This document shows positions 1 through 64,000 of a stretch of 64,000 nucleotides of DNA, piece by piece. The position numbers and the translations under genes are program-made. The notes under the pieces are model-generated. The model worked only from the letters and a program-made list of their open reading frames with translations, searched no databases and was not told the DNA's origin. Source of the DNA: Nocardiopsis ansamitocini (GTDB lineage Bacteria > Actinomycetota > Actinomycetes > Streptosporangiales > Streptosporangiaceae); assembly GCF_030268225.1 (NCBI RefSeq), contig NZ_BSQG01000001.1:423299-487298 (forward strand). The letters are read 5' to 3'. Numbering within the stretch: position 1 is the stretch's first letter; each line of letters opens with the position of its first letter.

Positions 1-127
1 TCGTTCACCGCTCCTCGCTCGCTACGCCACCGGCGAGAGAAGCGCTACGCGCAACCGCCACCGACGACTCCGCTCGCTGCGTCAGGCTCACTCCGCCGCC
101 CCCGAACACAAGGATCGCGGGTACCTG
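1..127. repeat. 170-bp-period direct repeat, copy 1 (cut by window edge)
   Basis: Bases 1-127 are identical to bases 171-297, so the period is 170 bp. The copy may extend left of the window. On the minus strand it encodes the first codons of what looks like carA (VPAILV) followed by a Gly/Ser/Ala-rich tail and a stop. The sequence is full of short GCGTAGCG- and GAGCGAGG-type words, unlike the neighbouring pyr genes. Confidence 0.9.
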
Positions 128-130
128 CAT
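5..130 (-). pseudogene. Second carA-like start, again ending early in the repeat
   Basis: An ATG at 130 preceded by GGAGGAG with a 9-base spacer opens a 41-residue frame beginning MQVPAILVFGGGG. It is the same frame as at 175-318, repeated. It has a better ribosome site than the first copy but ends at the same TGA. It shows that the repeat unit carries its own initiation signals. The functional carA may begin at the last copy, left of the window. Confidence 0.35.
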
Positions 131-170
131 GGTTTTCTTCTCCTCCGTAGGACGGCCGTGCGCCGCCTGG

Positions 171-297
171 TCGTTCACCGCTCCTCGCTCGCTACGCCAC
201 CGGCGAGAGAAGCGCTACGCGCAACCGCCACCGACGACTCCGCTCGCTGCGTCAGGCTCACTCCGCCGCCCCCGAACACAAGGATCGCGGGTACCTG
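171..297. repeat. 170-bp-period direct repeat, copy 2
   Basis: This is an exact copy of bases 1-127, starting 18 bp downstream of the pyrC stop codon on the minus strand. The 43-bp spacer between copies (128-170) contains, on the minus strand, a GGAGGAG ribosome site and an ATG that restarts the same N-terminal codons. A tandem duplication, or an assembly collapse of a longer array, would both produce this picture. Confidence 0.9.
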
Positions 298-318
298 TGC
301 CTGGCTGCTTGTTGTCAC
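175..318 (-). pseudogene. carA: Interrupted 5' end of carA (carbamoyl-phosphate synthase small subunit)
   Basis: A GTG at 318 overlaps the pyrC stop codon by four bases (GTGA), the usual layout of coupled pyr genes. The reading frame starts VTTSSQAQVPAILV. The VPAILV part matches the N-terminus typical of actinobacterial CarA, where PAxLVLEDGR follows. Here the next residues are FGGGGVSLTQRAES and the frame stops after 47 residues, inside the 170-bp repeat. Assignment to carA rests on six to eight residues plus operon position, so it is an inference. The frame could instead be a short coupled leader ORF ahead of an intact carA lying outside the window. Confidence 0.4.
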
Positions 319-1610
319 TGGACCTTCCCATCGAGGACCGTCGGGATACCGCGCAGGAACGTCGCTGCGACCCGACCGGGCAACCGCATGCCCCGGTAGG
401 GGGTGTTCGCGCTTTTGGAGACCATGGACGCGGCGTCGACCACGCGTTCCGCAGCGGTGTCGTAGAGCGTGATGTTGGCGGGTTCGCCGATCACGAGCGG
501 GCGGCCGTGACCGGCCAGTCGGCCGATGCGTGCCGGGATCGCCGACATTCGCTCAGCCACCCCCGCCCAATCCAGAAGCCCGGTGTCGACCATGGCGTGC
601 TGCACGACCGAGAGCGCGGTCTCCAAGCCGATCATTCCCATTGCGGCGTTGGCCCACTCCGTCTCCTTGGCCTCGACCGGGTGCGGGGCGTGGTCGGTGG
701 CAACGCAGTCGATGGTGCCGTCGGCCAGCGCCTCACGCAGCGCCTGGACGTCCTCGGCGGTGCGCAGAGGCGGGTTGACCTTGTAGATCGGATCGTAGCT
801 CTCGGCGAGCTCGTCGGTGAGCAAGAGGTGGTGCGGGGTGACCTCTGCGGTCACGTCGCAACCGCGGCTCTTGGCCCAGCGGATGATCTGCACGGACCCC
901 TTGGTGGAGACGTGGCAGATGTGCAGGCGGGAGCCGACGTGTTCGGCGAGCAGGCAGTCGCGGGCGATGATCGCCTCTTCGGCCACCGCCGGCCACCCGC
1001 CCAGTCCGAGACGGTCCGAGACCTCGCCCTCGTTCATCTGGGCGTGCTCGGTGAGGCGGGGCTCCTGGGCGTGTTGGGCGACGACACCGTCGAATGCCTT
1101 GACGTACTCCAGGGCGCGGCGCATCAGCAGCGCGTCGGAGACGCACATACCGTCGTCGGAGAACATACGGACCCTGGCCGCGGAGTCGGCCATCGCACCG
1201 AGTTCGGCCAACCGCTCGCCTCCCAGGCCCTTGGTCACCGCGCCGATGGGCTGCACGTCGCAGTACCCGGCCTCGCGGCCGAGCCGCCAGACCTGCTCGA
1301 CGACTCCGGCGGTGTCGGCGACGGGGTCGGTGTTGGCCATCGTGCACACGGCGGTGAACCCGCCCATGGCAGCGGCGCGGGAACCACTGGCGACGGTCTC
1401 CGCGTCCTCGCGACCGGGCTCGCGCAGGTGGACGTGGATGTCCACCAGCCCGGGCAGGGCGACGAGGCCGGCGGCCTCGACGATCTCGGCGCCCTCAGCG
1501 GACAGGTCGGGGCCGAGGTCGGCAATGATCCCGTCGCGCACGAGGATGTCGGCGGGCTCCCCGCCGAGGACGCGGGCGCCCCTGATCAGGTAGGTCGTGG
1601 TCTGGCTCAT
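315..1610 (-). CDS. pyrC: Dihydroorotase
   Basis: The enzyme cyclises N-carbamoyl-aspartate to dihydroorotate, step three of pyrimidine synthesis, in the cytoplasm. The 431-residue length is normal for the type I family. The metal-binding motif HVHLREPG lies at residues 59-66, and a CVATDHAPH motif near residue 305 carries the catalytic Asp. It is the third gene of the pyrR-pyrB-pyrC operon, with a 17-base gap after pyrB. Its own stop overlaps a GTG that probably starts carA. The start has a modest upstream GGGGAGA. No missing catalytic residues are apparent. Confidence 0.96.
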   Translation of the reverse strand: MSQTTTYLIRGARVLGGEPADILVRDGIIADLGPDLSAEGAEIVEAAGLVALPGLVDIHVHLREPGREDAETVASGSRAAAMGGFTAVCTMANTDPVADTAGVVEQVWRLGREAGYCDVQPIGAVTKGLGGERLAELGAMADSAARVRMFSDDGMCVSDALLMRRALEYVKAFDGVVAQHAQEPRLTEHAQMNEGEVSDRLGLGGWPAVAEEAIIARDCLLAEHVGSRLHICHVSTKGSVQIIRWAKSRGCDVTAEVTPHHLLLTDELAESYDPIYKVNPPLRTAEDVQALREALADGTIDCVATDHAPHPVEAKETEWANAAMGMIGLETALSVVQHAMVDTGLLDWAGVAERMSAIPARIGRLAGHGRPLVIGEPANITLYDTAAERVVDAASMVSKSANTPYRGMRLPGRVAATFLRGIPTVLDGKVQ

Positions 1611-1627
1611 GTCTGTTCTCGTCTCCC

Positions 1628-2554
1628 CTAGTTCCCGATGCCGGACTCGGACCCGCCGAGCAGCAGGTAAAGAACGGCCATACGCACGCTGACACCGTTG
1701 GTGACCTGCTCCACGATGGTGGAGCGGGGCGAGTCGGCGACCTCCGCGGAGATCTCCATCCCGCGGATCATCGGCCCCGGGTGCATGACCACGGCGTGCT
1801 CGGGCAACTGGGCGAAACGGTCGCCGTCGAGGCCATAGCGCCGGGTGTACTCGCGCGCGGAGGGGAAGAACGCGTCGTTCATCCGCTCGGCCTGGACCCG
1901 CAGCATCATGACGACGTCGCTCTTGGGCAGGACCTCGTCGAGGTCGTAGGAGACCTCGCAGGGCCAGCCGGCGACCGAAACCGGCAGGAGGGTGGGCGGG
2001 GCCACCAGCGTGACGTGGGCGCCGAGGGTGCGCAGCAGCAGCACGTTGGAGCGGGCGACCCTGCTGTGCAGGATGTCGCCGACGATGGCCACGCGCAGGC
2101 CGTCGAGGCGTCCCATGCGCTCACGCATCGTGTAGGCGTCCAGCAGCGCCTGGGTGGGGTGTTCGTGGGTACCGTCGCCGGCGTTGAGGACGGCACCGTC
2201 CACCCAGTTGGACAGTCTCCGTGCCGCGCCGGAGGCGCCGTGCCGGATGACCACGCCGTCGGCGCCCATCGCCTGCAGGGTGAGCGCGGTGTCCTTGAGG
2301 CTCTCGCCCTTGGAGACGCTGGAACCCTTGGCGGAGAAATTGATGACGTCGGCCGACATGCGCTTGGCCGCGGCTTCGAAGGAGATACGGGTTCGGGTGG
2401 AGTCCTCGTAGAAGAGGTTGACCACCGTTCGGCCACGCAGGGTAGGCAGCTTCTTCACCGAGCGTCCGCCGACCTGGGCGAGCTCTTTGGCGGTGTCAAG
2501 GACCAGGGTTGCTTCGTCGAGGCTGAGGTCGCCGGCGGAGAGCAGGTGTCTCAT
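1628..2554 (-). CDS. pyrB: Aspartate carbamoyltransferase catalytic subunit
   Basis: PyrB joins carbamoyl phosphate to aspartate, the committed step of pyrimidine synthesis. The 308-residue protein has the carbamoyl-phosphate motif [13 protein letters not shown] near residue 50, [11 protein letters not shown] near residue 135, and the aspartate-domain motif [13 protein letters not shown] in the C-terminal part. The ATG overlaps the pyrR stop by four bases (ATGA), which implies translational coupling to the regulator gene. No pyrI regulatory subunit is seen nearby, as is usual in actinobacteria. Confidence 0.97.
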
Positions 2555-3180
2555 CGGTTGTCGCCCTCCGCGTGGGTGCTCTGCACGGTGGTGTCGCCGG
2601 CGTGGCCGGCACGGGGTTTGGCCGGACCGATGAGCACCGCGTCGCGCCCGTCGATCTCCTTCAGCAGCACGGTGACGCTCTCGCGCACGGAAGTGGGGAG
2701 GTTCTTGCCCACGTAGTCGGCGCGGATGGGCAGTTCACGATGGCCGCGGTCCACCAGGGTGGCCAACTGGACGGCGCGGGGCCGCCCGAGGTCGCCCAGA
2801 GCGTCCAGGGCCGCGCGCACGGTGCGGCCGGAGAACAGGACGTCGTCGACGAGGACGATGGTGCGGCCGTCGATGCCCTCCGGGGGAATCTCGGTGCGGC
2901 CGAGTGCACGGGCCGGTGCCAGGCGCAGGTCGTCGCGGTACATGGTGATGTCGAGGGAGCCCCAGGGGACCGGGCGATCCTCGACACGTTCGATGCGCTC
3001 GGCGAGACGCTGGGCGAGCGGGACTCCACCGCTGGGAATGCCCAGCAGGGTGACGTCGGCCCCGCCCTTGGTACGCTCCAGCACCTCATGGGCGATCCGG
3101 GTCAGCGCCCGGTCGATCTCGGGGCCTTCGAGGACGGCTCTGGATTCATCGCCATCATCAGCATGTTTTTGGGCATGCAT
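2551..3180 (-). CDS. pyrR: Bifunctional pyr operon regulator / uracil phosphoribosyltransferase
   Basis: PyrR binds pyr mRNA in response to UMP/UTP and retains a PRPP-dependent uracil phosphoribosyltransferase fold. The PRPP-binding loop [17 protein letters not shown] is intact around residues 108-124. At 209 residues it is slightly longer than usual because of a charged tail after the conserved LIGPAKP segment. The start is fixed by a perfect AAGGAGGTC ribosome site seven bases upstream. A PyrR-loop hairpin sits directly next to that site, so the protein probably represses its own translation and, by coupling, that of pyrB. Confidence 0.96.
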
Positions 3181-3715
3181 GAGATGACCTCCTTCCCTGC
3201 CTCACAGAACAGGTCGTTAAAGGACGTCGGACGGCCATCACGCTATCAGCGCGGCCCCCGGCGACCGGGGGAGGCCTGGGACGCAAGGACCGGGGGCTGA
3301 CAAAAATATGACACTCATCACTAGACTGGATCTTGATTTCCAACGCGCACAACTGGAGGGGACGGGGACGATTGGAGGTGGCCACCTGGACCTCCGTCCC
3401 GGAAAGCCTTGTGCGGACAGGCTTTCGATCAATGATCCGGAACCGATGTGTCCTATTTCAGTGAGGTATGAGAGACCTCTCACTTACGCACAGTTTGGAC
3501 ACTTAATCGTCGCGTTTTCACCCAACGGCTTGACCTGGCGACCGGACCGCCTTACCGTCACTGTCCGTAACCATTCTGGGGGGCACGGTCGCGCGACGTC
3601 CGTACGAAACCGCACACAAGCGGCTTAACGGGCCTAGCGCGATGACCGAACGAACTCGCTCGCCGAGTCCGCTGCCCGCACCAGCCACCTTCACGGCCGG
3701 GGAGCACTGAAGAAG
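3181..3715. other. Divergent intergenic region pyrR/bldD (535 bp)
   Basis: It contains the pyrR leader on the left and the bldD promoter region on the right. A 106-codon plus frame (3308-3628) spans it, but it lacks recognisable motifs and overlaps both regulatory regions, so I do not call it. AGTGA at 3460 and TCACT at 3480 resemble BldD half-sites. Confidence 0.6.
3186..3215 (-). promoter_or_regulatory. PyrR-binding hairpin overlapping the pyrR ribosome site
   Basis: On the minus strand, bases 3213-3196 can form CCTG/CAGG around a loop with GTTCTGTGAGGC. This agrees with the published PyrR-loop consensus (ARUCCNGNGAGGYU) except for a swapped closing A-U pair and one C to U change. The stem ends one or two bases before AAGGAGGTC. 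A GACCU at 3215-3211 could also pair with AGGUC of the ribosome site. The layout fits PyrR-dependent translational repression as reported for Mycobacterium smegmatis, not transcription attenuation. Confidence 0.7.
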
Positions 3716-4210
3716 ATGCCATCCGAATACGCAAAGTCTCTGGGCGCGCGATTGCGCGCCATCCGCACCCAGCAGGGCTTGTCCCTGCACGGGGTCGAGG
3801 AGAAGTCGCACGGGCGGTGGAAGGCCGTCGTGGTCGGTTCCTACGAGCGCGGCGACCGCGCCGTTACCGTGCAGAAGCTGGCCGAGCTGGCTGACTTCTA
3901 CGGTGTGCCGATGTCGGAGCTGCTCCCGGGCGGGGCCGCGCCGTCGCCGCTGGCCCCGACGCCCAAGCTGGTCATCGACCTGGAGCGCATGCAGCAACTG
4001 CCCCAGGACAAGGCCGGGCCGCTCGCCCGCTACGTCGCCACCATCCAGAGCCAGCGGGGCGACTACAACGGACGCGTGCTGTCCATCCGCCAGGAGGACC
4101 TGCGCTCGCTGGCCGTGATCTACGACCGCTCGCCGGGCGACCTCACCGAGGAGCTCATCAACTGGGGCGTGCTCGACCCCGAGGCCCGCCGCGCGGTGGA
4201 CGCCTTCTAG
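3716..4210 (+). CDS. bldD: Developmental master regulator BldD
   Basis: BldD is a DNA-binding repressor of sporulation genes that is turned on by tetrameric cyclic di-GMP. The 164-residue protein has an XRE-type helix-turn-helix at about residues 8-70 (SYERGDRAVTVQKLAELADF). The C-terminal domain has the c-di-GMP signature RxD-X8-RxxD, seen here as RGD and RQED eight residues apart, so ligand binding should be retained. The start has GGGGAG and GAAGAAG upstream. The gene is monocistronic between pyrR (divergent) and a terminator hairpin. Possible autoregulatory half-sites lie about 230-255 bases upstream. Confidence 0.96.
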   Translation: MPSEYAKSLGARLRAIRTQQGLSLHGVEEKSHGRWKAVVVGSYERGDRAVTVQKLAELADFYGVPMSELLPGGAAPSPLAPTPKLVIDLERMQQLPQDKAGPLARYVATIQSQRGDYNGRVLSIRQEDLRSLAVIYDRSPGDLTEELINWGVLDPEARRAVDAF

Positions 4211-4216
4211 AGTCCT

Positions 4217-4236
4217 CCGGGCGACGCGTCGCCCGG
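4217..4236 (+). terminator. Hairpin after bldD
   Basis: This is a perfect 20-bp palindrome (CCGGGCGACG and its complement) six bases after the bldD stop. It is followed by a pyrimidine-rich stretch with TTCTTCTTC. It probably acts as terminator for bldD. Confidence 0.7.
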
Positions 4237-4403
4237 CAACGGCTTCTTCTTCACCTGTGGCCGCGCCCCTCCCAGCAAGGCGCGGCCCCCGGGCGCGCGT
4301 TTTGCACGCCCGCTTCCCCTCGTCCCCAGGGGAAACAACGGATCCATGACAGCGGTGGCCGCCATCAACGGCCGCCGCTGTGCTGTCGGGACGCTGCGTC
4401 GAC

Positions 4404-4856
4404 CTACCCCGTGCGGCGCAGCGGGCCGCACCCCAACAGGGACTCCACCACCGCCAGGAAGGCGCGGGCGTCGTTCAACAGGACATCCGCCTGCTCCGCG
4501 GTGACCGCGGGCCCCAGGCCGGCCTCGGCAGCCGCCCTCTTGGCCGCACCGGCGGCGAAGTACAGCGCCCACTCGTGGAGCTCGGGTGCTGCTGCGGGCA
4601 GCAACTCCCACGCACTGCGCGGGCCGCGTGCCCGTCCCTGCTTGGCCCCGGGATCAGCACGCTGGGCCAATACGGCGGCGGCGGTGCGCAGCGCGGCGAG
4701 ATGAGCGTTGACATAGCGCAGGGCCGGGGTCGGGGCGTCCGCGGATTCGGTGAGATAGCCGCGCGCGGAGTCCAGGGCGGTCCCCACCCCGGGGACGAGC
4801 GTCCTGCGCGGTCGTCGCGCGACGTCGGAGACAGAGAAAATCGCCGGTTGGGACAT
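4404..4856 (-). CDS. SAV_6107-family HEPN domain protein
   Basis: This 150-residue, Ala-rich helical protein resembles the actinobacterial SAV_6107 HEPN family, recognised by the SAWELLPAAAPELHEWALYFAAGA segment in the middle. HEPN folds often act as RNases or as RNA-binding partners, but I see no clear Rx4-6H catalytic motif, so activity is uncertain. The start at 4856 is set by GGAGGTGA five bases upstream; a longer frame reaching 5579 crosses the divergent yes-strand gene and is rejected. No nucleotidyltransferase partner sits beside it. A LexA-like box lies about 180 bp upstream, towards the next gene. Confidence 0.75.
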   Translation of the reverse strand: MSQPAIFSVSDVARRPRRTLVPGVGTALDSARGYLTESADAPTPALRYVNAHLAALRTAAAVLAQRADPGAKQGRARGPRSAWELLPAAAPELHEWALYFAAGAAKRAAAEAGLGPAVTAEQADVLLNDARAFLAVVESLLGCGPLRRTG

Positions 4857-5035
4857 TGGCGTCACCTCCAGAGGTGGCTGCCTCCTGGACGCGGTGCGGG
4901 CAAGGGGCTTGTCCACCCCCGCCCGAGCGCACGCGCCGCGGGCCGCCACGGGGGCAGCGACACGAGGCGAGCCATGAGGGGAAACACGGCAGCCTGGGCC
5001 GAACAGCAGTTCGATCTGGTATTCATTGAACACGC

Positions 5036-5051
5036 TCGAACAGGCGTTCGT
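5036..5051. promoter_or_regulatory. LexA (SOS) box-like palindrome
   Basis: TCGAACAGGCGTTCGT matches the actinobacterial LexA consensus TCGAAC-N4-GTTCGA at 11 of 12 fixed positions. It lies between the divergent HEPN gene and the YbaK-like gene. It is 49 bp before the latter's start and about 36 bp before its -10 box, overlapping the expected -35 zone. Confidence 0.5.
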
Positions 5052-5086
5052 CAACGATCGGCCCACCTTTCGAGGCCACCAGGACC

Positions 5087-5092
5087 TAGGAT
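5087..5092 (+). promoter_or_regulatory. -10 box for leaderless YbaK-like mRNA
   Basis: TAGGAT is followed by seven bases and then the ATG at 5100, so transcription should start at the start codon. There is no good ribosome site. Confidence 0.6.
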
Positions 5093-5099
5093 CGCCCCC

Positions 5100-5591
5100 A
5101 TGCACCGTAATGCACGAAAAGTCGCCGACCTTCTCACGGACAAGGGCGCCCCCGGCCAGGTGCGGGAACTTCCCGAATCCGCCCGAACAGCGGCGGCCGC
5201 CGCAGCGCAATTGGACTGCGAGGTCGGCGCGATCGCCAACAGCCTGGTCTTCTCCGCACTGGACGCGGACGGCGAGCCCTCCCCCGTACTCGTACTGACC
5301 AGCGGCGCGCACCGGGTGGACACCGCCAAGGTCTCCGCCCTGATCGGCGGGCACCGGGTGGAACGTGCGACTCCGGATTTCGTACGCACCCATACCGGAC
5401 AGCCGATCGGCGGGGTCGCACCCCTGGGCCACCCGGCACCGGTACGCACCCTCGTGGACGAATGGCTGGCCAAGTACGACGTGGTGTGGGCCGCGGCCGG
5501 ACACCCGCACACGGTCTTTCCCACCTCGTTCGACGAACTGGTCCGTCTCACCGGCGGGGACCCCGCCGACATCGGCCAAGATCAGGGCTGA
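5100..5591 (+). CDS. YbaK/aminoacyl-tRNA deacylase-domain protein
   Basis: The 163-residue protein has the YbaK/ProX fold, which hydrolyses mischarged aminoacyl-tRNA such as Cys-tRNAPro. Supporting segments are the early CEVGAIANSLVF stretch, LVLTSGAHRVDTAKVSALIG with the conserved region around the key Lys, and the GGVAPLGHPAPV loop near residue 105 followed by WAAAGHPHTVFPTSF. The start at 5100 is chosen because a TAGGAT -10 box ends seven bases before it; the frame is open further upstream to 4380 but without signals. A GNAT gene follows 28 bases later with its own promoter. Confidence 0.85.
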   Translation: MHRNARKVADLLTDKGAPGQVRELPESARTAAAAAAQLDCEVGAIANSLVFSALDADGEPSPVLVLTSGAHRVDTAKVSALIGGHRVERATPDFVRTHTGQPIGGVAPLGHPAPVRTLVDEWLAKYDVVWAAAGHPHTVFPTSFDELVRLTGGDPADIGQDQG

Positions 5592-5607
5592 TCACGAGGC
5601 CAGCCCC

Positions 5608-5613
5608 TAGGGT
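5608..5613 (+). promoter_or_regulatory. -10 box for leaderless GNAT mRNA
   Basis: TAGGGT ends six bases before the GTG at 5620. No Shine-Dalgarno sequence is present, which supports a leaderless transcript. Confidence 0.5.
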
Positions 5614-5619
5614 GTCGAT

Positions 5620-6219
5620 GTGGAAACCGAAATCGAGATGTGGGAGCTGGCCGGGCCGGCGTTCGTCAACGCGGTCCCCGCGTTGATGGAGATCTACTAT
5701 GCGGCCATGTCTCCGCCGCCCGACCAGTTGTCCGGGCGCCAGGCGATCATGCGCCAGCATGCCGACTACCCCCGCTTCCATTCGGTCACCGCGGTGACCG
5801 GCCGGGGAGAGGCGGTCGGCTTCGCCTACGGCTTCCACGGTGCGCCAGGACAGTGGTGGCACGACGTGGTCAGCGCCGAACTCGGCGGCTCCGACCCCGC
5901 TGGCGCCCGCCATTGGCTCGGGGACTCCTTCGAGGTCGCGGAGGTCCACGTCCTGCCGGCCTGGCAGGGCCGCGGCGTGGGCCGGGCCGTACTGCACCGG
6001 CTCACCTCCGGGCGCCGAGAGCGCACCGCGGTGTTGTCCACGCACACCGGACCCACCCCCGCCAGAGGGCTGTACTCCTCGTTCGGATTCACCGACGTGC
6101 TGGCGGAGTTCTACTTCCCGGGCAGTCCGGGACGCGCTTTCGCGATCATGGCTGCGCCGCTGCCGCTACCACTGCCGGGCGGCGGACCGGGACGAGTCGC
6201 TGGTAGATCTCGCGAGTAG
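5620..6219 (+). CDS. GNAT-family N-acetyltransferase
   Basis: This 199-residue cytoplasmic acetyltransferase has the acetyl-CoA binding motif A near residues 110-125 ([18 protein letters not shown], with the Q/RxxGxG/A pattern). Motif B follows ([11 protein letters not shown]). The substrate cannot be read from sequence. GTG at 5620 is chosen because a TAGGGT -10 box lies six bases upstream. The last 25 codons overlap the 3' end of metF on the opposite strand by 74 bases. The Pro/Gly-rich tail inside the overlap may not be important for function. Confidence 0.85.
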
Positions 6220-7105
6220 CCGTGGACTGGTTGAAGGTGATGAAGTGGATCCCGGGGGCTCCCTCGTCCAACAACCGCTCGCACAAGCGCGTGGCGTGCT
6301 CGACGCCCAGCGCGCGCACGGCTTCGGGGTCGTCTGCCACCCGGGCGAACTCCTCGGCCAACCGCGTCGGGAACGGCGCGCCGGAGAGCTGCTCGGAGCG
6401 CGCGATGGTGGCGTACTTCGTGACGGGCATGATCTCGGGGATGATCGGCACGTCGCATCCCTTGGCCGCCACCCGGTCGCGCAACCGCAGGTACTCGTCG
6501 GCCTCGAAGAACATCTGGGTGATGGCGTAATCGGCGCCGGCCCTGCACTTTCGGACGAAGAAGTCCACGTCGGTGTCGATGTCGGTGGAACGCGGGTGCT
6601 TGTGCGGGAAGGCCGCGACGCCCACACAGAAGTCGCCGCTCTCCTTGATGAGGCGCACCAGCTCCTCGGCATAGGTGAGCCCCTCCGGATGGGTGGTCCA
6701 CTCCCCCAGCGGGTCACCGGGCGGGTCACCGCGCAGCGCCAGCATGTTGGACACCCCCACTCCGGCAAAGCGGCCGATGAGATGACGCAGTTCACGCACC
6801 GAGTGGTCGACCGCGGTCATGTGCGCCACCGGAAGCAGAGTGGTGTCGGTGGCCATGCGCTCGGTGATGTCGACGGTGCGGTCACGGGTGCCGCCGCCTG
6901 CCCCGTAGGTCACCGACACGAAGTCCGGCCCCAATGCCTCCAACTCACGGATGACCCGCCAGAGTTTGCGCTCGGCCTGGGGCGTTCTCGGGGGGAAGAA
7001 CTCGAAGGAGAAAGTGGGTCGACCTGCGGCGATCAGCTCGCGGATGTGTCGCGGGCGGGGATTGAGCGCGTGCGAGGCGACCGAACGCGTGGGTGATCCG
7101 AGCAT
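6146..7105 (-). CDS. metF: Methylenetetrahydrofolate reductase
   Basis: MetF reduces 5,10-methylene-THF to 5-methyl-THF with a flavin cofactor, feeding methionine synthesis. The sequence has the N-terminal SFEFFPPRT motif, [20 protein letters not shown] near the middle, and [14 protein letters not shown], all typical of the family. The length of 319 residues is normal. The frame opens at a GTG (7114), but an ATG at 7105 lies seven bases after a TACAGT -10 box, so I prefer a leaderless start there. The 3' end overlaps the convergent GNAT gene by 74 bases. Confidence 0.95.
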
Positions 7106-7112
7106 GGCCTCC

Positions 7113-7118
7113 ACTGTA
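7113..7118 (-). promoter_or_regulatory. -10 box for leaderless metF mRNA
   Basis: Read on the minus strand, TACAGT is followed by seven bases and ATG at 7105. A TTAAAC 18 bases further upstream could serve as a weak -35 element. Confidence 0.55.
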
Positions 7119-7264
7119 GTCCACCTTCGCGGTGGGGTTTAAGTCCCCATAAGGCTTTGGCGACCTTGCCGGCCCTTCGTCTCGTTCCGGGCCGTCGGCA
7201 CCGGCTCGCCCCGCCCCGGACGGTCAGGACGGCCGGCCGGAACGGGGTGATCGAGCGCACCCGA

Positions 7265-7270
7265 TAGCCT
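7265..7270 (+). promoter_or_regulatory. -10 box for leaderless polyprenyl synthase mRNA
   Basis: TAGCCT is followed by six bases and the ATG at 7277, with no ribosome site in between. Confidence 0.5.
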
Positions 7271-7276
7271 GCCGGT

Positions 7277-8347
7277 ATGAGCTTCTCCCACCTCTCCCCA
7301 CTCTCGTTCGTGCGCCCGGCGGTGGACGCCGAACTCGAAGCGTTCGTCGAGCGCCGCCGCGCTCTCGTCCTGGGGATCGGTGCGGAACTCCGACCGGTTC
7401 TGGACGCCCTGGATGCCATGATCACCGGCGGCAAACGGCTGCGCCCGGCGTTTTGCTACTGGGGTTGGCGCGGGGCCGGCGGCGGGGAGGAGCGCGGGAT
7501 CCACCAGGCCGCGGCATCCCTGGAACTGCTCCAGGCATGCGCGCTGATCCACGACGACGTCATCGACAACAGCGACACCCGCCGCGGCGCACCGGCGGCG
7601 CACCGGCGGCTGACCGAGTTGCACGCGACCTCCGGCTGGGATGGGGACTCCGCCTCCTTCGGCCAGGGCGCAGCGGTATTGCTGGGCGACCTGTGCCTGG
7701 CCTGGTGCGAGGACATGTACCAGTCCAGCGCGCTGCCGGCGGCGGCCCTGTCCGCCGGACGCGAGCCGTTCAACCTCATGCGCACCGAAGTGATGGCCGG
7801 CCAGTACCTGGACCTGTTGAACCAGGCGAAGGGCTCCGAAACCGTCGAGGACGCACTGCGGGTCATGCGGCACAAGACGGCCAAGTACACCATTGAGCGG
7901 CCGATGCACCTGGGCGCGGCCCTCGCCGGACGCGGGCCGGAGCTCGCACCGGTCTACACCGCCTACGCCCTGCCCCTGGGGATCGCCTTCCAACTCCGCG
8001 ACGACATCCTGGGGGTGTTCGGCGCACCGGAGGAGACCGGCAAACCCACCGGGGACGACCTGCGCGAGGGCAAGCGCACGGTCCTGGTGGCCGAGACCCT
8101 GCGCCTGACCTCCCGGACCGACGCCGCAGAGTTTCGCCGTCTCCTGGGCGACCCGAAACTGGGGACCGACGCAGTGGACTGGATGCGCTCGGTGATCACC
8201 ACCAGTGGTGCCCTCGACGCATGTGAGGAGCGGATCGTCGGCTATGTCGCCGAGGCCAACCGCGCCCTGGAGCACGAGGCCCTGTTCGCGAACGCGCGTC
8301 CGGCCCTGGCCGATCTGATCCTCGCCGCGACCGAGCGCAAGCACTGA
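7277..8347 (+). CDS. Polyprenyl (geranylgeranyl-type) diphosphate synthase
   Basis: This 356-residue trans-prenyltransferase condenses isopentenyl diphosphate with allylic diphosphates. It has the GGKRLRPAF motif, the first Asp-rich motif LIHDDVIDNSDTRRG near residues 93-107, and the second Asp-rich region FQLRDDILGVFG near residue 240, followed by KPTGDDLREGKRT. Chain length cannot be set securely; a role in C20 or longer precursors for quinones, carotenoids or lipid carriers is likely. No terpene cyclase lies beside it. The start fits a leaderless TAGCCT promoter. A strong palindrome follows the stop. Confidence 0.92.
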   Translation: MSFSHLSPLSFVRPAVDAELEAFVERRRALVLGIGAELRPVLDALDAMITGGKRLRPAFCYWGWRGAGGGEERGIHQAAASLELLQACALIHDDVIDNSDTRRGAPAAHRRLTELHATSGWDGDSASFGQGAAVLLGDLCLAWCEDMYQSSALPAAALSAGREPFNLMRTEVMAGQYLDLLNQAKGSETVEDALRVMRHKTAKYTIERPMHLGAALAGRGPELAPVYTAYALPLGIAFQLRDDILGVFGAPEETGKPTGDDLREGKRTVLVAETLRLTSRTDAAEFRRLLGDPKLGTDAVDWMRSVITTSGALDACEERIVGYVAEANRALEHEALFANARPALADLILAATERKH

Positions 8348-8362
8348 GGCGATCGGAACTGC

Positions 8363-8386
8363 CGGGCCGCTCCCGGGAGCGGCCCG
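8363..8386 (+). terminator. Hairpin after the polyprenyl synthase
   Basis: This is a perfect 24-bp palindrome (CGGGCCGCTCCC and its complement) 15 bases after the stop codon. There is no U-run, as is common for actinomycete terminators. Confidence 0.65.
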
Positions 8387-8545
8387 ACCTCGGCCACGGG
8401 ATGGCGGCAGCCCACAGCCGACCACACCATCTGCTCCTTTTGTCCGATACCGAATGGAACAATGAACACGCCCGGTCCGGGTACCGCCCCGCCCGGCCGG
8501 CGAAACGAGCCATCCCGGTAGAACGCCCCTGAGGAGTTCCCCCCG

Positions 8546-9778
8546 ATGACCACGGAAACACCCTCGTCGTCGCTTCGGACACCGGCGGGAAGGGGCGAAC
8601 GCGCACTCGCCCCCGATCTTGCCCGTGGCCTGATGCTGCTGTTGATCGCACTGGCGAACACCGCCTGGTACCTGTGGGCCTCGGACTCCGCGGCGACCTC
8701 GATCCACCCCACCGACGGATCGCCCGCGGACATGATCGTGCAGGGCGTTTTGATCACGGCCGTGGACATGCGGGTCTACCCGATGTTCGCCTTCCTGTTC
8801 GGTTACGGCATGGTGCAGCTCTCCACCCGCCGACGCGCCGCGACCAGCGAGCGTGCCGCTTTGGGACTGCTGCGGCGGCGCAACCTCTGGTTGCTGCTCT
8901 TCGGCCTGGTGCACGCCGCCCTGTTGTGGATGGGCGACATCCTCGGGGCCTACGGCCTGGTCGGACTACTCATGGGCCGGCTGTTCCTGCGCCGCACCGA
9001 CCGCACCCTGCTGGTGTGGTCCGGCGTGCTGACGGGCCTGCTGGGCCTGCTGGTGGGGTTCTCGGTGGTGGGCGCGGTGTTCGCCGCGCGCGGCGACTGG
9101 GACCCGGGCGCAAGCATGAACTTCCTGTCCATGGCCAGCGCGATGCTGGGCGAGCCCGACTACCTTGCCTCGGTCGTCCAACGGCTGATGTTCTGGCCCG
9201 TTCTCGTGCTGTTCCAGGGGGTGCTGTCGCTGGTCGTGCCCATCGCCCTGCTCCTGGGTTTCTGGGCTGCGCGCCGGCGTGTCCTGGAGGAGCCGGGTCG
9301 CCATCCGGGGTTGCTGCGGGCCACGGCCGTGCTGGGCATCGGGGTCGGTTGGGCGGGCGGGCTCCCGCACGCGCTGCACCACGTCGGTGTCGTCGAGGTC
9401 TCCGCCGCCTCCGCTTCGGTGTTCCAGACCAGCCAACTCGTCACCGGACTGTTCTGCGGGATCGGTTACGTCGCGTTCTTCGGGCTCCTGGCCCACCGGC
9501 TCAGCGAGCGTGCGGCCACCAGTGCACCGGTCGTGGCGCTCACAGCGGTCGGCAAGCGCTCCCTGTCGTGCTATCTGGCCCAGTCGGTGCTGTGCGCCCC
9601 ATTGCTAGCCGGTTGGGGTCTGGCCCTGGGCGGGCAACTGCACAGCGCCTCGATGGCTGCCTTCGCCATCGCTGTCTGGCTGATCACGGTCGCGCTGGCC
9701 TATCTCCAGGAGCTCCGTGGTCGACGCGGACCGGCCGAGACACTGCTGCGACGGCTCACCTACCGACGCGCCGCGTAA
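8546..9778 (+). CDS. DUF418 multi-pass membrane protein
   Basis: This 410-residue integral membrane protein of the DUF418 family has about eight or nine hydrophobic segments. Typical features are an N-terminal DLARGLMLLLIALANTAWYL, VDMRVYPMFAFLFGYG near residue 75, and a C-terminal VGKRSLSCYLAQSVL motif seen in these proteins. The family is related to acyltransferase-like membrane folds but has no established reaction. A GAGGAG ribosome site lies nine bases before the ATG. It appears monocistronic; an oxidoreductase gene follows 55 bases later. Confidence 0.85.
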   Translation: MTTETPSSSLRTPAGRGERALAPDLARGLMLLLIALANTAWYLWASDSAATSIHPTDGSPADMIVQGVLITAVDMRVYPMFAFLFGYGMVQLSTRRRAATSERAALGLLRRRNLWLLLFGLVHAALLWMGDILGAYGLVGLLMGRLFLRRTDRTLLVWSGVLTGLLGLLVGFSVVGAVFAARGDWDPGASMNFLSMASAMLGEPDYLASVVQRLMFWPVLVLFQGVLSLVVPIALLLGFWAARRRVLEEPGRHPGLLRATAVLGIGVGWAGGLPHALHHVGVVEVSAASASVFQTSQLVTGLFCGIGYVAFFGLLAHRLSERAATSAPVVALTAVGKRSLSCYLAQSVLCAPLLAGWGLALGGQLHSASMAAFAIAVWLITVALAYLQELRGRRGPAETLLRRLTYRRAA

Positions 9779-9833
9779 TTCCCCGGCGCGCCGGTGGTGC
9801 GCGTAACGGGTCATTCACCGAAGATAGGGAGCC

Positions 9834-10718
9834 ATGGGTGAGGACCAGGAAGCAACGCACACCATTGGCACTACCGGCGCGACGGGAGCGCTGGGCGGCA
9901 GAGTAGCCGCCCGGTTGGCGCGACGCGGGGTCGCGCAGCGGCTGATCGTGCGCGACATCAACCGCGCGCCGGAGCTGACCGGTTCCAGCGCGGCGATGGC
10001 GGTCTACGAGGACCGGGTCGCGTTCACACGCGCGGCCAAGGGGACCGACGTGCTGTTCCTCGTCTCGGCTCCCGAGGCCACCGACAGGGTCCGGCTGCAC
10101 ATCAACGCCGTGGACGCGGCGCTGGACGCCGGGGTCCGCCATGTCGTCTATCTGTCGTTCCTGGGGGCCGGGCCCGCTTCGACCTTCACCTTCGCCAGGG
10201 ATCACTTCTACACCGAGGCGCACATCCGCTCGACGGGCGTGCGGCACACCTTCCTGCGGCCGAGCCTGTACCTGGACCTGCTGCCGCGCTGGGCGGGTGA
10301 GGACGGCGTGGTCCGCGGACCCGCCGGACAGGGACGGGTCGCGTGGGTGTCGCGGGACGACATCGCCGACGTGGCCGCCACCGTCCTGGCCGATCCACAG
10401 ACGCACGAGGACCGGACCTACGACGTCACCGGCCCGGAGGCAGTGACGCTGTCGCAGACAGTGGACCGGCTCTCCGGGGTGACCGGGAAGCGGATCGGAT
10501 ACATACCCGAGACCTGGGAGGAGGCCCTGGCCTCGCGTGGCGGTCTGGGTGCACCGGACTGGGCCGTGGAGGGATGGGTCAGTTCCTACGCGGCGATCGC
10601 CGAGGGCGAACTGGACCGGGTGAGCGAGACGGTACTGGACCTGACCGGTCACCCCGCCCAGTCGATCGAGGGCTACCTGCGCAAGCATCCCAGCGCGCTC
10701 TCGCACGTGTACAAATGA
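9834..10718 (+). CDS. NmrA-like NAD(P)-binding oxidoreductase
   Basis: This 294-residue protein is an atypical short-chain dehydrogenase of the NmrA/HSCARG type. A Rossmann-fold glycine motif near the N-terminus reads [29 protein letters not shown], then [11 protein letters not shown] and RPSLYLDLL, follow the family pattern. Such proteins are often NADPH sensors or quinone reductases and lack a Tyr-Lys catalytic pair, so a specific reaction cannot be named. AGGGAG sits two bases before the ATG, an unusually short spacing. It is convergent with thiE. Confidence 0.85.
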
Positions 10719-10754
10719 GCACCGTGGCCACCGGGACCCGGTAACCGGGTGTCG

Positions 10755-11408
10755 TCAGCGGCAGGCCCGGTCGAGCCCCCGCTTGAACTGGGCGGCCGCT
10801 GCCCTCGGGTCGGCGGCATCGGTGATCGCGCGCACCACGACGACCCTGCGGGCGCCGGTGGCCAGGACCTCGGGCAGGTTGTCGAGGTCGATACCGCCGA
10901 TGGCGAACCAGGGCCGACTTGGAGAACTGTCGGCGACCGCGCGGATGACCGGGAGCCCGGCCGCTGCCCGACCCGGCTTGGTGGGAGTGGCCCAGGCCGG
11001 CCCCACACAGAAGTAGTCCACCCCGTCTTGTGCGTCGGCTGCCGCGGCCAGTGCGACGCTGCTGCTGGACCGACCGATGAGGGGCCCGTCGCCGATGATC
11101 TCGCGGGCGTCGGGAACCGGGAGGTCGTCCTGGCCCAGGTGCAGGATGTCGGCGTGGACGGCGCGGGCGATGTCGGCGCGGTCGTTGACCGAAAGCAGGG
11201 CGCCGTGGCGGTCGCAGGCGTCGCGCATGATCTCCAGCGCCGCCAGTTCCTGGCGCGCCTCCAGGCTCTTGTCGCGCAGTTGGACCGCGTCGACTCCCCC
11301 GGCCAGTGCCTCGTCGAGGAACGCGGCGAGGTCGCCGCGTTCGCGTCGGGCATCGGTGCACAGGTAGAGACGGGCCGCATCCAGGCGTTCTCGCAAACTC
11401 GCAGTCAC
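10755..11408 (-). CDS. thiE: Thiamine-phosphate synthase
   Basis: ThiE joins HMP-diphosphate and thiazole phosphate to make thiamine phosphate. The TIM-barrel protein of 217 residues has AVQLRDKSL near the N-terminus, [24 protein letters not shown], and the phosphate-binding [12 protein letters not shown] and [10 protein letters not shown] loops. I start it at the GTG at 11408, because TAGGGT (11421-11416) ends seven bases upstream; the frame is open from a GTG at 11417. It is separated from thiOSG by the Rv2175c-like gene and has no riboswitch of its own. Confidence 0.94.
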
Positions 11409-11415
11409 GCGTTTC

Positions 11416-11421
11416 ACCCTA
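11416..11421 (-). promoter_or_regulatory. -10 box for leaderless thiE mRNA
   Basis: On the minus strand TAGGGT is followed by seven bases and the GTG at 11408. The box overlaps an alternative in-frame GTG at 11417, which argues against that longer start. Confidence 0.55.
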
Positions 11422-11456
11422 GCCCCGACCCGGTGCCCTGCCGCGGGCCGGGCGGA

Positions 11457-11816
11457 CTACAGCAGCAGTGCCTGTGCGCGGCGTCGGACCTCGGTGCCGC
11501 GGTTGGCCTGGAGCGCCTCGATGGGAGATCCGGGAAGGCTCTCGTCTGAGGTGAAGATCCAGCGCAACGCCTCTTCGTCGCTGAACCCGCAGTCCGAGAG
11601 AACCGTGATGGTGCCCTGCAGGCCCTTGAGGGTGTCGCCGTCGACGATGAAGGCGGCCGGGATCGAGGGCACCCCGCTGCGGGTGGCTCCCAGGAGCCGG
11701 TACTCCCTGATCAGCTGCTTGATGCGGTTGGGGCTGACGTTGAGCGCCTTGGCCGCTTCTTTGATGGTGAGCCACTCGCCGACGAGGGCGTCGGTGTCGC
11801 GATCGATCTGTATCAC
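11457..11816 (-). CDS. Rv2175c-family DNA-binding protein
   Basis: This 119-residue protein resembles mycobacterial Rv2175c, a helix-turn-helix DNA-binding protein that is a target of Ser/Thr kinase PknL. The N-terminal part contains the HTH (WLTIKEAAKALNVSPNRIKQ), and the C-terminal half has the conserved DGDTLKGLQGTITVL and ANRGTEVRRRAQALLL segments. I choose GTG at 11816 because alignment with the family begins there; the frame continues to 11843. A PASTA Ser/Thr kinase lies about 2.6 kb away, which fits the idea of phosphorylation control but is only context. Confidence 0.85.
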   Translation of the reverse strand: MIQIDRDTDALVGEWLTIKEAAKALNVSPNRIKQLIREYRLLGATRSGVPSIPAAFIVDGDTLKGLQGTITVLSDCGFSDEEALRWIFTSDESLPGSPIEALQANRGTEVRRRAQALLL

Positions 11817-11920
11817 CCTCCCAATCTCCCACACAACGACCACGGTCGCGGGCCCTGTCCCCGGTTATCGCTTTGGGCGTAGTGGGCCGGGCCCCTTCGG
11901 CGGGGAACCGGGCAAGCACC

Positions 11921-11926
11921 TAGAAT
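11921..11926 (+). promoter_or_regulatory. -10 box of the thi transcript
   Basis: TAGAAT lies about 20 bases before the TPP riboswitch core. It predicts an mRNA start near 11933. Confidence 0.5.
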
Positions 11927-11944
11927 CGTGGTGAACGTACACAG

Positions 11945-12037
11945 ATCCCCGCGGGAGCCGGGTGTGATCCGGCTGAGAGGGAGGCTGCAAGCCTCCGACC
12001 GCACGAACCTGATCCGGGTCATGCCGGCGAAGGGAGT
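11945..12037 (+). promoter_or_regulatory. TPP riboswitch (THI element)
   Basis: The sequence carries the diagnostic TPP aptamer segments in order: GCGGGAGCC, GGCTGAGAGG, GAACCTGATCCGG and GTCATGCCGGCGAAGGGA. The last segment merges into the ribosome site of thiO eight bases before its ATG. Control of translation initiation is therefore more likely than termination. The downstream thiO-thiS-thiG genes make the ligand assignment secure. Confidence 0.97.
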
Positions 12038-12045
12038 GGAGCGTC

Positions 12046-13221
12046 ATGGACCATGAGTCGTCCCCTCGACGGACCTCCCTCACGGCCCCGGACGTGGTTG
12101 TCGCGGGAGCCGGACTCATCGGGCTGGTCACCGCGTGGCGGGCCGCCCGGCTGGGCCTGAGGGTCGGCGTCGTCTCGCCCGAGGAACCCGGAACCGCGTC
12201 GGGTGTGGCCGCGGGGATGCTCGCCCCGGCCACCGAGGCGACGTTCGGGGAAGAACCGCTGATGCGCTTCGGGATCACGTCCCGCGACCGCTACCCGAGT
12301 TTCCTCAACGAACTGGCCGAGGACACCGACGTCTCCCCCGGGTACCGGACCAAGGGCACGCTCCAGGTCGCCTTCGATACCGACGACATGGCCGTCCTCA
12401 CCGAGTTGCGCGACCTCCGGGATCGGCTGGGGCTGCGGACCGAACGCTTGACCTCGCGTGAGTGCCGCCGGCTGGAACCGGCGCTGGCGCCCTCGGTCCG
12501 CGGCGGGATCCTCGCTCCCGACGACCACTCCGTGGATCCGCGCAGACTGACCGCGGCGCTGCGCTCCGCCTGCCTGCGACACGGTGTCGCCTTCATCCCC
12601 GAACGGGTCGCCGAGGTGGTCCTGGCCGACGGCACGGTCCGAGGAGTGCGCCTGACCGACGGCACGACCGTGCCGGCCGGCCAGGTCGTCCTCGCGGCAG
12701 GCACCTGGACTTCGCAGATCGGAGGGCTTCCCACGGGGACCGTCCCGGTACTGCGGCCGGTCAAGGGCCAACTGTTGCGCCTGCGCACCCCCACCGGAGA
12801 GGATCCCATCGTCAGCCGAACCGTTCGGGGCCTGGTCAGGGGCTCCCCCGTCTACCTGGTTCCGCGCGACGACGGGGAAGTGATCGTGGGCGCGACCCAG
12901 GAGGAGATGGGACATGACACCCGTCTCACGGTGGGCGGGGTCTGGGAGGTCCTGCGTGATGCCCGGGAGCTGGTGCCGGGGGTCGCCGAGCTGGAGATCG
13001 CCGAGACCTGCGTGGGCCTTCGGCCCGGTTCTCCCGACAACGAGCCCCTGCTGGGCCCGACCGGAGTTGCGGGCCTGCACCTGGCGGTCGGTCATTTCCG
13101 GCACGGCGTACTGTTCACCCCGGCCACCGGGGACGTCATGGCTCAGGCCCTGACCACCGGCAGCCTGCCGGAGTACGCCCGCCGTTTCGACGCCGCCCGG
13201 CACTTCGGCGCCACGGCCTGA
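12046..13221 (+). CDS. thiO: Glycine oxidase ThiO
   Basis: ThiO is an FAD enzyme that oxidises glycine to iminoglycine, the precursor of the thiazole ring. The 391-residue protein has the N-terminal dinucleotide-binding motif VAGAGLIGLVTAWRAA, a central SGVAAGMLAPATE, the VLAAGTW segment and a C-terminal GLRPGSPDNEPLLGP that is typical of DAO-family enzymes. The ATG is preceded by GGGAGTGGAG from the riboswitch. thiS follows after 91 bases that hold a perfect 38-bp palindrome. Confidence 0.95.
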   Translation: MDHESSPRRTSLTAPDVVVAGAGLIGLVTAWRAARLGLRVGVVSPEEPGTASGVAAGMLAPATEATFGEEPLMRFGITSRDRYPSFLNELAEDTDVSPGYRTKGTLQVAFDTDDMAVLTELRDLRDRLGLRTERLTSRECRRLEPALAPSVRGGILAPDDHSVDPRRLTAALRSACLRHGVAFIPERVAEVVLADGTVRGVRLTDGTTVPAGQVVLAAGTWTSQIGGLPTGTVPVLRPVKGQLLRLRTPTGEDPIVSRTVRGLVRGSPVYLVPRDDGEVIVGATQEEMGHDTRLTVGGVWEVLRDARELVPGVAELEIAETCVGLRPGSPDNEPLLGPTGVAGLHLAVGHFRHGVLFTPATGDVMAQALTTGSLPEYARRFDAARHFGATA

Positions 13222-13261
13222 CCGGCAAGAGGCCGCCTGTCCTGTCATCGCAGCAGTAGTT

Positions 13262-13299
13262 CGGGGATCGGGCGCCGTGCGCACGGCGCCCGATCCCCG
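13262..13299 (+). promoter_or_regulatory. Perfect 38-bp palindrome between thiO and thiS
   Basis: Bases 13262-13299 equal their own reverse complement (left arm CGGGGATCGGGCGCCGTGC). In mRNA this makes a very stable hairpin ending two bases before the GGAAAGG ribosome site of thiS. It could be a partial terminator, an RNase stop that changes the thiO:thiSG ratio, or an obstacle to thiS initiation. Confidence 0.8.
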
Positions 13300-13312
13300 C
13301 GGAAAGGTTCGA

Positions 13313-14301
<989 letters not shown>

Positions 14302-14311
14302 CGCGGTGCCA

Positions 14312-14339
14312 CACGCCGGGCGACACACCGCCCGGCGTG
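14312..14339 (+). terminator. Terminator of the thiOSG operon
   Basis: An 11-bp stem (CACGCCGGGCG / CGCCCGGCGTG) around ACACAC lies 11 bases after the thiG stop. Confidence 0.7.
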
Positions 14340-14436
14340 GTGCGAAGACGCGTCCGCACCTGCGACGGAAGCACTCATTACCCGTTTTCCACGGACAAGA
14401 AACAGTCTCAGCCGCACTCCGTGCCGCATTCGCCCG

Positions 14437-14442
14437 TAAACT
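14437..14442 (+). promoter_or_regulatory. -10 box for leaderless kinase mRNA
   Basis: TAAACT is followed by seven bases and the GTG at 14450. No ribosome site is present. Confidence 0.55.
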
Positions 14443-14449
14443 GCCCTTC

Positions 14450-16417
14450 GTGGACATGACGACTGCGGACGCGCTTGTTGGAACGACCCTTGATGGCCGC
14501 TACCTCATCCAGTCACGGGTCGCCGGGGGCGGAATGGCCACGGTCTACGCCGCGCACGATGAGCGACTGGACCGTCACGTCGCGCTAAAGGTGATGCATC
14601 CGACCCTGGCGCGCGATCCCCAATTCGTGCAGCGCTTCATCAACGAGGCGCACTCCGTCGCCAAGCTCTCGCACCCCAACGTCGTCCAGGTCTACGACCA
14701 GGGCACCGACCAGGGGCACGTTTACCTGGCGATGGAGTACGTTCCCGGACGTACGCTGCGCGAGCTGCTCAAGGCACGCGGTCGCCTGAGCCCCCGTGAG
14801 GCACTTCAGGTAATGGTCCCGGTACTCGCCGCGCTGGGCGCGGCCCACCAAGTAGGCATGGTGCACCGGGACATCAAGCCCGAGAACGTCCTCCTGACCG
14901 AGGACGGCAGGGTCAAGGTCGTGGACTTCGGTCTGGCCAGGGTCGTGGAGGCGACCCAACAGGGGCTGACCAAGACCGGGGCTCTGATGGGTACCGCCGC
15001 CTACCTCTCACCCGAGCAGATCTCGCACAACACCGCCGACTCCCGTACCGATGTCTACGCATGCGGGATCATGCTGTACGAGCTGCTGACCGGCGCGCAG
15101 CCGCACACCGGCGAGAACCCCATTTCGGTTGCCTACCAGCACGTGAACGAGGACGTCCCCCGACCGTCGCGAGTGGTGGAGGGCATCTCGCCGAGCGTTG
15201 ACGCCTTGGTGGTTCGCGCCACCGAGCGCGATCCCCGCTATCGGCTCACCGACGCCGGCCAGTTCCTGGCGGCCGTGTTCGAGGTGGAACGCTCCCTGGG
15301 ACAGACCGGCGCGAACGTGACCTTCGCCCCCGTCATGGCCGGCGCCGTCAACGAGGTCGCCTCCGGCCCCGCCGAGCCCGAGAACCAGACTCTCGTCGTC
15401 GATCTGAAACCGGGTGACCTTCCCCCGGTCGAGTACGACGACGATGACTACGACGACCATCGGCCGCCGCGACCCAGCATGCGCTACCCGCTGATGTTGA
15501 TCGGGGCGCTGCTCCTGGTGGCCGGCTTGGGCTTCGGCTGGTGGATGCTCGCAGGGCGCTACGAGGTCGTTCCCGAACTCGTAGGGCTGGACCGCGACAC
15601 CGCCCGGCAGGAACTCACCCCCTTGGGCCTGAAGATCACCGTCTCCGACGACACCGTCTACAGCGACGAGGCGCCGGCCGGCACCATCGCGGCGACGAAC
15701 CCGAAAAACGGCGACAACATCCTGCCCGGGGAGATCATCACCGTCACCCTCTCCGACGGACCCCAGTTCGTCGAAGTCCCCGATATCTCCGGAAAGCCGA
15801 TCAACGAGGCCCTGCAACTGCTGGAGGACGCCGGGCTGACCGACATCGAACAGCAGGAGGCTTCCTCCTTCGACGCCGAGCCCGGCACGGTGCTCTCCTC
15901 CGACCCCTCCCCGGGTGAGAAGGCCGATCGCGAGGGCAGCGTAGTGCTGTCGGTGAGCACCGGGTTCGCGGTGCCCGAGGTGGTGGGGAGCAACGTCAAC
16001 GACGCGCGATCCCTGCTGGAGGAGAAGGACCTCAAGGTCGAGATCACCGAAGAGCACAACGACGACGTGCCCAAGGACCAGGTCATGGAGCAGTCGCCCG
16101 GCGACGGTGAGAAGGTCGGCGCCGGAGACACGGTGACGCTCAAGGTCTCCTTGGGGCCGGAGATGGTGGAAATTCCCGACATTCGCGGTTGGAAGGTCGA
16201 CGACGCACGCAAGAAGCTGGAGGAACTCGGCTTCACGGTGAAGGTGCACCGTTTCGTCGGCGACTTCGTCGGCGACTACAACCCCAAGAACGAGGCCGAC
16301 AAGGGCTCGGAGGTCGAGATCTGGGTGTCGCCGTTCCCCAACGGCGACGGGGACAACGACAACAGGCCGGGCGGCGGTCGCGGCGGGGGCAGGAACAACA
16401 ACAACGACGACGACTGA
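14450..16417 (+). CDS. PASTA-domain Ser/Thr protein kinase (PknB-like)
   Basis: This membrane receptor kinase probably senses cell-wall muropeptides. The 655-residue protein has an N-terminal kinase domain: glycine loop VAGGGMATVY, ATP lysine in VALKVMHP, catalytic VHRDIKPEN, magnesium-binding VDFGLAR and APE-like LSPEQ. A very acidic juxtamembrane stretch (VEYDDDDYDDH) precedes one membrane helix (MRYPLMLIGALLLVAGLGF). Four extracellular PASTA repeats follow, then a Gly/Asn/Asp-rich tail. The start GTG fits a TAAACT leaderless promoter; an open extension to 14306 crosses the thi terminator. It is monocistronic and ends in a hairpin. Confidence 0.93.
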   Translation: MDMTTADALVGTTLDGRYLIQSRVAGGGMATVYAAHDERLDRHVALKVMHPTLARDPQFVQRFINEAHSVAKLSHPNVVQVYDQGTDQGHVYLAMEYVPGRTLRELLKARGRLSPREALQVMVPVLAALGAAHQVGMVHRDIKPENVLLTEDGRVKVVDFGLARVVEATQQGLTKTGALMGTAAYLSPEQISHNTADSRTDVYACGIMLYELLTGAQPHTGENPISVAYQHVNEDVPRPSRVVEGISPSVDALVVRATERDPRYRLTDAGQFLAAVFEVERSLGQTGANVTFAPVMAGAVNEVASGPAEPENQTLVVDLKPGDLPPVEYDDDDYDDHRPPRPSMRYPLMLIGALLLVAGLGFGWWMLAGRYEVVPELVGLDRDTARQELTPLGLKITVSDDTVYSDEAPAGTIAATNPKNGDNILPGEIITVTLSDGPQFVEVPDISGKPINEALQLLEDAGLTDIEQQEASSFDAEPGTVLSSDPSPGEKADREGSVVLSVSTGFAVPEVVGSNVNDARSLLEEKDLKVEITEEHNDDVPKDQVMEQSPGDGEKVGAGDTVTLKVSLGPEMVEIPDIRGWKVDDARKKLEELGFTVKVHRFVGDFVGDYNPKNEADKGSEVEIWVSPFPNGDGDNDNRPGGGRGGGRNNNNDDD

Positions 16418-16445
16418 TCCGGGAACCCGCCCGAACGAGGGCTGC

Positions 16446-16480
16446 CGTCCGGCCGCGCCTCCCATCGCGGCGGCCGGACG
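16446..16480 (+). terminator. Terminator after the PASTA kinase
   Basis: An 11-bp stem (CGTCCGGCCGC / GCGGCCGGACG) with a 13-base loop lies 28 bases after the stop. The remaining sequence to 16749 (a 332-bp gap in total) shows nothing else that I can identify. Confidence 0.6.
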
Positions 16481-16749
16481 ACCTCTCCCCGCGCCGTTCC
16501 CCTCCTGCCCACCGCCGGAATGGTCGATGGCGACCCAACGGCGCCGGGTCCTCCCCCTCGGTAAATCGCAACGAAGCGGTCGGGGCAGGCTGCGCTGACC
16601 GATCCGTTGCTCTTTGAGATCACCCTAGGCTGCACCAGGCCGGTCATACCTGCTTCCCCTGCCCCGATCGGCAGGCGGTGCCAAGCCGTCGGCACACGGA
16701 CCCGCATAGCCGATGAGTGGTTCGTTCTCGACGACGAGCGGCAGGCGCA

Positions 16750-18465
16750 TCAGCGCCAGCGCCCCGCCTCCTGCTCGGGCAGGTGCAGCCTGGCCAGCAT
16801 CGCGAGCACGTCACCGGGCACCCGCTGCCGCGTGATCAGCGAGACCCCGATCATCACTCCGGGGACCAGCAGAACCAGGAAGAATCCCGCCGGCCCCTGA
16901 AGGGCGCCCGGCAACGGCACCCCCACCGGGACGTCGTTCGCCGACAGGGCTTCGACGGCGCTGCCGACCAGACCGACCACCAGACCGGCTGCGGCCCCCA
17001 CATCGGTGAGCCCACGCCACCAGATCCCGATGAGCAACAGGGGGGCGATGGTCACCGCGCTGAGGCGCAGCCCGGCGAACGCTATCGAGGCCAGGTCGGC
17101 TCCGGCCAGTTCCGGCCACGCGGTGACGATCAGCAGCGGTGTTCCGGCCGCCAGGAGCGCACCCCAGCGGTAGGCCGTGCTGCCGCCGCCGAGCACGCAC
17201 TGCGAAATGGTCCCGGACAGCGCGGCGGCGAGCCCCACCGAGACCGTGACCACGGCCGACGCGACGCCGGCCGCGATCAGCACCGTCATCAGCACCCCGC
17301 TGCGCCCGGGCAGCATGCGCTCGGGCAGTTGCAGGACCGCCAGGTCGACCTGCCCGTTGACCAACAGCTCTCCCACGTAGATCCGGGCGAGCATCGCGTA
17401 GACCAGCGGAACGAGCGTGAAGACCACGACCAGCGCGGCGACCAGGGCCACCAGCCGGCGGGCCGCCCTGGGGCTGGGCGTCCCGTAGAAGCGGGTGGGG
17501 AACTGCAGGAGCCCGATAACGCCCAGAGCCACCGAGAGGTACGGCAGGTACCCGCTCAACGAACCCGGTCCGGGTCCCGGCCCGTGCCATCCGGTTTCCT
17601 CCGCCGGAGTGGGATCGACGTGGTGGGGGATCGTCGTTCCCGTTTCGAACAGCAGCACGGTGCCCGGAACGAACGCGTGCACGCCTGGTTCGAGGACCGA
17701 CCGGGTGGCGACCGTCTCCCCCTGCACGGATACCAGCACGGTGACCGGGGTCGGCTCGGTGACGCCCACCGCCTGCCGGCGATCGATTTCCATCTCGGTG
17801 TCGACGCGAAAGACCGGGTCGTCGGTCACAGGGGCTCGCGGGGCGCCCTGCATCTGCCAGGCCACGAGCAGTGCGAGGGCGGGCAACGCCAGGGCTGCCA
17901 GCTTGAACCAGAAGTGCACGGCCTGGAAACGGGTACTGGAGACGCCGGAGGAGGACAGGGTCAGGACCAGGGTGACAATCGCCGTCGCCGACCAGGCCGT
18001 CCACTCCGGAAGGCTGGTGAAGGCCCGCAGCAGCAAGCCGGCCGCGATGTACTGGGCCAGGAGGAAACACCATCCGACGATCACCGCGCTGGCGCTGGTC
18101 ATCCGACGGACGACGCGGGAGCCCAGGCGCCATTCAGCGAAATCCGAGTAGCTGTACACCCCTGCTCTACGCAGCGGGGTGACCACCAGGACGGCCAGCA
18201 GCACGCAGCCGAGGGCGACGGCGCTAAGCGACCCGAGGGCCTGAAGGCCCTGGGCCAGCAGCAGGCCGGCCACCCCCAACAGGAGCACCGCCGAGAGGTG
18301 CTCCCCAGCGGCGGCCGAGGCGAAGAGCAGGCTCCCCGGAGGAGCGGTCGCCAGGACGAACCCCGCACCGGCTGCGGTACGCCGGCGGTTGAGCAGCCCG
18401 GTGGTGATCAGGGTCATGACCATGACACAGCCGACGAACAGCAGCCCGCCGGCGAGCTCGGTCAC
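16750..18465 (-). CDS. Sodium:solute symporter family protein
   Basis: This 571-residue multi-pass transporter is related to cation/acetate symporters. It shows about twelve or thirteen hydrophobic segments, with SYSDFAEWRLGSRVVRRMTSASAVIVGW and SSSGVSSTRFQAVHFWFKL as recognisable SSS-family segments. Between them and the next helix is an extra hydrophilic stretch of about 90 residues (roughly 205-295), likely extracytoplasmic. The GTG start overlaps the stop of the upstream small membrane protein by four bases. It is last in a LytS/LytTR unit, so its substrate is probably what that system controls. The substrate is unknown; a monocarboxylate is a guess. Confidence 0.85.
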   Translation of the reverse strand: MTELAGGLLFVGCVMVMTLITTGLLNRRRTAAGAGFVLATAPPGSLLFASAAAGEHLSAVLLLGVAGLLLAQGLQALGSLSAVALGCVLLAVLVVTPLRRAGVYSYSDFAEWRLGSRVVRRMTSASAVIVGWCFLLAQYIAAGLLLRAFTSLPEWTAWSATAIVTLVLTLSSSGVSSTRFQAVHFWFKLAALALPALALLVAWQMQGAPRAPVTDDPVFRVDTEMEIDRRQAVGVTEPTPVTVLVSVQGETVATRSVLEPGVHAFVPGTVLLFETGTTIPHHVDPTPAEETGWHGPGPGPGSLSGYLPYLSVALGVIGLLQFPTRFYGTPSPRAARRLVALVAALVVVFTLVPLVYAMLARIYVGELLVNGQVDLAVLQLPERMLPGRSGVLMTVLIAAGVASAVVTVSVGLAAALSGTISQCVLGGGSTAYRWGALLAAGTPLLIVTAWPELAGADLASIAFAGLRLSAVTIAPLLLIGIWWRGLTDVGAAAGLVVGLVGSAVEALSANDVPVGVPLPGALQGPAGFFLVLLVPGVMIGVSLITRQRVPGDVLAMLARLHLPEQEAGRWR

Positions 18466-18845
18466 GAGCCGACCGATCCCGGCGCGTCCAGGCGTTCGGC
18501 CAGCCGGACATAGACCGGGATGATCAGTACCAACAGGAGCGGCAGGCAGGCCCCCACTGCGAGTCGAATCCACCCCACGCCTTCGACGGAGAGCACGCCG
18601 GTCCGGGGGGCGAGTGCGAGCACGGCGACCGCGAGCAGGAGCAACACGACTGCGACGGTGACCGTCGCGAGGCTCAACCGGAGGTGGCGACGCATGTGCG
18701 CGGCGACGTCGGTGGTGCGTGCATGCGCCTCGACCGAGGCGGGTTCGGGGGTGATCCCCAGCGCTCGGCTGGTCGCCGGGGCCGCCACCGCGGTGCGGCG
18801 CGGTACCGGGGGCGGGGGCCGGGAAGACGCGGACGGCGAGTTCAC
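18462..18845 (-). CDS. Small two-helix membrane protein upstream of the symporter
   Basis: The 127-residue protein has a Pro/Ala-rich N-terminus and two membrane helices, near residues 62-83 and 94-115 (WIRLAVGACLPLLLVLIIP). It starts at a GTG overlapping the LytTR regulator stop (GTGA) and overlaps the symporter start at its own end, so it is coupled to both. Its position is like that of DUF485-type small proteins that accompany acetate symporters, but I do not recognise the DUF485 sequence itself. It may help assembly or stability of the symporter. Confidence 0.7.
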   Translation of the reverse strand: MNSPSASSRPPPPVPRRTAVAAPATSRALGITPEPASVEAHARTTDVAAHMRRHLRLSLATVTVAVVLLLLAVAVLALAPRTGVLSVEGVGWIRLAVGACLPLLLVLIIPVYVRLAERLDAPGSVGS

Positions 18846-19582
18846 CCTGTTCGGCCAGTACCTGAGCCGCGACGCACGAACTGGTCCCGGACTTCGCGGG
18901 TCTGCCTGCGGCTGACCGGAAGCAATTCGTCCCCGACCTGCACCTTGATCCGCGGGCCCTCGAAGCGAAGTTCGGAGACGTGCCTGGTGGCGACGAGCAT
19001 ACTGCGGTGGATTCGCACGAACCCTGCTCCGTCCCACTCGCGCTCCAGCGCCCCGAGGGTGCTACGGATAAGGAAGGCTCCATCGGCGGTGCGCAGCCGA
19101 ACGTAGTCGCCCTTGGCCTCGGCGAACCAGATCTCGGAGCGCGGGATGAAGCGGGTGCGCCCGGCCAGCTCGATCGGAACCCTGACCTCGGTCGACGGGG
19201 TGTCCCTGACGCGGGCGACCAGCCGGCCCAGTGTGGCTGCCAGGCGTTCTTCTCTGATGGGTTTGAGCAGGTAGTCCACGGCGTTGAGTTCGAAGGCGGC
19301 GACGGCGTAGTCCTCATGGGCGGTCACGAACACGACCGCCGGCGGCCGGGGCAGTGCCGCGAGAAAACGGGCGAGGTCGATCCCGCTGGGCCCCGGCATG
19401 TGCACGTCCAGGAAAAGTGCGTCGAACCGGTCGCCCGCCTCGGCACGCTCACCGATCAGTCGCGTGGCGCCGGTGGCGCCGCCCGTAGTGGTCACCTCGG
19501 TGACGCGCGAGTCCCTGTCGAGCAGGTAGGCCATCTCCTCGCGCGCGGGGATCTCGTCCTCGACTACCAGGACCCGAAGCAT
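18842..19582 (-). CDS. LytTR-type response regulator
   Basis: This 246-residue DNA-binding regulator pairs with the LytS-like kinase encoded upstream. The receiver domain (residues 1-120) starts MLRVLVVEDE, has the phospho-acceptor Asp in LFLDVHMPG and a Lys in DYLLKPI. A LytTR DNA-binding domain follows, with WFAEAKGDYVRL and FVRIHRSMLV. I start at the ATG at 19582, where the receiver fold begins; 44 further in-frame codons upstream are not conserved. The ribosome site is weak. It likely controls the symporter gene downstream. Confidence 0.93.
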   Translation of the reverse strand: MLRVLVVEDEIPAREEMAYLLDRDSRVTEVTTTGGATGATRLIGERAEAGDRFDALFLDVHMPGPSGIDLARFLAALPRPPAVVFVTAHEDYAVAAFELNAVDYLLKPIREERLAATLGRLVARVRDTPSTEVRVPIELAGRTRFIPRSEIWFAEAKGDYVRLRTADGAFLIRSTLGALEREWDGAGFVRIHRSMLVATRHVSELRFEGPRIKVQVGDELLPVSRRQTREVRDQFVRRGSGTGRTG

Positions 19583-19733
19583 GCCACCGAGAATGGCCCA
19601 GCACGGGACGGCTCGCAAGCAGTTCGGGGTGATGCGAAGGGAACGGAGGGCGATATGGCTGGATCGGGGCTGAGCAGCGCACCCAGCCCATTGTGAAGGC
19701 GGCATCGACCGCACTTCGCCGCCGAATCGAGCC

Positions 19734-20912
19734 TCAGCGACCGGGAGTCAGCCGAAACTTCGGGATGCGCAGGCTCACCCGGGTGCCCGCGCCGGGAGCC
19801 GTCTCGACCACCAGCCCGTAGGCGTCGCCGAACATGGTGCGCAATCGTTCGTCGACGTTGGCAAGGCCGATCCCCGCGGAGGCGCCCGCCTCTCCTGCCA
19901 GGATCGCTCGAGCCCGTTCGGGATCCATGCCGACTCCGTCGTCCTCGATGCTGATGTGCGCCTCGGCTCCGGCGTCACGGGCGATGACACTGACGTGGCT
20001 CAGGCCGGGGCGGCCCTCCATCCCGTGCCGGATGGCGTTCTCCACCAGTGGTTGCAGGCTCAGGAAAGGAACCTGGACGGCCAGCACGTCCGGGGCGACC
20101 TGCACGCTGAGGCGCAGCCGGGAGCCGAACCGGGCCCGTTCCAGAGCCAGATAGCGGTCGATGGAGCGCAGTTCCTCCTGCAATGTGGTGAGGTTGCGCG
20201 ATCCGCGGAACGAATAGCGGGCGAAATCGGCGAAGTCGAGGAGGAGTGCGCGCGCCCGGGTGGGGTCGGTGCGCACGAAGGAGGCGATGGTGGTCAGGCA
20301 GTTGTAGACGAAGTGCGGGGAGATCTGCAGCCGCAGCGCCTTGAGCTCGGCGTCGGCCAGTCGGGCGCGCGAATGGTCCAGATCGGCGAGCTCCAGTTGT
20401 CCGGAGATCCAGCTGGCCACCTCGGCGGTGGCCCGGACCAGGACCGGTGACGCCTGTGCGTCGAAGGCGAGAAGCGCGCCGACCGGGCGGTCGTCGACAA
20501 CGACCGGGGCCGCCACAACCACACGCAACGGGCAGGCCGGGTCGGCGCAGTGGAGCCGGTCGTCGGTGTGCAACCGGGCTCCGGTGATCGCCGGAATCGC
20601 CAGACTCGGACAGTCCTGCCGGTGGACGGCCCCCACCCCGTGCCAGGCGAGGGTGTGGGTGGTGTCGATGAGTGCCACTGCCGGGCTCCCCAGCAGCGCG
20701 TGGACGTGCCGGATCGCACGGGTGGCGGACTCGCGGTGCAGCCCCTGACGCAGCGCGGGTGCGGCCAGGGAGGCAGTGTGCAGGGTCGAGCACGTGGCGT
20801 CGGCGGCCAGCGCCCGCCGGCTCCGGTCGACCGCACGGGATCTCCGGATCAGTTCACCGGCGCACACCACGGCGATCAGGGAGGCGACGGCCGCGACGTA
20901 GACCATAGGCAC
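19734..20912 (-). CDS. LytS-type sensor histidine kinase
   Basis: This 392-residue kinase has one N-terminal membrane helix (VYVAAVASLIAVVCAGELI), so it is not a classic five-helix LytS sensor. A GAF-like middle region follows, containing PSLAIPAITG and a Cys-containing HCADPACPLRVVVAAP. The C-terminal His_kinase/HATPase module has LQISPHFVYNCLTTIASF (phospho-His), QPLVENAIRHG (N box) and GIGLANVDERL. A 151-base gap separates it from the response regulator gene. The two Cys and one His in HCADPAC might bind a cofactor or sense redox; that is speculation. Confidence 0.92.
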   Translation of the reverse strand: MPMVYVAAVASLIAVVCAGELIRRSRAVDRSRRALAADATCSTLHTASLAAPALRQGLHRESATRAIRHVHALLGSPAVALIDTTHTLAWHGVGAVHRQDCPSLAIPAITGARLHTDDRLHCADPACPLRVVVAAPVVVDDRPVGALLAFDAQASPVLVRATAEVASWISGQLELADLDHSRARLADAELKALRLQISPHFVYNCLTTIASFVRTDPTRARALLLDFADFARYSFRGSRNLTTLQEELRSIDRYLALERARFGSRLRLSVQVAPDVLAVQVPFLSLQPLVENAIRHGMEGRPGLSHVSVIARDAGAEAHISIEDDGVGMDPERARAILAGEAGASAGIGLANVDERLRTMFGDAYGLVVETAPGAGTRVSLRIPKFRLTPGR

Positions 20913-20958
20913 AAGCTAGAGGGTCGACCGCCCCGACGAAAAACGATCGGCTCGCGGC

Positions 20959-21561
20959 TCAGCTCAGCGGTGGCCCCTCCCCCGGCTCTTCCTGGTAGGA
21001 GAACCGCTGTTCGGACCAGGGGTCGGCGCGGTTGTGGTAACCGCGCTCCTCCCAGAAACCGCGCCGGTCGGCGGTCAGGTACTCGATCGCGCGGACCCAC
21101 TTCACGCTCTTCCAGCCGTAGAGGTGCGGCACCACCAAGCGGACCGGGTACCCGCGCTCGGCCGAGATCCGCTCGACACCGTGGTGGGTGGCCAGCAGCA
21201 CGTCGGAGCGCAGGAAGTCGTCCATTCGCAGATTGGCGCTGTAGCCGTACTCGGCCCAGACCATGACGTGCGTGGCGGCGTCGGCCGGTGGGGCCAGCTC
21301 CACCATCAGCGCACTGGAAACTCCTGACCAGGCATTATCCGGAATTGTGAACTTGGTCACGCAGTGAAAGTCCGCAACTACCTCGACCCTGGGGAGTTCG
21401 TCGAAGGCCGACCAGTCCCAGCGGTGGGTGGTCGCGGAGTCGGTCGCCCCGTAGACGCAGAGGTCCCATCGCTGCTGGCGGAACTTGGGCACCGGCCCGT
21501 AGTGCAGGGCAGGAAATTCGCGCGGGACGTACTGCCCCGGCGGCAGTCGCTGCTCAGACAA
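20959..21561 (-). CDS. Sulfite-oxidase-like molybdopterin oxidoreductase
   Basis: The 200-residue protein matches the single-domain sulfite oxidase-like family with a molybdopterin cofactor. The cofactor cysteine is in DFHCVTKF. GVSSALMVE, ERGYPVRLVVPHLYGWKSVKWV and the RGYHNRADPW end follow the family order. There is no twin-arginine signal, so it may act in the cytoplasm, unlike MsrP. The start is a TTG at 21561 with GAGGAG five bases upstream. Its electron partner is not encoded beside it. Confidence 0.9.
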   Translation of the reverse strand: MSEQRLPPGQYVPREFPALHYGPVPKFRQQRWDLCVYGATDSATTHRWDWSAFDELPRVEVVADFHCVTKFTIPDNAWSGVSSALMVELAPPADAATHVMVWAEYGYSANLRMDDFLRSDVLLATHHGVERISAERGYPVRLVVPHLYGWKSVKWVRAIEYLTADRRGFWEERGYHNRADPWSEQRFSYQEEPGEGPPLS

Positions 21562-21656
21562 TCGATCTCCTCGTGATGAGGTGTCCGGGACATACTGCCA
21601 GTCCCGGCGGAGGACCCCAAAAACCCGAGGGTAGGAAGCACCGGCGGGGAATGCGC

Positions 21657-21662
21657 TATAGT
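21657..21662 (+). promoter_or_regulatory. -10 box of the aroF leader transcript
   Basis: TATAGT, close to the ideal -10 sequence, is followed by seven bases and the leader-peptide ATG. The mRNA should be leaderless. Confidence 0.7.
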
Positions 21663-21669
21663 CACAGCC

Positions 21670-21741
21670 ATGCAGCGAAACTTCTGGCGCTTTTATGGCT
21701 ACCGGCCCACGGGATCGGTCGCCCTACTAGCGCTACGCTGA
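21670..21741 (+). CDS. Aromatic-rich leader peptide for aroF attenuation
   Basis: This 23-codon frame encodes MQRNFWRFYGYRPTGSVALL and three more residues. Phe5, Trp6, Phe8, Tyr9 and Tyr11 place all three aromatic amino acids within seven codons. It is followed 15 bases later by an intrinsic terminator and then aroF. DAHP synthase is the first enzyme of aromatic synthesis, so ribosome stalling at these codons when Phe, Tyr or Trp is scarce could favour an antiterminator. CGGCCC in the 3' part of the frame can pair with GGGCCG of the terminator stem. The promoter ends seven bases before the ATG. The mechanism is inferred, not shown. Confidence 0.75.
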   Translation: MQRNFWRFYGYRPTGSVALLALR

Positions 21742-21754
21742 CAGGACGACTTCA

Positions 21755-21786
21755 AAAGCCCCGGGCCGACGGCCCGGGGCTTTTTT
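21755..21786 (+). terminator. Intrinsic terminator/attenuator before aroF
   Basis: An 11-bp G+C stem (AGCCCCGGGCC / GGCCCGGGGCT) with a GAC loop is followed by TTTTTT, the only classic U-run terminator that I see in the window. It lies between the leader peptide and aroF. Confidence 0.9.
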
Positions 21787-21849
21787 GTCTGTCCGGACAC
21801 CTTCCACTTCAGCCAGCCAGTCTTCATCGCCCGGCAAAGGACAACGTTC

Positions 21850-22890
21850 ATGGTCATCGTGATGGCTCCCGAAGCAACCTCCGACAACATCGACTCGATC
21901 GTGGAGCTGGTCGCCACCGCGGGCGGCGCAGCGTACGTCACCAGAGGGGTGAGTCGGACGATCATCGGGCTGGTCGGCGACATCGAGCAGTTCGAGACGC
22001 TCGGTATCGCGGCGATGGCCGGGGTCAGCGACGTACTGCGCATCTCGGTGCCCTACAAGCTGGTCAGCCGGGAAAACCACGGGAGCCGGACCGTGGTGAG
22101 CGTGGCCGGTGTCCCCATCGGGGGCGACACCATGACGCTGATCGCCGGGCCGTGCGCCGTGGAGACCCCTGAGCAGACCCTGGCGGCAGCCATGATGGCC
22201 AAGAGCGCGGGGGCCTCGTTGCTGCGCGGCGGCGCCTACAAGCCCCGCAGCTCCCCGTACGCCTTCCAGGGCCTCGGCGAAGCAGGATTGCAGATCCTGG
22301 CCGATGTGCGCGAGGAGACCGGGCTGCCGATCGTGACCGAGGTCGTGGACGCCCACGACGTGGAACTCGTCGCCTCCTACGCCGACATGCTCCAGATCGG
22401 TACCCGCAACATGCAGAACTTCGCGCTGCTCCAGGCCGCCGGCGAAGCGGGCAAGCCCGTGATGCTCAAGCGGGGAATGAGCTCCACCATCGAGGAGTGG
22501 CTGATGGCGGCGGAGTACATCGCCCAGCGCGGCAACCTCGACATCGTCCTGTGCGAGCGGGGAATCCGTACCTTCGAGAAGGCCACCCGCAACACCCTGG
22601 ACATCAGCGCGGTCCCGGTCGCACAGAACCTGTCCCACCTGCCGGTGATCGTGGACCCCTCCCACTCGGGTGGCAAGCGCGACCTCGTCCTGCCGCTGTC
22701 ACGGGCGGCGATCGCGGTCGGGGCCGACGGAATCATCGTCGACGTGCACCCGCACCCCGAGACGGCACTGTGCGACGGCCCGCAGGCACTGGTGGGCGCC
22801 GACCTGGAGGCACTGGCTGCCATGGTCGCGACCCTGCCGGCAGCGGTGGGGCGTCCCCTGACGCCCGCACGCGTACCCGCCGGGGTGTGA
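21850..22890 (+). CDS. aroF: 3-deoxy-7-phosphoheptulonate (DAHP) synthase
   Basis: The enzyme condenses phosphoenolpyruvate and erythrose-4-phosphate, the first step of the shikimate pathway. The 346-residue protein is the AroA-I-beta/KDOPS-like form: a ferredoxin-like regulatory N-terminus of about 80 residues, then a TIM barrel with LIAGPCAVETPEQ, LRGGAYKPRSSPYAFQG, KRGMSSTIEEW, and IVDPSHSGGKRD. The N-terminal domain may mediate feedback inhibition, as in other fused forms. It starts 64 bases after the attenuator U-run. A bidirectional hairpin at 22908-22941 separates it from thiI. Confidence 0.95.
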   Translation: MVIVMAPEATSDNIDSIVELVATAGGAAYVTRGVSRTIIGLVGDIEQFETLGIAAMAGVSDVLRISVPYKLVSRENHGSRTVVSVAGVPIGGDTMTLIAGPCAVETPEQTLAAAMMAKSAGASLLRGGAYKPRSSPYAFQGLGEAGLQILADVREETGLPIVTEVVDAHDVELVASYADMLQIGTRNMQNFALLQAAGEAGKPVMLKRGMSSTIEEWLMAAEYIAQRGNLDIVLCERGIRTFEKATRNTLDISAVPVAQNLSHLPVIVDPSHSGGKRDLVLPLSRAAIAVGADGIIVDVHPHPETALCDGPQALVGADLEALAAMVATLPAAVGRPLTPARVPAGV

Positions 22891-22907
22891 ACGCCGACGG
22901 CTGAACG

Positions 22908-22941
22908 GCGGGCGAGACGCCGAACCGTCTCGCTCGCCCGC
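22908..22941. terminator. Bidirectional hairpin between aroF and thiI
   Basis: GCGGGCGAGACG pairs with CGTCTCG...CGCCCGC with a four-base bulge. It lies in the 54-bp gap between convergent genes. Confidence 0.55.
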
Positions 22942-22944
22942 TGC

Positions 22945-24207
22945 TTACCCGGTCTCTTCGCTGCCGAAGTAGCTGGGCCGGTGCAGCTGCACCGTTGAGG
23001 CCAGGTGCTCGGCCAGCTCCGCCGCGTCCAGACGCTTCTCGATCTGGCGCAGGTCCTCGATCTTGGCTGCGGTCTCCACCTGCCGCGGGGTCAGCATGGT
23101 GCAGCAGTCCTCGTCGGGCAGTTCGGAGATGGCGAGGGTGCCGATCTTACGGGCCTGGTCCATGATCTCGGTCTTGTCCATTCCGATCAACGGACGCAGG
23201 ATCGGCAGGTCGACGGAGTCGTCCAGGGCCGTGATGTTGGTCAGGGTCTGGCTGGACACCTGTCCGAGCGCGTCCCCGGTGACCAGGGCCGCGCCGCCGA
23301 GGGTATCGGCCAGCGCCTCCGCGGTCTTGAGCATGAGGCGCCGCTGGGCGACGATCTGCAGACGCTCCACTCCGGAATTCTTGATCTGCTGCTGCGCCTT
23401 GCCGAAGGGGATGACGTAGAGCCGCGAGTTGCCCTGGAAGCGGTCGAGCTGGCGGACCAGGCTGTAGGCCTTGTAGATGGACTCGGGTCCGGTGAAGGGC
23501 ATACCGGAGAAGTGCAGGAAGTCCACGCGCAGACCGCGCCGGATCATCCGGTGCGCGGCGACAGGTGAATCGATACCGCCCGACATCAGCACGAGCGCCC
23601 GCCCGCTCATTCCGGCGGGCAGTCCGCCCTGGCCGGGCATTCCGTCGGTGAAGACGAACACCTCGTCCTTGTCCACCTCGACGAACAGGGTGTTGTCGGG
23701 CTTCTTGAGCCGAACGGTCAGATGCGGGTGCGCCTCCCTGACCGCGGAGCCCAGGTGGGTGGCGATCTCGAAGGAGGACAACGGGAAGCGCTTGTCGCGG
23801 CGACGGGCACGCACGGCGAAGGTACCGGTGCGCTCGGCCATTGCCCGCAGGCTCACCGCGGTGACCGCGTCGACGTCCTTGGGCACGCGGCGCACCAGGT
23901 GCACCCACACGATGCCCATGACATTGCACATGCGCTCGCCCAGCTCCGCGACCTCAAGGTCGGAGGCACCGGGCATGCGCAGCATGATGACGCCCTTGCG
24001 CTGGGATATCTTCATCTCGCCCAGGCCCTTGGCCGCGGTGCGAATGTTGTTCTGCAGACGCCGCTCGAAGAGGTGTCGGTTGCTGCCCTTGAGCACGATC
24101 TCGCCGAGCTTCATCAGCACGCACAGCTCGCCGAGACCGTCCGGGCCCGTCTCGACTGCGACGTCCGCACTGGTGTGGGGGGCCGCGGAATCGAGCGACG
24201 CGGACAT
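22945..24207 (-). CDS. thiI: tRNA 4-thiouridine synthase / sulfurtransferase ThiI
   Basis: ThiI adenylates and thiolates U8 of tRNA and in some bacteria also supplies sulfur for thiamine. The 420-residue protein has an N-terminal ferredoxin-like plus THUMP region (residues 25-190) and a PP-loop SGGIDS at 209-214. There is no C-terminal rhodanese domain, so sulfur transfer must use another route; a Cys pair lies in DEDCC near residue 365. The start is fixed by GGAGGTACCGTC before the ATG. Two thiamine loci lie in this window, but ThiG sulfur transfer does not need ThiI without rhodanese. Confidence 0.94.
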   Translation of the reverse strand: MSASLDSAAPHTSADVAVETGPDGLGELCVLMKLGEIVLKGSNRHLFERRLQNNIRTAAKGLGEMKISQRKGVIMLRMPGASDLEVAELGERMCNVMGIVWVHLVRRVPKDVDAVTAVSLRAMAERTGTFAVRARRRDKRFPLSSFEIATHLGSAVREAHPHLTVRLKKPDNTLFVEVDKDEVFVFTDGMPGQGGLPAGMSGRALVLMSGGIDSPVAAHRMIRRGLRVDFLHFSGMPFTGPESIYKAYSLVRQLDRFQGNSRLYVIPFGKAQQQIKNSGVERLQIVAQRRLMLKTAEALADTLGGAALVTGDALGQVSSQTLTNITALDDSVDLPILRPLIGMDKTEIMDQARKIGTLAISELPDEDCCTMLTPRQVETAAKIEDLRQIEKRLDAAELAEHLASTVQLHRPSYFGSEETG

Positions 24208-24350
24208 GACGGTACCTCCGGGGTCTGGTGGAACGAGGGGGCGGTCTCACACGGGGGCCGCTTGCATCCAGTATCGATCACCGGCGCAACCGTTTTGTCC
24301 GCCCCTCCCGTGTGTCGACCGCAACAGGTCCCGTCGTCCCGGGGACAGGC

Positions 24351-24387
24351 GTCCGGGCCCCGTCGCAGCTGGCGGCGGGGCCCGGAC
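24351..24387 (-). terminator. Terminator after pfkA
   Basis: A 12-bp stem (GTCCGGGCCCCG / CGGGGCCCGGAC) with a 13-base loop sits 16 bases past the pfkA stop. Confidence 0.7.
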
Positions 24388-24402
24388 AAAGGCAGGCGGG
24401 GT

Positions 24403-25428
24403 CTATCCGAAGAAGACCTCGGCCTCCTCGTACCGCTCGACCGGAACGGTCTTGAGGACATCGGTGGCCGCGGCCAGGTCCACGCGAACGATGTCGGTGC
24501 CCTGGAGCCCGACCATCTTGCCGAAGTCCTTGTCGTTGACCGCGGCGATGGCGTTGGCGCCGAGACGGGTGGCGAGCACCCGGTCGAAGGCCGTGGGGGT
24601 TCCGCCGCGCTGGACGTGCCCCAGGACGACCGAGCGGGCCTCCTTGCCGGTGCGCGACTCGATCTCCTCTGCGAGACGCTGGCCGATCCCGCCCAGACGG
24701 ACGTGGCCGAAGGAGTCCATCTCGCCGGTGCTGAGCTCCATCTGCCCGTCCTTGGGGTGGGCCCCCTCGGCCACGACGATGATCGGCGCGTAGTTGGTCT
24801 TGAACCGGCTCTCGACGTGTGCGACGACCTCGTCGATGTCGAACGGACGCTCGGGGATGAGGATGACGTTGGCTCCGGCGGCCATGCCGGAGTGCAGCGC
24901 GATCCAGCCCGCGTGGCGGCCCATGACCTCCACGATCAGAGCCCGGTGGTGCGACTCGGCGGTGGTGTGCAGCCGGTCGATGGCCTCCATCGAGATGTTG
25001 ACCGCGGTGTCGAAACCGAAGGTGTAATCGGTGGCGTTGAGGTCGTTGTCGATGGTCTTGGGGACACCGACGACCTTGACGTCACGATCGTAGAGCTGGC
25101 GCGCGACACCGAGGGTGTCCTCGCCGCCGATCGCGATCAGGGCGTCCACGCCGAGGCCGGCGAGGTTGTCCTTGACCCGCTCGACGCCGCCGTCGATCTT
25201 CATGAGGTTGGTGCGCGAGGAACCGAGGATGGTTCCGCCGCGCGGCAGGATCCCGCGGACAGCGGAGATGTCCAGCGGCATCGTGTCGCCTTCGAGAGGA
25301 CCACGCCAGCCGTCGCGGAAGCCGACGAACTCGTAGCCGTAGTCCTTGATGCCCTTGCGGACCACCGCGCGGATGACCGCGTTCAGTCCCGGGCAGTCCC
25401 CGCCACCGGTCAGCACCCCGACTCGCAT
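24403..25428 (-). CDS. pfkA: 6-phosphofructokinase, group III, probable pyrophosphate type
   Basis: The enzyme phosphorylates fructose-6-phosphate in glycolysis. The 341-residue protein has GGGDCPGLNAVIRA at residues 8-21, PKTIDNDL at 123-130 and EVMGRHAGWIA near 170. Residue 104 is Asp (GGEDTLG) and residue 124 is Lys. Asp104 with Lys124 is the pattern of the pyrophosphate-dependent enzyme of Amycolatopsis methanolica, whereas Gly104 goes with ATP use, so the donor is probably pyrophosphate and the reaction reversible. The start has AAGGAG nine bases upstream. It is divergent from glpK. Confidence 0.9.
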   Translation of the reverse strand: MRVGVLTGGGDCPGLNAVIRAVVRKGIKDYGYEFVGFRDGWRGPLEGDTMPLDISAVRGILPRGGTILGSSRTNLMKIDGGVERVKDNLAGLGVDALIAIGGEDTLGVARQLYDRDVKVVGVPKTIDNDLNATDYTFGFDTAVNISMEAIDRLHTTAESHHRALIVEVMGRHAGWIALHSGMAAGANVILIPERPFDIDEVVAHVESRFKTNYAPIIVVAEGAHPKDGQMELSTGEMDSFGHVRLGGIGQRLAEEIESRTGKEARSVVLGHVQRGGTPTAFDRVLATRLGANAIAAVNDKDFGKMVGLQGTDIVRVDLAAATDVLKTVPVERYEEAEVFFG

Positions 25429-25658
25429 GTGCGTGTACTCCTTGACTCGTCAGAAACCCTTGCGCCATCGATGGTGCCCGTGTGCGGCACCTGTCCATGG
25501 ACTTTCGACCTCGCGGCTCGCCCTCGTCAGCAGAACGGCGTCGCCGTGACCGACATCACGAAAACGATGACACCCGGAGTTGAAAAACAATCACCAGGGG
25601 TAGGTCCCTGCGGTGAACACGCACCGCGGGACCGCGCTCTCGCGACCACGCCCATCAC

Positions 25659-25672
25659 ATGGTCTAGACCAT
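25659..25672. promoter_or_regulatory. DasR-type GntR operator (dre) upstream of glpK
   Basis: ATGGTCTAGACCAT is a perfect 14-bp palindrome. Its core TGGTCTAGACCA is exactly the DasR-responsive element consensus known from Streptomyces. It lies 27 bp before the glpK ATG, where a repressor would block transcription. Other GntR/HutC regulators use similar sites, so the identity of the protein is inferred. Confidence 0.75.
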
Positions 25673-25699
25673 ATCGCCCTAGGTACTGGAGGCCAACCC

Positions 25700-27178
25700 A
25701 TGGCGGTACTCACGATCGACGCCGGAACCACCGGGGTCACCGCGCTCATGGTCAGCGAAGACGGCCGGGTGCTGTCGCGCGGCTACCAGGAGTTCGCCCA
25801 GCATTATCCCGACTCCGGCTGGGTGGAGCACATCCCCGAGGAAATCTGGCAGGCGACCCTCGGAGCCTGCCAGAGCGCCGTCGACTCCGCCGGGGAACGG
25901 CCCAGCTGCCTGGGGATCACCAACCAGCGTGAGACGGCAGTGCTGTGGAACCGCAACCGCGCCACCGCGCCGCGCCGCGCCATCGTGTGGCAGGACCGGC
26001 GCACCGCGGGCATCTGCACCGAACTGCGCGACGCCGGTCACGAGCCGCGCGTCACCGAGCTCACCGGCCTGCGCCTGGACCCCTATTTCACCGCGACGAA
26101 ACTGACCTGGATCGCCCGCAACGACCCGCGCGCCTGGCAGGGGGTGGAGTCCGGCGACGTGGTGGTGGGCACCGTGGATTCCTACGTCATCGCCCGCCTG
26201 ACCGGCGGCAGCAGACACGTCACCGACGCCTCCAACGCCTCGCGCACCCTGCTCTACGACATCAGCACCGGCGCCTGGTCACCGGAGCTGTGCGAACTGT
26301 TCGGCGTTCCGATCCAGGCATTGCCCGAGGTCGTCCCCTCCTACGGAACCGTGGGCGAGACCGATCCGGATTCGTTCCTGGGGCTGCGCATCCCCATCGC
26401 GGGAATCGCCGGCGACCAGCAGGCCGCGATGTTCGGGCAGAACTGCTACCAGCCGGGAACATCGAAATGCACGTACGGAACCGGGTCGTTCGTTCTGGTC
26501 AACACCGGAAAAGAACCGGTGGCGCCCGAACAGGGGCTGCTGTCGACTGTGCTGTGGCAGCACCCCGACGGCACCCGCGACTACGCGCTCGAGGGATCCA
26601 TCTTCGTGACGGGCGCCGCGGTGCAGTGGCTGCGCGACGGCCTCGGGCTCATCGACAAGGCGTCGCAGTCGGAAGGTCTGGCACGCAGCGTCACCGACTC
26701 GGGGGGCGTGGTGTTCGTGCCGGCGCTCACCGGTCTGGGGGCTCCCGACTGGGACCCCCACGCGCGCGGCGCGATCTTCGGCATCACCCGCGGTACGACG
26801 CGGGCCCACCTGGTGCGCGCCACACTCGACGCGATCGCCTTCGAGGTGCGCGACGTGGTGGCCGCCATGGCCGACTCCTCCGGGACAGAGCTCGCCGAAC
26901 TGCGGGTGGACGGCGGCGCGTCGTCCAACAACCTGCTCTGCCAACTCCAGGCCGACCAGCTCGGGGTCGCGGTGGCGCGCCCGCGCATCCAGGAGACCAC
27001 CGCCCTGGGAGCGGCGTTCCTGGCCGGGCTGGGGACCGGGGTGTGGTCCTCGACCGAGGAGCTGATGCAGACCTGGCAACTGGACCACCGCTTCGAGCCC
27101 GGTGCGCGCGACGACGCCGCACACCGACGCTGGCGGGTGGCCGTCGAGCGCTCCAAGGGCTGGACCGAGCTGACCTGA
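25700..27178 (+). CDS. glpK: Glycerol kinase (FGGY family)
   Basis: GlpK makes glycerol-3-phosphate from glycerol and ATP. The 492-residue protein has the nucleotide motif IDAGTTGVTALM at the N-terminus, TNQRETAVLWNR and IVWQDRRTA, GLRLDPYFTATKLTW, the GDQQAAMFGQ motif, and KCTYGTGSF, all in glycerol-kinase order. Start at 25700 is set by CTGGAGG seven bases upstream; the frame is open further to 25613. No glpF or glpD is next to it. The operator at 25659 suggests that amino-sugar signals control it. Confidence 0.87.
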   Translation: MAVLTIDAGTTGVTALMVSEDGRVLSRGYQEFAQHYPDSGWVEHIPEEIWQATLGACQSAVDSAGERPSCLGITNQRETAVLWNRNRATAPRRAIVWQDRRTAGICTELRDAGHEPRVTELTGLRLDPYFTATKLTWIARNDPRAWQGVESGDVVVGTVDSYVIARLTGGSRHVTDASNASRTLLYDISTGAWSPELCELFGVPIQALPEVVPSYGTVGETDPDSFLGLRIPIAGIAGDQQAAMFGQNCYQPGTSKCTYGTGSFVLVNTGKEPVAPEQGLLSTVLWQHPDGTRDYALEGSIFVTGAAVQWLRDGLGLIDKASQSEGLARSVTDSGGVVFVPALTGLGAPDWDPHARGAIFGITRGTTRAHLVRATLDAIAFEVRDVVAAMADSSGTELAELRVDGGASSNNLLCQLQADQLGVAVARPRIQETTALGAAFLAGLGTGVWSSTEELMQTWQLDHRFEPGARDDAAHRRWRVAVERSKGWTELT

Positions 27179-27215
27179 TCCGCTCGCCCGGCCCTCGACG
27201 GTCGGGGAGGCGTCC

Positions 27216-27875
27216 CTACTCGTCGAGTCCCTGGTCGATGGCGTAGCGCACGAGCTCCACACGGTTGTGCAGTTGCAGCTTGTTGAGCGTGTTCTGCACG
27301 TGGTTCTGCACGGTGCGGTGGGACAGGGTGAGCCGGGAGGCGATCTGCTTGTAGGTCAGCCCCTTCGCGACCAGGCGCAGGACCTCGGTCTCACGACCGG
27401 TCAGCCGGGGGGTGTCGGGATCGTCGACGGGTGCGGGGGCGGCTGCCAGGCGCCGGTACTCCCCCAGCACCAGCCCGGCGAGCCCGGGCGTGAACACCGC
27501 GTCGCCGTGGTGGGCCCGGGTGACGGCGTCGATCAGCTCGTCCTTGCTCGCCGACTTCACCAGGTACCCGGTGGCGCCGGCCTTGACCGCGTCCAGCACG
27601 TCCTGCTGCTCACCGCTGGCCGACAGGATGAGGATGCGCGGCGGATCGGACTGTGCCAGCAGTTGCTGGGTGACCTTGACCCCCGACATGTCGGGGAGTT
27701 GCAGGTCGACCACGGCGACGGTGGCCCGCGTCGCGGGGGCGATGCGCACCGCTTTGGCGCCGTCGCCGGCGGTGGCCACCACCTCCAGGCCGGCCTCGGT
27801 GAGGTCCCGGGCGACCGCGTCGCGCCACATCGGGTGGTCGTCCACCACCATGACTCGGATCTGGGCGTCGTGCAT
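27216..27875 (-). CDS. macR: LuxR-type response regulator, MacR-like
   Basis: The 219-residue regulator has a receiver domain (residues 5-120: VMVVDDHPMW, phospho-Asp in VVDLQLPDMSG, Lys in YLVKSAS). A LuxR/NarL HTH follows at about 155-215 (LTGRETEVLRLVAKGLTYKQIA). It lies 25 bases after the kinase gene. Position next to pfkA and similarity to the MacRS system of Streptomyces coelicolor, which affects antibiotic production and morphology, support the name. The name is a family inference. Confidence 0.85.
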   Translation of the reverse strand: MHDAQIRVMVVDDHPMWRDAVARDLTEAGLEVVATAGDGAKAVRIAPATRATVAVVDLQLPDMSGVKVTQQLLAQSDPPRILILSASGEQQDVLDAVKAGATGYLVKSASKDELIDAVTRAHHGDAVFTPGLAGLVLGEYRRLAAAPAPVDDPDTPRLTGRETEVLRLVAKGLTYKQIASRLTLSHRTVQNHVQNTLNKLQLHNRVELVRYAIDQGLDE

Positions 27876-27900
27876 GGGCTGACTCTAACCCGCCGCGCGG

Positions 27901-29052
27901 TCAGCGCGGCACCCGAAGCTCGATCTCCACGCCCTCCTGGGGAGCAGTCGTGACCGTGGCCTCTCCCCCGAGGTCGCGAATCCTGCCGCGGATGGACTGG
28001 GAGAGTCCCAGTCTGCCGTCGGCCTCGGCCTCGGCGACCCGTTCGGCAGCCATCCCGGGGCCGTCGTCGCGCACGGTGACCACCACCGTGTCCCCTTCGT
28101 CCTCGACCAATACCCAGACCCTGGTGCCAGGGGGGCAATGACGGTCGACGTTGGCCAGTGCTGCGCGTACCGCGGCGTCGACCTCCGCTGCGCCGGCTGC
28201 GGGCAGCGGAACCTCGGTGGCCGGGGTGGAGACCGTGACCAGGGTCGCGGAGTGGATGCTGAGCAACGCCCCGAGGTCGGCGGTGGTCGTGGTGGACGAA
28301 GTCTGCCGGTGCTCCGCCCCGACCAGGGCTCTCAGTGCAGCCTCCTGCTCGCCGGCGAGGCGTCCCAGGTCGGCCGCCTCGCCGCCGAGTTCGGTCCCGC
28401 GCCGCTGCACCATCGCCAGGACCTGGAGCACGGAGTCGTGGATGGTGCGGGCCAGTCGCTCGCGCTCACGGGTGCGGGCCTCCAGCTCGACGGCCTGGGC
28501 GAAGCGGTGTTCGGCCTCGGCGGCGATGTGGGCCATGTAGCCGACCGCGTAGCCGGCGAGGAGCAGCAGGACCATCCCGCTGATGACCGCGGCGGTGATC
28601 TCGCCGCGCAGGATCGTGTCGCACACCCCGTAGCCCAGTGCTGCGGCAACGGCCCACCGCCGGCCGCCCATGACCGCGGCTGCCAGCGGCGCTGCCCCGA
28701 ACCAGGTGGCGGTGAGCGGGGGCGCGACCGCCAGGTAGTCCTCCCCCGCCACGATGCCGGTGCTGAGCATGCACGCGAAGGTGATCACGAGGTCGGCGGC
28801 GACCAGCCCCCAGGACCTGCGCGCGGGCTCGGCGTAGGCATAGGTGGCGAAGACCGTCCACACACCCATGCCGACGATGACCAGCCACGCCCCCACCGGG
28901 TGGGACAGCGTCTTGGAATACTGCATGACCAGTGCCGCGGCATAGACGACCGAGGCGATCCGAAACACCGCGATCCCCCGCCACAGGGGCACCTCGAAAC
29001 CGTACGCGCGTTTCTCGGCTGTCTGCGGGGGGATCGTGCCGGCCGGGTCCAT
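27901..29052 (-). CDS. macS: Sensor histidine kinase, MacS-like (DUF5931)
   Basis: This 383-residue membrane kinase has five or six predicted helices in the first 180 residues (DUF5931-type sensor). The phospho-His is in RTIHDSVLQVLAMVQRRG, followed by a HATPase_c domain with VRDDGPGM and GRLGLSQSIRGRI. The N-box Asn lies in ALANVDRH. It starts four bases after the plsC stop codon, so the three genes plsC-macS-macR probably form one transcript. The signal is unknown; the linkage to a phospholipid acyltransferase hints at membrane state. Confidence 0.88.
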   Translation of the reverse strand: MDPAGTIPPQTAEKRAYGFEVPLWRGIAVFRIASVVYAAALVMQYSKTLSHPVGAWLVIVGMGVWTVFATYAYAEPARRSWGLVAADLVITFACMLSTGIVAGEDYLAVAPPLTATWFGAAPLAAAVMGGRRWAVAAALGYGVCDTILRGEITAAVISGMVLLLLAGYAVGYMAHIAAEAEHRFAQAVELEARTRERERLARTIHDSVLQVLAMVQRRGTELGGEAADLGRLAGEQEAALRALVGAEHRQTSSTTTTADLGALLSIHSATLVTVSTPATEVPLPAAGAAEVDAAVRAALANVDRHCPPGTRVWVLVEDEGDTVVVTVRDDGPGMAAERVAEAEADGRLGLSQSIRGRIRDLGGEATVTTAPQEGVEIELRVPR

Positions 29053-29056
29053 CAGG

Positions 29057-29875
29057 TCACTCGGCGTTCTTGGCCTCGGCCTTCGCGGCCTTCTTCTCGG
29101 CCTTGCGCCTGACGCGCTCGGCCTTCTTCGCCGTGCGCTCGGCTCGGCGGCGGTCCTTCTCGGAGGCGCTCTGCTCCTTGCGCTCCTCCTTGGCCGCGGC
29201 CTCGATCTCCGACTTGACCGACTGGGCGTACCGGTCGACGTACTCCTGGCCGGAGAGTTCCATGAGGGCGTACATGATCTCGTCGGTGATGGCGCGCAGG
29301 ACCCGCGGGTCCTTTTCCATGCCCTGGTACCGCGAGAAGTCCAACGGCTTGCCGAACTTGACCTTGGGGCGGATACCGAGCTTGGGCAGGGTGCGCCCCG
29401 GCGGCATGATCTTGTCGACGTTGATCATCGCCATCGGCACGACCGGGGCGTTGCCCTCAAGGGCCAACCGGGCCACACCCGTGCGGCCGCGATAGAGCTT
29501 TCCGTCGGGAGAGCGGGTCCCCTCCGGATAGATCCCCAGGAGTTTGCCCTGCTTGAGCACGCGCAGCCCGGTGCGCAACGCACCCTCGCTGGCCTTGCCG
29601 CCGGAGCGGTCGATGGGGATCTGCCCGACCCCGGTGAAGAACATCCGGCTGAGGAACCCCTTGACTCCCTTGCCCGTGAAGTACTCCGCCTTCGCGAGAA
29701 AGGTGATCTTGCGGGGCAGGGGAAGCGGACCGAAGAAATGGTCGGAAAAGGACAGGTGATTGCTCACCATGATCGCCGGACCGTGTCGCGGAACGTTCTC
29801 GACACCGTAGGCGCGCGGCTGCCACAACACCGCGAGTACCGGGCCGAGAATCGCCTTGACCACCCAGTAGAACAC
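29057..29875 (-). CDS. 1-acylglycerol-3-phosphate acyltransferase-like protein
   Basis: The 272-residue PlsC-family protein transfers an acyl chain to a lysophospholipid at the membrane. The catalytic NHLSFSDHF (HxxxxD pattern) lies near residue 40, RMFFTGVGQIPIDR near 78-90, YPEGTRS near 120, and VPMAMI near 150. The last 60 residues are a highly charged Lys/Glu/Ala/Arg tail, probably a helix or coiled coil, that is not part of the enzyme. The start is a GTG at 29875. It is first in a probable operon with macS and macR. Confidence 0.9.
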   Translation of the reverse strand: MFYWVVKAILGPVLAVLWQPRAYGVENVPRHGPAIMVSNHLSFSDHFFGPLPLPRKITFLAKAEYFTGKGVKGFLSRMFFTGVGQIPIDRSGGKASEGALRTGLRVLKQGKLLGIYPEGTRSPDGKLYRGRTGVARLALEGNAPVVPMAMINVDKIMPPGRTLPKLGIRPKVKFGKPLDFSRYQGMEKDPRVLRAITDEIMYALMELSGQEYVDRYAQSVKSEIEAAAKEERKEQSASEKDRRRAERTAKKAERVRRKAEKKAAKAEAKNAE

Positions 29876-30151
29876 CGCTCACCCCCGCACGTGCGGGGAG
29901 CGTTCGACCTGATTGGTCACGTTCACCTTCCCGCTGCCACGAATAATCGCCGCCATCCTCCCATCACTTGCGCACTACTACCAATGCCGGCCCGGGTTAC
30001 TGCGGGGTAGCAACGGGGGATCTGCGCGCCACGCGATGGTGCACGGGGGTACCGGCCTTCAGAGCGCTCGACTAGTTTCATAGTTCCCTGCGCGGGCCTC
30101 GTCGGCCCCGCGCGCTCCAGCCGACCACGATCCCCAGGGAGCACCCGAGTT

Positions 30152-30919
30152 ATGTCGTTACTGCCAGGCGCCGAACCGTTTCGGCACAGGGGCGGGCGCG
30201 TCGGCGTCGTACTGTGCCACGGGTTCACCGGTAGCCCGCAGTCGATGCGTCCGTGGGCCGACCGGCTGGTCGCGGCCGGCTGCACAGTGGACCTGCCTCT
30301 GCTGCCCGGGCACGGTACGAACTGGCGGGACATGCGTTCCACCACCTCTGACGACTGGTTGGCGGCGGCGGACGAGGCGTTCGTGCGGGTGCGCGCCGAG
30401 TGCGACGACGTCTTCACCATGGGCCTGTCCATGGGGGGTTGTCTGGCACTGCGCCTGGCCCAACTCCACGAGAACGACATCCGCGGGGTCGTGGTGGTGA
30501 ACCCGTCCATCGCGGTGGAGGAACCACTGCTGCACATCGGCCACGCGGTGAAGTTCCTGGTGCCTTCGGTCAAGGGGCTGACCAACGACATCAAGAGGCC
30601 CGGGATGAGCGAAACGGGCTACGACCGGGTCCCCACGGCCGCGGCGGCGACCCTCCCCCGATTGTGGCGGGCGACCCGGAACGGCCTCCCGACGATGACG
30701 GCCCCGATCTTGGCCTACAGAAGTCCGCAGGATCACGTCATCGGTCCCCAAAGTCTGCGTATCCTCACAAGTAAGGCGGTCGCGTCCGCGGTTACCGTCC
30801 GCTCGCTCGACGACAGCTACCACGTCGCCACCCTGGACAACGACGCGGACGCGATCTTCGACGGCAGCCTCGCCTTCGTACGCGAACACAGCAGGCGCGG
30901 GGAAGGACTTCACGCATGA
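30152..30919 (+). CDS. Alpha/beta hydrolase (esterase/monoacylglycerol-lipase-like)
   Basis: This 255-residue hydrolase has the oxyanion motif HGFTGSP near residue 24 and the nucleophile elbow GLSMGG near residue 92. A late Asp in RSPQDHVI and the catalytic His in DDSYHVATLD complete the triad. It resembles carboxylesterase Est30-type enzymes acting on short acyl esters; the natural substrate is unknown. GGGAG lies about 12 bases before the ATG. Its stop overlaps the start of the next gene (ATGA), so the pair is coupled. Confidence 0.9.
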   Translation: MSLLPGAEPFRHRGGRVGVVLCHGFTGSPQSMRPWADRLVAAGCTVDLPLLPGHGTNWRDMRSTTSDDWLAAADEAFVRVRAECDDVFTMGLSMGGCLALRLAQLHENDIRGVVVVNPSIAVEEPLLHIGHAVKFLVPSVKGLTNDIKRPGMSETGYDRVPTAAAATLPRLWRATRNGLPTMTAPILAYRSPQDHVIGPQSLRILTSKAVASAVTVRSLDDSYHVATLDNDADAIFDGSLAFVREHSRRGEGLHA

Positions 30920-31731
30920 CGGATCGTCGCGGCAACGGACTACTCGCCGACACCTACGTTCCGTTGATCCTGCTCCCCCCGACACTCGCCGACACCATGC
31001 TGTCGGCGTTGGGACGAGCAGGTATCGCGGCCTATGCCACCCCGCTGGACAACGACGTACTGGAACCGAGCGAGGCCCCGGGCGACGAGCCGCCCACCGA
31101 CCACCTCTACGTGGACGCCAACGAACGTCGCGCCGCCGAGGAGGTCCTGCGAACGGAGCTCCCCGACCTGGAGGAGCGGCAGGACCCGGCCGGCCCCGCA
31201 GTGGTGGACGTGGCCCCCGACGAGGACAAGCGGCAGCCGTCCCCGGACGCGTCTGCGGCCACTGGCGACGACGCGGTGTGGGAGGACCTGGTCTCCAGGT
31301 TCTACGAGTCCGCCGCACCGGAACGGGCCTGGCCGGACGCCGAGAACGTCAGCACGGACCCGCCTTCTGCACCGGACTCCGAGGACACCGGCGGGAACGA
31401 CGACGTCGGAACGACCTCGCTCCTGTCCGACCCGCAGCGCCTTGGCAGCACCGAGCGTCGCCGCCCTACGGGGCCCGACGACGGCGACCATTTCGTGCCC
31501 CCTCCGCCGCCCCCGTTTCCCCGTGGCGACCTCACCAGCCGGTTGGCCTGGGCCGGCCTGATCGGCGGCCCCGCCGCACTGCTGGTGGCCACCCTCATCG
31601 GGATGTCGATCCAGGGCTGGCAGGTCCTGGCGATCCTGGCGGCATTCGTCGCGGGGTTCGTGGTGCTGCTGATCAGGATGGGCGACCAACCGCCCAGCGA
31701 CTCCGGCCCCGACGACGGCGCGGTGATCTGA
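30916..31731 (+). CDS. Conserved actinobacterial membrane protein, unknown function
   Basis: The 271-residue protein has a conserved N-terminal part (TYVPLILLPPTLADTMLSALGRAGIAAY, with VDANERRAAEEVL). A long acidic, Pro-rich linker follows, then PPPPPPFPRGD and two C-terminal membrane helices (GLIGGPAALLVATLIGM and VLAILAAFVAGFVVLLI). The N-terminal domain resembles small DUF2007-like signalling folds in shape only. It overlaps the hydrolase stop by four bases and is convergent with the nuclease gene. I cannot assign a role. Confidence 0.8.
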   Translation: MTDRRGNGLLADTYVPLILLPPTLADTMLSALGRAGIAAYATPLDNDVLEPSEAPGDEPPTDHLYVDANERRAAEEVLRTELPDLEERQDPAGPAVVDVAPDEDKRQPSPDASAATGDDAVWEDLVSRFYESAAPERAWPDAENVSTDPPSAPDSEDTGGNDDVGTTSLLSDPQRLGSTERRRPTGPDDGDHFVPPPPPPFPRGDLTSRLAWAGLIGGPAALLVATLIGMSIQGWQVLAILAAFVAGFVVLLIRMGDQPPSDSGPDDGAVI

Positions 31732-31749
31732 ACACCGCACCCGTACAGG

Positions 31750-32448
31750 TCAGTACGACAGCAGGAGTTCGGCCAGGAGCGGGCGGTGGTCGGTGGCGGC
31801 CACCAGATCGGCACGGGAGGGCTCCTCGGGGACCCCGGCCCCCACGACACCGAAGCGGGGATCGGCGAGGACCGCGTCGATCCGGGTGCGTGGCCGCCGG
31901 GCGGTGAAGGTGAACAGTTCGCCCGCCGGTGCCAATTCGGCCGTGTCGGTGAACGCGCGGGTGAGCAACCGCCAGGTCGGCCCTCCGGGAAGTTCGTTGA
32001 CGTCGGCGGCCAGGACGACGGGGGCCTGGTGGCGGGCGAGCAGCGCGAGCAGTTCCTCGGCGTGCTGAAGCCGTGCCCGCGGGTCCAGGTCGAGATGGGT
32101 GACCGCCACCAGGGCCTCGTGGCCCTGGTGGTTCAGCACGACCAGGGACAGCGCCCGCAGGTGCAGGCCGCGATAGCGGCGTAGCCGGTGGTGGTGGCTG
32201 AGCAGGACCGAGATCTCGGGGCGCACCAGGATCGCCAGTCCTCCCGGGCGCCTGTTCACCGCGAGACGCAGTCCGCAGCGGCTTGCGAGGAGCCGGCGTT
32301 TGCGGCGCCACCCCAGCAGGCGCGGCGCTTCCTGGAGGCAGAGCACGTCGGGACGGCACGCTTTGACCACCCGTGCGACAGCCTCAGGGTCGTCACGCAG
32401 TGAACGGACGTTGTAGGAGAGTACGCGCAGGGTCGCCACGGGGCCCAA
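31750..32448 (-). CDS. Endonuclease/exonuclease/phosphatase family protein
   Basis: This 232-residue protein has the DNase I-like fold: VLSYNVRSLRDD at the start, LCLQEAP with the metal Glu, VTHLDLDPRARLQ, ADVNELPG and a final ATDHRPLLAELLL with the catalytic Asp-His. The substrate could be DNA, RNA or a phospholipid. The listed start is a TTG; a GTG at 32439 is equally plausible and would shorten it by three residues. It lies 38-47 bases after the VOC gene on the same strand. Confidence 0.85.
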   Translation of the reverse strand: MGPVATLRVLSYNVRSLRDDPEAVARVVKACRPDVLCLQEAPRLLGWRRKRRLLASRCGLRLAVNRRPGGLAILVRPEISVLLSHHHRLRRYRGLHLRALSLVVLNHQGHEALVAVTHLDLDPRARLQHAEELLALLARHQAPVVLAADVNELPGGPTWRLLTRAFTDTAELAPAGELFTFTARRPRTRIDAVLADPRFGVVGAGVPEEPSRADLVAATDHRPLLAELLLSY

Positions 32449-32477
32449 ATACCCGGTCCGGCGGGGACGACACCGGA

Positions 32478-32912
32478 TCAGCCCTGCTCGCTCCCCTCGG
32501 CGCCGACGTAGCTCCGGACGAACTCCGCCGACGGTGCGATCGGGGTGATGACGTCGATGAGGACCCCGTTGGGGTCGGCGACGATGAAGTGCCGCTGGCC
32601 GAAGTCCTCGCTGCGCAAGGCGAGTTCGGGCACCAGCCCCGCCCGGAGCACGAGCCGCTCGTATTCGGCGTCCACGTCGGCGACCTCGAAGTTGAGGAGG
32701 AGGCCCTGCACCGGGACGCGCCCTCTCGCGGGCAGCGTCTCATGGCGGTGGTCGAGCAGGGCGAGCTCGTAGCCCGGCTCCCCGGGCAGCTTGAGGCTGA
32801 CATACCAGTCCGTCTCGAACACGATCTCGAACCCGAAGTGCTCGGCGTAGAAGTCTCTGGACCGGGTGACCTGGTCCGTACAGATCACCGGATAGAAGCT
32901 CGACAGACGCAT
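32478..32912 (-). CDS. VOC-superfamily (glyoxalase-like) protein
   Basis: The 144-residue protein has two beta-alpha-beta-beta-beta modules, seen in [34 protein letters not shown], and the C-terminal [18 protein letters not shown]. Such proteins are metal-dependent lyases, dioxygenases or antibiotic-binding proteins; the substrate is unknown. I use the ATG at 32912, with GGAG eight bases upstream; the frame is open to a TTG at 32930. It is divergent from a TetR gene, with two palindromes between them, so it is probably that regulator's target. Confidence 0.87.
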
Positions 32913-32939
32913 CGTCCCGACTCCGATCAAATAAAAACC

Positions 32940-32970
32940 TACCGAAGGTATGTATTGGTATCGTAGATAC
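32940..32970. promoter_or_regulatory. Two palindromes between VOC and TetR genes
   Basis: TACCGAAGGTA (32940-32950) and GTATCGTAGATAC (32958-32970) are perfect inverted repeats with three-base centres, spaced eight bases apart. They lie in an AT-rich strip between divergent genes and are good candidates for the TetR operator. Confidence 0.5.
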
Positions 32971-33012
32971 GTACTCGCGGTATGTCAACGGACGGATGAT
33001 GGGGTGCGGTGG

Positions 33013-33612
33013 ATGTCAAACCGTCGGAGCAACGTCGAGCGCAGCAGGCAGACCAGGCACCGACTCCTGACGGAGGGGCGTCGACTGTTCGCCGACAACG
33101 GCTACGCCGCCGTCGGGCTCACCGAGGTCACCGATGGCACAGGGCTGACCAAGGGAGCCCTCTACCACCACTTCGACGGCAAGGCCGGACTGTTTCGTGC
33201 CGTGGTCGCGCAGGTGCAAGACGAGGTGGGCCAGCGGGTGGCCGCCGCCTCCGAGACCGAAACCGATCCGTGGCTGCGGTTCACGGCCGGCTGCCGGGCC
33301 TTCCTCGAAGCGGGCTGCGACCCCGAGGTGCGCCAGATCATGCTGGTGGACGGCCCGGCCGTACTGGGGTGGTCCGAATGGCGCGACATGGACGACGCCT
33401 CATCGGCTCGCCACCTCGCAGACGCGCTGTCGGGGTTGATCGGCGCCGGGGTGATCACCCCGCAACCGGTCGCCCCCCTGGTCCACCTTCTTTCAGGCGC
33501 CATGAACGAGGCGGCCCTGTGGCTCGCCGGCTCCGCGACACCGGACGACGACCTCTCCGCGACCGTGGCCGCGTTGTCACAGCTGCTGGGCGCCCTGCGC
33601 ACCGCACCTTGA
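33013..33612 (+). CDS. TetR/AcrR-family transcriptional regulator
   Basis: The 199-residue repressor has the N-terminal TetR HTH (residues 12-55: LLTEGRRLFADNGYAAVGLTEV and KGALYHHFDGKAGLF). A helical ligand domain containing GCRAFLEAGCDPEVRQIMLVDGPAVLGW follows; the VDGPAVLGW part is typical of a common actinobacterial subgroup (TetR_C_33-like). Start at 33013 is the ATG nearest the HTH. It likely represses itself and the divergent VOC gene. The ligand is unknown. Confidence 0.9.
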   Translation: MSNRRSNVERSRQTRHRLLTEGRRLFADNGYAAVGLTEVTDGTGLTKGALYHHFDGKAGLFRAVVAQVQDEVGQRVAAASETETDPWLRFTAGCRAFLEAGCDPEVRQIMLVDGPAVLGWSEWRDMDDASSARHLADALSGLIGAGVITPQPVAPLVHLLSGAMNEAALWLAGSATPDDDLSATVAALSQLLGALRTAP

Positions 33613-33645
33613 ACGGGGCCCGACAGCGGTATCGCAAAACGGCCC

Positions 33646-34596
33646 TCAGAGGCGAACGAGGTCTCCGGCTCCGGCGATGCCGGCCTCGGAACCGAGTTCG
33701 GCCACCCGGATGTCGGCGAGGGTGCGCACGACGCGACCGGTGACGTGGCGGGCGAACGACTCGCGGACCGGGCCGATGAGGATGTCGCCGGCGTCGGAGA
33801 CACCGCCACCGATGACGAAGCGCTCGGGGTCGAGGATCGCCGCCATGTCGGCCAGCCCCTGTCCCACCCAGTCGCCGACGACGCGGAAGCACTCCAGGGC
33901 AGCGGGGTCTCCTGCGAGGGCGGCCTCGGTGATGGCCTGGCCCTGGATGCGCTCGGGGTCGCCCTCAGCCGACTTGAGCAGCCGCTCGGCCCGCAGCGGT
34001 GCCGTCTTGGCCAGGTCCTGGGCCTCTGCGACGAGTGCTCGCCCGCTGGCGTACTGCTCCCAGCAGCCGCGGTTGCCACAACCACAACGACGACCGTCGG
34101 CGACGATCCGGTAGTGCCCGATCTCGGCCCCGATCCCGTATCGTCCGCGGAACAACTGGTGGTCGATGATCACCCCACCACCGATTCCGGTACCGAGGGT
34201 CACGCAGACCACGTGGCCGACACCGCGCCCCGCGCCGAAGCGCGCCTCTCCCCAGGCCGCGGCGTTGGCGTCGTTCTCGATGACGATCGGGAGGTCGACA
34301 CGACGCTGGATACGCTCCCTGAGCGGTTCTCCGCGCCAGGCAAGGTTGGGGGCGAAGACGACGGTGGAGCGGGTCTCGTCGACGAAGCCCGCCATTCCCA
34401 CTCCCACCCCCTCGATCTGCCCCTGCGGGTAGTGGGCGAGCAGTTCCTCGATGGCGTCGCAGACGACGTCGGCGATTGCGTCGCTGCTGATGGAAGGGGT
34501 GGGGTACTTGACCTTCTCCAGGATCCGACCGTCCGGGTCGACAACGCCGGCGGCCACCTTCGTGCCGCCGATGTCCACGCCGATCGTCAACCGCAT
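33646..34596 (-). CDS. glkA: ROK-family glucokinase
   Basis: GlkA phosphorylates glucose and in Streptomyces also mediates carbon catabolite repression. The 316-residue ROK protein has IGVDIGGTKVAAGVV at the N-terminus, ENDANAAAWGEARFGAG, TLGTGIGGG, the EIGHYR region and the zinc motif CGCGNRGCWEQYASG. The ATG at 34596 follows AAGGAG with six bases spacing; an upstream ATG at 34620 includes the ribosome site and is rejected. Other ROK kinases act on N-acetylglucosamine, and the operator-like sites upstream resemble DasR sites, so that alternative is not excluded. Confidence 0.88.
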   Translation of the reverse strand: MRLTIGVDIGGTKVAAGVVDPDGRILEKVKYPTPSISSDAIADVVCDAIEELLAHYPQGQIEGVGVGMAGFVDETRSTVVFAPNLAWRGEPLRERIQRRVDLPIVIENDANAAAWGEARFGAGRGVGHVVCVTLGTGIGGGVIIDHQLFRGRYGIGAEIGHYRIVADGRRCGCGNRGCWEQYASGRALVAEAQDLAKTAPLRAERLLKSAEGDPERIQGQAITEAALAGDPAALECFRVVGDWVGQGLADMAAILDPERFVIGGGVSDAGDILIGPVRESFARHVTGRVVRTLADIRVAELGSEAGIAGAGDLVRL

Positions 34597-34657
34597 GGAC
34601 GGCTCCTTTTCACGTTGCATGCCCGACCCGCGTTCGCGCGCCGCCAGGGGCGAATCA

Positions 34658-34686
34658 ATTGGAGTAAACCATTGGACTATACCGGT
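34658..34686. promoter_or_regulatory. Two imperfect DasR/GntR-like sites upstream of glkA
   Basis: TTGGAGTAAACCAT and TTGGACTATACCGG sit in tandem 63-90 bp before the glkA start. Each matches the core TGGTCTAGACCA at 9 of 12 positions. Because both are degenerate, this is weaker than the site upstream of glpK. Confidence 0.4.
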
Positions 34687-34836
34687 GGCCCCTCCGATGG
34701 CGTTCGGGTGGCCTGCGCACGGCCCGCAACGGAGCCGGACGACCGCCGCGCCCGTCTGCCCCTATGGGGGTGCGGCAACCGTGACCCACCCCATAATGGG
34801 CGAAATCGCCATGGTTGAAAAGACTGGGACACCGCA

Positions 34837-34867
34837 CAGGCCCCGCAGCCGGAGACTGCGGGGCCTG
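34837..34867 (-). terminator. Hairpin after the 130-residue hypothetical gene
   Basis: CAGGCCCCGCAG and CTGCGGGGCCTG form a 12-bp stem with a seven-base loop, 20 bases past the stop at 34888. Confidence 0.65.
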
Positions 34868-34887
34868 CGGGTCGAGTCGGCTCCGGA

Positions 34888-35280
34888 TCAGTCGCGCGGT
34901 TTGAGAGGGGTCACGTTGTCAGGTGTCTCCTCGTCCGATCGCCGGGCCGCGTTTTCCTGGAAGGAGCGCTCCACAGCCGACAGGGTGCGCCCGAAGGCGC
35001 CGAACATCAGCGTTCCGGCCTGCCCGAGATGGCGGCCGACCTCCGGCAGGGTCGTACGTGCGATACCGACCACCTGGTCGAGCAGCGGTGGCGGAGTGGC
35101 GGGCTCCTCCTTGACCGCCTCCTCCCACACGTCGCCCTTGTGCGGTGGTGGAGAGGCGATACTGGAGACCCCCTTGCGTACGCCCGCGATGATGAGCTTG
35201 CGCTGGAGCGCGTCGACCAGCCGGAGGGCGTCGTCGATGATGTCCGAGGAATTCCCGGAATCAGGAGTGGGCTGAGCCAT
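34888..35280 (-). CDS. Conserved hypothetical protein (DUF5304-like)
   Basis: The 130-residue soluble protein is predicted helical, with no membrane segment or catalytic motif. The recognisable part is DDALRLVDALQRKLIIAGVRKG near the N-terminus and HKGDVWEEAVKEEPATPPP in the middle, a pattern found in small conserved actinobacterial proteins encoded near the SRPBCC gene. Ribosome site AGGTGACCC lies just upstream of the ATG. It is 110 bases downstream of the SRPBCC gene on the same strand. Function is unknown. Confidence 0.7.
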   Translation of the reverse strand: MAQPTPDSGNSSDIIDDALRLVDALQRKLIIAGVRKGVSSIASPPPHKGDVWEEAVKEEPATPPPLLDQVVGIARTTLPEVGRHLGQAGTLMFGAFGRTLSAVERSFQENAARRSDEETPDNVTPLKPRD

Positions 35281-35390
35281 GGGTCACCTGCCTGTTCGTG
35301 GTCTCTGCTGTCACGTTAACCGGCCGTGGCCGCCAGGAGTTCCGCCCTCCTGCGAAACCAGGGGAATCCCCGATACGGCCTCAGGGCGGT

Positions 35391-35828
35391 TCACCCCCGT
35401 TCGACCCGCCGCCGCAGCCCCTTGAGCGCGGTGTCCACGATCTGGCGCTCGCCACGGCGCCGCATGATGCCGGGAACCGGTACGCGCAGGGCGATCGACA
35501 GTTCGTAGGTGACGTCGGTGGCCGACGGTGACTGCTCGGCCAACGTGTAGGAACCGGTCATGGCCGACAGCGCGCTGCCCGCCTCCACCAGTTCCCACCT
35601 GACTCCGAGCCCGTCCCAGGAGTACCCGAGGGTGTAGGTGTCCTTGACCAGTCCGGCGTCGATGGTGAAACGCACCCGCGCGGGGCGCCCGTCGGCCCCG
35701 TGCTCCACGACGTCGGCGGCCTTGATGCCGTCGGCCCAGTCGGGATAGGACGCGAAGTCCGCGATCACGCCGAGGATGTCGGCCGGAGGCGCACTGATCG
35801 TGACGGCGGAACTGGTGTGGTCGCTCAT
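35391..35828 (-). CDS. SRPBCC-family (polyketide cyclase/START-like) protein
   Basis: This 145-residue protein has the helix-grip fold of small ligand-binding SRPBCC proteins: AVTISAPPADILGVIADFASYPDWADGI at the start, then WELVEAGSALSAMTGSYTLAE, and a C-terminal long helix RRRGERQIVDTALKGLRRRVE. Such proteins bind hydrophobic ligands or act as cyclases. The nearby acyl-CoA ligase (divergent) suggests a lipid link, but nothing in the sequence shows the ligand. GAGGAAAACCGCCG precedes the ATG. Confidence 0.87.
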   Translation of the reverse strand: MSDHTSSAVTISAPPADILGVIADFASYPDWADGIKAADVVEHGADGRPARVRFTIDAGLVKDTYTLGYSWDGLGVRWELVEAGSALSAMTGSYTLAEQSPSATDVTYELSIALRVPVPGIMRRRGERQIVDTALKGLRRRVERG

Positions 35829-36180
35829 CGGCGGTTTTCCTCACTGGAGGTCGGGGTGGATGCGCCCCACCTTCGCTCACGAGGGCGGCGGTCACAACAC
35901 GCGCCCCGCGGAATCGGCCCGAGATCCACCTCCTCCGCCGAACCAGGAGGACAAAGGCCGCAAAACCTCTCTGCTCCGTGCATACTTGGCCTTCTCCGGC
36001 CTCGGGTACCGCAGTGATTCCCGATCGAACGGGTATCGCGCGGCAGGGGTCGCGTGACCAGCCCTCAAGCGGGGATCACCGTCCAATACCGAATGAGAAC
36101 CGGTTCTACCAGCTGTCGGCGGAACTTGTTACCGTCATCACGTCCCCTTGTGTAACCCAGTTAGTGCAGGAGCTGAACAA
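35829..36180. other. Divergent region SRPBCC/acyl-CoA ligase (352 bp)
   Basis: No gene is evident. A perfect 12-bp palindrome AGAACCGGTTCT lies at 36096-36107, about 75 bases before the ligase start, and could be an operator. The GCAGGAG ribosome site of the ligase ends the region. Confidence 0.5.
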
Positions 36181-37977
36181 GTGCGCGAGTACTCCCGTCC
36201 GCCAAAGGTCGAGCTTTCCCCCGACGCGCGCCTGACCGGCACCGTGTTCGCCCGTGCCGCGGAGGAGCCCTCCGCCGTGATGTTCAAGCGGCAGGAATCG
36301 GGCCAGTGGCACAACGTCACGGTCAAGGAGTTCCACGACGACGTGGTGGGAATCGCCAAAGCGCTGATCGCAGCGGGTATCGGTCACGGGGACCGGGTCG
36401 GACTCATCTCGCGCACCCGCTACGAGTGGACGGTCATCGACTACGCCGTCTGGAGCGTGGGGGGCGTGGTCGTGCCGATCTACGAGAGCTCCTCCGACGA
36501 GCAGCTCACGTGGATCCTCGGCGACTCCGGGAGCAAGGCCGTTTTCGTGGAGACCGGCGAGCACACCGAGCGGGTGGCCGCTCTCCGCTCCGAACTCCCC
36601 GAGCTCGCGCACACCTGGCAGATCGAGGGCGGCTCCCTCAAGGAACTGGTCGCGACGGGGACCGAAATCGCCGATTCCACCCTTGAGGAGCGCCGCACCG
36701 CCGGCACGCCGGACGATCTCGCCACGCTCATCTACACCTCCGGCACCACCGGGCGCCCCAAGGGGTGCGAACTGAGCCACCGCAACCTGCTCTTCGACAT
36801 CCGGAACGTCATCGAGGGGCCCCTCAAGCCGATCTTCACGATGGAGGGGCGTGCGACCCTGCTGTTCCTTCCGCTGGCGCACGTCTTCGCGCGGCTGATC
36901 CAACTCGGCTGTGTGGAATCCAAGACCGTGATGGGCCACTTCCCCAGCACCGGGCCGGAACTGATCGACACCCTGGGCGTCTTCAAACCGACCTTCCTGC
37001 TGGCCGTGCCCCGGGTGTTCGAGAAGGTCTACAACAAGGCCGAGCAGAAGGCCACCTCGGAGGGACGGGGGCGGATCTTCCACGCGGCCGCCGACACCGC
37101 CATCGCCTACAGCAAGGCATTGGACGCCGGAAAGCCGGGCCTCGGCCTGCGTGCCAGGCACGCGGTGTTCAGCAAGCTCGTCTACGGCAAGATCCTGGCC
37201 GCGCTGGGCGGCGAGGCCAAGCACGCGGTCTCGGGCGGATCGGCGCTGGGCGACCGGCTCGGCCATTTCTTCCGCGGGATCGGGCTCACCGTCCTTGAGG
37301 GATACGGCCTCACCGAGACCTCCGCACCGACCTCGGTGAACGGCCCCGAGGAGAACCGCATCGGCAGCGTGGGACGCGCACTGCCCGGCACCGCGATCCG
37401 GATCGACGACGACGGCGAGATCCTCGCCAAGGGCGACCACGTGATGCGGCGCTACTGGAACAACCCCACGGCGACCGCTGAGTCGTTCAACGAAGACGGC
37501 TGGTACCGCACCGGTGACCTGGGCAGCCTGGACGAGGACGGTTACCTGCGCATCACCGGCCGCAAGAAGGAGATCATCGTGACCGCGGGCGGCAAGAACG
37601 TCGCCCCCGCGGTGATCGAGGACCGGATCCGGGGCAACGTCCTGGTGAGCCAGTGCATGGTCGTCGGCGACAACCGCAACTTCGTCTCCGCGCTGATCAC
37701 CGTCGACGCCGAGGCACTGGAGTTCTGGAAGAAGCAGAACAACAAGACGGGCTCCATCGCCGACCTCGTGGACGACGCCGACCTGCGCGCGGCCGTGCAG
37801 GAGGCGGTGAACGAGGGCAACAAGGCGGTTTCCACGGCCGAGTCGGTCCGCAAGTTCACCATCCTGCCCGTGGACTTCAGCGAGGAGTCCGGGCAGATGA
37901 CCGCCTCCCTCAAGATCAAGCGGCACGTCATCGCCAAACAGTTCGGCGACGAGATCGACCGGCTCTACTCCGCCTGA
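36181..37977 (+). CDS. Long-chain fatty-acid-CoA ligase
   Basis: This AMP-forming ligase activates long-chain fatty acids with ATP and CoA. The 598-residue protein has the P-loop-like YTSGTTGRPKGCELSH near residues 183-198, PLAHVFAR, YGLTETSAP near 375, and the A8 region TGDLGSLDEDGYLRITGRKKEIIVTAGGKNV near 440-470. GTG at 36181 follows AGGAG at eight bases; 11 further codons upstream are open but unsupported. It is monocistronic, ending in a strong bidirectional terminator shared with the NlpC/P60 gene. Confidence 0.93.
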   Translation: MREYSRPPKVELSPDARLTGTVFARAAEEPSAVMFKRQESGQWHNVTVKEFHDDVVGIAKALIAAGIGHGDRVGLISRTRYEWTVIDYAVWSVGGVVVPIYESSSDEQLTWILGDSGSKAVFVETGEHTERVAALRSELPELAHTWQIEGGSLKELVATGTEIADSTLEERRTAGTPDDLATLIYTSGTTGRPKGCELSHRNLLFDIRNVIEGPLKPIFTMEGRATLLFLPLAHVFARLIQLGCVESKTVMGHFPSTGPELIDTLGVFKPTFLLAVPRVFEKVYNKAEQKATSEGRGRIFHAAADTAIAYSKALDAGKPGLGLRARHAVFSKLVYGKILAALGGEAKHAVSGGSALGDRLGHFFRGIGLTVLEGYGLTETSAPTSVNGPEENRIGSVGRALPGTAIRIDDDGEILAKGDHVMRRYWNNPTATAESFNEDGWYRTGDLGSLDEDGYLRITGRKKEIIVTAGGKNVAPAVIEDRIRGNVLVSQCMVVGDNRNFVSALITVDAEALEFWKKQNNKTGSIADLVDDADLRAAVQEAVNEGNKAVSTAESVRKFTILPVDFSEESGQMTASLKIKRHVIAKQFGDEIDRLYSA

Positions 37978-38030
37978 CCCGTTCGGCAGCCGAGAAGCCC
38001 GAAGGGCGCCCAGGCCGGCCCCGAAACGAC

Positions 38031-38068
38031 CGGTGCCCCGCCTCCCTTGCCAGGGAGGCGGGGCACCG
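38031..38068. terminator. Strong bidirectional terminator
   Basis: A perfect 17-bp stem (CGGTGCCCCGCCTCCCT and complement) around TGCC lies between the convergent ligase and NlpC/P60 genes. Confidence 0.85.
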
Positions 38069-38081
38069 TCGTGTGCGGCGG

Positions 38082-39152
38082 CTAGGGCCGGATGCCTCCG
38101 ACGAACACGCCACGGTAGTAGGAGCTCAGGTCCACCACGCCGATCGGCTTGGACGAGGTGGAGGCGTGCACCATTCGGCCGTCTCCGGTGGCCATCCCCA
38201 CGTGCGTGGGCGAAGAACCGTAGAAGAACAGCAGGTCCCCTGCCTGGAGGTTGTCCCAGGAGACGCGCTGTCCGGCACCGAACTGCTGCTGGGAGGTACG
38301 CGGCAGGCTCACGCCTGCGGCGCGCCAGGCAGCCTGGGTCAGGCCCGAGCAGTCGTAACCGCCAGGCCCCGTTCCGCCCCAGACGTAGGGCTTGCCGACC
38401 TGGGCGAAGGCGAAGTCCAACGCCGTTTTGGCGTTGCCGGTCGCCGGCCCGTCGTAACTGGCCCCACCGCTTGAGGAGGAACCCCCCGAGGAGGACGAGC
38501 CACCTCCGCCGGTGCCCGCGTTGCTCACTCCTGCGTCGCCGACCCCGGCCGTGGCCTGGGCACGCTCTTCGGCGGTGAGCTCTTCGAGCAGTTCCTCCTG
38601 CTCGGCGATCTTGGCCTCGCCCTGCTCCTTGGCCTCCTCAGCCTCATCGAGCTTGTCCTGGGCCTCCTGCTCGGTGGTCTCGGCCTGGGCTTCGAGCTTC
38701 TCCAGCTTGTCGCGCTCTTCGACGTAGCGGTCGAGGCTGCTCTGCTGGTTCTCCGAGAGGTAACCGAGGTCCGCGGCCTGGGCGAGGATGTCCTCAGGGC
38801 CGCTGGAGCCGATCAGGAAGACCGGGGAACTGTAGTCGGCGCCGCTGTAGGCGGCGCTGGCCAGCGTGCGCACCGAGCCACGCAGGTCGTCGAAGCTCTC
38901 CTGGGTGTCCTTGAGGTCACCCTTGATCTCGTCGAGCTTCTTCTTCGCGGCCTTGTGGTCCTGCTTGGCCGTGTTGTAGGTCTCGTTGAGGCCGGAGAAC
39001 TCGGCCTCCAACTCCTCGATCTTCTCCCGGACGTCGGCCGCGGTGGGATCCGCGAAGGCCACACCCTGGGAGACGACGAGTCCTCCTGCGGCGAGAACGC
39101 TTACGGCCGCCAGCCGGCGACGGTAAGAGCCACGATCATGGCGTTTATCCAC
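38082..39152 (-). CDS. Secreted NlpC/P60 peptidoglycan hydrolase (RipA-like), copy 1
   Basis: The 356-residue secreted hydrolase probably cuts the peptide stem of peptidoglycan. A signal peptide (LAAVSVLAAGGLVVSQGVAFA) is followed by a long coiled-coil region rich in Glu/Lys, then a Ser/Gly linker. The C-terminal NlpC/P60 domain has the catalytic Cys in GYDCSGLTQ, His in THVGMATGDGRMVHA and the usual third residue region. I choose GTG at 39152; an ATG at 39176 would include the GAGAAAGG ribosome site. It lies downstream of a probable c-di-AMP riboswitch. Confidence 0.9.
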   Translation of the reverse strand: MDKRHDRGSYRRRLAAVSVLAAGGLVVSQGVAFADPTAADVREKIEELEAEFSGLNETYNTAKQDHKAAKKKLDEIKGDLKDTQESFDDLRGSVRTLASAAYSGADYSSPVFLIGSSGPEDILAQAADLGYLSENQQSSLDRYVEERDKLEKLEAQAETTEQEAQDKLDEAEEAKEQGEAKIAEQEELLEELTAEERAQATAGVGDAGVSNAGTGGGGSSSSGGSSSSGGASYDGPATGNAKTALDFAFAQVGKPYVWGGTGPGGYDCSGLTQAAWRAAGVSLPRTSQQQFGAGQRVSWDNLQAGDLLFFYGSSPTHVGMATGDGRMVHASTSSKPIGVVDLSSYYRGVFVGGIRP

Positions 39153-39177
39153 GGTTGTGGCACACCTTTCTCCCATC

Positions 39178-39400
39178 TCCGCCTACCGAGACAAGACTGC
39201 GTGGGTTCGGGCTGCTGAACAGGGGGCCCTACAGCCCCGGCACGAACCGGCGCTGATTCACCCGGAAGGGAACTTGCCCGTGTGGCCCGAGACTGGTGGG
39301 GGTACGGGCCGTTGAGGAGGTTCTTCGGCCTCCGCGCGCTGGGATGGATTGCGAGTGCGTCACGGAGTTCGGCGGGAGGGGTCGCTGCCATCCTGGTGAT
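39178..39400 (-). promoter_or_regulatory. Probable cyclic di-AMP (ydaO-type) riboswitch
   Basis: On the minus strand the leader has GGGTGAATCAGC, then CAGCCCGAACCC and CTCGGTAGGCGGA, ending with GGGAGAAAGG. These segments and their order resemble the 3' half of ydaO/yuaA riboswitches, which in actinobacteria precede NlpC/P60 and Rpf genes. The 5' half is not clearly recognisable to me, so the boundary is approximate and the copy may be divergent. Confidence 0.55.
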
Positions 39401-39429
39401 GGCGAGAATGACGACTCCACTCGGCGATG

Positions 39430-39459
39430 AACATAGTGCATCCCCGCCCCCCATCTCAA
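39430..39459 (-). promoter_or_regulatory. Promoter of the NlpC/P60 copy 1 leader
   Basis: On the minus strand TTGAGA (39459-39454) and TATGTT (39435-39430) are spaced 18 bases. This gives a leader of about 270 bases up to the GTG, enough to hold the riboswitch. Confidence 0.55.
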
Positions 39460-39557
39460 CCAATTCGTTATTTTGATGGCAGTATTCGCAAAAGCCATAA
39501 TTAAGACATACGTTCGTCCGAAAATCGCGCAGCCCAGTATCGGCAAGCCCTGGAACA

Positions 39558-39599
39558 GCGATCGCGGCCCGCGGGAGGTCTCCCACGGGCCGCGATCGC
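39558..39599 (-). terminator. Terminator after NlpC/P60 copy 2
   Basis: A 14-bp stem (GCGATCGCGGCCCG and complement) with a 14-base loop lies 108-149 bases past the stop of the copy at 39707. Confidence 0.6.
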
Positions 39600-39706
39600 G
39601 CCTGAAATAATGTGAACAGCGTCTCCTCGGCCCGGCCGCCCGAAGAAGGCCATCGGGAAGAGGAAACCCCCTCAGCCGCAGGTCACACGACTGGAGGGGC
39701 GGACCT

Positions 39707-40714
39707 CTAGGGGCGAACGGCGAACTGGAACTGCCCGTCCCAGTACCCGGCCAACGGAACGACCTCGACGTTCTTGCCCGTGCGCGGGGCGTGGACCATC
39801 TGGCCGTTGCCCGCGTACAGGCCGGCGTGGGTGAGACCGCCGTAGAAGAAGATCATGTCGCCGGGCTGCATGGCGTCGTAGCTGACCCGCTGTCCGGCTT
39901 CGGCCTGCCCGTAGGTGGTGCGGGGCAGGGAGACGCCGGCCGCGCCCCAGGCACGCATGATCAGACCGGAGCAGTCGAAGCTGCCCGGGCCGGCGCTGCC
40001 GTAGACGTAGGGCTTGCCGATCTGGGCGTAGGCGAAGTCGAGGGCACTGGCCGCACTTCCCGAGGCCGAACCGGTGTAGCTCCCGCCGACAGCACCGCTG
40101 CCGTCGGCCGAACCGCTGGGGCTGGGGTCCGCATCGGGGAACTGCTCGAGCAGTTCCTCCTGCTCGGCGATCTTGGCCTCGACCTCCTCCTTCTTCTCCT
40201 CCAGCTCGTCCTTCTGCTTCTTGGCCTCGACCAGGAGCTCGTCGTTCTCCTGCTTGAGTTTGATCAGGCGCTCGGAGGAACCCTCGAACTCGTCCAGCTG
40301 GCTCTGCTGGTTCTCCGAGAGGTAGCCGATGTCGGCGGAGTGGTCGAGGATGTCCTCGGGGTTCTCCACCGTGAGCAGGCTGGAGGTGGATTCGAGGTTG
40401 TTGGACCGGTAGGCCGCGCTGGCGAAGGCCGCGACGCTGTCGCGCAGCTCCTCGTAGCGCTCTTCCTCGTCACCGACCTGCTTGTCGAGTTCGTCGGCCT
40501 TCTTCTTGACCGTGTCGTACTCTTCTTTGGCCTGGTTGTATTCCTCGACAATGCTGCCGACCTCCTCATTGAGGTCCTCGAGCGTCTGCTCGACCTCTTC
40601 CTGAGTGGGGTCGGCGTGTGCGACACCGGCGGGCAGAATCAGACCGCCCGCCGCCATGACGCTGAGGCCGGCCGCGATCCGGCGGGCCGCGCGCCGTCCA
40701 CCGTTGTTGGTCAT
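39707..40714 (-). CDS. Secreted NlpC/P60 peptidoglycan hydrolase, copy 2
   Basis: This 335-residue paralogue of the neighbouring hydrolase has the same architecture: a signal peptide (AAGLSVMAAGGLILPAGVAHA), a Glu/Lys-rich coiled coil of about 170 residues, a Gly/Ser linker and an NlpC/P60 domain with FDCSGLIMRAWG, LTHAGLYAGNGQMVHAP and the terminal QFAVRP. Both share the SENQQS(S/Q)LD motif in the coiled coil, so they arose by tandem duplication. AAAGGAG lies 12 bases before the ATG. Unlike copy 1 it has a short leader without a riboswitch. Confidence 0.92.
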   Translation of the reverse strand: MTNNGGRRAARRIAAGLSVMAAGGLILPAGVAHADPTQEEVEQTLEDLNEEVGSIVEEYNQAKEEYDTVKKKADELDKQVGDEEERYEELRDSVAAFASAAYRSNNLESTSSLLTVENPEDILDHSADIGYLSENQQSQLDEFEGSSERLIKLKQENDELLVEAKKQKDELEEKKEEVEAKIAEQEELLEQFPDADPSPSGSADGSGAVGGSYTGSASGSAASALDFAYAQIGKPYVYGSAGPGSFDCSGLIMRAWGAAGVSLPRTTYGQAEAGQRVSYDAMQPGDMIFFYGGLTHAGLYAGNGQMVHAPRTGKNVEVVPLAGYWDGQFQFAVRP

Positions 40715-40846
40715 GGGCGGTACACGCTCCTTTGATCAAGTCCGCTGAGAGGTGGGTAAGAGGGGGATGTGCGTCCGCGAACAGGACGCGTGAGCCAGGG
40801 GCGCGAATGTCACAACCATCGGGCGCTCGTCCATGGCTCCGGATAG

Positions 40847-40875
40847 AACCTAGCGGAACGCTCCCCCAGGCTCAA
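40847..40875 (-). promoter_or_regulatory. Promoter of NlpC/P60 copy 2
   Basis: On the minus strand TTGAGC (40875-40870) and TAGGTT (40852-40847) are spaced 17 bases. The predicted leader is about 125 bases. The rest of the 443-bp gap (to 41157) shows nothing else recognisable. Confidence 0.55.
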
Positions 40876-41157
40876 CCAGGAGCGTCGGCCATCGGTGCGG
40901 ACACAACGGGATATCCGCCCCACCCGGGGGCGCACCACCCATCCGAATCGTCCGTTTCATCACCGGTCGACGGACCCTCCGGCACCGATCGGGCCTCTTC
41001 AGAGCGCCGTCGGACGGCAGCGCGGTTGTGGACCACGGACCCTACGCCATCCGGGCACCCGACGGATTTCACCGGAAAAGCGACCGATGTGCCATGGCCG
41101 ACATTCAGCGGTTCCCCATAGCATCCGGCCGGTCCGAACGACAGACCTTTCCCGGCT

Positions 41158-42525
41158 TCAGTCGAGCCGGCGAAGCAGCAGCGCCGAGGCGACCGTGCGC
41201 GCACCCTCGCGGCGCACGGCCGACACGATCTCCTTGTCCGAGGTGACCACTGCCAACGGCCGCCCCTCCGGTTCAGCTCGAACCAGTCGGATGATCAGCT
41301 CGTCCGCGGTCTCGCCGGGGTCACTGAAGAGCAGGCGGACCCGCCTGGTCGCCGACAACGCGAGCGGTGCCTCCACCTCCGCACCGTCGAACACGCAGGT
41401 GATCTCGGACTTGGTCCGACTCGCCAACCCTTCGAGGCTGGCCAACAACCGGCTGCGCTGGTCGGCCAGCGGCAGGGTCCCGTATCCGGTCTTGGTGACG
41501 TTGTAACCGTCCACCAGCAGGTGGATGCGCGGCATGACCAGGAGCCGGTCGATGAGACCGGGGTCGTCGTCGGGCAGGCCCCGTGCGGGGACCCCGGTCG
41601 AACGGGTCTGGGTCTCGTCCGCGATCAGATCGGCGGGCAACGTGATCGACGTGGGCAGCGCGAGCTCACGGCGCAGCCCATGGGCCGCGTCCTGGAGCAC
41701 GTCGATGAGCACGCGGAGGCGCGACTCCTCGGCGCTGCGGCCGACCCGCGCGGCCCGACGGGCGTTCTCCACCTGGGCCTCGGCCGCAGCGAGCTTGTTG
41801 CGCAGCCGCCGGTTCTCCGCCTCCACCGAACTGACCTGGGCCGCGGCGGTTCCGCTTCGGTCACCCGCCTCGGCCTCGATCTTCCTGGCGTAGGCGACCG
41901 CCTCCTTGGCACGCTGCCGCTCGACATGGACCTTGCGACGCAGCTCGGTGATCTCGGACTTGTGATCGCGAAGGTCGGTGCGCAGTCGTTGCAACTCGGC
42001 ACGGTGCTCGCTCTTGGTCTCCTCCAGACGGTCGCGGAGCTGCGCCACCTCCTCGGCCGTGGCGTCGGCCTCTTTCGCGGTCTCCTGACGCTCCAGTTCG
42101 GTGTGGAGGCTGTCGACCATCGCCGCCCAGCCCTCGGGCCGCAGGAGGTAGGCGGTGGCGGCCACCGTTACCGGATCGGCTGCCGGCGGGACCTCGCCCT
42201 CCGTGATCTCCTCGGCCAACTGGGGCCATGCCTGACGCATCCGTTCGGCGACCTGGACACGGAATTGGGGGTCGCTCTCCAACTGCGCAGCGATCTGCGG
42301 GCCGGCCAGCCGGGCACGGCGCCTCGGCTCGAACCGGGCGACCTTGCGCAACATCGGAGGAAGGTCGCCAGTGGGCAACACCCCGAGGATCTCCGAGCCG
42401 TACTCGATGACCCGGGCACGCACGGCCTCGGGCAGCGGTCTGGCCGGACGTTCGGCACCGGCGGACTCGCCTGCGGACTCCTGGGCGGTCTCGGCCGGCT
42501 CCTCCCCCTCGCTCTCGCCGCTCAT
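41158..42525 (-). CDS. NYN-domain (PIN-like) RNA-binding protein
   Basis: The 455-residue protein begins with an acidic low-complexity stretch, then a conserved helical domain (PEAVRARVIEYGSEILGVLP to about residue 140). A coiled coil of about 150 residues follows, and the C-terminal NYN/YacP domain has LLVDGYNVTKTGYG, ITCVFDGAEV, SDPGETADELIIRLV and VVTSDKEI. The acidic residues match those of PIN-like nucleases, so RNA cleavage or binding is likely. The ATG overlaps the stop of the zinc-ribbon gene by four bases. Confidence 0.88.
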   Translation of the reverse strand: MSGESEGEEPAETAQESAGESAGAERPARPLPEAVRARVIEYGSEILGVLPTGDLPPMLRKVARFEPRRRARLAGPQIAAQLESDPQFRVQVAERMRQAWPQLAEEITEGEVPPAADPVTVAATAYLLRPEGWAAMVDSLHTELERQETAKEADATAEEVAQLRDRLEETKSEHRAELQRLRTDLRDHKSEITELRRKVHVERQRAKEAVAYARKIEAEAGDRSGTAAAQVSSVEAENRRLRNKLAAAEAQVENARRAARVGRSAEESRLRVLIDVLQDAAHGLRRELALPTSITLPADLIADETQTRSTGVPARGLPDDDPGLIDRLLVMPRIHLLVDGYNVTKTGYGTLPLADQRSRLLASLEGLASRTKSEITCVFDGAEVEAPLALSATRRVRLLFSDPGETADELIIRLVRAEPEGRPLAVVTSDKEIVSAVRREGARTVASALLLRRLD

Positions 42526-42794
42526 GGGTGCGCCACGCTCCCGGACCCATTGGCAGCCTCATCGGCGGCGGGGCGATCGACCAACTCAACGGAGTCGGCC
42601 GCTGAGCACCAGCGGCAGCGCACCTGCTCAACGGTTTCGGCCAGCACCTCACGCTCCTCCACCTGCCCCTCCCCGGACAGGTCGAAGTGCAGGTAGTCGC
42701 GCGCACGGACCGTACGGGTGACGTCAAAACGCGTCAGGTTCCCGCACTGCTTGCAGCGCCACCTCTGGTTACCGGTCGGCACCGAAATGCTCAC
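42522..42794 (-). CDS. Small zinc-ribbon-like protein coupled to the NYN gene
   Basis: The 90-residue protein has CKQC near its start and CRWC about 45 residues later, a typical zinc-ribbon spacing. The segment between them (FDVTRTVRARDYLHFDLSGEG) is conserved-looking and hydrophilic. GTG at 42794 follows GGAGGA at nine bases; an ATG at 42812 overlaps that ribosome site. It is translationally coupled to the NYN-domain protein and probably works with it on RNA. I know no assigned function. Confidence 0.75.
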   Translation of the reverse strand: MSISVPTGNQRWRCKQCGNLTRFDVTRTVRARDYLHFDLSGEGQVEEREVLAETVEQVRCRWCSAADSVELVDRPAADEAANGSGSVAHP

Positions 42795-43011
42795 AGCCTT
42801 GTCCTCCTCCATGGGTTCCGACCCTATTTGCCAGGCGCGCGAAAGTACCCGGAGAACACGGCCGTCGCCGAGAATCCCCGGTGCGGATCAACGAATGATG
42901 CGTCCCTCATCTTTCCACGGTCGCGCTGGGAGGAGGCTGGGGAGCGCGGGCGGGGCAGCGCCTTCATGGACGACCTGGCCGACCGAACCCGCCCGCGTCC
43001 GCACCCACGCG

Positions 43012-43017
43012 TACCCT
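43012..43017 (+). promoter_or_regulatory. -10 box for leaderless exonuclease mRNA
   Basis: TACCCT is followed by six bases and the GTG at 43024. Confidence 0.45.
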
Positions 43018-43023
43018 GACCGG

Positions 43024-44745
43024 GTGGCCCAACCCCACCTGCCGATGCAGGCAACCCTCGACGAACTCGGAACCCCTCTCTCCGCCACGACATTTGTGGT
43101 CGTGGACCTGGAGACCACCGGCTCGCGCCCTGACCGCGGAGCCGGCATCACCGAGATCGGCGCGGTCAAAGTCTGCGGAGGGGAGGTCCTGGCAGAGTTC
43201 GAGACGCTGGTGGACCCCGGTGAACCCGTACCGCCGTTCATCACGCTGCTCACCGGGATCAGCCAGGCCATGGTCGACTCCGCTCCCCCGGTCGCAGCAG
43301 TGCTGCCCGACTTCCTGTCGTTCGTCGGGCCGGATCCCACCATCGTCCTGGTGGCCCACAACGCTCCGTTCGACATCGGTTTTCTGAAGTCCGCCTGCGC
43401 CGCCCACGATGTGGACTGGCCGGGGTACCCCGTACTGGACACCCTGCCCCTGGCCCGTCGGTTGGTGTCGCGCAACGAGATCACCAACCACAAGCTCGCC
43501 ACCCTGGCGGGTTTCTTCGGTGCCGCCGACCAGCCGACGCACCGCGCACTGGCGGACGCGCGGGCCACTGCGGGAGTCCTGCACGGCCTGTTCGAGCGGT
43601 TGGGCCCCTACGGGGTGCAGACCTGGGAGGAACTGCGGTCCTTTCGCAGCGCCCCGACACCGGCCCAGCGGGGCAAACGGCATTTGGCCGAGGGCCTCCC
43701 CCAGAAGCCGGGCGTCTACGTGTTCGAGGACGCAGCAGGTGCGGCACTCTACGTCGGCAAGAGCACCAACCTGCGCAAACGCGTACAGTCCTATTTCACC
43801 GCCTCCGAGACCCGCTCCCGGGTGCGCGAGATGGTCGGACTGGCCGAGCGGGTCACCCCGATCGTGTGCGGGACCGCGCTGGAGGCCGAGGTGCGCGAAC
43901 TGCGGTTGATCACCGAGCGTAGTCCGACCTACAACCGGCGCTCACGCAACGCCGAACGGCTGCCGTGGGTAGAACTGACGCGCGAGACGTTCCCGCGGCT
44001 GTCGGTCGTGCGCAGGACCGACGGCGACGCCCACGCCTATCTGGGCCCCTTCTCCAGTGTGCGGGAGGCCGAGCTGGCCCGCGAAGCGGTGCACCAGACG
44101 TTTCGCATCCGCCAGTGCACCCAGCGCATCAAGGCGTCCCGACCGGTCAGAGCCTGTGCGCTGGCCGGGATGGGACGCTGCGGCGCGCCGTGCGAAGGGG
44201 CGGAGGACGTCGAGGAGTACTCCGCGCACACCGCAGCCGCGGCCCACGCGATGTCGGCCGACGTCTCCCCAGTGGTGGAGGCACTCACCGCGCACATCGC
44301 CGACCTCGCCGGGCAACTGCGCTACGAGGAGGCCGCGGTCCACCGCGACCGGCTGGCGGCGTTCGTGAAAGGCGCGACGCGCGCCCAGCGCCTGCAGGCG
44401 ATCGCGACGGTGGCGCACCTGGTAGCCGCACGCCCGGACGGCCCCGACTGGGAACTGTGCGTGGTACGCCACGGACGGCTCGCCGGGACCGCACGAATGC
44501 CCCCGGGCTCCGATCCGCATTCCTTTCTCAAAGCACTGGTGGACACCGCCGAGACAGTCGCTCCGGGCCGTGGGCCGGCCCCCAGGGCCAGTGCGGCCGA
44601 GACCGAATGCGTGCTGCGCTGGTTGGAGGGCCCGTTGGTGCGGCTGCTGGAACTGGAACACGACTGGGCGAGCCCGCTCAACGGCGCGCAAAAGTACCTG
44701 GGGCTGACAGACTGGGACCGGGCCGCACCCTTCACCCAGCGGTGA
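43024..44745 (+). CDS. DEDDh exonuclease fused to UvrC-like GIY-YIG nuclease domain
   Basis: This 573-residue fusion nuclease has an N-terminal DnaQ-like 3'-5' exonuclease (residues 20-190: VVDLETTG, HNAPFDIGFL, HRALADARAT). A GIY-YIG endonuclease domain follows (about 215-310: PGVYVFEDAAGAALYVGKSTNLRKRV, EAEVRELRLI), then a UvrC-like middle region with cysteines (CTQRIKASRPVRACALAGMGRCGAPC) and a UVR-like helix pair (LRYEEAAVHRDRLAAF). It resembles Cho/UvrC N-halves, suggesting a DNA-repair role. GTG at 43024 fits a leaderless TACCCT promoter; longer frames run into the previous gene. Confidence 0.9.
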   Translation: MAQPHLPMQATLDELGTPLSATTFVVVDLETTGSRPDRGAGITEIGAVKVCGGEVLAEFETLVDPGEPVPPFITLLTGISQAMVDSAPPVAAVLPDFLSFVGPDPTIVLVAHNAPFDIGFLKSACAAHDVDWPGYPVLDTLPLARRLVSRNEITNHKLATLAGFFGAADQPTHRALADARATAGVLHGLFERLGPYGVQTWEELRSFRSAPTPAQRGKRHLAEGLPQKPGVYVFEDAAGAALYVGKSTNLRKRVQSYFTASETRSRVREMVGLAERVTPIVCGTALEAEVRELRLITERSPTYNRRSRNAERLPWVELTRETFPRLSVVRRTDGDAHAYLGPFSSVREAELAREAVHQTFRIRQCTQRIKASRPVRACALAGMGRCGAPCEGAEDVEEYSAHTAAAAHAMSADVSPVVEALTAHIADLAGQLRYEEAAVHRDRLAAFVKGATRAQRLQAIATVAHLVAARPDGPDWELCVVRHGRLAGTARMPPGSDPHSFLKALVDTAETVAPGRGPAPRASAAETECVLRWLEGPLVRLLELEHDWASPLNGAQKYLGLTDWDRAAPFTQR

Positions 44746-44794
44746 CCGGGACCACGCTCACCGACAGCTCCCCACCTAAAACGACGAGGGTTCG

Positions 44795-45571
44795 ATGGCC
44801 GGCATCCCACTCAGCGACGACTACCCGGTGCGCCGGATACCGATCGTCACCTACCTGCTGGTCGCCGCCAACGTCACGGTCTACCTGCTGTCACCGATGT
44901 CGCAGTTGGCCGTCTGGTACAGCGCGGAACTGGGGGCGCGGCTGTGCTCGGTGGACGTCTACCTGCTGCACTGGGCGGCCTTCCCGACCGAGCTGCTGAC
45001 CGGGAGGCAGCTGACGGCGGAGCAGGCAGCCGCATTCACCAGCTGCCCCGTCGGGGAGTACACCAAGGTGCCGTGGATGTCGTCGGTGAGCTCGATGTTC
45101 CTGCACGGTGGAGCACTGCACCTCCTCGGCAACATGGTGTACCTCTTCGTTTTCGGCCCGTGTGTGGAGGACCGCCTCGGGCGGCTGCGCTACCTGGCCA
45201 TCTACCTGCTGTCGGGTGTTGTGGCCTGCTACGGGTTCGTTCTGGGCGAAGGCATCGGTACGACTCCGATGGTGGGCGCCTCCGGTGCGATCTCCGGAGT
45301 CCTGGGCGCCTACCTGGTGGTGCAGTTCCGCAGCAGGGTCATCACACTGGTCCTGGGCTTCATCCCGGTGCGGCTGCCGGGATGGCTCATGGTGGGGGCC
45401 TACTTCGCGCTGCAGTATTTCCTGTACCTCAGCCTGAGCATCTCCCCCGACGCCGAGAACAACACCGCCTATGGTGCGCACGTCTATGGTTTCATCGCCG
45501 GACTCACCAGTGGACTGCTGATCTACCGGGTCCGCTGGCGCTCGGGCGCCCGCCTGTCCGACGTGCACTGA
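44795..45571 (+). CDS. Rhomboid-family intramembrane serine protease
   Basis: The 258-residue membrane protein cleaves transmembrane substrates within the bilayer. It has six or seven helices, the HGGALHLLGNM motif at residues 104-114, nucleophile Ser163 in GASGAISG and catalytic His229 in AYGAHVYGFIAG. A luminal loop between helices 1 and 2 contains several cysteines. GAGGG lies four or five bases before the ATG. It starts 49 bases after the fusion nuclease; its substrate is not evident. Confidence 0.92.
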   Translation: MAGIPLSDDYPVRRIPIVTYLLVAANVTVYLLSPMSQLAVWYSAELGARLCSVDVYLLHWAAFPTELLTGRQLTAEQAAAFTSCPVGEYTKVPWMSSVSSMFLHGGALHLLGNMVYLFVFGPCVEDRLGRLRYLAIYLLSGVVACYGFVLGEGIGTTPMVGASGAISGVLGAYLVVQFRSRVITLVLGFIPVRLPGWLMVGAYFALQYFLYLSLSISPDAENNTAYGAHVYGFIAGLTSGLLIYRVRWRSGARLSDVH

Positions 45572-45608
45572 GACACCCGGATCCCAAGCGAATTCGAGGA
45601 GAGAACCC

Positions 45609-45884
45609 GTGGTCACCGCAATCGTGCTGATCAAGGCAGACGTCAACCGCATCCCGGAGGTCGCCGAGGCGATCGCCGACCTGGAAGGGGTCAGCGAGGT
45701 CTACTCGGTGACCGGCGGGGTGGATCTGATCGCGCTGGTGCGGGTGCGTCAGCACGAAGAGCTCGCCCAGGTCATCCCGGGCAGGGTGAACAAGGTCCCG
45801 GGGGTGCTGTCCTCCGACACCCACATCGCCTTCCACGCCTACTCCCACCACGATCTGGAGTCGGCGTTCTCCCTGGGAATGTGA
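45609..45884 (+). CDS. Lrp/AsnC ligand-binding (RAM) domain protein
   Basis: The 91-residue protein consists only of the regulatory RAM/ACT-like domain of AsnC regulators, without the DNA-binding helix-turn-helix: AIVLIKADVNRIPEVAEAIADLEGV, YSVTGGVDLIALVRV and FHAYSHHDLESAFSLGM. It may bind amino acids and partner with full-length regulators. It sits next to trpD (convergent), suggesting amino-acid sensing, but that is inference. GTG at 45609 has GAGGAG eight bases upstream. Confidence 0.92.
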   Translation: MVTAIVLIKADVNRIPEVAEAIADLEGVSEVYSVTGGVDLIALVRVRQHEELAQVIPGRVNKVPGVLSSDTHIAFHAYSHHDLESAFSLGM

Positions 45885-45946
45885 CCCGCCGCTTCCGCAG
45901 ATCCGCCCGTGGAACGGATGGGTCTGCGGAAAGCAAGGGTCGCGGG

Positions 45947-46993
45947 TCAGCCCCGCTTGGCCAGGGACTGGCTGGTCTCGACCCACGTGTCGAGGGTGGC
46001 TTTGGCCTTCCCCGAGTCCACTGCCTCGGCTGCGCGTTCCAGTCCGCTGCGCAACGCGTCGAGGAGCGGCCCGGACACGCCGTCCGCGGTGGCCAGCGCG
46101 CCCGCGGCGTTGAGCAGAACCGCGTCGCGGACCGCACCGGTACGCCCGTCCAGGAAGTCGCGCACCGCCTGGGCGTTGAACTCGACGTCCCCGCCGCGCA
46201 GTGCGTCGGGCTGCGCGCGCGGCAGGCCGAGGTCCGCAGGATCCAACCGCTCCTCGTGGACCTGCCCCTGAGCCACGACCCATACCGCGGAGGTGGTGGT
46301 CGTCGTCAGCTCGTCCAGCCCGTCGTCACCGCGGAAGACCAGCGCACGCACCCCGCGGTCGGCGAACACCCCGGCGATGACACCGCACATGCGGGGATCG
46401 AACACCCCGATTGCCGAAGCGGTGGGCCGCGCGGGATTGGTGAGCGGTCCGAGGAAATTGAAGACGGTGGGCACTCCGAGTTCGCGCCGCGGTTTGGCCG
46501 CGTAACGCAACGACGGATGGAACAACGGGGCGAAACAGAAAGTGATCCCGGCTTTCTCCACCATCGTCGCGGCGTGGCGGGGGGCGAGGTCGATGACCAC
46601 GCCCAGCCGCTCCAGCACGTCGGCCGTACCGCAGGAGGACGACGCGGCACGGTTGCCGTGCTTGACGACCCGGGCGCCGGCCGCGGCGGCGACGATGGCC
46701 GCCATCGTTGAGACGTTCACCGTGTGGGCACGGTCTCCGCCGGTACCCACGATGTCCAGGGTCGACCCCGGAACCGTGACCGGCACCGCGTGGTCCAGCA
46801 TTCCCTGGGCCAGGCCGGAGACTTCCGCCACCGCTTCGCCCTTGGCGCGCAGGGCGACTGCGAAGCCCGCGATCTGGGCGTCGGTTGCCGAGCCCGACAT
46901 GATCTCGTTCATCGCCCACGCGGTGTCGGCTCCCGACAGGGAGGCGCCGCCCAGCAGCGCGTTGACGAGTTCGGGCCAGGTTCGTGCAGTCAC
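45947..46993 (-). CDS. trpD: Anthranilate phosphoribosyltransferase
   Basis: TrpD adds phosphoribose from PRPP to anthranilate in tryptophan synthesis. The 348-residue protein has the PRPP-binding [16 protein letters not shown] near residue 80, [20 protein letters not shown] near 110-130, [13 protein letters not shown] near 178 and [10 protein letters not shown]. It stands alone; no other trp genes are adjacent, as in other actinomycetes with a detached trpD. The GTG at 46993 has GAGGATCCCAA upstream. No attenuator was seen in the 248-bp gap to the next gene. Confidence 0.96.
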
Positions 46994-47241
46994 TTGGGAT
47001 CCTCGATGTCACCGGTGGGAAATTCGTGGAACGTCACGGATGTGTCCCGGAGTCGCGTGGGCCGCTCAGGCGGGGCGTCGCAACGCGCGCGGGAGGGACC
47101 GGCACCGCCATCGGGCGGTGTCGGCGCCGTGGCGCAGCGCGCCGCGAAAGGCTCGGAGCGTGGGAGCACCGCCGCGCGGAGGCGCGGCGGCCGACAGTGG
47201 TGACATCGGTGTGGTGCGGTCCTTGTGGATCGGCCCCGGCG

Positions 47242-47673
47242 CTACTGCACGGGGGCGAGCGTACGTGCGCGGTCGCGCATCAGTTCGGCGAGGGACTCGG
47301 CGAGGGCGACCGGGTCGATGGGGTGGCTGACCACCTTGTCGGCCCGGGACCACGTCGCCAGCCAACCGTCGTCGCGGCGACCGATGAGCACCAGCACCGA
47401 CGGGCAGTCGAAGATCTCGTCCTTGGCCTGACGGCAGAGTCCCATCCCTCCCGCGGGTTTGGCCTCCCCGTCCAGGATGGCGACGTCGATCGCGGCGTCC
47501 TCAAGGCGCCGCATCGCCGCAGGAGCGGTCGCACACTCCACCAACTCGACCTTGGGGACATCGATCGCGGGGCGCCGCCCGATCGCCAGGCGTACCTGCT
47601 CCCGAACCGAGGCATTGTCGCTGTAGACGAGGACACGCATCTTCGCGGTGTTCTCGGTGCCGGTGTCGGCCAT
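47242..47673 (-). CDS. Stand-alone receiver-like (CheY-fold) protein
   Basis: The 143-residue protein has a receiver-type core: KMRVLVYSDNASVREQVRLAI at the start, DVAILDGEAKPAGGMGLCRQAK with a possible phospho-acceptor Asp, VLVLIGRRDDGW and SHPIDPVALAESLAEL. The acidic pair after beta 1 is reduced to SDN, so it may be a pseudo-receiver. It lacks an output domain. The ATG at 47673 follows AAGGA at eight bases; the longer frame to 47766 is unsupported. It lies between trpD and the cytochrome oxidase genes. Function unknown. Confidence 0.75.
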   Translation of the reverse strand: MADTGTENTAKMRVLVYSDNASVREQVRLAIGRRPAIDVPKVELVECATAPAAMRRLEDAAIDVAILDGEAKPAGGMGLCRQAKDEIFDCPSVLVLIGRRDDGWLATWSRADKVVSHPIDPVALAESLAELMRDRARTLAPVQ

Positions 47674-48166
47674 GGTTACCGTCCTTGTATCCGCCTGAGG
47701 GGTCTCGACGCGCTGAACGCCGACACCACGCCGTGACCTCTTCGGTTGTCGCGGACCCCGCGCCACGCTGGGGACGCCGGTCTGCGCAGGATCGGCGCTC
47801 CCGTGTTACCCCGGCGGAGCCGCCGCCACACCCGCCGGGCCTGGCCGGGTGTGCCCACCCCGAGCCTATTGCCTCAAGGCCCGGAGGACGACAGGATGCC
47901 AGGGACGAACACAGGGCGGGCCGGCGGGCCCGCATACAGCACCCCATAGTGCGACCCCCCGCGGGCGGACGACGGCCTTTCCCTGACGGGTCAGCGCGAT
48001 AGGGCCGGTCCGAAACAGCAACCGCCGCGGGGACCTCGGAGTGATAACGGGGACGTCACGGCGCGTCTGACGAGATCAACGCCCGACGACGCCCGCGGCG
48101 TGGTCCATTGTGCGCGTTACGGGGGGTCGTGCAACGCCCCCCGTCAGATAGCGCAATAATGCTGGC
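47674..48166. other. Intergenic region upstream of ctaE (493 bp)
   Basis: No supported gene. An 8-bp stem (ACGGGGGG / CCCCCCGT, 48119-48144) lies just upstream of a possible AATAAT -10 box at 48155-48160. That box ends six bases before the ctaE GTG, so ctaE may be leaderless. The left part is GC-rich and featureless to me. Confidence 0.5.
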
Positions 48167-48793
48167 GTGGCGACAGCAACCGCGAACCAAGAAACAGGAC
48201 CGACACCAGTGCATGGTGCGGCTAAGCGACCTGACCTGGTGAGCGTTGGCACCATCGTTTGGTTGGCCAACGAACTCATGTTCTTCGCAGCGCTGTTCGC
48301 GATGTACTTCACCATCCGATCGGTGACCAAGGGCAACCCTGACCTGGGTGCGTGGCCTGACGCGCACCTCAACGTCGCGTTGTCCACGACGATCACCATC
48401 ATCCTGGTGGCCTCCAGCTTCACCGCGCAGTTCGGCGTTTGGGCCGCGGAGCGCGGTGATGTCAAGAAGCTCCGAAAGTGGTTTTACATCTCTTTTGCCA
48501 TGGGCGCGATCTTCATCGTCGGCCAGGCATACGAGTACTACGAGCTGATCGTGCACGAAGGACTGACCCTGCAGTCCAGTGCCTACGGCTCGATGTTCTT
48601 CCTCACCACGGGTTTCCACGGTCTCCACGTCATCGGTGGTCTGATCGCGTTCCTCATCATGTTGGGACGCACGTACGCCGCGAAGCGCTTCACTCACCAG
48701 CAGGCGACCAGCGCGATCGTCGTGTCCTACTACTGGCACTTCGTCGACGTGGTCTGGATCGCTTTGTTCGCAACCATCTACCTACTTCAGTAA
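48167..48793 (+). CDS. ctaE: Cytochrome c oxidase subunit III
   Basis: This 208-residue integral membrane subunit of the aa3 oxidase has five helices, with [48 protein letters not shown] and the terminal [22 protein letters not shown] as family signatures. It lacks the first two helices of seven-helix subunit III forms, as is normal in actinobacteria. It begins the cluster ctaE-qcrC-qcrA-qcrB, which encodes parts of the bc1-aa3 supercomplex. GTG at 48167 has no clear ribosome site. Confidence 0.96.
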
Positions 48794-48809
48794 CCCGAAC
48801 GGGGAAACC

Positions 48810-49766
48810 GTGAAATGGATTACCGCGCGGCGACGGCATCCCCTTGCGGGGTATGTCGTCGTCATCATCGCGCTGGCCTTTTTCGGGGTGGGGTACACCT
48901 TCGTGGCCCCCGCCACCAGTCCGGCGCAGGCGCAGAACGCGAGCGCCGAGTCCGACCTGGCCAACGTGGACCTGGCGAACGGCCGCGAGCTGTTCAACCA
49001 GAGCTGCGCGAGCTGCCATGGGCAGGACGGCAAGGGCATCACCAAGACCGAGGCCGGTAACGCCGGCGCCTGGGGACCGGACCTGACCGGTGTGGGCGCC
49101 GCTGCGGTGGACTTCCAGGTCAGCACCGGGCGTATGCCTTCGGCCAACCCCGATGCCCAGATGCCTCGCAAACCGGCCATGTACGGCCGCGACGACATCA
49201 ACGACATCGCGGCCTACGTCGACGCGCAGTTCGGCGGCGGACCCGGCATTCCCGTGAACGTCCCCGGCGACAAGCCCAAGCGCGCCGACTTCGAGTCGGA
49301 GGCCGACTACGAGGAGGCCACTGAGCTCTACCAGTCCTCCCTGGAGCAGTACACCGGCGGTGGCGACACCGAGGCCGGCATGAAGCTCTACATGACCAAC
49401 TGCGCGCACTGCCACAGCTGGTCTGGTGGGGGCGGCGCCCTGACCGACGGCCGTTGGGCCCCGGACCTGAACAGCGCGACCCCGCGTCAGATCTACGAGG
49501 CCATGCTCACCGGCCCCGGCGCGATGCCCGTCTTCCAGGACTCAAACGACGAGGTCGGCGGCGAGGGCGGCGCGATCAGCTCCAGCGAGAAGCAGTCCCT
49601 GATCAAGTTCATCGTGGACCTGGAGAACGAGCCGAACGCCGGCGGTTACTTCGGGCTCAACCGCGTCGGCCAGGTGGCCGAGGGCTTCATCGGGTGGACT
49701 GTCGGCATCAGCCTGATCGTGGCGTGCGCGATCTGGATCACCGCGAAGCAGCGAGCACATGACTGA
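48810..49766 (+). CDS. qcrC: Diheme cytochrome c subunit of the bc1 complex
   Basis: QcrC passes electrons from the Rieske protein to the oxidase within the supercomplex, replacing a soluble cytochrome c. The 318-residue protein has an N-terminal signal/anchor helix (YVVVIIALAFFGVGY), heme motif SCASCHG near residue 68, second heme motif NCAHCHSW near 198, axial Met regions (GRMPSANP and PGAMPVF), and a C-terminal helix (FIGWTVGISLIVACAIWIT). It starts 16 bases after ctaE and overlaps qcrA by eight bases. Confidence 0.96.
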   Translation: MKWITARRRHPLAGYVVVIIALAFFGVGYTFVAPATSPAQAQNASAESDLANVDLANGRELFNQSCASCHGQDGKGITKTEAGNAGAWGPDLTGVGAAAVDFQVSTGRMPSANPDAQMPRKPAMYGRDDINDIAAYVDAQFGGGPGIPVNVPGDKPKRADFESEADYEEATELYQSSLEQYTGGGDTEAGMKLYMTNCAHCHSWSGGGGALTDGRWAPDLNSATPRQIYEAMLTGPGAMPVFQDSNDEVGGEGGAISSSEKQSLIKFIVDLENEPNAGGYFGLNRVGQVAEGFIGWTVGISLIVACAIWITAKQRAHD

Positions 49767-50871
49767 TAACAACACTGACAACGGCAACGGCAACGGTTCC
49801 GAGGAACCCCGCGAGCGGGTGATCGGTACGCCCACCGGCGGTGGCGACGCGCTGGTGGCGGGCAAGGAGGAACCGCACCGCAAGCACGAGGGGCCCTACC
49901 TGGCCGAGGAGACGCACGCGCGTCCCGAGGAGACCCAGATCCGGGGCGAGAAGATCGCTGCGGTGTGGTTCCTCATCGCGTTCCTGGCCGGCGTCGGTTT
50001 CTTCGTCAGCTACTTCTCGTTCGCGCCCAACGCCGCCAACGAGCCGGTCATCGCCGACCCGGCCACGGCGCAGCTGGCCAACGCCTTGATGGGCGGCACC
50101 CTGGCCCTGTCGCTGTTCGCCATCGGTGCGGGCATGACCGTGTGGGCACGCCAGATCCTGCCCCACTACGAGGTCGCCTCGCCCTACGACGAGCTGCCCT
50201 CCCCGCCGAAGGAGAAGAGCTCGTTCAGCGAGTTCTTCATGCGCAGCGCCAATGAGAGCGGCTTCACCAAGCGCCCCTTGATGCGGCGGACGCTCCTGCT
50301 GGCCATGGCCCCGCTGGGCCTGGCCCCGATCGTCCTGCTGCGCGACACGGGTCCCGCTCCGCGTGACACGCTCAAGTCGACGCTGTGGGAAGACGGACTG
50401 CACATCGTCGTCGAGGGAACCGGCCGCCGTATCAAGGCCGAGGACCTCAGCGAGACCGGCGGCATGATCAGCGCGCTGCCGGAGGCGCACGACGGGGACC
50501 ACGGGCTCAGCCTGGACGACCAGGCCAAGACCGTCATCCTGCTCATCAAGATGGACCCCGACGACTTCGGGCCCCAGATGAACCAGCAGCGTCTCGACTG
50601 GACGCACGAGGGCATCATCGCCTACTCCAAGATCTGCACCCACGTGGGCTGCCCGGCCGCGCTCTACGAGCGCACCACGCACCGGATCCTGTGCCCGTGC
50701 CACCAGTCGACCTTCGACGCCTCCAACGGCGCCGAGGTCGTTTTCGGACCGGCCCACCGCCCGTTGCCGCAGCTACCGCTTAGAGTGGACAACGAGGGCT
50801 ATCTCGTCGCGGCCGGAGATTTCTCCAGCCCGGTCGGCCCGACCTTCTGGGACGCCGAGGTGAAGAACTGA
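49759..50871 (+). CDS. qcrA: Rieske iron-sulfur subunit of the bc1 complex
   Basis: The 370-residue subunit has a long charged N-terminus, three membrane helices (residues 75-200) typical of actinobacterial QcrA, and a C-terminal Rieske domain. The 2Fe-2S ligands are in CTHVGCPAAL and CPCHQSTFDAS. It accepts electrons from menaquinol and passes them to QcrC. The ATG overlaps the qcrC frame by eight bases, and the stop shares one base with the qcrB ATG, so the three genes are coupled. Confidence 0.97.
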   Translation: MTDNNTDNGNGNGSEEPRERVIGTPTGGGDALVAGKEEPHRKHEGPYLAEETHARPEETQIRGEKIAAVWFLIAFLAGVGFFVSYFSFAPNAANEPVIADPATAQLANALMGGTLALSLFAIGAGMTVWARQILPHYEVASPYDELPSPPKEKSSFSEFFMRSANESGFTKRPLMRRTLLLAMAPLGLAPIVLLRDTGPAPRDTLKSTLWEDGLHIVVEGTGRRIKAEDLSETGGMISALPEAHDGDHGLSLDDQAKTVILLIKMDPDDFGPQMNQQRLDWTHEGIIAYSKICTHVGCPAALYERTTHRILCPCHQSTFDASNGAEVVFGPAHRPLPQLPLRVDNEGYLVAAGDFSSPVGPTFWDAEVKN

Positions 50872-52598
50872 TGAGCGACAACCAAGCACCGCAGGCGCCG
50901 AAGGCGATGCGGGGAGTCGGCAATTTCATCGACGACCGGTTCCATCTGGCGAAGATGGGCGAGAAGAACCTGCGCAAGGTCTTCCCGAACCACTGGTCGT
51001 TCATGCTCGGCGAGATCGCGCTGTACTCGTTCATCATCTTGCTGCTGAGCGGCGTGTTCCTCACGCTCTGGTTCAACCCGAGCATGGGGCACATCGTCTA
51101 TGACGGCTCCTACGAGCGCCTGCGCGGCGTGGGCATGAGCGAGGCGTACGCCTCCACCCTGCACATCACCTTCGATGTACGCGGTGGACTGCTGATGCGC
51201 CAGATCCACCACTGGGCGGCGCTGATCTTCGTCGCCTCCCTGGTGATCCACATGCTGCGGGTGTTCTTCACCGGCGCCTTCCGCAAGCCCCGCGAGATCA
51301 ACTGGTTGATCGGCGTCGCCATCTTCACCCTGGCGATCGTCGAGGGCCTCTTCGGCTACTCGCTGCCCGACGACCTCCCCTCGGGCATGGGTCTGCGCAT
51401 CTTCCAGGGCGTGCTGCTGGCCCTGCCGCTGATCGGCACTTACGCGTCGTTCTACCTCTTCGGGGGCGAGTTCCCCGGCGAGGTGATCATCCCGCGGTTG
51501 TACAGCCTGCACATCTTGGTCATCCCGGCCATCCTGCTGGCGCTGATCGCCGCGCACTTCATGATCCTGTGGCACCAGAAGCACACCCAGTACCCCGGAA
51601 CGGGCCGAACCGAGAAGAAGGTCGTGGGAACCCCGATGTTCCCGGCCTTCGCCATCAAGGCCGGCGGGTTCTTCTTCTTCACCTTCGCGGTGATCGTGGG
51701 CCTCAGCGCCTTCGTGCAGATCAACCCGATCCACCTGTTCGGGCCGTTCACCCCGACGTCCATCACCGCGGGCCTCCAGCCCGACTGGTACATGGGCTTC
51801 CTGGAAGGCTCTCTGCGCATCTTCCCGAACTGGTTCGACATCACGATCGCGGGTTACGCGATCCCGATGGGCGTGCTGATCCCGGGACTGGGCTTCATGG
51901 GGATCCTGTTCGGCGGGCTGGCTGCCTGGCCGTTCGTGGAAGCGTGGATCACCGGCGACAAGCGTCCGCACAACCTCGCCGACCGCCCCCGCAACGCCCC
52001 GGTGCGTACCGGTCTGGGCGCTGCGGGCATCACCTTCTACGGGCTGCTCTGGCTCGCGGGGTCCAACGACATCCTGTCGCACACCTTCGAGATCAGCCTT
52101 TACACGACGACGTGGATCTTCCGGATCGGCATCTTCGTGGGACCGGTGATCGCCTACATCATCACCAAGCGGATCTGCCTGGGGATGCAGCGGCGCGACC
52201 GCGAGACCCTTGAGCACGGCTACGAGAGCGGCACGATCGCTCAACTCCCCGGTGGCGAGTTCGTCGAGGTCCACAAGGAGTCCTCGCCGGAGACGGTGCA
52301 CGTCCTGGAGAGCAAGGAGTCCATGACTCCGCGCATCGAGACGCCGGCCGCCAACGCCAACGGCGTGGAGTCCCCCGCGTCGCGCAGCCTCATGGGCAAG
52401 CTGCGCGCCCGGTTGGCCGACTGGTACACGAGGGACAACATCTCCTTCGTGGGTGTGGAGCCGCACAGCGGCCACCACCTGCACCACGGCTCTCACAACG
52501 GGGACGGTCCCACCCACGGCGTCCAGGGCTCTGAGAACGGCCACGGAGGCTCCACGGCCTCCGACAAGGTCACCCAGGGCGCGGGACAGAACAAGTAG
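50871..52598 (+). CDS. qcrB: Cytochrome b subunit of the bc1 complex
   Basis: QcrB oxidises menaquinol and carries two b hemes. The 575-residue membrane protein has eight or nine helices with heme His residues in MRQIHHWAALIF and LHILVIPAILLALIAAHF, the Qo-site PDWYMGF near residue 303 and SLPDDLPSG. It is longer than many homologues: the last 50 residues are hydrophilic and His/Gly-rich (HSGHHLHHGSHNGDGPTHG). The ATG overlaps the qcrA stop by one base. A 38-bp palindromic terminator follows. Confidence 0.96.
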   Translation: MSDNQAPQAPKAMRGVGNFIDDRFHLAKMGEKNLRKVFPNHWSFMLGEIALYSFIILLLSGVFLTLWFNPSMGHIVYDGSYERLRGVGMSEAYASTLHITFDVRGGLLMRQIHHWAALIFVASLVIHMLRVFFTGAFRKPREINWLIGVAIFTLAIVEGLFGYSLPDDLPSGMGLRIFQGVLLALPLIGTYASFYLFGGEFPGEVIIPRLYSLHILVIPAILLALIAAHFMILWHQKHTQYPGTGRTEKKVVGTPMFPAFAIKAGGFFFFTFAVIVGLSAFVQINPIHLFGPFTPTSITAGLQPDWYMGFLEGSLRIFPNWFDITIAGYAIPMGVLIPGLGFMGILFGGLAAWPFVEAWITGDKRPHNLADRPRNAPVRTGLGAAGITFYGLLWLAGSNDILSHTFEISLYTTTWIFRIGIFVGPVIAYIITKRICLGMQRRDRETLEHGYESGTIAQLPGGEFVEVHKESSPETVHVLESKESMTPRIETPAANANGVESPASRSLMGKLRARLADWYTRDNISFVGVEPHSGHHLHHGSHNGDGPTHGVQGSENGHGGSTASDKVTQGAGQNK

Positions 52599-52614
52599 CG
52601 GTCAAGCAGCAACG

Positions 52615-52652
52615 GGAGGACCCTGGTCGGCCTAGGCCGACCAGGGTCCTCC
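52615..52652 (+). terminator. Terminator of the ctaE-qcrCAB operon
   Basis: A perfect 38-bp palindrome (left arm GGAGGACCCTGGTCGGCCT) starts 17 bases after the qcrB stop and is followed by TTGCTTTG. Confidence 0.85.
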
Positions 52653-52899
52653 TTGCTTTGTGCGCCCTCAGCTGCTCCAGGGCACGGGGAGGGCCGGCCC
52701 CCACACATGACCCGCCGGACGCACGCCGCAAAACGCGTCTGGGAGGCAACGACGGCGACGCGCACCTCCTGCGCCGTGCCGGGCAAGCAAGGAAGCCTCC
52801 CGGCCCTGCTCAGTGGCTCTGGGCCCCCTCGCGCCGCCCCCTTCTTCCCCGGCCCGGGACGGTAGGGCGGCACGAGGGGCCCATCCGGCAGATGAAACG

Positions 52900-52931
52900 G
52901 GGGTGGGCGATCCGTTCGGATCGTCCACCCC
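52900..52931 (-). terminator. Hairpin after the L,D-transpeptidase gene
   Basis: GGGGTGGGCGATCC pairs with GGATCGTCCACCCC, one position being a G-U wobble, 38 bases past the stop. The remainder of the 370-bp gap from 52599 shows no gene. Confidence 0.6.
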
Positions 52932-52968
52932 TTCGTCGATCGCACGCGGTTTCCTCGTGGCGCAGCGA

Positions 52969-54303
52969 CTACCGCTCGGCGGAACCGTGCGGGCTTCCGG
53001 GGGAGCCCGCCTCATCGGTCTTGTCGGCCTCGCCGGTCTCGCTGTTGTCCAGCCACTCCTCCCAGGAGCGCTGCCAGTAGCCCCAACCGTTGTCGACCTC
53101 GAGCTCGCGGTCGGTGCCCTCGATGACGACCGGATCGCCCATGAGCGAGTTCTCGTAGAACCACTTGGCGTCCTCGGTGCTCATGTTGGTGCAGCCGTGG
53201 CTCAGGTTGGCCTGGCCCAGCGAGGAGTTCCACGGGGCGGCATGGGTGAACTCGCCGCTGTTGGAGACACGGACCGCGTAGTTGACGTCCAAGTAGTAAT
53301 AGCCGGGGCTTCCCTGCGGGATGCCCACGGTGGCGGAGTCCATGATGAGGTGCTGGTACTTCTCCATCGTCAGATGTACCCCGGAGGTGGTGGTGAAGGC
53401 CCGGGTAGTGGCGTCGCCGTTGCTGATCGGGAAGTCCTTGATCTGCTCGCCGTCGCGCTCGACCACCATGCGGTGGGAGGAGTCGTCGATCGTGCTGACC
53501 TGGGAGCGGCCGACCTCGAAGTTGAGTTGACGGTTCTTCACGCCGTACACACCCTCTGCGGCGTTGACGCCGGCCAGGTGCATGTTGACGGTGACCTTCT
53601 GGCCGGGGGTCCAGTACTCCTTGGTACGGAACACCACCATCTGGTCGCCGAACCAGTTCCAGGCACCTTCGGCGGGTTGGTCGGAGACGACCTCCATGGC
53701 CGCCTCGACCTGGGCCTTGTTGCTCACCGGCAGGTCGAAGTTGACCACCACCGGCATCCCCACCCCGACGGTGTCACCACTCGTGGGGAAGTTGGACTGG
53801 ACCTCCAGGTGTTTCCCGTTGGGCGTGTCTGAGGTGGTGAACGCGCTGGTGGATTCGCTCTGCTCACCTTCCGGGTTCTCACCGGTGGCCACGACCGTGA
53901 CTTCGCTTCCGGGTGTCAATGTCCAGTCGCTGGTCCACTCGGTGCGCTCCTCGTTGAGGGTGCCGGTCACCGCATCGAAGGCGTCGGATCCGGCGGCAGG
54001 AGGCGAGGGTGCGGCCTCCGGGACCCCCTCCGCCTCGATGTCGCCTCCGACCGGCACGACGGTGACCGTGACGTCGGAGATGGTCCCTCCCCCGGCAGTG
54101 ACCGTGACGGGTGCGTCGGGGCGGACACCGGTCTCGTCGGCGGCCGGAGTGATGGACAGCTTCACCGGGGCGGACTTCGCAGCCTCCCCGCTGCCCTCTT
54201 CCGGCTCCGTCGCTCCGGAACACGCCGCAGCGAGAAAGAGAACGGCTCCTGCCAGTCCGGCCCCGAGCCGACGGATTACCAGTGGTGATGCGCTGCCTTT
54301 CAC
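52969..54303 (-). CDS. L,D-transpeptidase lipoprotein with Ig-like domains
   Basis: The 444-residue lipoprotein cross-links peptidoglycan stems. The signal ends in a lipobox (LFLAAACSG), two Ig-like domains of about 100 residues each follow, and the C-terminal YkuD domain contains the catalytic Cys in SHGCTNMSTEDAKWFYE. This is the LdtMt2-like layout and is exported. GTG at 54303 is chosen because GGAGG lies eight bases upstream; the frame is open to a TTG at 54324. It stands between the ctaCDF and qcrCAB operons. Confidence 0.94.
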   Translation of the reverse strand: MKGSASPLVIRRLGAGLAGAVLFLAAACSGATEPEEGSGEAAKSAPVKLSITPAADETGVRPDAPVTVTAGGGTISDVTVTVVPVGGDIEAEGVPEAAPSPPAAGSDAFDAVTGTLNEERTEWTSDWTLTPGSEVTVVATGENPEGEQSESTSAFTTSDTPNGKHLEVQSNFPTSGDTVGVGMPVVVNFDLPVSNKAQVEAAMEVVSDQPAEGAWNWFGDQMVVFRTKEYWTPGQKVTVNMHLAGVNAAEGVYGVKNRQLNFEVGRSQVSTIDDSSHRMVVERDGEQIKDFPISNGDATTRAFTTTSGVHLTMEKYQHLIMDSATVGIPQGSPGYYYLDVNYAVRVSNSGEFTHAAPWNSSLGQANLSHGCTNMSTEDAKWFYENSLMGDPVVIEGTDRELEVDNGWGYWQRSWEEWLDNSETGEADKTDEAGSPGSPHGSAER

Positions 54304-54465
54304 GCGTGCGACCTCCAACGTCAAGTCCGACCCAGTGGGGTGTCAGTCCCTGGGACGTGGCACGAAGCAGAAAAGTTCGGTGAACCGGGAACGAGAAAAG
54401 GTGGGACCCGCGAAGGACCGGATGTCTTCTTGGACGAAGGCACCGAACCACTCGAAAAGACGATA

Positions 54466-54514
54466 ACCCCGGCGGGTCGGGGCTCCCCGGAGGGAAACCC
54501 CGACCCGCCGGGGT
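54466..54514 (-). terminator. Terminator of the ctaCDF operon
   Basis: A perfect 17-bp stem (ACCCCGGCGGGTCGGGG and complement) with a 15-base loop lies 49 bases past the ctaF stop. Confidence 0.75.
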
Positions 54515-54562
54515 CGTGGACTGCTTTTCACCTGGGCATGACCCAGGTTGGTACGGAACCGC

Positions 54563-54988
54563 CTAGTGCTGGAACTCTCCGCGGTAGTACTCGAACACCC
54601 AGCCGATGGTGGTCAGGATGATCGCGAAGAACCCGATGAACACCATCCACCAGCCGATGGCCACGCCGACCGCGGTGAAGGCGACCGCCATGGCGACGAA
54701 CAGCGGCCAGACGCTGTGCGGGCTGAAGAACCCGTACTCGCCGATGCTCTCGTCGATCTCGCCGTCCAGACGCTCTTCCGGCGGAAGCCCGTGGAACCGC
54801 TCGCTGTGACGAGCGGACTGCCAGAGCCAGAAGCCGATCATCCAGCCGAAGCCGACCGAGACGGTAAGCGCGACCGTCCCGGTCCACTCGATGTGGCCCT
54901 CGGCCAGCCAGGCCCACAGGGCGTAGAGGGCCGCGACGCCACCGAAGAAGGTCGAGACGCCGATGAACAGATATGCCTGCATCTTCAT
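54563..54988 (-). CDS. ctaF: Cytochrome c oxidase subunit IV
   Basis: This 141-residue actinobacterial subunit IV has four membrane helices: residues 3-27, 37-55, 93-110 and 113-130. The pattern FWLWQSARHSERFHGLPPEERLDGEIDES between helices 2 and 3 is typical. It starts 11 bases after ctaD. The ATG at 54988 fits the known N-terminus; a longer open frame reaches 55153 inside ctaD and is rejected. It completes the ctaC-ctaD-ctaF operon. Confidence 0.93.
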   Translation of the reverse strand: MKMQAYLFIGVSTFFGGVAALYALWAWLAEGHIEWTGTVALTVSVGFGWMIGFWLWQSARHSERFHGLPPEERLDGEIDESIGEYGFFSPHSVWPLFVAMAVAFTAVGVAIGWWMVFIGFFAIILTTIGWVFEYYRGEFQH

Positions 54989-54999
54989 GGTGACTCGCC

Positions 55000-56688
55000 C
55001 TAGTCCGTGCTTGCCGGGGAAGCCGCGACCGCGCCGGGGGCGGCGGCGTGCGGGTGGTGCAGGTCGAACGCGGGGCGCTCGGACCGGATCCGGGGCAGCG
55101 AGGTGAAGTTGTGCCGCGGGGGCGGGCACGAGGTGGCCCATTCCAACGAACAACCGTAGCCCCAGGGGTCGTCGACCTCGACCTTGGGCGCGTTCTTGTG
55201 CGTGGTCCAGATGTTCCAGAAGAAGATCAGCGTGGAGGCGCCCAGAACGAACGACGCCACCGAGGAAATCTGGTTCAACACGGTGAACCCGTCACTGGGC
55301 AGGTAGTCGGCGTAACGACGCGGCATGCCTTCCGCACCCAGCCAGTGCTGGACCAGGAAGGTGCCGTGGAAGCCGAAGAACAGCAGCCAGAAGTGGATCT
55401 TGCCGAGCTTCTCGTCGAGCATCTTGCCGGTGAACTTGGGCCACCAGTAGTAGAAGCCGGCGAACATCGCGAACACGACCGTGCCGAACACCACGTAGTG
55501 GAAGTGCGCCACCACGAAGTAGGAGTCGGTGACGTGGAAGTCGATGGGCGGTGATGCGAGCAGCACACCGGTCAGGCCACCGAAGAGGAACGTGACCAGG
55601 AAGCCCACGACGAACAGCATCGGGGTCTCGAAGGTCAACTGGCCGCGCCACATAGTGCCGATCCAGTTGAAGAACTTCACGCCCGTGGGCACCGCGATGA
55701 GGAACGACATGAACGAGAAGAACGGCAGCAACACCGCGCCGGTGGGGAACATGTGGTGCGCCCACACCGTCACCGAGAGGCCGGTGATCGCGATGGTTGC
55801 GGCCACCAGGCTCTTGTAGCCGAAAATGGGCTTGCGGCTGAAGACCGGGAGGATCTCCGTCGCGATACCGAAGAACGGCAGCGCGATGATGTAGACCTCC
55901 GGGTGTCCGAAGAACCAGAACAGGTGCTGCCACAGGATGGCGCCGCCGTGCTCGGGGTTGAAGACCTGGGTGCCGATCATGCGGTCCGCGCCCAGAGCGA
56001 TCAGGGCGGCCGTGAGCACCGGGAACGCGATCAGCACCAGCACGCTGGTGAGCAGCGTGTTCCAGGAGAAGATCGACATCCGGAACATGGTCATACCGGG
56101 AGCGCGCATGCACAGGCCGGTGGTGATGAAGTTGACCGCACCCAGGATGGTGCCCAGACCGCTGACGGCCAGGCCCAGGATCCAGAGGTCGCCGCCGATG
56201 CCGGGCGAGCGCACGGCATCCGACAACGGGGTGTAGGCGAACCAGCCGAAGCTGGCCGCGCCACCGGGGGTCAGGAACCCGCTCAGCACGATGAGGCTGC
56301 CGAACAGGAACAGGTAGTACCCGAAGAGGTTGATCCGCGGGAACGCCACGTCGGGCGCGCCGATGTGCAGCGGGAGCATGATGTTGGAGAACCCGACGAA
56401 AAGCGGGGTCGCGAACATCAGCAGCATCACCGTGCCGTGCATGGTGAACAGCTGGTTGTAGGTCTCGTTGGTCATCAGCTGCATACCGGGGTACATCAGC
56501 TCGGCGCGGATGAGCAGCGCCATGATGCCACCGATGATGAAGAACGCGAACGAGGTGATCAGGTACATGTACCCGATGACCTTGTGGTCCGTGGACGTCA
56601 TCCAGTTGACGATGATCGAGCCCTTGCGGGTGGGGCGCAGCGCTTCCACCCGGTTGGGGGCCGTCGTCGAATTGGCAGTAGTGGTCAT
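55000..56688 (-). CDS. ctaD: Cytochrome c oxidase subunit I
   Basis: CtaD holds heme a and the heme a3-CuB centre where oxygen is reduced. The 562-residue protein has twelve helices. The CuB and heme ligands are in [35 protein letters not shown] and [10 protein letters not shown]. Its ATG shares one base with the ctaC stop (TAATG), which couples the two. A frame open far upstream (to 57588) is an artefact of GC-rich antisense coding. Confidence 0.97.
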
Positions 56689-57632
56689 TACTGGTCGTCC
56701 TCCTCGGCGACTGCGGCCTCGGAAGAGGTCAACGGCGAGGGGCTGGGCGAGGGGTCGATGACCGCGTCCTGGTCCACCTGTCCCTCTTCCTGCCCGGCCG
56801 GTGTGGGAAGCGCGGCGGGGTTGTTCTGCCGCTCCTCGAGCCAGGTCTGATAGTCCTCGGGGCTGACCACCCGCAGGGTGAACAACATGCGGGAGTGGTC
56901 GACGCCGCACAGCTCCGCACAGCGGCCCGCGTAGTCGCCCTCGACGCCGGGCAGCACCTTGACCTGGAACTGGTTGGGGTGGCCGGGGATGGCGTCCATC
57001 TTGAAGGCGAACGACGGAATCCAGAACGAGTGGATGACGTCGGGCGAGGTCAGGTCGAAGTGCACGACGCTGTCGCTCGGCAGCACCAGGACCGGCATGT
57101 CCTCGGTGGTGACGGTGGGGACGCCGGCAACCGAGACCTGCTCGCCGGCGGTGTCCAGGATCGGCTGATCCTGCGCGTCGGAGTAGTCGAACTTCCAGCT
57201 CCACTGGAAGGCGTTCACATCGACGTAGACGTCGGCGGGCTCGTCGGTCTCCAGCAGGTAGGTCTGGTCCTTGGCGGTGAAGTAGAACAGCACCGCGATG
57301 ACGACCATCGGCAGGACGGTGTACAGCGCCTCGATGGGCATGTTGTAGCGCACCTGCGGCGGCAGCTGCTCGGAGCGCTTGCGGTGGAAGATCACCGACC
57401 AGATGATCAGTCCCCATACGAGAATGCCGACCGCGAACGCCGCCACCCACGAACCCTGCCAGAGCGTGAGGACACGCTCGGCCTGCTCGGTGATCGGCTC
57501 CGGCACACCCAAACGAGTGAACTCGTTCGACGCGCAGCCGGTCGCGGCTATGCCCAGCGCGGCGAGCGCGGCGCCACGTGGTGCCCATCGGCGCAGCGCG
57601 GGGCGCCGATTCCTATGGCGGGTCGGACTCAC
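56688..57632 (-). CDS. ctaC: Cytochrome c oxidase subunit II (lipoprotein)
   Basis: CtaC carries the CuA centre that receives electrons from cytochrome c. The 314-residue protein has a lipoprotein-type signal ([11 protein letters not shown]), two membrane helices and a C-terminal cupredoxin domain. CuA ligands are seen in [11 protein letters not shown] and [14 protein letters not shown], and WSWKFDY is the aromatic docking patch. An acidic Pro/Ser-rich tail of about 50 residues ends it. GTG at 57632 has GGAAGG six bases upstream; a longer start at 57698 is open but lacks signals. Confidence 0.95.
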
Positions 57633-58042
57633 GGATTGCCTTCCCAGCGGTGAGTGCCCGCGCGAGACGCGGGCGGTCGTATATCCAAAGCGTGTCAAGC
57701 GGAAACATTATCGCGGACAGGCCGCGGTACTGATCACGGGTCCGGCAGGTCAGCGTGTTGCGTAGCGAACCCCGAGGTGGTTCGGCCCTGGCCGTATATC
57801 GGCCGGCCCGATCCGTACCGGGTCCGCGCGAACATCGCTGGCGAGGCGCTGCGACACCCGCAGCGTCTTCTGCGGTGCCCGAAAGCACATCCGCGGTGCC
57901 GTACCGCCGCCGGGGTCTCCCCTGGCGACAAGCGGGCTAAAGCGAGAGTATCGCTGTGTTCACCTGACCCTTAACCGGGTGCCTTTTAGCCGCGGACCGG
58001 GATAAAGATTGGGATACGACCTGATGCGACAAGGAGTTCGCG
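57633..58042. other. Divergent intergenic region ctaC/tusA-like (410 bp)
   Basis: No supported gene; short frames on both strands look like shadows. A TTGACA lies on the minus strand near 57693-57698, but I could not pair it with a good -10 box. The AAGGAG ribosome site of the TusA-like gene ends the region. Confidence 0.45.
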
Positions 58043-58279
58043 GTGCCTGAGCAGCCTTTGCTGACCATCGACGCCATCGGACGCAAGTGTCCGATCCCGA
58101 TCATCATGCTGGCGGGCCGCCTGCGCGAGGTCCCGATCGGCTCGGTGATCGCGGTGACCGCGGACGATCCTGCGGCCAAAGCCGACATCCCTGCGTGGTG
58201 CCGTCTGAAAATGCAGGAGTTCGTCGCCGAGGTCCCCCTCGAACGCGGGAGCAGGTTCGACATACGGCGCACCTACTAG
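58043..58279 (+). CDS. TusA-family sulfur carrier-like protein
   Basis: This 78-residue protein has the two-layer TusA fold with the reactive Cys in GRKCPIPIIML near residue 16, then VIAVTADDPAAKADIPAWC and a second Cys near residue 53. TusA-like proteins relay persulfide sulfur to tRNA or molybdenum-cofactor enzymes. AAGGAG lies six bases before the GTG. The convergent partner is rpsD. Its role here is not evident; an ErpA-type Fe-S protein is encoded 3 kb away. Confidence 0.87.
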   Translation: MPEQPLLTIDAIGRKCPIPIIMLAGRLREVPIGSVIAVTADDPAAKADIPAWCRLKMQEFVAEVPLERGSRFDIRRTY

Positions 58280-58320
58280 ACGGCGCCGGCCCTTGTCCGT
58301 ACCAAGGGCATCGGACACGG

Positions 58321-58366
58321 CAGGGGCCGCACGAACGTCGCGGTGGACGTGATCGTGCGGCCCCTG
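58321..58366. terminator. Bidirectional terminator between tusA-like gene and rpsD
   Basis: A 14-bp stem (CAGGGGCCGCACGA and complement) encloses a shorter ACGTC/GACGT stem. It lies in the gap between the two convergent genes. Confidence 0.8.
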
Positions 58367-58379
58367 GGCACACCCGCGG

Positions 58380-58991
58380 TTAGCGGTTGTAGTACTCCAC
58401 GACGAGCTGCTCGTCGAAGGGCACGGGAACCTGCTCACGCTTGGGGCGGTCGACGACCGCGATGCGCAGGTCCTTGTGGCTGACGGCCAGGTAGCCGGCG
58501 ATCTTGTCGTCGGCGTGCACGGCCTCGGAAGCCTCGACGAACGGGACCATCTGACGCGACTTCTCGCGCACTCCGATGATCTGGCCCGGCTTGACCTGGT
58601 ACGAGGGGATGTCGACCTTCTTGCCGTCCACGGTCACGTGCCCGTGGTTGATGAACTGGCGCGCGGCGTAGATGGACGCCGCGAAGCCGGCGCGCAGAAC
58701 AACCGTCACGAGACGGAGCTCCAGCTCGGCGATGATCTCTTCACCGGTACGCCCAGGGCGCTTCTTCGCGTTCTCGTAGATGCGAGCGAGCTGCTTCTCC
58801 GAGAGGTCGTAGTACCAGCGCAGCTTCTGCTTCTCCGCCTGGCGAACGGCGTAGTCGCTGGTGGAGCGACGAACGCGACGGCCGTGCTCACCCGGGGGGT
58901 AAGGCCGCTTCTCGAAGTAGCTGACCGCCTTACGGGTCAGCGGGGTACCGGCGCGCCGGGACAACCGCACCTTCGGTCCGGTGTAGCGCAT
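58380..58991 (-). CDS. rpsD: 30S ribosomal protein S4
   Basis: S4 binds 16S rRNA early in assembly of the small subunit. The 203-residue protein has the N-terminal EKRPYPPGEHGRR, the S4 domain (ELELRLVTVVLRAGFAASIYAARQFINHGHVTVDGKKV, about residues 90-130) and the C-terminal EQLVVEYYNR. The N-terminus has no zinc-finger cysteines, so it is a Cys-minus form. It lies outside a ribosomal protein operon. GGAGGACTTGA precedes the ATG. An iron box lies 42-60 bases upstream but is nearer to the divergent gene's promoter. Confidence 0.95.
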   Translation of the reverse strand: MRYTGPKVRLSRRAGTPLTRKAVSYFEKRPYPPGEHGRRVRRSTSDYAVRQAEKQKLRWYYDLSEKQLARIYENAKKRPGRTGEEIIAELELRLVTVVLRAGFAASIYAARQFINHGHVTVDGKKVDIPSYQVKPGQIIGVREKSRQMVPFVEASEAVHADDKIAGYLAVSHKDLRIAVVDRPKREQVPVPFDEQLVVEYYNR

Positions 58992-59032
58992 TCAAGTCCT
59001 CCGTTTTCGGTCTCTTGCAAAAACGGGAATCC

Positions 59033-59051
59033 TAGGTAAGGCTTGCCTAAG
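59033..59051. promoter_or_regulatory. DtxR/IdeR-type iron box
   Basis: TAGGTAAGGCTTGCCTAAG is a 19-bp near-palindrome and matches the IdeR/DmdR consensus (TTAGGTTAGGCTNACCTAA) well. It lies 13 bases upstream of the DUF2470 gene's ATG, ending just before its AGGAGGTGTC ribosome site, and 42 bases before rpsD on the other strand. Binding of Fe-loaded repressor here would block the DUF2470 gene. Confidence 0.75.
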
Positions 59052-59064
59052 TCTAGGAGGTGTC

Positions 59065-59838
59065 ATGCGACAGCCCAGCCCGTCCGCGATTGAACGGGTC
59101 CGTTCCCTTGCCGCCACGGCGACCCCGACCACAGCGGCGTTGGCAGACGATCCCGGCACGCGTTTCAGCGTGCGCGGGGCAGTCGATCATGCCGGTCGCG
59201 CGGTTCTGCTCATCGACGAGGGCCACCCGCTGCACGAAGTGCTCAGGGAGACCCGGCACGGATGCGCCGACCTTGCGATCAGCGTCGATCTCTCCGCGCT
59301 CAGGCATGTGGGTCAGACACCCACTGTACGCGCCCGCCTGTGGTGCGAGGGTTGGGTGTCAGTAGTCCCCGCAGGTGAGCGCCGCGAGGCCGCTCTTGCC
59401 ATCTGGGAACAAGTCCCCGATGACGAGCTGCTCGCCGCAGTCGACCATGATCCCACACCCCGGACACCGCTTCTCGCACGGGTCGAACCGGCAATGGTGA
59501 TCTACGACACCTACGACGACTCGGGGGTCATCGACGGCGGCGCCTACCTGGAAGCAGCCGCCGACCCCTTGGTGGAGACGGCCGAATCGCTGATCGGCCA
59601 CGTCAACGACTGCCATCGGGACGAACTCGGTGCCGCACTGCGGCACGTGCCCAACGCCCCCGAGGGCTCGGCCTGGTTGTGGGAACTGGACGCGCACGGG
59701 GCGACGCTGTGGGTGCAGCCCTATCTCAGCCGCCGACCCGTGCTGGTTCGGCTCCCATGGAGCTCCTGCGCCACGGCCCCCTGCGACCTGGAGCGCGCGC
59801 TGCACGACCTGCTCGCCCACCGGGAGGTCACCCGCTAG
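59065..59838 (+). CDS. DUF2470/HugZ-like heme-associated protein
   Basis: The 257-residue protein has an N-terminal pyridoxamine-oxidase-like split barrel (residues 1-150, GTRFSVRGAVDHAGRAVLLIDEGHPLHEVL) and a DUF2470 domain near residues 170-250 (LIGHVNDCHRDELGAALRH). This arrangement is that of HugZ-type proteins, which bind heme and in some cases degrade it to free iron. Start ATG 59065 follows AGGAGGTGTC closely. The iron box just upstream supports an iron-starvation role. The heme-ligand His cannot be assigned with certainty. Confidence 0.85.
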   Translation: MRQPSPSAIERVRSLAATATPTTAALADDPGTRFSVRGAVDHAGRAVLLIDEGHPLHEVLRETRHGCADLAISVDLSALRHVGQTPTVRARLWCEGWVSVVPAGERREAALAIWEQVPDDELLAAVDHDPTPRTPLLARVEPAMVIYDTYDDSGVIDGGAYLEAAADPLVETAESLIGHVNDCHRDELGAALRHVPNAPEGSAWLWELDAHGATLWVQPYLSRRPVLVRLPWSSCATAPCDLERALHDLLAHREVTR

Positions 59839-59884
59839 GACCCGGCCCTGCCGGGGCCTGCGCGGCCCCCGGCAGGGAGGTGGA

Positions 59885-60859
59885 TCAGACCTGTGCTGCC
59901 TCAACCTCGGCCGCGGCGGCCTCGCCGTAGGAGCGCGAGACACGCGCGACGAGGCTCGCGGCGTTCAGCCGGTACTCCTGCGGACCGTCCACCTCAAGGC
60001 TGTGCGCGGCCACGGCGTTGCCGACCTGGGCACAGCGCTCCAGGCTCAGACCCCACGCGGTAGCGGCCAGGAACCCGGCACGGAAGGCGTCGCCCACACC
60101 GGTGGGGTCGACACGCTCGTCCACCTCGGCGGCGGGAACGTGCAGGGACGGCTCGCCCGTGCGGTCGATCCGCACCCCCTTGCCGCCCAGCGTGGTCACC
60201 CGCGTGCCCACCATGGCCAGGATCTCGTCCTCGGTCCACCCGGTCTTCTGTTCGGCCAGCGCCTTCTCGTACTCGTTGGTGAACAGGTAGGCCGCGCCCT
60301 TGATCAGGCTACGGACCGAATCGCCATCCATCCGGGCGAGCTGCTGGGAGGGGTCGGCCGCGAAGGCCAGCCCGCGGGCCCGGCACTCCTCGCTGTGGCG
60401 CACCATCGCCTCGGGGTCGTTGGCCCCGACGAGCACGAGGTCGAGTCCGTCCGTGCGCTGGGCCAGCGGCCACAGTTCGATGTTGCGCGCCTCGGACATC
60501 GCCCCGGCGTAGAACGAGGCGATCTGGTTGTGGTCCGCGTCGGTGGTGCACACGAACCGGGCGGTGTGCTTGATCTCGGAGATGTGCACACCCGAGACGT
60601 CCACCCCGTGGCGCTCGAGCCAGGCGGCATACTCGGTGAAGTCGGCGCCGGCGGCCCCGACGAGGAGGGGGCGCAGGCCCAGGCAGCCCAGCCCGAAGCT
60701 GATGTTGGCGGCGACGCCGCCTCGGCGCACCTCCAGCTCGTCGACCAGGAAGGAGAGGGAGACCTGCTCCAACTGGTCGGCGATGAGCTGCTCTGCGAAG
60801 CGCCCCTCAAAGGTCATCAGGTGGTCGGTGGCGATGGATCCAGTAACCGCGATGCGCAC
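59885..60859 (-). CDS. adoK: Adenosine kinase (PfkB family)
   Basis: The 324-residue PfkB-family protein is very close to mycobacterial AdoK, which phosphorylates adenosine. It has AVTGSIATDHLMTF at the start, VSLSFLVDELEVRRGGVAANI, GAAGADF, GANDPEAM, AADPSQQLARM and the catalytic DPTGVGDAFRAGF near residue 255. A bacterial sugar kinase remains possible, but the SIATDHLM and SQQLARM motifs fit AdoK. It is 176 bases downstream of erpA on the same strand. Confidence 0.85.
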   Translation of the reverse strand: MRIAVTGSIATDHLMTFEGRFAEQLIADQLEQVSLSFLVDELEVRRGGVAANISFGLGCLGLRPLLVGAAGADFTEYAAWLERHGVDVSGVHISEIKHTARFVCTTDADHNQIASFYAGAMSEARNIELWPLAQRTDGLDLVLVGANDPEAMVRHSEECRARGLAFAADPSQQLARMDGDSVRSLIKGAAYLFTNEYEKALAEQKTGWTEDEILAMVGTRVTTLGGKGVRIDRTGEPSLHVPAAEVDERVDPTGVGDAFRAGFLAATAWGLSLERCAQVGNAVAAHSLEVDGPQEYRLNAASLVARVSRSYGEAAAAEVEAAQV

Positions 60860-60973
60860 TGCGGGGGGCTCCTTGGCGTCAAGGGATGAATGATCCGGTT
60901 AGGCGAAAACGGGTTCCAGGGTACCCAGGCGCGGGCACGGCGTCAGTCCCGCCCGCCATCGGGACGAAAACCG

Positions 60974-61008
60974 ACGGGGCCGACACAGCAGTGCTGTGTC
61001 GGCCCCGT
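60974..61008 (-). terminator. Terminator after erpA
   Basis: A 17-bp inverted repeat (ACGGGGCCGACACAGCA and complement, one central base) starts 28 bases past the erpA stop, between erpA and adoK. Confidence 0.75.
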
Positions 61009-61035
61009 GGACGGTCCGAGCGCTCGGCGCGACCC

Positions 61036-61389
61036 CTAGTTGAAGGAGTCGCCGCAGGCGCAGGAACCGGTGGCGTTGGGGTTGTCGATCGTGAAGCCCT
61101 GCTTCTCGATGGTGTCGACGAAGTCGATGGTGGCGCCCGTGAGGTAGGGAGCGCTCATGCGGTCGGTGACGACACCGACGCCGTCGAAGTCGACGACCAC
61201 GTCGCCATCGAGCTCGCGCTCGTCGAAGAAGAGCTGGTACCGCAGGCCCGAGCACCCACCGGGCTGGACGGCCACACGCAGTCGAAGGTCGGTGCGGCCC
61301 TCCTGCTCAAGGAGTGCCTTGACCTTGCCCGCGGCTTCGTCGGTCAGGACAATCCCCTGTGCGGTGCTGGCCTCGCTCTGAACCGTCAT
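61036..61389 (-). CDS. erpA: Iron-sulfur cluster insertion protein ErpA/IscA-type
   Basis: This A-type carrier inserts Fe-S clusters into apo-enzymes. The 117-residue protein has the HesB/IscA fold with conserved Cys in QPGGCSGLRYQLFF (residue 46) and the C-terminal pair in ATGSCACGDSF. GGAGGATTCAGCAG precedes the ATG. A hairpin separates it from adoK. Nearby Fe-S and heme proteins (Rieske subunit, DUF2470 gene) are possible clients but are not in an operon with it. Confidence 0.95.
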   Translation of the reverse strand: MTVQSEASTAQGIVLTDEAAGKVKALLEQEGRTDLRLRVAVQPGGCSGLRYQLFFDERELDGDVVVDFDGVGVVTDRMSAPYLTGATIDFVDTIEKQGFTIDNPNATGSCACGDSFN

Positions 61390-61610
61390 CTGCTGAATCC
61401 TCCAAAATGGGGCGGCCGCCGCCCCGGCGGCCTGGATACCTCAGACGTGCCAACGTCGAGGTCCACGCGTGCATTCCACGTCTGTGCGGCGCGGTAGCGC
61501 CTTCATGCTTGCTACCAGGGTAGGTCGTCACCGGCGTTCTCGCCATCACGGCCCTGTTCGGCGGGCCGCGCCCTCCCGCGGGAACGCTCTACCGCTCCTC
61601 GGGGCTCCCT

Positions 61611-62714
61611 TCAGCGGTCCCAACGCTTGGCGACCTGTCCCGCAAGGCGGCGCAGCTCCTCCGCGGAGCGGGACAATGCCGCCTCGACCGAGCCGGCCGA
61701 CTCCACGAGGGAGTAGGTCTCGGTGATCCCGGCGGCCGCCGCCTCGGCTCGGCCCACCGCGATCCGCCCGGCCAGGACCACGCAGGGGACGCCGTGCCTG
61801 GCCGCCGTTGTCGCGACGCCCTGTGGGAGCTTGCCGCGCAAGGACTGCGAGTCGAACGACCCCTCGCCGGTGACGACGAGATCGGCATCGGCCACGAGCG
61901 CGTCCAGACCGACCGCGGCCAACACGCGCTCGACTCCCGATTCGACCCGCCCTCCGAGCAGGAGCAGGGCGTAGCCCAGGCCACCGGCCGCTCCGGCGCC
62001 GGGGGTGGAGTGCAGATCGCCTTCGGGATCGGTCTTCGCGGCGAAGGTGGTGAGTGCTGCGTCCAGGCGCTGCACCTGATCGGGGTCGGCACCCTTCTGC
62101 GGGCCGAAGATCGCACTGGCACCGCTGATCCCAAGGAGCGGGTTGTCGACGTCGGTGGCGGCGATGAGGCGTACACCACGGGTGCGAGCGCGCGCCGGCG
62201 CGAGGTCGACCTCGCCTTGGAGGTCGACTAGCGCTGCCCCGCCCCCGCTCAGTGCGGCTGCCGGCTCTGCTCCGAGAGCGGCGAGCAGACCGGCCCCGCC
62301 GTCGTTGGTACCGCTGCCGCCCAGACCGACGACCACGGTCGTCGCTCCGCGGTCGATGGCGTGGGCGAGGAGTTCCCCCACACCGCGGGTCGAGGTCACC
62401 CCGGGATCGCGTTGTTGCGGAGAGATCTGGTCCAGTCCGCAGGCAAGCGCACTCTCCACGTAAGCGGTGTCGTCCACCAGGAGGTAACGGGCCTCTACCG
62501 GGTCGCCCAGGGGGCCGGTCACCTGGGCGTCCACGAGGGCTCCGCCGAGAGCGGAGTGCAGGACCCCGACGAAACCGGGACCGCCGTCGGAGAGGGGGAC
62601 CAGCTCGCAGCCGGCTCCGGGAGCGGTCGAGTGCCAGCCTTCGGCAACGGCCTCTGCCGCCTCTACAGCGGTCAGGGTGCCGGCGAACTTGTCAGGAGCA
62701 ATAACGATACGCAC
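61611..62714 (-). CDS. Glycerate kinase (type I)
   Basis: The 367-residue glycerate kinase makes 2- or 3-phosphoglycerate from glycerate. Family features are RIVIAPDKFAGTLTAVEAAEAV at the start, LSDGGPGFV, GVGELLAHAIDRGATTVVVGLGGSGTNDGGAG, TDVDNPLLG, FGPQKGAD, GAAGGLGYALL and TGEGSFDSQSLRGK. Which hydroxyl is used cannot be read. The GTG at 62714 is preceded at six bases by CACACT, a possible leaderless -10 box. No other glyoxylate genes adjoin. Confidence 0.94.
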   Translation of the reverse strand: MRIVIAPDKFAGTLTAVEAAEAVAEGWHSTAPGAGCELVPLSDGGPGFVGVLHSALGGALVDAQVTGPLGDPVEARYLLVDDTAYVESALACGLDQISPQQRDPGVTSTRGVGELLAHAIDRGATTVVVGLGGSGTNDGGAGLLAALGAEPAAALSGGGAALVDLQGEVDLAPARARTRGVRLIAATDVDNPLLGISGASAIFGPQKGADPDQVQRLDAALTTFAAKTDPEGDLHSTPGAGAAGGLGYALLLLGGRVESGVERVLAAVGLDALVADADLVVTGEGSFDSQSLRGKLPQGVATTAARHGVPCVVLAGRIAVGRAEAAAAGITETYSLVESAGSVEAALSRSAEELRRLAGQVAKRWDR

Positions 62715-62816
62715 CCCACCAGTGTGCCCAACTCACGCCGGATCGGCGAGCCGGCAAGCGGTTTCCGTTCGCCTATCGGTAACAGAAGTCCGCATTACGG
62801 AAATCTGGCAGTGGCT

Positions 62817-63395
62817 TCAGAGGCCGGGGGCTCCGTAGACCGGGAACCAGCGCGACTTGTCCTGCTCGATGGCGAGGTCGTCGCCGATCAGCGCGGCGAT
62901 CTGCAGCTCCAGTGCCGTGTCGCGGTTGGCCTTCCCCTGGGGCGCGAACGGGTAGAAGGTGCCGCGCTTGTACAGGTAGACCAGGGCGAACTTGCGCCCC
63001 CGCGCGTCGGCGAACGTCACCAACGAGCACAGCAACGACGGCCCGAACCCTGCGCTCTCCAGACTTGAGTTGACGGCGTGCAGATCAGTGACCAGGTCGC
63101 TGATCCCGGTGGATTCCCCGGGATCGGTGCGCAGGACCAGCCATGTGTAGCCGTACTCGTCCTGGACCGGCTCCACCGCGGGCCCGCCGTCGGCGTTGAG
63201 GAGCTCGGTCACCTCCTGTTGAAGGGTGGCGAACGCCTTTCCCTCCGCTGCCCGAAAGGCCACCGAACCCGAACCGGTGGGTGCGAACTCCGACGTGGCC
63301 TCCAACGTCACGGCCGATGACGGCAACCCGAACAACTGGTCGAGGTTGGGCTTGGCCGGCTTGGAGCGGCCCAGCAGTGCTCTGAGGAAGCTCAC
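62817..63395 (-). CDS. pspAB: PspA-associated protein PspAB
   Basis: The 192-residue soluble protein matches the actinobacterial PspAB family: MSFLRALLGRSKP at the start, LDQLFGLPSSAVTLEA, YGYTWLVLRTD, VTDLHAVNSSLESAGFGP, YLYKRGTFYPFAP and the end RWFPVYGAPGL. It is encoded together with HtpX, 37 bases downstream, as in many actinomycetes, and is thought to act in envelope stress with PspA. No reaction is known. Confidence 0.85.
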   Translation of the reverse strand: MSFLRALLGRSKPAKPNLDQLFGLPSSAVTLEATSEFAPTGSGSVAFRAAEGKAFATLQQEVTELLNADGGPAVEPVQDEYGYTWLVLRTDPGESTGISDLVTDLHAVNSSLESAGFGPSLLCSLVTFADARGRKFALVYLYKRGTFYPFAPQGKANRDTALELQIAALIGDDLAIEQDKSRWFPVYGAPGL

Positions 63396-63432
63396 GGATC
63401 AGGGTCCTTTTCTGGTTCGGGCTTCGATGGGC

Positions 63433-64000
63433 TCAGGCTCCGGTTCCCAGATGACGGGAGATCCCGGCCAACTGGGCGAGTCGCTGCTCGACCGGGGGGT
63501 GGGTGGCGAAGATCGAGCTGATGCTGACGCCCTTCTTGGAGAACGCCGGGGTGAAGAAGAAGGCGTTGAAGGGTTCGGCCTTGCGCAGGTCGTCGGTGGG
63601 AATTCGGGCCATGTCCCCGGTGATCTTGGTGAGCGCACTGCCCAGTGCAGAGGGGCGTCCGGTGAGATAGGCCGCCGCACGGTCGGCCGACAGCTCGCGG
63701 TAGCGCGAGAGAGCGCGGGTCAGCACGAAGCTGAGCGCCCACACGATCGCGCTGACCACGACCACCAGCAGCGCGATCATGGCCGGGCTGGGGCCGTTGT
63801 TGTTGCGGCCGCCCCCGCCGAAGACCGCGACGCGCAGCCCCATCTGGGTGAGGAAACCGGCCACGATCCCGAGAAAGCCCGCGATCGTCATCACCATGAC
63901 GTCGCGGTGCGCCACGTGGGACAGCTCGTGGGCCAGCACCGCCTCCAGTTCCTCGTTGTCGAGGCGGCGCATCAACCCGGTGGTGGCGCAGACCACCGCG
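63433..64000 (-). CDS. htpX: Zinc metalloprotease HtpX, 3' part (cut by window edge)
   Basis: HtpX is a membrane-bound zinc protease that degrades damaged membrane proteins. The last 188 residues are present; the N-terminal helices lie beyond base 64000. The zinc site HELSH is seen in EAVLAHELSHVAHRDVMV, with the third ligand region in YRELSADRAAAY. Two membrane helices and the final THPPVEQRLAQLAGI are typical. It forms a stress pair with pspAB. Confidence 0.93.
   Translation of the reverse strand, partial: AVVCATTGLMRRLDNEELEAVLAHELSHVAHRDVMVMTIAGFLGIVAGFLTQMGLRVAVFGGGGRNNNGPSPAMIALLVVVVSAIVWALSFVLTRALSRYRELSADRAAAYLTGRPSALGSALTKITGDMARIPTDDLRKAEPFNAFFFTPAFSKKGVSISSIFATHPPVEQRLAQLAGISRHLGTGA

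Follow-up and report, generated by a model that had tools for sequence, protein, structure and literature searches.

Mycobacterial interspersed repetitive units (MIRUs) go back, reportedly, to Supply et al. in 1997, and Rickettsia palindromic elements (RPEs) are said to have been described by Ogata et al. in 2000 and 2002. According to the available excerpts of a 2025 review, MIRUs seem to be mobile, have start codons as their insertion sites and carry an open reading frame (ORF) of their own that is coupled at -4 nt (PMC12548453); the units at senX3-regX3 are given as 77 and 53 bp in another source available in part (PMC4213456). RPEs, in the passages at hand of PMC10969869, are about 150 bp long and often lie in frame inside Rickettsia genes, and REPs, in those of PMC3733652, measure 20-40 bp, commonly form dimers of opposite units and can lie inside repair genes.

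Here we describe a repeat between pyrC and carA in an actinobacterial genome (G000; 5.53 Mb, 42 contigs), seen at the edge of a stretch of 64,000 nucleotides (G000:C1:423299-487298) that we call the window. The repeat is real and not confined to one locus; its anatomy is well supported, and from that anatomy we infer a relay mechanism. As far as the passages on MIRUs go, both are short tandem units at co-directional gene junctions (here pyrC-carA and nuoC-nuoD, among 13 junction arrays), and both have an ORF coupled at -4 to its neighbours, which for our element is known from sequence anatomy. The MIRU lengths of 77 and 53 bp (excerpts of PMC4213456) likewise leave a remainder of 2 on division by 3, the remainder needed for one -4 overlap in each unit. 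The element differs from MIRUs in that the window genome is non-mycobacterial, the carriers being the window's own family (f1) and a second family (f21), in that copies also lie in frame inside genes, and in that the units at carA and nuoD duplicate the start of the downstream gene. With RPEs, as excerpted, it shares a small, palindrome-like make-up and in-frame positions in unrelated genes, our element measuring about 80-105 bp and occurring in both orientations, but its host is actinobacterial and it also forms tandem arrays with relay ORFs at junctions. REPs and GTAG/CGTC-tagged palindromes are likewise dispersed hairpins, some of them in genes, repair genes included, whereas our unit is about 80-105 bp long and repeats head to tail (both comparisons with the available part of PMC3733652); unlike REP/RAYT systems, it is not accompanied by a Y1 transposase match (PF01797, E 1e-10) in G000 or in G023, another carrier of arrays. 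By description, the element would appear to work like a MIRU at junctions and like an RPE in genes; because its host range differs, we file it as neither. Searches of the open-access literature brought up no description of it.

A repeat that touches start codons is easily misread as a damaged gene or a fault of assembly. From the way stops, starts and unit lengths add up, this repeat would seem to be built, or to have been filtered by selection, to keep translation going between or inside genes. If that is true, it offers a natural set of many junctions for testing translational coupling, may account for uncertain start sites and for some of the N gaps in the group's draft genomes, and is a candidate for a principle common to MIRUs and RPEs, a comparison of which we did not find in the literature passages available.

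Anatomy of the pyrC-carA array

Bases 1-127 and 171-297 of the window agree at 127 of 127 positions with a spacing of 170, exactly as the earlier note had described, and chance is excluded; Tandem Repeats Finder does not list the repeat, of which the window holds fewer than two full units. On the minus strand the first identical block (171..297) includes the duplicated carA codons QVPAILV, and the second lies at 1..127. A sequence model (R1), built from 18 sequences with the window's element among them, places element copy 1 at 170..268 (minus strand, 73.7 bits; L006:1670-1768) and copy 2 at 1..98 (minus strand, 72.2 bits; L006:1501-1598), the end of the latter abutting an assembly gap of 100 N at the left edge of the window. 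A 43-bp leader (128..170, minus strand) holds a ribosome site, GGAGGAG (146-140), and an ATG (130-128), in agreement with the restart previously noted one period on, and an identical leader precedes carA left of the gap (L005:4858-4900). The 170-bp unit is therefore composite: about 100 bp of it belong to the dispersed element, which is joined by the leader (ribosome site and ATG included) and by a duplicated part of the carA start. The order on the gene strand is pyrC, carA-like start codons, element, leader (GGAGGAG and ATG), carA-like start codons, element, gap, leader and carA.

Beyond the gap, on the same strand as pyrC, lies an intact carA of 378 aa (family TIGR01368 by family search) that begins MQVPAILVLEDGRVFRG. 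The sequence left of base 1 does continue into carA, past 100 N, and QVPAILV is indeed a CarA start. The suggestion of a portable start signal also bore out: each unit contains one, and the final start segment, which lies outside the window to its left, immediately precedes the real carA. A breaking of carA by the repeat is not supported, since a start overlaps each of the two stops in the window and carA, further downstream, is intact. The gap at the edge, the GTGA over both stops and the dispersed element within the unit are features beyond that earlier reading. The array also contains the first 40 bases past the gap, precisely 170 bases (one period) ahead of the gap, and with its edges thus in register with the repeat the gap fits zero, one or more whole units. 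The pyrC-carA junction of G000 holds at least two copies of the element, and the proposal of a variable-number array is plausible.

The stops and starts of this array interlock. pyrC (dihydroorotase; 315..1610, minus strand; NF006836, TIGR00857) lies upstream of the array, and its TGA stop (317-315) overlaps by 4 nt, as GTGA (318-315), the GTG start (318-316) of a first relay ORF (175..318, minus strand), which confirms an overlap already noticed from the sequence. By ORF reading this frame encodes 47 aa, MTTSSQAQVPAILVFGGGGVSLTQRAESSVAVARSASLAGGVASEER, and its stop (177-175) shares 4 nt with the next GTG (178-176), from which a second relay ORF of 57 aa (5..178, minus strand) runs in frame through the carA-type ATG at 130-128. 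The stop of the second ORF (7-5) overlaps a further GTG (8-6), a third GTGA, whose frame runs into the gap. One 4-nt overlap per unit requires a period of 2 mod 3, as 170 is. The array reads as a relay from pyrC toward carA, probably passing ribosomes to the next gene.

We consider it likely, from the sequence, that the structure is a tandem array of a dispersed hairpin element that forms a relay, having been inserted where the pyrC stop and the carA start overlap and accompanied by a leader and a duplicated stretch of the start of carA. Ribosomes ending pyrC would re-start on each relay ORF and would then be handed to carA; insertion would thereby keep carA translation going, with each unit adding an extra SD-ATG. 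The copy number of the array would change through recombination between units, and the element itself would spread as non-autonomous DNA, tolerated as nearly neutral to translation.

The pyrC-carA junction in related genomes

We searched 60 genomes (G000 included), the best 30 of which gave loci; the junctions of 29 relatives were read (L250-L278), and 26 were placed, the script leaving L253, L254 and L273 unplaced. Among these best 30 of 60 genomes, 18 of the 26 placed junctions are empty, the pyrC stop overlapping the carA start as ATGA, GTGA or TTGA, in frame. Empty sites include those of G008, G018, G030 and G021, the last being the closest relative by CarA (96% over a 120-aa query); the closest named CarA is that of Streptomonospora nanhaiensis (85%). 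The comparison with relatives called for in the earlier note also recovered the same array in a member of another genus, G023, whose assembly is one contig of 6.68 Mb. Here two 170-bp units, 169/170 identical, lie ungapped between pyrC and carA, and the chain is unbroken into carA, with GTG-started frames of 48, 57 and 396 aa. The units of G000 and G023 agree in 134 of 173 aligned columns; near identity within an array together with divergence between genera suggests that the units within an array are homogenised.

Positions 1-318 of the window match 11 of 59 relatives at E 0.001, and over 1-297 only G023 does so (78%); G007 matches in the leader. The pyrC-carA junction of G007 (L252) carries a single degenerate small ORF that retains the 3' end of the element and is possibly a decayed relay. 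This small ORF connects pyrC to carA and is rich in GCAGTG-like short repeats. At six junctions (L262, L265, L270, L274, L275 and L276) the two genes are separated by different spacers or leaders, 50-251 nt long. The idea of a small mobile element fits: the element, putatively mobile, is dispersed in G000 and its relatives, and the site is empty in G021.

A second array at nuoC-nuoD and the dispersal of the element

A search of the genome for other copies, as had been proposed, found the element also at nuoC-nuoD of G000 (L003:1400-1870; contig C6, about 101.2-101.7 kb; genes named by family search), in an array with a period of 152 in which each unit duplicates start codons of nuoD. In the first unit the ORF (50 aa) has its stop joined, as ATGA, to the ATG of that same unit, and the remainder crosses a gap. 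At E <=0.1, R1 has five matches in G000, four of them strong and in the two arrays, the fifth weak (0.06) and elsewhere; a 30-base element pattern with <=3 mismatches found nothing in this genome beyond the two carA copies. The nuoC-nuoD site is empty, with an ATGA overlap, in six of 11 relatives (G010, G021, G030, G031, G108 and G112), while G023 has one element there and G018 a different spacer. G006, G007 and G008 have short stretches, remnant-like by eye, that finish, ahead of the start, with a site of the GGAGG or GAGGGG type.

At E 0.01, R1 finds at least 50 copies in G021, at least 20 in G023 and at least four in G030, and none in G012, G018 or G031, with 150 candidates scored per genome. 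With 13 candidates scored per genome and E 1e-4, the element is present in at least 93 of 297 genomes of the family (G000 included), from 31 of 68 genera; judged by its named relatives, this family is probably Streptosporangiaceae as GTDB defines it. Six of ten named genomes match at E 0.01, clearly so Streptosporangium saharense, Nonomuraea glycinis and Streptomonospora sp. PA3, and weakly Nocardiopsis lucentensis, Actinomadura barringtoniae and Actinomadura sp. WMMA1423; at this threshold no match was found in Streptomonospora nanhaiensis, Nocardiopsis quinghaiensis, Glycomyces fuscus or Actinocorallia populi. Several weak matches to DNA or model (e.g. L014, L016, L017 and L248) are unlike the element when read, and L158 has no R1 match at E 0.01. 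Rfam gave nothing up to E 1 for seven loci, and a distant blastn search with positions 1-318 of the window gave no match among plasmids and phages.

Copies inside genes and copies at junctions

The flanking frames of 45 clusters in G021 and G023 indicate two kinds of sites. Nineteen clusters are in frame inside one gene (13 sense, six antisense), and in 12 the flanks belong to two frames, or to a single frame that a stop interrupts; the other 14 were placed in neither class, in part through a limit of the script, since it misfiled even the carA array of G023 as 'not coding on both sides'. Part of the copies may occupy plain spacer. The in-frame hosts named by Pfam number eight (seven in G021 or G023, the eighth in Streptomonospora sp. 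PA3): DNA polymerase III alpha (dnaE), DHBP synthase/GTP cyclohydrolase II (RibBA), RecG, a UvrD-type helicase with HRDC, an acyl-CoA dehydrogenase, a lantibiotic dehydratase, a PD-(D/E)XK/UvrD_C protein and an ABC exporter. Junction copies named by family search lie at gatC-gatA and at a hisA-type gene-hisF in G023, and at dnaK-grpE in G020. At L168 (G021:C1:5266700-5281600), four copies, three antisense and one sense, are in frame within one frame of more than 4600 aa.

Unit lengths differ between the two kinds of sites. We measured 32 tandem arrays, of which the eight in genes all have a period of 105 (0 mod 3 in 8/8) and 13 at junctions have periods of 87-170 (0 mod 3 in 2/13; Fisher P 2.2e-4), a comparison that leaves out 11 unclassed arrays and is between arrays that are partly orthologous (dnaE in G021 and G108; carA in G000 and G023) and hence not fully independent. 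The junction class is by sequence reading, with 8/13 reaching the downstream gene (L003 and L224 across N) and the window array ending in a gap; L181, L190, L206 and L220 were taken as junctions by such reading and were not passed by the script. One junction exception, L209 (period 87), is a single fused ORF of 55 codons, as the rule predicts.

A test of chaining started from 103 clusters (47 + 33 + 23 loci), 53 of which are free of N and, by the script's call, flanked on each side by a sense gene; L195 and L197 were left out as the same places as L190 and L194, and L192, L193 and L248 as weak. By -4/-1 overlaps alone, 34 of the 53 loci chain into the downstream gene where 21.8 are expected from dinucleotide shuffling of the element between unaltered flanks (P ~1.4e-6, an optimistic value, as shuffles chain often at single-copy sites, orthologous loci are present and the 53 include a few copies inside genes), and 19 fail to chain. 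These counts indicate that coupling is enriched, not universal, and that the excess is moderate.

A predicted hairpin

In a structure-free alignment of 73 copies (72 distinct), 13 pairs reach 91.7% pairing against 76.6% when shuffled, and they covary with a score of 0.466, where shuffles give 0.204 and slid structures at most 0.106. These figures are biased in the hairpin's favour, as it was predicted on the very alignment used for counting. Both sides have changed in 11 of the 13 pairs, which 27 of 500 shuffles equal. Four single copies, when folded, show no unusual stability, seven of eight folds being less stable than shuffles (z of 2.85, 1.70, 1.92 and -0.91 as RNA; 1.04, 0.87, 0.48 and 1.89 as DNA), so that it is covariation which supports the hairpin. 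U-G is the commonest pair at one position, and common U-G pairs would suit an RNA of the sense strand better than DNA.

A possible wider reading and alternative explanations

A wider reading may be offered more tentatively, namely that one hairpin family persists in gene-dense genomes by two rules: in genes it would insert in frame and contribute a spacer peptide, whichever its orientation, and at junctions it would form a chain of coupled small ORFs that passes ribosomes on, recombination between units then making copy number a means of tuning how far the following gene is translated.

As to how the element spreads, it might be a hairpin mobilised by a Y1 transposase (HUH, RAYT or IS200-type), as is thought for REPs. 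The covarying hairpin fits this, as does the presence of the element in 49 of 109 genomes with a Y1 match against 44 of 188 without (odds ratio 2.7, P 1.6e-4, kinship ignored), but no mobilising enzyme was found for it: G000 and G023, both carriers of arrays, have no PF01797 match at E 1e-10. Copies in head-to-tail arrays, and U-G pairs of a kind that would suit RNA better than DNA, point the same way, and we regard this mechanism as unlikely. If it did apply, it would supplement the main explanation, as the way in which the element spreads, rather than contradict it.

The genes near the array, pyrR, pyrB, pyrC and carA, are clustered by family search, and upstream ORFs are able to control translation, so a leader specific to pyrimidine synthesis could be imagined, an attenuator or upstream-ORF control of carA whose response is set by copy number. 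Yet the same element lies at nuoC-nuoD, gatC-gatA, the hisA-type gene-hisF and dnaK-grpE, and inside dnaE, ribBA and recG, and most relatives read have no such leader at pyrC-carA, which makes a pyrimidine-specific role improbable. On the opposite strand, bldD (NF050110; window 3716-4210, plus strand) adjoins the pyr genes.

An assembly artefact, a possibility raised in the earlier note, could take the form of a scaffolding error that doubled a contig end. The gaps lend this some colour, for 100 N cut the carA array with edges in register and 98 N interrupt the nuoD array with edges overlapping by 2 bases in register. G023, however, has the same two-unit structure with period 170, ungapped in a single contig, and the element is foreign to carA; doubt is thereby confined to the copy number across the gap, and an artefact as the source of the repeat is very improbable. 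At L224 (G028:C19:187770-187938) a tandem pair of elements ends at a run of N, which again suggests that such arrays can break assemblies.

A plain local tandem duplication of the carA start, with no special element and with the restarts as by-products, would explain the duplicated start and the local identity of leader and element copies, but is hardly credible given that the middle of the unit is not carA but an element with conserved ends and covarying pairs, which recurs at nuoC-nuoD of G000, in at least 93 of 297 family genomes and at unrelated genes.

Occurrence beyond the family

In a sample of the class, 31 of 394 genomes match: 19 from the window's own family and ten from family f21, with one weak match each in f16 and f28. 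At two f21 loci, L229 and L240, units stand before genes that by eye are ABC-permease-like and nuoE-like. These units duplicate about 22 bp of the downstream gene start, and the target, again by eye, resembles the 5' end of the element.
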